From positions 1-5,057 of the forward strand of contig JAFGIT010000242.1 of assembly GCA_016929465.1 (NCBI GenBank): a DNA stretch of 5,057 bases, in the 5' to 3' direction. Every line of letters starts with the position of its first letter. Within the stretch, counting starts at the first letter, position 1. This document shows positions 1 to 5,057 of the stretch, piece after piece. The DNA comes from JAFGIT01 sp016929465 [NCBI: Candidatus Coatesbacteria bacterium]. Lineage in GTDB: Bacteria; B130-G9. Position numbers and translations under genes: made by a program. Under the pieces are notes generated by a model, which saw only the letters and a list, made by a program, of their open reading frames with translations, was not told the DNA's origin and did not search any database.

Positions 1-982
1 CGAGTTCCGGCTCGTCGATGCATATGAGCGGCGGCGGGTCAGGACTCATCAGTATGGCGACAAGCGCCAGCATGCGCATAGCGCCGTCGGAGAGATCATC
101 TGGCGAGAAGCCAGCCTTATTCTCGAAAGGCCTTTCGAGCCAGGATAAGATCACCTTACCATCACCGCCTTGCGGAGGGAATCTGATGTCACGCAGATCT
201 GGACAGGTAATCTTCAGCACATCGAGCATTTCTCCCCAAACGTCAGGATGCGTTTGGCTTACAGCGTTAAGGACAGCCACTGCATTCTCGCACCTGCGGA
301 ATACCCGCAGGTCGGGCCTAATGGTCTGCGGTCTCCGCATTGGAGATTCAGGCCCCACCTCGATAGGAAGATAATGCGCCCAACTCTCCAGCTCCCGCAG
401 CAGCCCGTGTTGACGCGAGTACTCTGTGGGATTCCTAATCTGAAAAATGGCCAATTCAGACTCGCTCTGAACCTGTATCTCATGGGGAGCAGGAAATGGC
501 CCATCCGGGGCAGGGAGTGGCCCGAAGTGCATTGTCACCTTGCCTGGAGTATCTCTTCCCCGCGACATGATAACCTCCTTAATGACCTCTATTCCGTCAG
601 AATCCGGCTCATCCGGATTCTCCGGTTCCCAGCCAGGCACCCACATATCCTCGGAAAGGATGATCGGAAACGTACCGCGTGCTCCGATGGAAATGGCGTA
701 AGCAAACGCCGGCTCTGCGTGGCCAACTGCCCCGCTGCTTGCGAAATCGAGGGTGAATTCCAGGCCCGCCTCTCCGCTCCTGTGCCGAACACCGGGCATG
801 CCTCCTCGCCGCAAGATCCCCTCGCCAAGCCCGCCCCTCGCTGCCTCATTCAGCAGCGCAAACACATCCATGAAGTTGGACTTGCCGCAGCCGTTGGGCC
901 CAATGAGGACGTTTAGCGGCTCCATATCGAGGCTGACGTCTTTGAGACTGCGATAGCCTTTAATCTCGATGTGCTTGAGCAT
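1..982 (-). CDS. AAA_21/RecF-like ABC-type ATPase (ATPase 2), 3' end beyond window
   Basis: An open frame from an ATG at 982 reads without a stop to the left edge (327 complete codons); the C-terminus lies outside the window. Residues 1-40 form the usual SMC/RecF-like start: an ExKGYRSL strand, then NVLIG and a Walker A at 28-35 (GPNGCGKS). An ABC-signature-like LSDGAMRML lies near 297-305 and a Walker B, LICIDEPEL, at 319-327, right at the edge. The middle (about 100-290) is specific to this protein, with an acidic, proline-rich stretch near 113-130. A Shine-Dalgarno AAGGTG at 996-991, 8 bases before the ATG, supports the start. It is a distant paralog of ATPase 1: both share the NVLIGxNGxGKSNF block and the LSDG/IDEPEL core, but the middles differ. 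Known for the family: ATP-driven dimerisation, often with a nuclease or other effector. Inferred: a defence or DNA-surveillance ATPase. The family call is firm; the substrate is unknown. Confidence 0.9.
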   Translation of the reverse strand, partial: MLKHIEIKGYRSLKDVSLDMEPLNVLIGPNGCGKSNFMDVFALLNEAARGGLGEGILRRGGMPGVRHRSGEAGLEFTLDFASSGAVGHAEPAFAYAISIGARGTFPIILSEDMWVPGWEPENPDEPDSDGIEVIKEVIMSRGRDTPGKVTMHFGPLPAPDGPFPAPHEIQVQSESELAIFQIRNPTEYSRQHGLLRELESWAHYLPIEVGPESPMRRPQTIRPDLRVFRRCENAVAVLNAVSQTHPDVWGEMLDVLKITCPDLRDIRFPPQGGDGKVILSWLERPFENKAGFSPDDLSDGAMRMLALVAILMSPDPPPLICIDEPEL

Positions 983-1038
983 TATCTCGTCACCTTGTCA
1001 TTCAAGCGGTTGGGGAAAACCCATGAATATCGCCTCTG

Positions 1039-1067
1039 AATATACACAAGATCTAGTGGGACGCCAA
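1039..1067 (-). promoter_or_regulatory. Candidate sigma70-type promoter for ATPase 2
   Basis: On the minus strand, TTGGCG (1067-1062, 4 of 6 to TTGACA) is separated by exactly 17 bases from TATATT (1044-1039, 5 of 6 to TATAAT). Transcription would start near 1032, about 50 bases before the ATG at 982. It lies in the 123-base gap after the DUF4276 stop, so ATPase 2 could be transcribed independently of the upstream pair. It was found by eye and has no experimental support. Confidence 0.45.
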
Positions 1068-1105
1068 TGGGATTGTATCGGTGTCCGGTCCCAACATGCA
1101 CGCAG

Positions 1106-1780
1106 CTATTGGGCAAGACCCTCAAGTTTCGTCAGCCATTCATTGAAATGGTGGCATTTCTTCCGCATCCTCTCCAAACCGATCTGACCTGCTATCAGGG
1201 AGCCGTGAAGTGGCTTGCGATAGCGACGATATAGCGCATCCAGTCGGGCGCTCGGGTGCGTTGACGGATTGTCGTCTATTTCCTCAGGGCTCCTGAAGGT
1301 CGCTGCGATTTGGATTAGAGCCGAGGTCTGATCGGGACCATCCGGAAAGGCCCTCGGTATCTCCGCCGGCTCTGAAAACAAAAGCGACTCGAACTCATGA
1401 AGCTGGCAATACGGAATAAACCTTTCGCTGCCCATATCGAGCCCGAATTGCTCCTCAACGAATCTGACTCGCTCGAAACAGTCTTTGCCCTGCGGGCTAG
1501 CGCGGCCAGGGAAGTCATCGGGTAGTCCATAGTAATCGAACATCGTGGTTACGGCCGCGGCGCTTGAATCTCGCAACAGATTCCTCAGCTCCCGATTCAC
1601 CGTCCGCCCATAGCATCCCGGGCTAAGGCCGCCCTTGAAATCGGGACCAGTCTTCACGATTTTGGTCGTCAGAATCTTCGGGATCAGGAAAATTCCGCGT
1701 TGCTCGAAGTGGGAGGCAAGCACGGTCCGCACAAAGCGCTCCTCAGTCTGCCCTTCGACATAAACGAGGACCTTCGTCAA
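1106..1780 (-). CDS. DUF4276 family protein, TOPRIM-like putative effector
   Basis: A 224-residue protein whose whole length matches the DUF4276 (PF14103) pattern as I know it. Residues 3-14 are KVLVYVEGQTEE, a beta strand followed by an invariant Glu-Gly (E9, G10) as in TOPRIM-like folds. FDYYGLPDDFPG is at 81-92, with acidic D82, D88 and D89. HEFESLLFS is at 128-136. DDNPSTHPSARL lies near 169-180, and the C-terminus carries GLERMRKKCHHFNEWL near 201-216. The conserved acidic residues could bind a metal, which would fit a nuclease or related phosphotransfer activity; that is inference. The frame stays open upstream to an ATG at 1858, but the extra 26 residues overlap the ATPase 1 gene and are not domain-like. 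The TTG at 1780 has a good ribosome binding site and puts the KVLVYVEG strand at the N-terminus. It starts 2 bases after the ATPase 1 stop, so the two are probably translationally coupled and act together. Confidence 0.92.
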   Translation of the reverse strand: MTKVLVYVEGQTEERFVRTVLASHFEQRGIFLIPKILTTKIVKTGPDFKGGLSPGCYGRTVNRELRNLLRDSSAAAVTTMFDYYGLPDDFPGRASPQGKDCFERVRFVEEQFGLDMGSERFIPYCQLHEFESLLFSEPAEIPRAFPDGPDQTSALIQIAATFRSPEEIDDNPSTHPSARLDALYRRYRKPLHGSLIAGQIGLERMRKKCHHFNEWLTKLEGLAQ

Positions 1781-1782
1781 CG

Positions 1783-2862
1783 CTACGGCCTTCCGCCAAA
1801 AACATTCTTCTCCCAGAGGTCGCCGAGACCGTAATAGCCATCGAAATCCCTCAGCCAATCGGCAACTTCGGCGGCTTGAAGCCGTCTGATAGTCGTTGCT
1901 CGATTCTCTCGCTCCACGATGAGCAGGTCCTCTGGCCTCATTTGGTTGACCAACGGGACAGATTGTGTCGAGACGATGATCTGGGTGGTTTCCGATGTGC
2001 TGCTCAGCATCGATGCTAATACGGTGATAGCGTATGGGTGCAGCCCAAGCTCTGGCTCATCTATTATGATGGTTGATGGAGGCTCCGGTTGAAGCAGCAG
2101 TGTAGTCAAGCAGATGAATCGGAGGGTGCCATCCGAGAGATAATGCGCGAAAAATGGGCGATCAGAGCCCCTTTCCTGCCACTCCAACCTGATCTTATCC
2201 TGATTCTCGGTCATAGGCCGAAGAAGAAAGTCATCGAAGAATGGGGCGACCATTCGAATGGTATCCCGTATCTGGCTGTAATGCCCAGGCGAGGTCAACT
2301 GGAGCTTGCGAAGAAAGGCAGCCAGATTTGATGCATCGGGACGCAAATATATGTTGTCATTGATATCGGATACTTTCTTGACCTTCGCGCTCTCGCTCGT
2401 ATCTTGGAAGTGATACACCTTCCAGCTCTTGATGGCATCAGACATGTCCTTAGAAAAGCCGGGCCGAGATTTTCGGGCATACTCAGGTAATTTTGCTTCG
2501 CGGTGTCCCTCGCCCAAATGAATGCCTTGACGATTGAATCCGGTCGATTCATGCTTGACAAAAAGACCATCATCCGCGGTTGGGACGATCTTAAATGAGT
2601 AGTTGTTCTTCCCGCAACGCAGGAGGATTTCGATCTCCTTCGTTTCTCCATGACCAAAAAAGAGCAACGAATCAGCCCCACCAGACCTCAAAGCGTATTC
2701 CTGCAAGCGAAGCTCCATCATTTCTCGGAGTAATTCGAAAACGGAGACGAAATTGCTCTTGCCTGCGCCATTAGCGCCGATGAGGACATTGAGATTGGAG
2801 AGCTCGATCTCCTGCTCTCGAATCGATTTGAAACCGCTAATCTTGATCTTGTCGAGTTTCAT
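1783..2862 (-). CDS. AAA_21 ABC-type ATPase (ATPase 1), partner of DUF4276 protein
   Basis: A complete 359-residue ATPase of the AAA_21/RecF-like group (COG4637-like). The N-terminus carries a KISGFKSI strand, then Walker A at 29-36 (GANGAGKS). The middle, about 65-235, contains a W-K-V-Y-H-F-x-D-T-S block at 147-156 that I associate with ATPases paired with DUF4276. The signature LSDGTLRF is at 242-249, Walker B with catalytic Glu, TIIIDEPELGLHP, at 264-276, and the switch strand IVSTQS at 296-301. The C-terminus ends in a G-L-G-x-L-W then N-x-F-G-G-R-P tail. Length is normal for the family and all core motifs are intact. The ATG at 2862 is the first possible start after an in-frame TGA, but its Shine-Dalgarno is weak (GGGTGA 12 bases away). 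Sampled lines look less GC-rich than comM (43% and 48% against 67%). Inferred role: a sensor or motor controlling the DUF4276 protein, cytoplasmic, possibly in phage defence. Confidence 0.93.
   Translation of the reverse strand: MKLDKIKISGFKSIREQEIELSNLNVLIGANGAGKSNFVSVFELLREMMELRLQEYALRSGGADSLLFFGHGETKEIEILLRCGKNNYSFKIVPTADDGLFVKHESTGFNRQGIHLGEGHREAKLPEYARKSRPGFSKDMSDAIKSWKVYHFQDTSESAKVKKVSDINDNIYLRPDASNLAAFLRKLQLTSPGHYSQIRDTIRMVAPFFDDFLLRPMTENQDKIRLEWQERGSDRPFFAHYLSDGTLRFICLTTLLLQPEPPSTIIIDEPELGLHPYAITVLASMLSSTSETTQIIVSTQSVPLVNQMRPEDLLIVERENRATTIRRLQAAEVADWLRDFDGYYGLGDLWEKNVFGGRP
1789..1794 (-). promoter_or_regulatory. Ribosome binding site deciding the TTG start of the DUF4276 gene
   Basis: GGAAGG on the minus strand, 8 bases before the TTG at 1780, lies inside the last codons of ATPase 1. 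It is the main reason to prefer the TTG over the in-frame ATG at 1858. Translation would restart just after the upstream TAG (1785-1783). Confidence 0.6.
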
Positions 2863-2970
2863 TGACTCTGTGTGTCACCCAAGAAATCAGAATTGCTTTT
2901 GCTCTTGGACTGGAACTATATCACAAGTTCGCGGGGATAATCTGTACGCAATTCAGCACGCGGCGCAATT

Positions 2971-2994
2971 AGGCAGGCTCTAACCAAACTGCCT
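2971..2994 (-). terminator. Weak hairpin at the 3' end of comM
   Basis: AGGCAG (2994-2989) and CTGCCT (2976-2971) form a perfect 6-bp stem around a 12-base loop that contains the comM stop codon. No T-run follows, so it is a poor intrinsic terminator. It may be a partial terminator, an mRNA-end structure or chance. Confidence 0.2.
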
Positions 2995-4509
2995 GTCCAG
3001 TGTCCTATACTGTATCGCCTCGGATATGTGTTCCGGGAGGAGCTTCGGCTCGTTGGCGAGGTCGGCGATCGTGCGGGCAACTTTCAGGATGCGGTCGTAG
3101 GCTCGGGCACTCATGCCCATGCGGTTGATCGCGGACTCCATGATCGATTCGCATTCGGCGTCGAGCTTGCAGTGCTGCTTGAGGTCCTTGGAGAGCATGT
3201 GCGCGTTGCAGAATATCGGCTCATCCACGAAACGAGCCTGCTGGACCTTTCGCGCTTCGTTGATTCTCTCTCGTATGACCTGCGACTCTTCGCCAGGCTT
3301 CCATTTGGCAAGGTCCGAATAGGGCACGACTGGAACGTCCAGGTGGATATCTATGCGGTCCAGAAGCGGCCCAGATATCCGCGAGCGATAGCGCTGAATC
3401 TGAACCGGGGTGCACTTGCAGGCGACCTTTGGGTTCGTCAGGTGGCCGCACGGGCAAGGATTCATCGCGGCGGCGAGCATGAACCGGGTCGGGAATTTCA
3501 CTGTCAACGCGGCTCTTGCAATGGTGACGGAGCCATCTTCGAGCGGCTGCCTCAGCACTTCGAGGACGTTGCGGTGGAACTCGGGGAGCTCATCGAGAAA
3601 TAGGACGCCGTTGTGGGCAAGGCAGACCTCACCAGGCCTGGGGTATGCACCGCCGCCGATGAGGCCAGCATCGGAGATGGTGTGATGCGGCGACCGGAAG
3701 GGCCTCGTCGCGACCAGTGATTGCCCACTCCGCAAGAGGCCGGCGACGCTGTGGATCTTCGTGGTCTCGAGCGCCTCTTCGAGCGTCATCTCCGGCAGGA
3801 TCGTGGGGAGTCGCTTTGCGAGCATCGTCTTCCCGGCCCCAGGTGGGCCTATCATTATCACATTGTGACCACCAGCGACCGCGACCTCGAGCGCACGCTT
3901 TGCGTGCAGCTGCCCTTTGACGTCGGCGAAATCTACGCGATAGTGGGAGGCGTCCACGAAGGCCTGTTCCATGTCAACGACAGTCTTGGGCACTTCTTCG
4001 TTGCCATTGATGAAGTCGACCGCCTGTGCAAGCGTCGTCATCGCAAAGACGTCAACGCCATCGACAACGCCTGCCTCATTGGCATTCGGTTCTGGGACTA
4101 TCATCCCCACGCTATCCGTGTCCCTGGCCATCATGGTCATGGGCAGAATGCCAGGGACTTCGCGGACGCGACCATCGAGCGAGAGTTCGCCGATGAGGCA
4201 GTATTTTGAGAGGGCCGGTCTCTCGATAAAGCCTTGTGCAGCGAGGATGCCGATCGCTATCGGCAGATCGAGGCCGGCTCCCTGTTTTTTAACGCCGGCG
4301 GGTGCAAGATTGACTGTTATCCGACCGTCTGGAAGGTCGAATCCTGCATTTCGAAGGGCAGCTATAACCCGCTCCTTGCTCTCCTTTACGGCCGTGTCGG
4401 GGAGGCCGACAACGGAGTAGATGCAGGTGCCTGGGGAGAGATCGACCTCCACCTCTATCATATTTGCCTTGATCCCGACTACAGCACAGCTCATAACCTT
4501 AGCAAGCAT
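2980..4509 (-). CDS. comM: ComM/YifB-family Mg-chelatase-like AAA+ ATPase
   Basis: A complete 509-residue protein, the normal length for the family. Residues 1 to about 170 are the ChlI-type domain with a Lon-protease-like S5 fold, including the SVVGLPDTAVKESKERV block at 32-48 and NLAPAGVKKQGAGLDLPIA at 67-85. The AAA+ module follows: Walker A GPPGAGKT at 221-228, the FRSPHHT block at 271-277, Walker B GVLFLDEL at 301-308, a cysteine group at C352, C354, C364 and C366, and LLDRIDIH with the putative arginine finger R385. The Mg_chelatase_C region includes SARAYDRILKVARTIADL near 467-484 and ends TLDRQFG. ComM is a hexameric DNA branch-migration helicase that helps integrate incoming DNA in natural transformation. 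It is widespread in bacteria, including non-competent ones, so it does not prove competence here. The ATG at 4509 has AGAGG 6 bases upstream. It is divergent from the beta-helix gene and codirectional with the ATPase cluster. Confidence 0.97.
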   Translation of the reverse strand: MLAKVMSCAVVGIKANMIEVEVDLSPGTCIYSVVGLPDTAVKESKERVIAALRNAGFDLPDGRITVNLAPAGVKKQGAGLDLPIAIGILAAQGFIERPALSKYCLIGELSLDGRVREVPGILPMTMMARDTDSVGMIVPEPNANEAGVVDGVDVFAMTTLAQAVDFINGNEEVPKTVVDMEQAFVDASHYRVDFADVKGQLHAKRALEVAVAGGHNVIMIGPPGAGKTMLAKRLPTILPEMTLEEALETTKIHSVAGLLRSGQSLVATRPFRSPHHTISDAGLIGGGAYPRPGEVCLAHNGVLFLDELPEFHRNVLEVLRQPLEDGSVTIARAALTVKFPTRFMLAAAMNPCPCGHLTNPKVACKCTPVQIQRYRSRISGPLLDRIDIHLDVPVVPYSDLAKWKPGEESQVIRERINEARKVQQARFVDEPIFCNAHMLSKDLKQHCKLDAECESIMESAINRMGMSARAYDRILKVARTIADLANEPKLLPEHISEAIQYRTLDRQFG

Positions 4510-4620
4510 CTTGCACCTCTTATTTGCATTGTTTATCCATCAAGACAATGTTCTAACCGTGACATGCTGTCGAATTGGGGATGGGGAGTCAAATGAAATG
4601 TGCGATCGAACATGCGACAT

Positions 4621-4649
4621 TTGAGGCTAAGAAACCGGCGCGGTATACT
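4621..4649 (+). promoter_or_regulatory. Candidate sigma70-type promoter for the beta-helix gene
   Basis: TTGAGG (4621-4626, 4 of 6 to TTGACA), a 17-base spacer, then TATACT (4644-4649, 5 of 6 to TATAAT). The expected start near 4656 leaves a leader of about 47 bases before the preferred GTG at 4703. It lies in the divergent region shared with comM. Detected by eye only. Confidence 0.5.
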
Positions 4650-4690
4650 TCTACTTGGATAAACGAATAATGAATCGGTCTCTCTCGTGC

Positions 4691-4695
4691 GAGGA
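4691..4695 (+). promoter_or_regulatory. Ribosome binding site favouring a GTG start at 4703
   Basis: GAGGA with 7 bases before the in-frame GTG at 4703. The alternatives, TTG at 4655 and ATG at 4670, have no comparable site. Starting at the GTG gives a textbook signal peptide, whereas the ATG adds an acidic S-C-E-D-W segment ahead of it. Confidence 0.5.
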
Positions 4696-4702
4696 TTGGG
4701 CT

Positions 4703-4990
4703 GTGAGGCTACTGCAAGTCGTCTGGGTGAGTTGTCTTCTCCTGCTGTTGTCATCGCATTCGGCGATGGCGGAGAAGTATCAAGTCAATCTTGATGGGAC
4801 TGGCGATTTCACCGTAATTCAAGACGCGATTAACGCTGCAGACGATGGCGACACGGTAATAGTCCACCCCGGAACCTACCATGAGAATATCTGCTTCAAT
4901 GGCAAGAACATAATCTTGAGCTCGATCGATCCCGGGGATGTTGAGATCGTCAACTCGACGGTCATTGACGGGTGTGACCTCAGATTGTAG
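4703..4990 (+). CDS. Secreted right-handed parallel beta-helix protein, apparently truncated
   Basis: The preferred GTG start gives 95 residues; the ATG at 4670 would add 11. The N-terminus is a classic Sec signal peptide: MRLLQ, a hydrophobic core VVWVSCLLLLL, then a polar segment ending in AMA with likely cleavage before EKY. The mature part opens with a beta-helix entry motif: GTGDFTVIQDAINAADDGDT followed by VIVHPGTYHENI and a GKNIILSS strand, ending at STVIDG. In full proteins of this type (pectate-lyase-like, NosD-like or DUF1565-like repeats) the IDG turn is followed by many more coils. Here five more residues (CDLRL) precede a TAG at 4988-4990, and no other frame restores a beta-helix pattern. 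One to two coils cannot make a stable helix, so this is probably the 5' remnant of a longer gene broken by insertion, deletion or frameshift. Function of the ancestor: extracellular, perhaps polysaccharide-binding; not known. Confidence 0.7.
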   Translation: MRLLQVVWVSCLLLLLSSHSAMAEKYQVNLDGTGDFTVIQDAINAADDGDTVIVHPGTYHENICFNGKNIILSSIDPGDVEIVNSTVIDGCDLRL

Positions 4991-5038
4991 GTAATTCGCG
5001 CACCACAAATCACGATTGCTTCCCATTCTATTGATCGC

Positions 5039-5054
5039 CGCCCTGATAAGGGCG
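5039..5054. repeat. Perfect 6-bp inverted repeat at the right edge
   Basis: CGCCCT (5039-5044) and AGGGCG (5049-5054) pair perfectly around a GATA tetraloop. The window ends 3 bases later, so any following T-run, repeat unit or element end cannot be seen. It could be a terminator stem, part of a mobile element or repeat boundary, or chance. Confidence 0.25.
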
Positions 5055-5057
5055 AGA

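What the first reader, a model, noticed from the sequence alone, without database searches (positions are those of the whole stretch)
1106..2862. Coupled ABC-type ATPase and DUF4276 pair: candidate two-component defence module
ATPase 1 has intact Walker A, LSDG signature and Walker B motifs. It is followed after 2 bases by a DUF4276 protein with a TOPRIM-like VEG start and conserved acidic motifs. Established comparison: in PARIS (AriA/AriB) an ABC ATPase pairs with a separate TOPRIM protein, and in OLD nucleases and Gabija GajA the two parts are fused. That this pair acts against phage or plasmids is inference. I am not aware of a characterised system defined by this exact pair, but I cannot search.
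Basis: partly seen in the sequence, partly recalled or inferred. Interest (0 to 1): 0.6.

Follow-up and report, generated by a model that had tools for sequence, protein, structure and literature searches.

The report
Split ATPase–nuclease pair, HEC-01 type
Two neighbouring bacterial genes encode an ATP-driven switch protein and a partner shaped like a DNA/RNA-cutting enzyme; they look like a known candidate antiviral system whose action has not been tested here.

Summary
On the minus strand an OLD/SMC-type ABC ATPase (1783-2862, 359 aa) is followed after 2 bases by a DUF4276 protein (1106-1780, TTG start, 224 aa). The pair is already catalogued: PADLOC's best models are HEC-01A (4e-144) and HEC-01B (6e-74), so it belongs to candidate defence system HEC-01. 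'DUF4276' occurs in no held paper; the HEC preprint is not held. Added here: (1) the DUF4276 model (pLDDT 94) matches OLD TOPRIM structures best, with PARIS close behind; E9, E13, D82, E131 and K189 follow the order of the OLD active site, but Tyr replaces the second Asp of DxD; (2) an ATPase lies upstream in 52 of 55 relatives (the other 3 start at contig edges) and 36 of 36 loci from two genome draws, 4 of them already in the first set; (3) an LGxLW...GG tail marks most DUF4276-linked ATPases; (4) some relatives sit inside type III RM, BREX or Hma clusters. A second ATPase (2-982) is probably half of another pair. Most likely: an ATPase-gated TOPRIM nuclease against phage or plasmid; activity, trigger and substrate untested.

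The parts
1783..2862 (-). ABC/OLD-type ATPase, 359 aa (HEC-01A)
   Evidence: model pLDDT 94 with SMC/Rad50/OLD/PtuA/GajA heads among the nearest structures
2752..2781 (-). Walker A, IGANGAGKSN (residues 28-37)
   Evidence: sequence; G29, N31, G32, G34, K35, S36, N37 invariant in 40 sequences
2128..2139 (-). ABC signature LSDG (residues 242-245)
   Evidence: S243, D244, G245 invariant
2056..2073 (-). Walker B with D268 and E269 (residues 264-269)
   Evidence: D268, E269 invariant
1786..1830 (-). C-terminal tail GLGDLWEKNVFGGRP (residues 345-359), proposed docking element for the DUF4276 partner
   Evidence: motif in 40 of 40 aligned ATPases and 29 of 36 from the genome draws; 11 of 15 DUF4276-adjacent against 0 of 15 other AAA_21 ATPases. 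Docking role is inference
1106..1780 (-). DUF4276 protein, TOPRIM-fold putative nuclease, 224 aa (HEC-01B)
1742..1759 (-). TOPRIM VEGQTE motif, E9 and E13
   Evidence: E9 47 of 48, E13 47 of 48
1535..1537 (-). D82, first Asp of the TOPRIM DxD position (Y84 replaces the second)
   Evidence: D82 48 of 48 and 35 of 36 in the genome draws, the other a gap
1388..1399 (-). HEFE, H128-E131
   Evidence: invariant in 48; E131 in 35 of 36 in the genome draws, the other a gap
1214..1216 (-). K189, counterpart by order of the OLD catalytic lysine
   Evidence: 48 of 48; 27 of 36 in the genome draws
2..982 (-). Second HEC-01A-like ATPase, cut off by the contig end; probably the first gene of a second pair completed on contig G000:C183
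   Evidence: fitting C-terminal fragment at the end of C183 beside a DUF4276 gene; homologous complete pair in sister genome G002:C65

Best explanation
The pair is a HEC-01 module: a split OLD-type ATPase-nuclease. The ABC ATPase (HEC-01A) dimerises head to head, senses an infection cue and controls a partner bound at or near its conserved C-terminal tail. The DUF4276 protein (HEC-01B) is a TOPRIM-fold, two-metal nuclease that is held inactive until the ATPase releases or activates it, and then cuts nucleic acid (DNA or tRNA) to stop a phage or plasmid, often as a back-up layer beside restriction systems. Shown here: gene coupling, match to the family models, predicted fold, conserved acidic site, co-divergence, embedding beside restriction systems in some relatives. 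Inferred: dimerisation, complex formation, tail docking, nuclease activity, cue, substrate and antiviral effect.
For: PADLOC HEC-01A 4e-144 and HEC-01B 6e-74 are the best hits. DUF4276 model pLDDT 94. Foldseek's first four hits are OLD C-terminal chains, E 2.7e-4 to 1.0e-3. Second look: 6nk8_A Z 9.3, rmsd 4.3, 174 aligned; 8ux9_A of the PARIS complex Z 8.1, rmsd 5.0, 178 aligned; next row (a lumazine synthase entry) Z 5.9. E9, E13, D82, E131 and K189 are conserved; among 36 members from genome draws position 84 is D in 14 and E in 8, restoring DxD/E. By order and rough spacing these fit OLD residues E400, E404, D455, D457, E508 and K562 (PMC6755086, passages). ATPase upstream in 52 of 55 and 36 of 36 loci (4 loci shared). 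Distance correlation ATPase-DUF4276 r = 0.93 over 39 pairs; partial r given recA 0.93 over 24. Embedding: between type III Mod and Res (L026, L030; L028), between BREX PglX and PglZ (L034) and beside HmaB (L016), and in two of four plasmid regions opened.
Against: No activity data. The window's own visible neighbours are yifB and a second ATPase, not an RM operon. Enrichment is only suggestive: 6 of 52 loci against 0 of 28 recA control loci, p = 0.07, with queries taken from the case loci themselves; the protein-level test is p = 0.006 or 0.15 depending on how control rows are counted. Position 84 is Tyr, not the second Asp. TM-scores to OLD are modest (0.36-0.45 by query length, rmsd 6.8-8.4), and Z of 8-9 is only a little above what that tool calls common for models without a clear match. 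Residue correspondence is by order, not by superposition. OLD-family ATPases can have non-defence roles (Cran1, PMC12796447, start of abstract and passages).
Confidence: 0.7

Rival explanations
1. Genome-maintenance module: an OLD/RecF/Rad50-like ATPase with a TOPRIM nuclease used in repair or cell-cycle control, not in defence.
For: The ATPase model is nearest to SMC and Rad50 heads. Cran1 is an OLD-family ATPase with an essential cell-cycle role (PMC12796447, start of abstract and passages). HEC-01 genes lie downstream of yifB on the same strand in the three genomes of the family with a yifB match over cut-off (directly in two, about 3.4 kb away in G002).
Against: Patchy: PF14103 at E 0.001 in 5 of 196 genomes of one class (3 over cut-off) and 26 of 201 of one phylum (24 over cut-off), and in 0 of 14 control genomes. 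On 12 plasmid records. Divergence follows recA only partly, r about 0.6. In sister G002 the first DUF4276 is a fragment without ATPase.
Confidence: 0.12
2. Toxin-antitoxin or addiction pair: the TOPRIM protein is a toxin and the ATPase neutralises it, for plasmid or island maintenance.
For: Tight two-gene arrangement and plasmid carriage. Pfam's AAA_21 description mentions AbiEii.
Against: By analogy only: in the related split system WonAB the effector needs its ATPase for toxicity, which the authors say rules out simple sequestration (PMC12137116, passages).
Confidence: 0.1
3. Accessory of the adjacent restriction systems, for example a repair or regulatory partner of Mod/Res or BREX, rather than an independent effector.
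For: Placed inside RM and BREX gene runs on the same strand.
Against: In the window no RM gene is seen, and across relatives the neighbouring systems are of several types (types I, III and IV RM, BREX, Hma).
Confidence: 0.08

Closest known systems
HEC-01 (Hma-embedded candidate 1, PADLOC-DB 2.0.0; Payne et al. preprint 10.1101/2024.01.29.577857, not held, not read)
   Same: Both genes have HEC-01A and HEC-01B as best models and are adjacent
   Different: Not beside an Hma gene in this window; relative L016 sits beside HmaB. A second HEC-01A-like gene follows
PARIS (AriA/AriB; class 4 OLD)
   Same: Separate ATPase and TOPRIM genes (PMC12796447); DUF4276 model matches 8ux9_A of the PARIS complex (Z 8.1; that chain A is AriB is recalled)
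   Different: The effector matches only HEC-01B models in PADLOC at E 0.01 or better, and the ATPase scores HEC-01A far above AriA
OLD class 1/2 and Gabija GajA
   Same: ATPase head and TOPRIM fold; fitting active-site order
   Different: There the domains are fused, and Gabija has a helicase gene; here split, and no UvrD-type helicase family among the five window ORFs scanned
WonAB (Vibrio cholerae WASA-1)
   Same: Two-gene OLD-type ATPase plus nuclease, nuclease modelled on the ATPase's C-terminal extensions (PMC12137116, passages)
   Different: WonB has a PD-(D/E)xK fold, not TOPRIM (same source)

Membership tests
HEC-01 | ATPase matches HEC-01A models best | tested here: met
   PDLC04175 4.1e-144; first model not named HEC-01 is AriA at 4.4e-29. 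One ATPase-length model (PDLC04144) is labelled HEC-01B, so the labels are not quite clean
HEC-01 | Partner matches HEC-01B models best | tested here: met
   PDLC04188 6e-74; all five hits are HEC-01B
HEC-01 | A and B adjacent on one strand | tested here: met
   2-base gap
HEC-01 | PADLOC's own score cut-offs and spacing rule | not tested
   The tool gives E-values, not the rule
HEC-01 | Antiviral activity | not testable with these tools
   Several HECs reported active, HEC-06 named (PMC12988326, passages) and HEC-04 (PMC12111858, passages); no statement on HEC-01 activity seen
PARIS | Separate TOPRIM effector of the AriB family | tested here: inconclusive
   Similar fold (8ux9_A Z 8.1), but no AriB model among PADLOC hits; that the library holds AriB models is recalled
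PARIS | AriA-family ATPase | tested here: inconclusive
   AriA models match at 4.4e-29 and 2.7e-22 but far below HEC-01A
PARIS | Triggered by Ocr-like proteins, cuts tRNA | not testable with these tools
   Literature passages only
Gabija / fused OLD | ATPase and TOPRIM in one polypeptide | tested here: not met
   359-aa ATPase ends before a separate DUF4276 gene
TOPRIM superfamily | Fold | tested here: met
   Best structures are OLD C-terminal TOPRIM regions; predicted model, modest TM-scores
TOPRIM superfamily | Conserved Glu after the first strand | tested here: met
   E9, 47 of 48 and 30 of 36 in the genome draws, the other 6 gaps
TOPRIM superfamily | DxD motif | tested here: inconclusive
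   D82 conserved; position 84 is Y in all 48 close sequences and D 14, Y 12, E 8, N 1, gap 1 in the 36 from genome draws

The most novel reading that the evidence does not exclude
HEC-01 is its own class of split OLD nuclease, separate from PARIS. A C-terminal LGxLW...GG tail on the ATPase docks or gates a TOPRIM effector whose second catalytic Asp has become Tyr, giving a nuclease with altered metal chemistry or substrate. In this candidate phylum, tandem divergent pairs downstream of yifB act as a multi-sensor array with parallel effectors.
Probability: 0.3. Interest if true: 0.55.

Novelty: new member of a known kind. Interest (0 to 1): 0.32.

Why it matters
It gives DUF4276, absent by name from the held papers, a testable function: a TOPRIM nuclease controlled by an OLD-type ATPase. 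It also names residues and a tail that can be mutated. If active, it would show that split ATPase-TOPRIM immunity extends beyond PARIS and is used as a back-up beside restriction systems.

Tried and rejected
Rejected: fused OLD/Gabija membership (domains split). Simple toxin-antitoxin reading, on analogy with WonAB only. Phage-borne origin: no match in 50,697 phage records; two confirmed loci in the 2.9 million viral contigs, both with the ATPase upstream.

Led nowhere: PDB sequence search with the DUF4276 protein found nothing at E 1, and the profile only a ribosomal protein at E 0.69. Class and phylum searches around the window hold only 4 genomes. The HEC preprint is not held. Searches for DUF4276, PF14103 and HEC-01A found 0 papers. 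Among the 16 papers, judged by title except for two that were opened, HEC-01 as a defence system was seen in one (PMC12724379, passage). PMC7544218 is not held. In the DefensePredictor text the terms TOPRIM, HEC, ABC ATPase and AAA ATPase were not found. PMC13356809 names HEC-03 only, and PMC10855318 lists HECs under unknown mechanism (passages).

Limits of the enrichment test. 138 neighbours of 48 loci (within two genes, 120-1300 aa) were scanned against PADLOC at 1e-25: 92 and 63 families matched, against 6 families, each matched by one protein (five BrxA models and one RT), for 92 neighbours of recA in 27 loci. recA was found in 35 of 40 genomes asked and 28 regions were taken. Twenty proteins, picked by hand as likely defence genes or near neighbours, were then scanned one by one; 19 of them belong to the 138, and 16 are counted as defence. 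L067's match to an RT/PolA model was left out as probably DNA polymerase I; L015:7311 and L015:2765 (yifB) had none. So 16 of 138 is a floor, and the case side was weeded while the control was not. Fisher p = 0.006 if the five BrxA rows are one protein, 0.15 if all six control rows are different proteins. The test by locus dropped L041, L059 and L061, used the 16 defence proteins of the case loci as queries (own locus left out), which favours the case side, and gave 6 of 52 against 0 of 28, p = 0.07. The ORF caller is crude.

Limits of the other counts. A1 uses 47 of 55 loci plus the window (L059, L061, L062, L064, L068, L069 broken or partial; L063 cut; L066 left out beside the similar L058). 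A2 uses 39 loci plus the window, leaving out L031 (overlong start), L058, L066 and partial ATPases. The two genome draws were centred on genomes already known to carry the pair, so 4 of their 36 loci (L135, L136, L140, L144) repeat the first set; four of the 36 (L138, L139, L165, L166) are below the Pfam cut-off and one (L164) passes only with its neighbours in the frame. Four matches had no locus; three of these were seen later through AAA_21 loci (L196, L198, L211). Some of the 36 frames are broken or partial, hence the gaps; E13 is E or D in 23 of 36 there. In one search only 30 of the 49 AAA_21 matches had loci, and some of the 15 unpaired ATPases look like ordinary ABC transporters, so that control is weak. 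Only 4 of 12 plasmid records were opened.

Full report
What is there. The window is a whole contig (G000:C381, 5057 bases) of an assembly of 3.19 Mb in 423 contigs, 86% complete. On the minus strand it reads: yifB (2980-4509, TIGR00368 2.5e-190), ABC ATPase (1783-2862), DUF4276 protein (1106-1780) and a second ATPase (2-982) cut by the contig end. The DUF4276 start is TTG at 1780, two bases after the ATPase stop; relatives start at about the same residue.

Identity. Pfam gives AAA_21 and DUF4276. PADLOC gives HEC-01A 4.1e-144 and HEC-01B 6e-74 as best models; the second ATPase also has HEC-01A first, 1.9e-41. The pair is therefore a member of a catalogued candidate, HEC-01. HECs are Hma-embedded candidates; several are reported active, with HEC-06 and HEC-04 named (PMC12988326 and PMC12111858, passages). 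HEC-01 itself was seen only as a detection in Desulfovibrio piger (PMC12724379, passage). The original preprint is not held, so what it reports on HEC-01 is unknown to me.

Coupling. A scan of GTDB genome contigs gave 55 loci with a DUF4276 relative. An ATPase relative lies upstream in 52; the other three (L056, L059, L061) have about 100 bases or fewer of upstream DNA. In 48 of 49 loci with a clean frame the gap is -8 to +16 bases, and in 34 of these 48 it is a 4-base overlap. In two draws (196 genomes of one class, 201 of one phylum; 5 and 26 genomes with a PF14103 match at E 0.001, 3 and 24 over cut-off) all 36 DUF4276 loci fetched have an ATPase upstream on the same strand, ending 8 to 276 bases before the Pfam match. 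The draws were centred on two genomes that carry the pair, and 4 of the 36 loci repeat the first set. ATPase and DUF4276 distances correlate at r = 0.93 over 39 pairs; none of 2000 permutations reaches it. In 24 genomes with recA the correlation is 0.96, against 0.60 and 0.62 with recA. They diverge together and only partly with the host.

Fold and site. AlphaFold2 gave mean pLDDT 94 for DUF4276 and 94 for the ATPase. Foldseek's first four hits for DUF4276 are C-terminal regions of OLD proteins (E 2.7e-4 to 1.0e-3, TM-score 0.36-0.45). VIA-align puts OLD entries at Z 8.7-9.3, PH0156 (2p62) at 9.1 and 8ux9_A of the PARIS complex at 8.1; the next row is 5.9. The tool warns that a best Z of 7-8 is common for models without a clear match. 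In Burkholderia OLD the metal site is E400, D455, D457 (metal A) and E404, T506, E508 (metal B), with K562 assisting (PMC6755086, passages). DUF4276 has E9, E13, D82, H128-E131 and K189 in the same order with similar spacing. This is matching by order, not by superposed coordinates, which the tools did not give. Position 84, the second Asp, is Tyr in all 48 close sequences; among the 36 from the genome draws it is D 14, Y 12, E 8, N 1, gap 1. D82 and E131 are kept in 35 of 36 each, the remaining one a gap; E13 is looser, E or D in 23 of 36. So DUF4276 as a family has the TOPRIM DxD/E position and the window's group has changed it. The ATPase model is nearest to SMC and Rad50 heads by Z, with PtuA, retron ATPases, OLD and GajA among the Foldseek hits.

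A tail that marks the partner. The ATPase ends in GLGDLWEKNVFGGRP. The LGxLW-type motif is in 40 of 40 aligned ATPases and 29 of 36 from the genome draws. Among 30 AAA_21 loci from six genomes it is in 11 of 15 that sit beside a DUF4276 gene and in 0 of 15 that do not. The motif-bearing ATPases are also closer relatives, and some of the unpaired ones look like ordinary ABC transporters, so shared descent may explain part of this. I propose that the tail docks or gates the nuclease; WonB is likewise modelled on the C-terminal extensions of WonA (PMC12137116, passages).

Surroundings in relatives. The pair lies between type III Mod and Res in L026 and L030 and L028, between PglX and PglZ in L034 and beside HmaB in L016, between a DrmD-like helicase and a type III methylase in L020, after type III genes in L063 and type I genes in L049, and before a type IV enzyme in L065. 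Of 12 plasmid records with a relative four regions were opened: in Aeromonas the pair follows an SNF2 protein and precedes a methyltransferase, in Ideonella it lies between a methyltransferase and Mrr, in Nostoc it lies beside a divergent AIPR gene, and a Piscirickettsia plasmid shows no RM neighbour. Not every locus has such a neighbour: in the second half of the neighbour set, mostly from Clostridia, no PADLOC family is matched by more than 2 of 69 proteins, and housekeeping families appear in both halves. Against recA neighbours the excess is plain in family counts (92 and 63 against 6), but PADLOC models overlap, and the tests by protein (p 0.006 or 0.15) and by locus (6 of 52 against 0 of 28, p = 0.07) are only suggestive.

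The window's own locus. The phylum holds four genomes here. In the three with a yifB match over cut-off, HEC-01 genes lie downstream of yifB on the same strand: directly in the window and G003:C136, and about 3.4 kb away, past genes on the other strand, in G002:C65. G003 and G002 have a type II-like methyltransferase in the locus. G002 keeps a 138-aa DUF4276 fragment without its ATPase, and a complete second pair. The window's second ATPase stops at residue 327; the end of contig C183 carries a fitting C-terminal fragment and a DUF4276 gene, with about 22 residues missing between by comparison with G002. A tandem of two different pairs is the likely arrangement, but no overlap joins the contigs.

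Mechanism. The best reading is an ATPase-gated TOPRIM nuclease for defence, as in PARIS (AriA senses, AriB is released and cuts tRNA; PMC12409363 and PMC12839542, passages). It works like PARIS but is filed as HEC-01: its effector matches only HEC-01B models, and its ATPase matches HEC-01A far above AriA. Substrate, trigger and activity are inference.

Noticed in passing
window 2-982 (-) and G000:C183 (L006) 7842-8725: A second, divergent HEC-01A-like ATPase is cut by the contig end; C183 ends with a fitting C-terminal fragment and its own DUF4276 gene, suggesting two tandem pairs.
   Followed up: partly
L015:5705-6376 (same as G003:C136): In the sister genome the TOPRIM glutamate E9 reads Lys (VKG instead of VEG), the only such change among 48; the effector may be impaired there.
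   Followed up: partly
L070 (G002:C65) 9296-9712 and 6000-7870: In another sister genome the first DUF4276 survives as a 138-aa fragment without ATPase while the second pair is complete: turnover in the same region.
   Followed up: partly
window 2980-4509; G003:C136; G002:C65: yifB lies upstream of HEC-01 genes on the same strand in three genera of this small phylum, with variable content between and after (methyltransferase; in G002 a 493-aa and a 315-aa gene without PADLOC match).
   Followed up: partly
G000 contigs C381, C183, C243, C145: All four DUF4276 matches of this genome have an ATPase directly upstream (only its C-terminal fragment on C183), with different best HEC-01A models for C381, C243 and C145; on C145 the DUF4276 is split over two frames.
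   Followed up: yes
PDB 2p62 (PH0156): A Pyrococcus protein of hypothetical function matches the DUF4276 model as well as OLD does (Z 9.1, 160 aligned), so it may be an unrecognised TOPRIM protein.
   Followed up: no
L201, L203, L205, L209, L211: Other AAA_21 ATPases of these genomes are followed by other small genes, some with VED/VEG-type starts (other possible TOPRIM partners; L211's is itself a weak DUF4276 match) and one that looks PIN-like; labels by eye only.
   Followed up: no
PADLOC model PDLC04144: A 395-position model labelled HEC-01B matches the ATPases, not the DUF4276 proteins; the label may be swapped.
   Followed up: no
window 4655-4990 (+): Start of a secreted repeat (beta-helix-like, by eye) protein that stops after 111 aa while a similar frame in L070 runs to 375 aa or more; possible truncation.
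   Followed up: no
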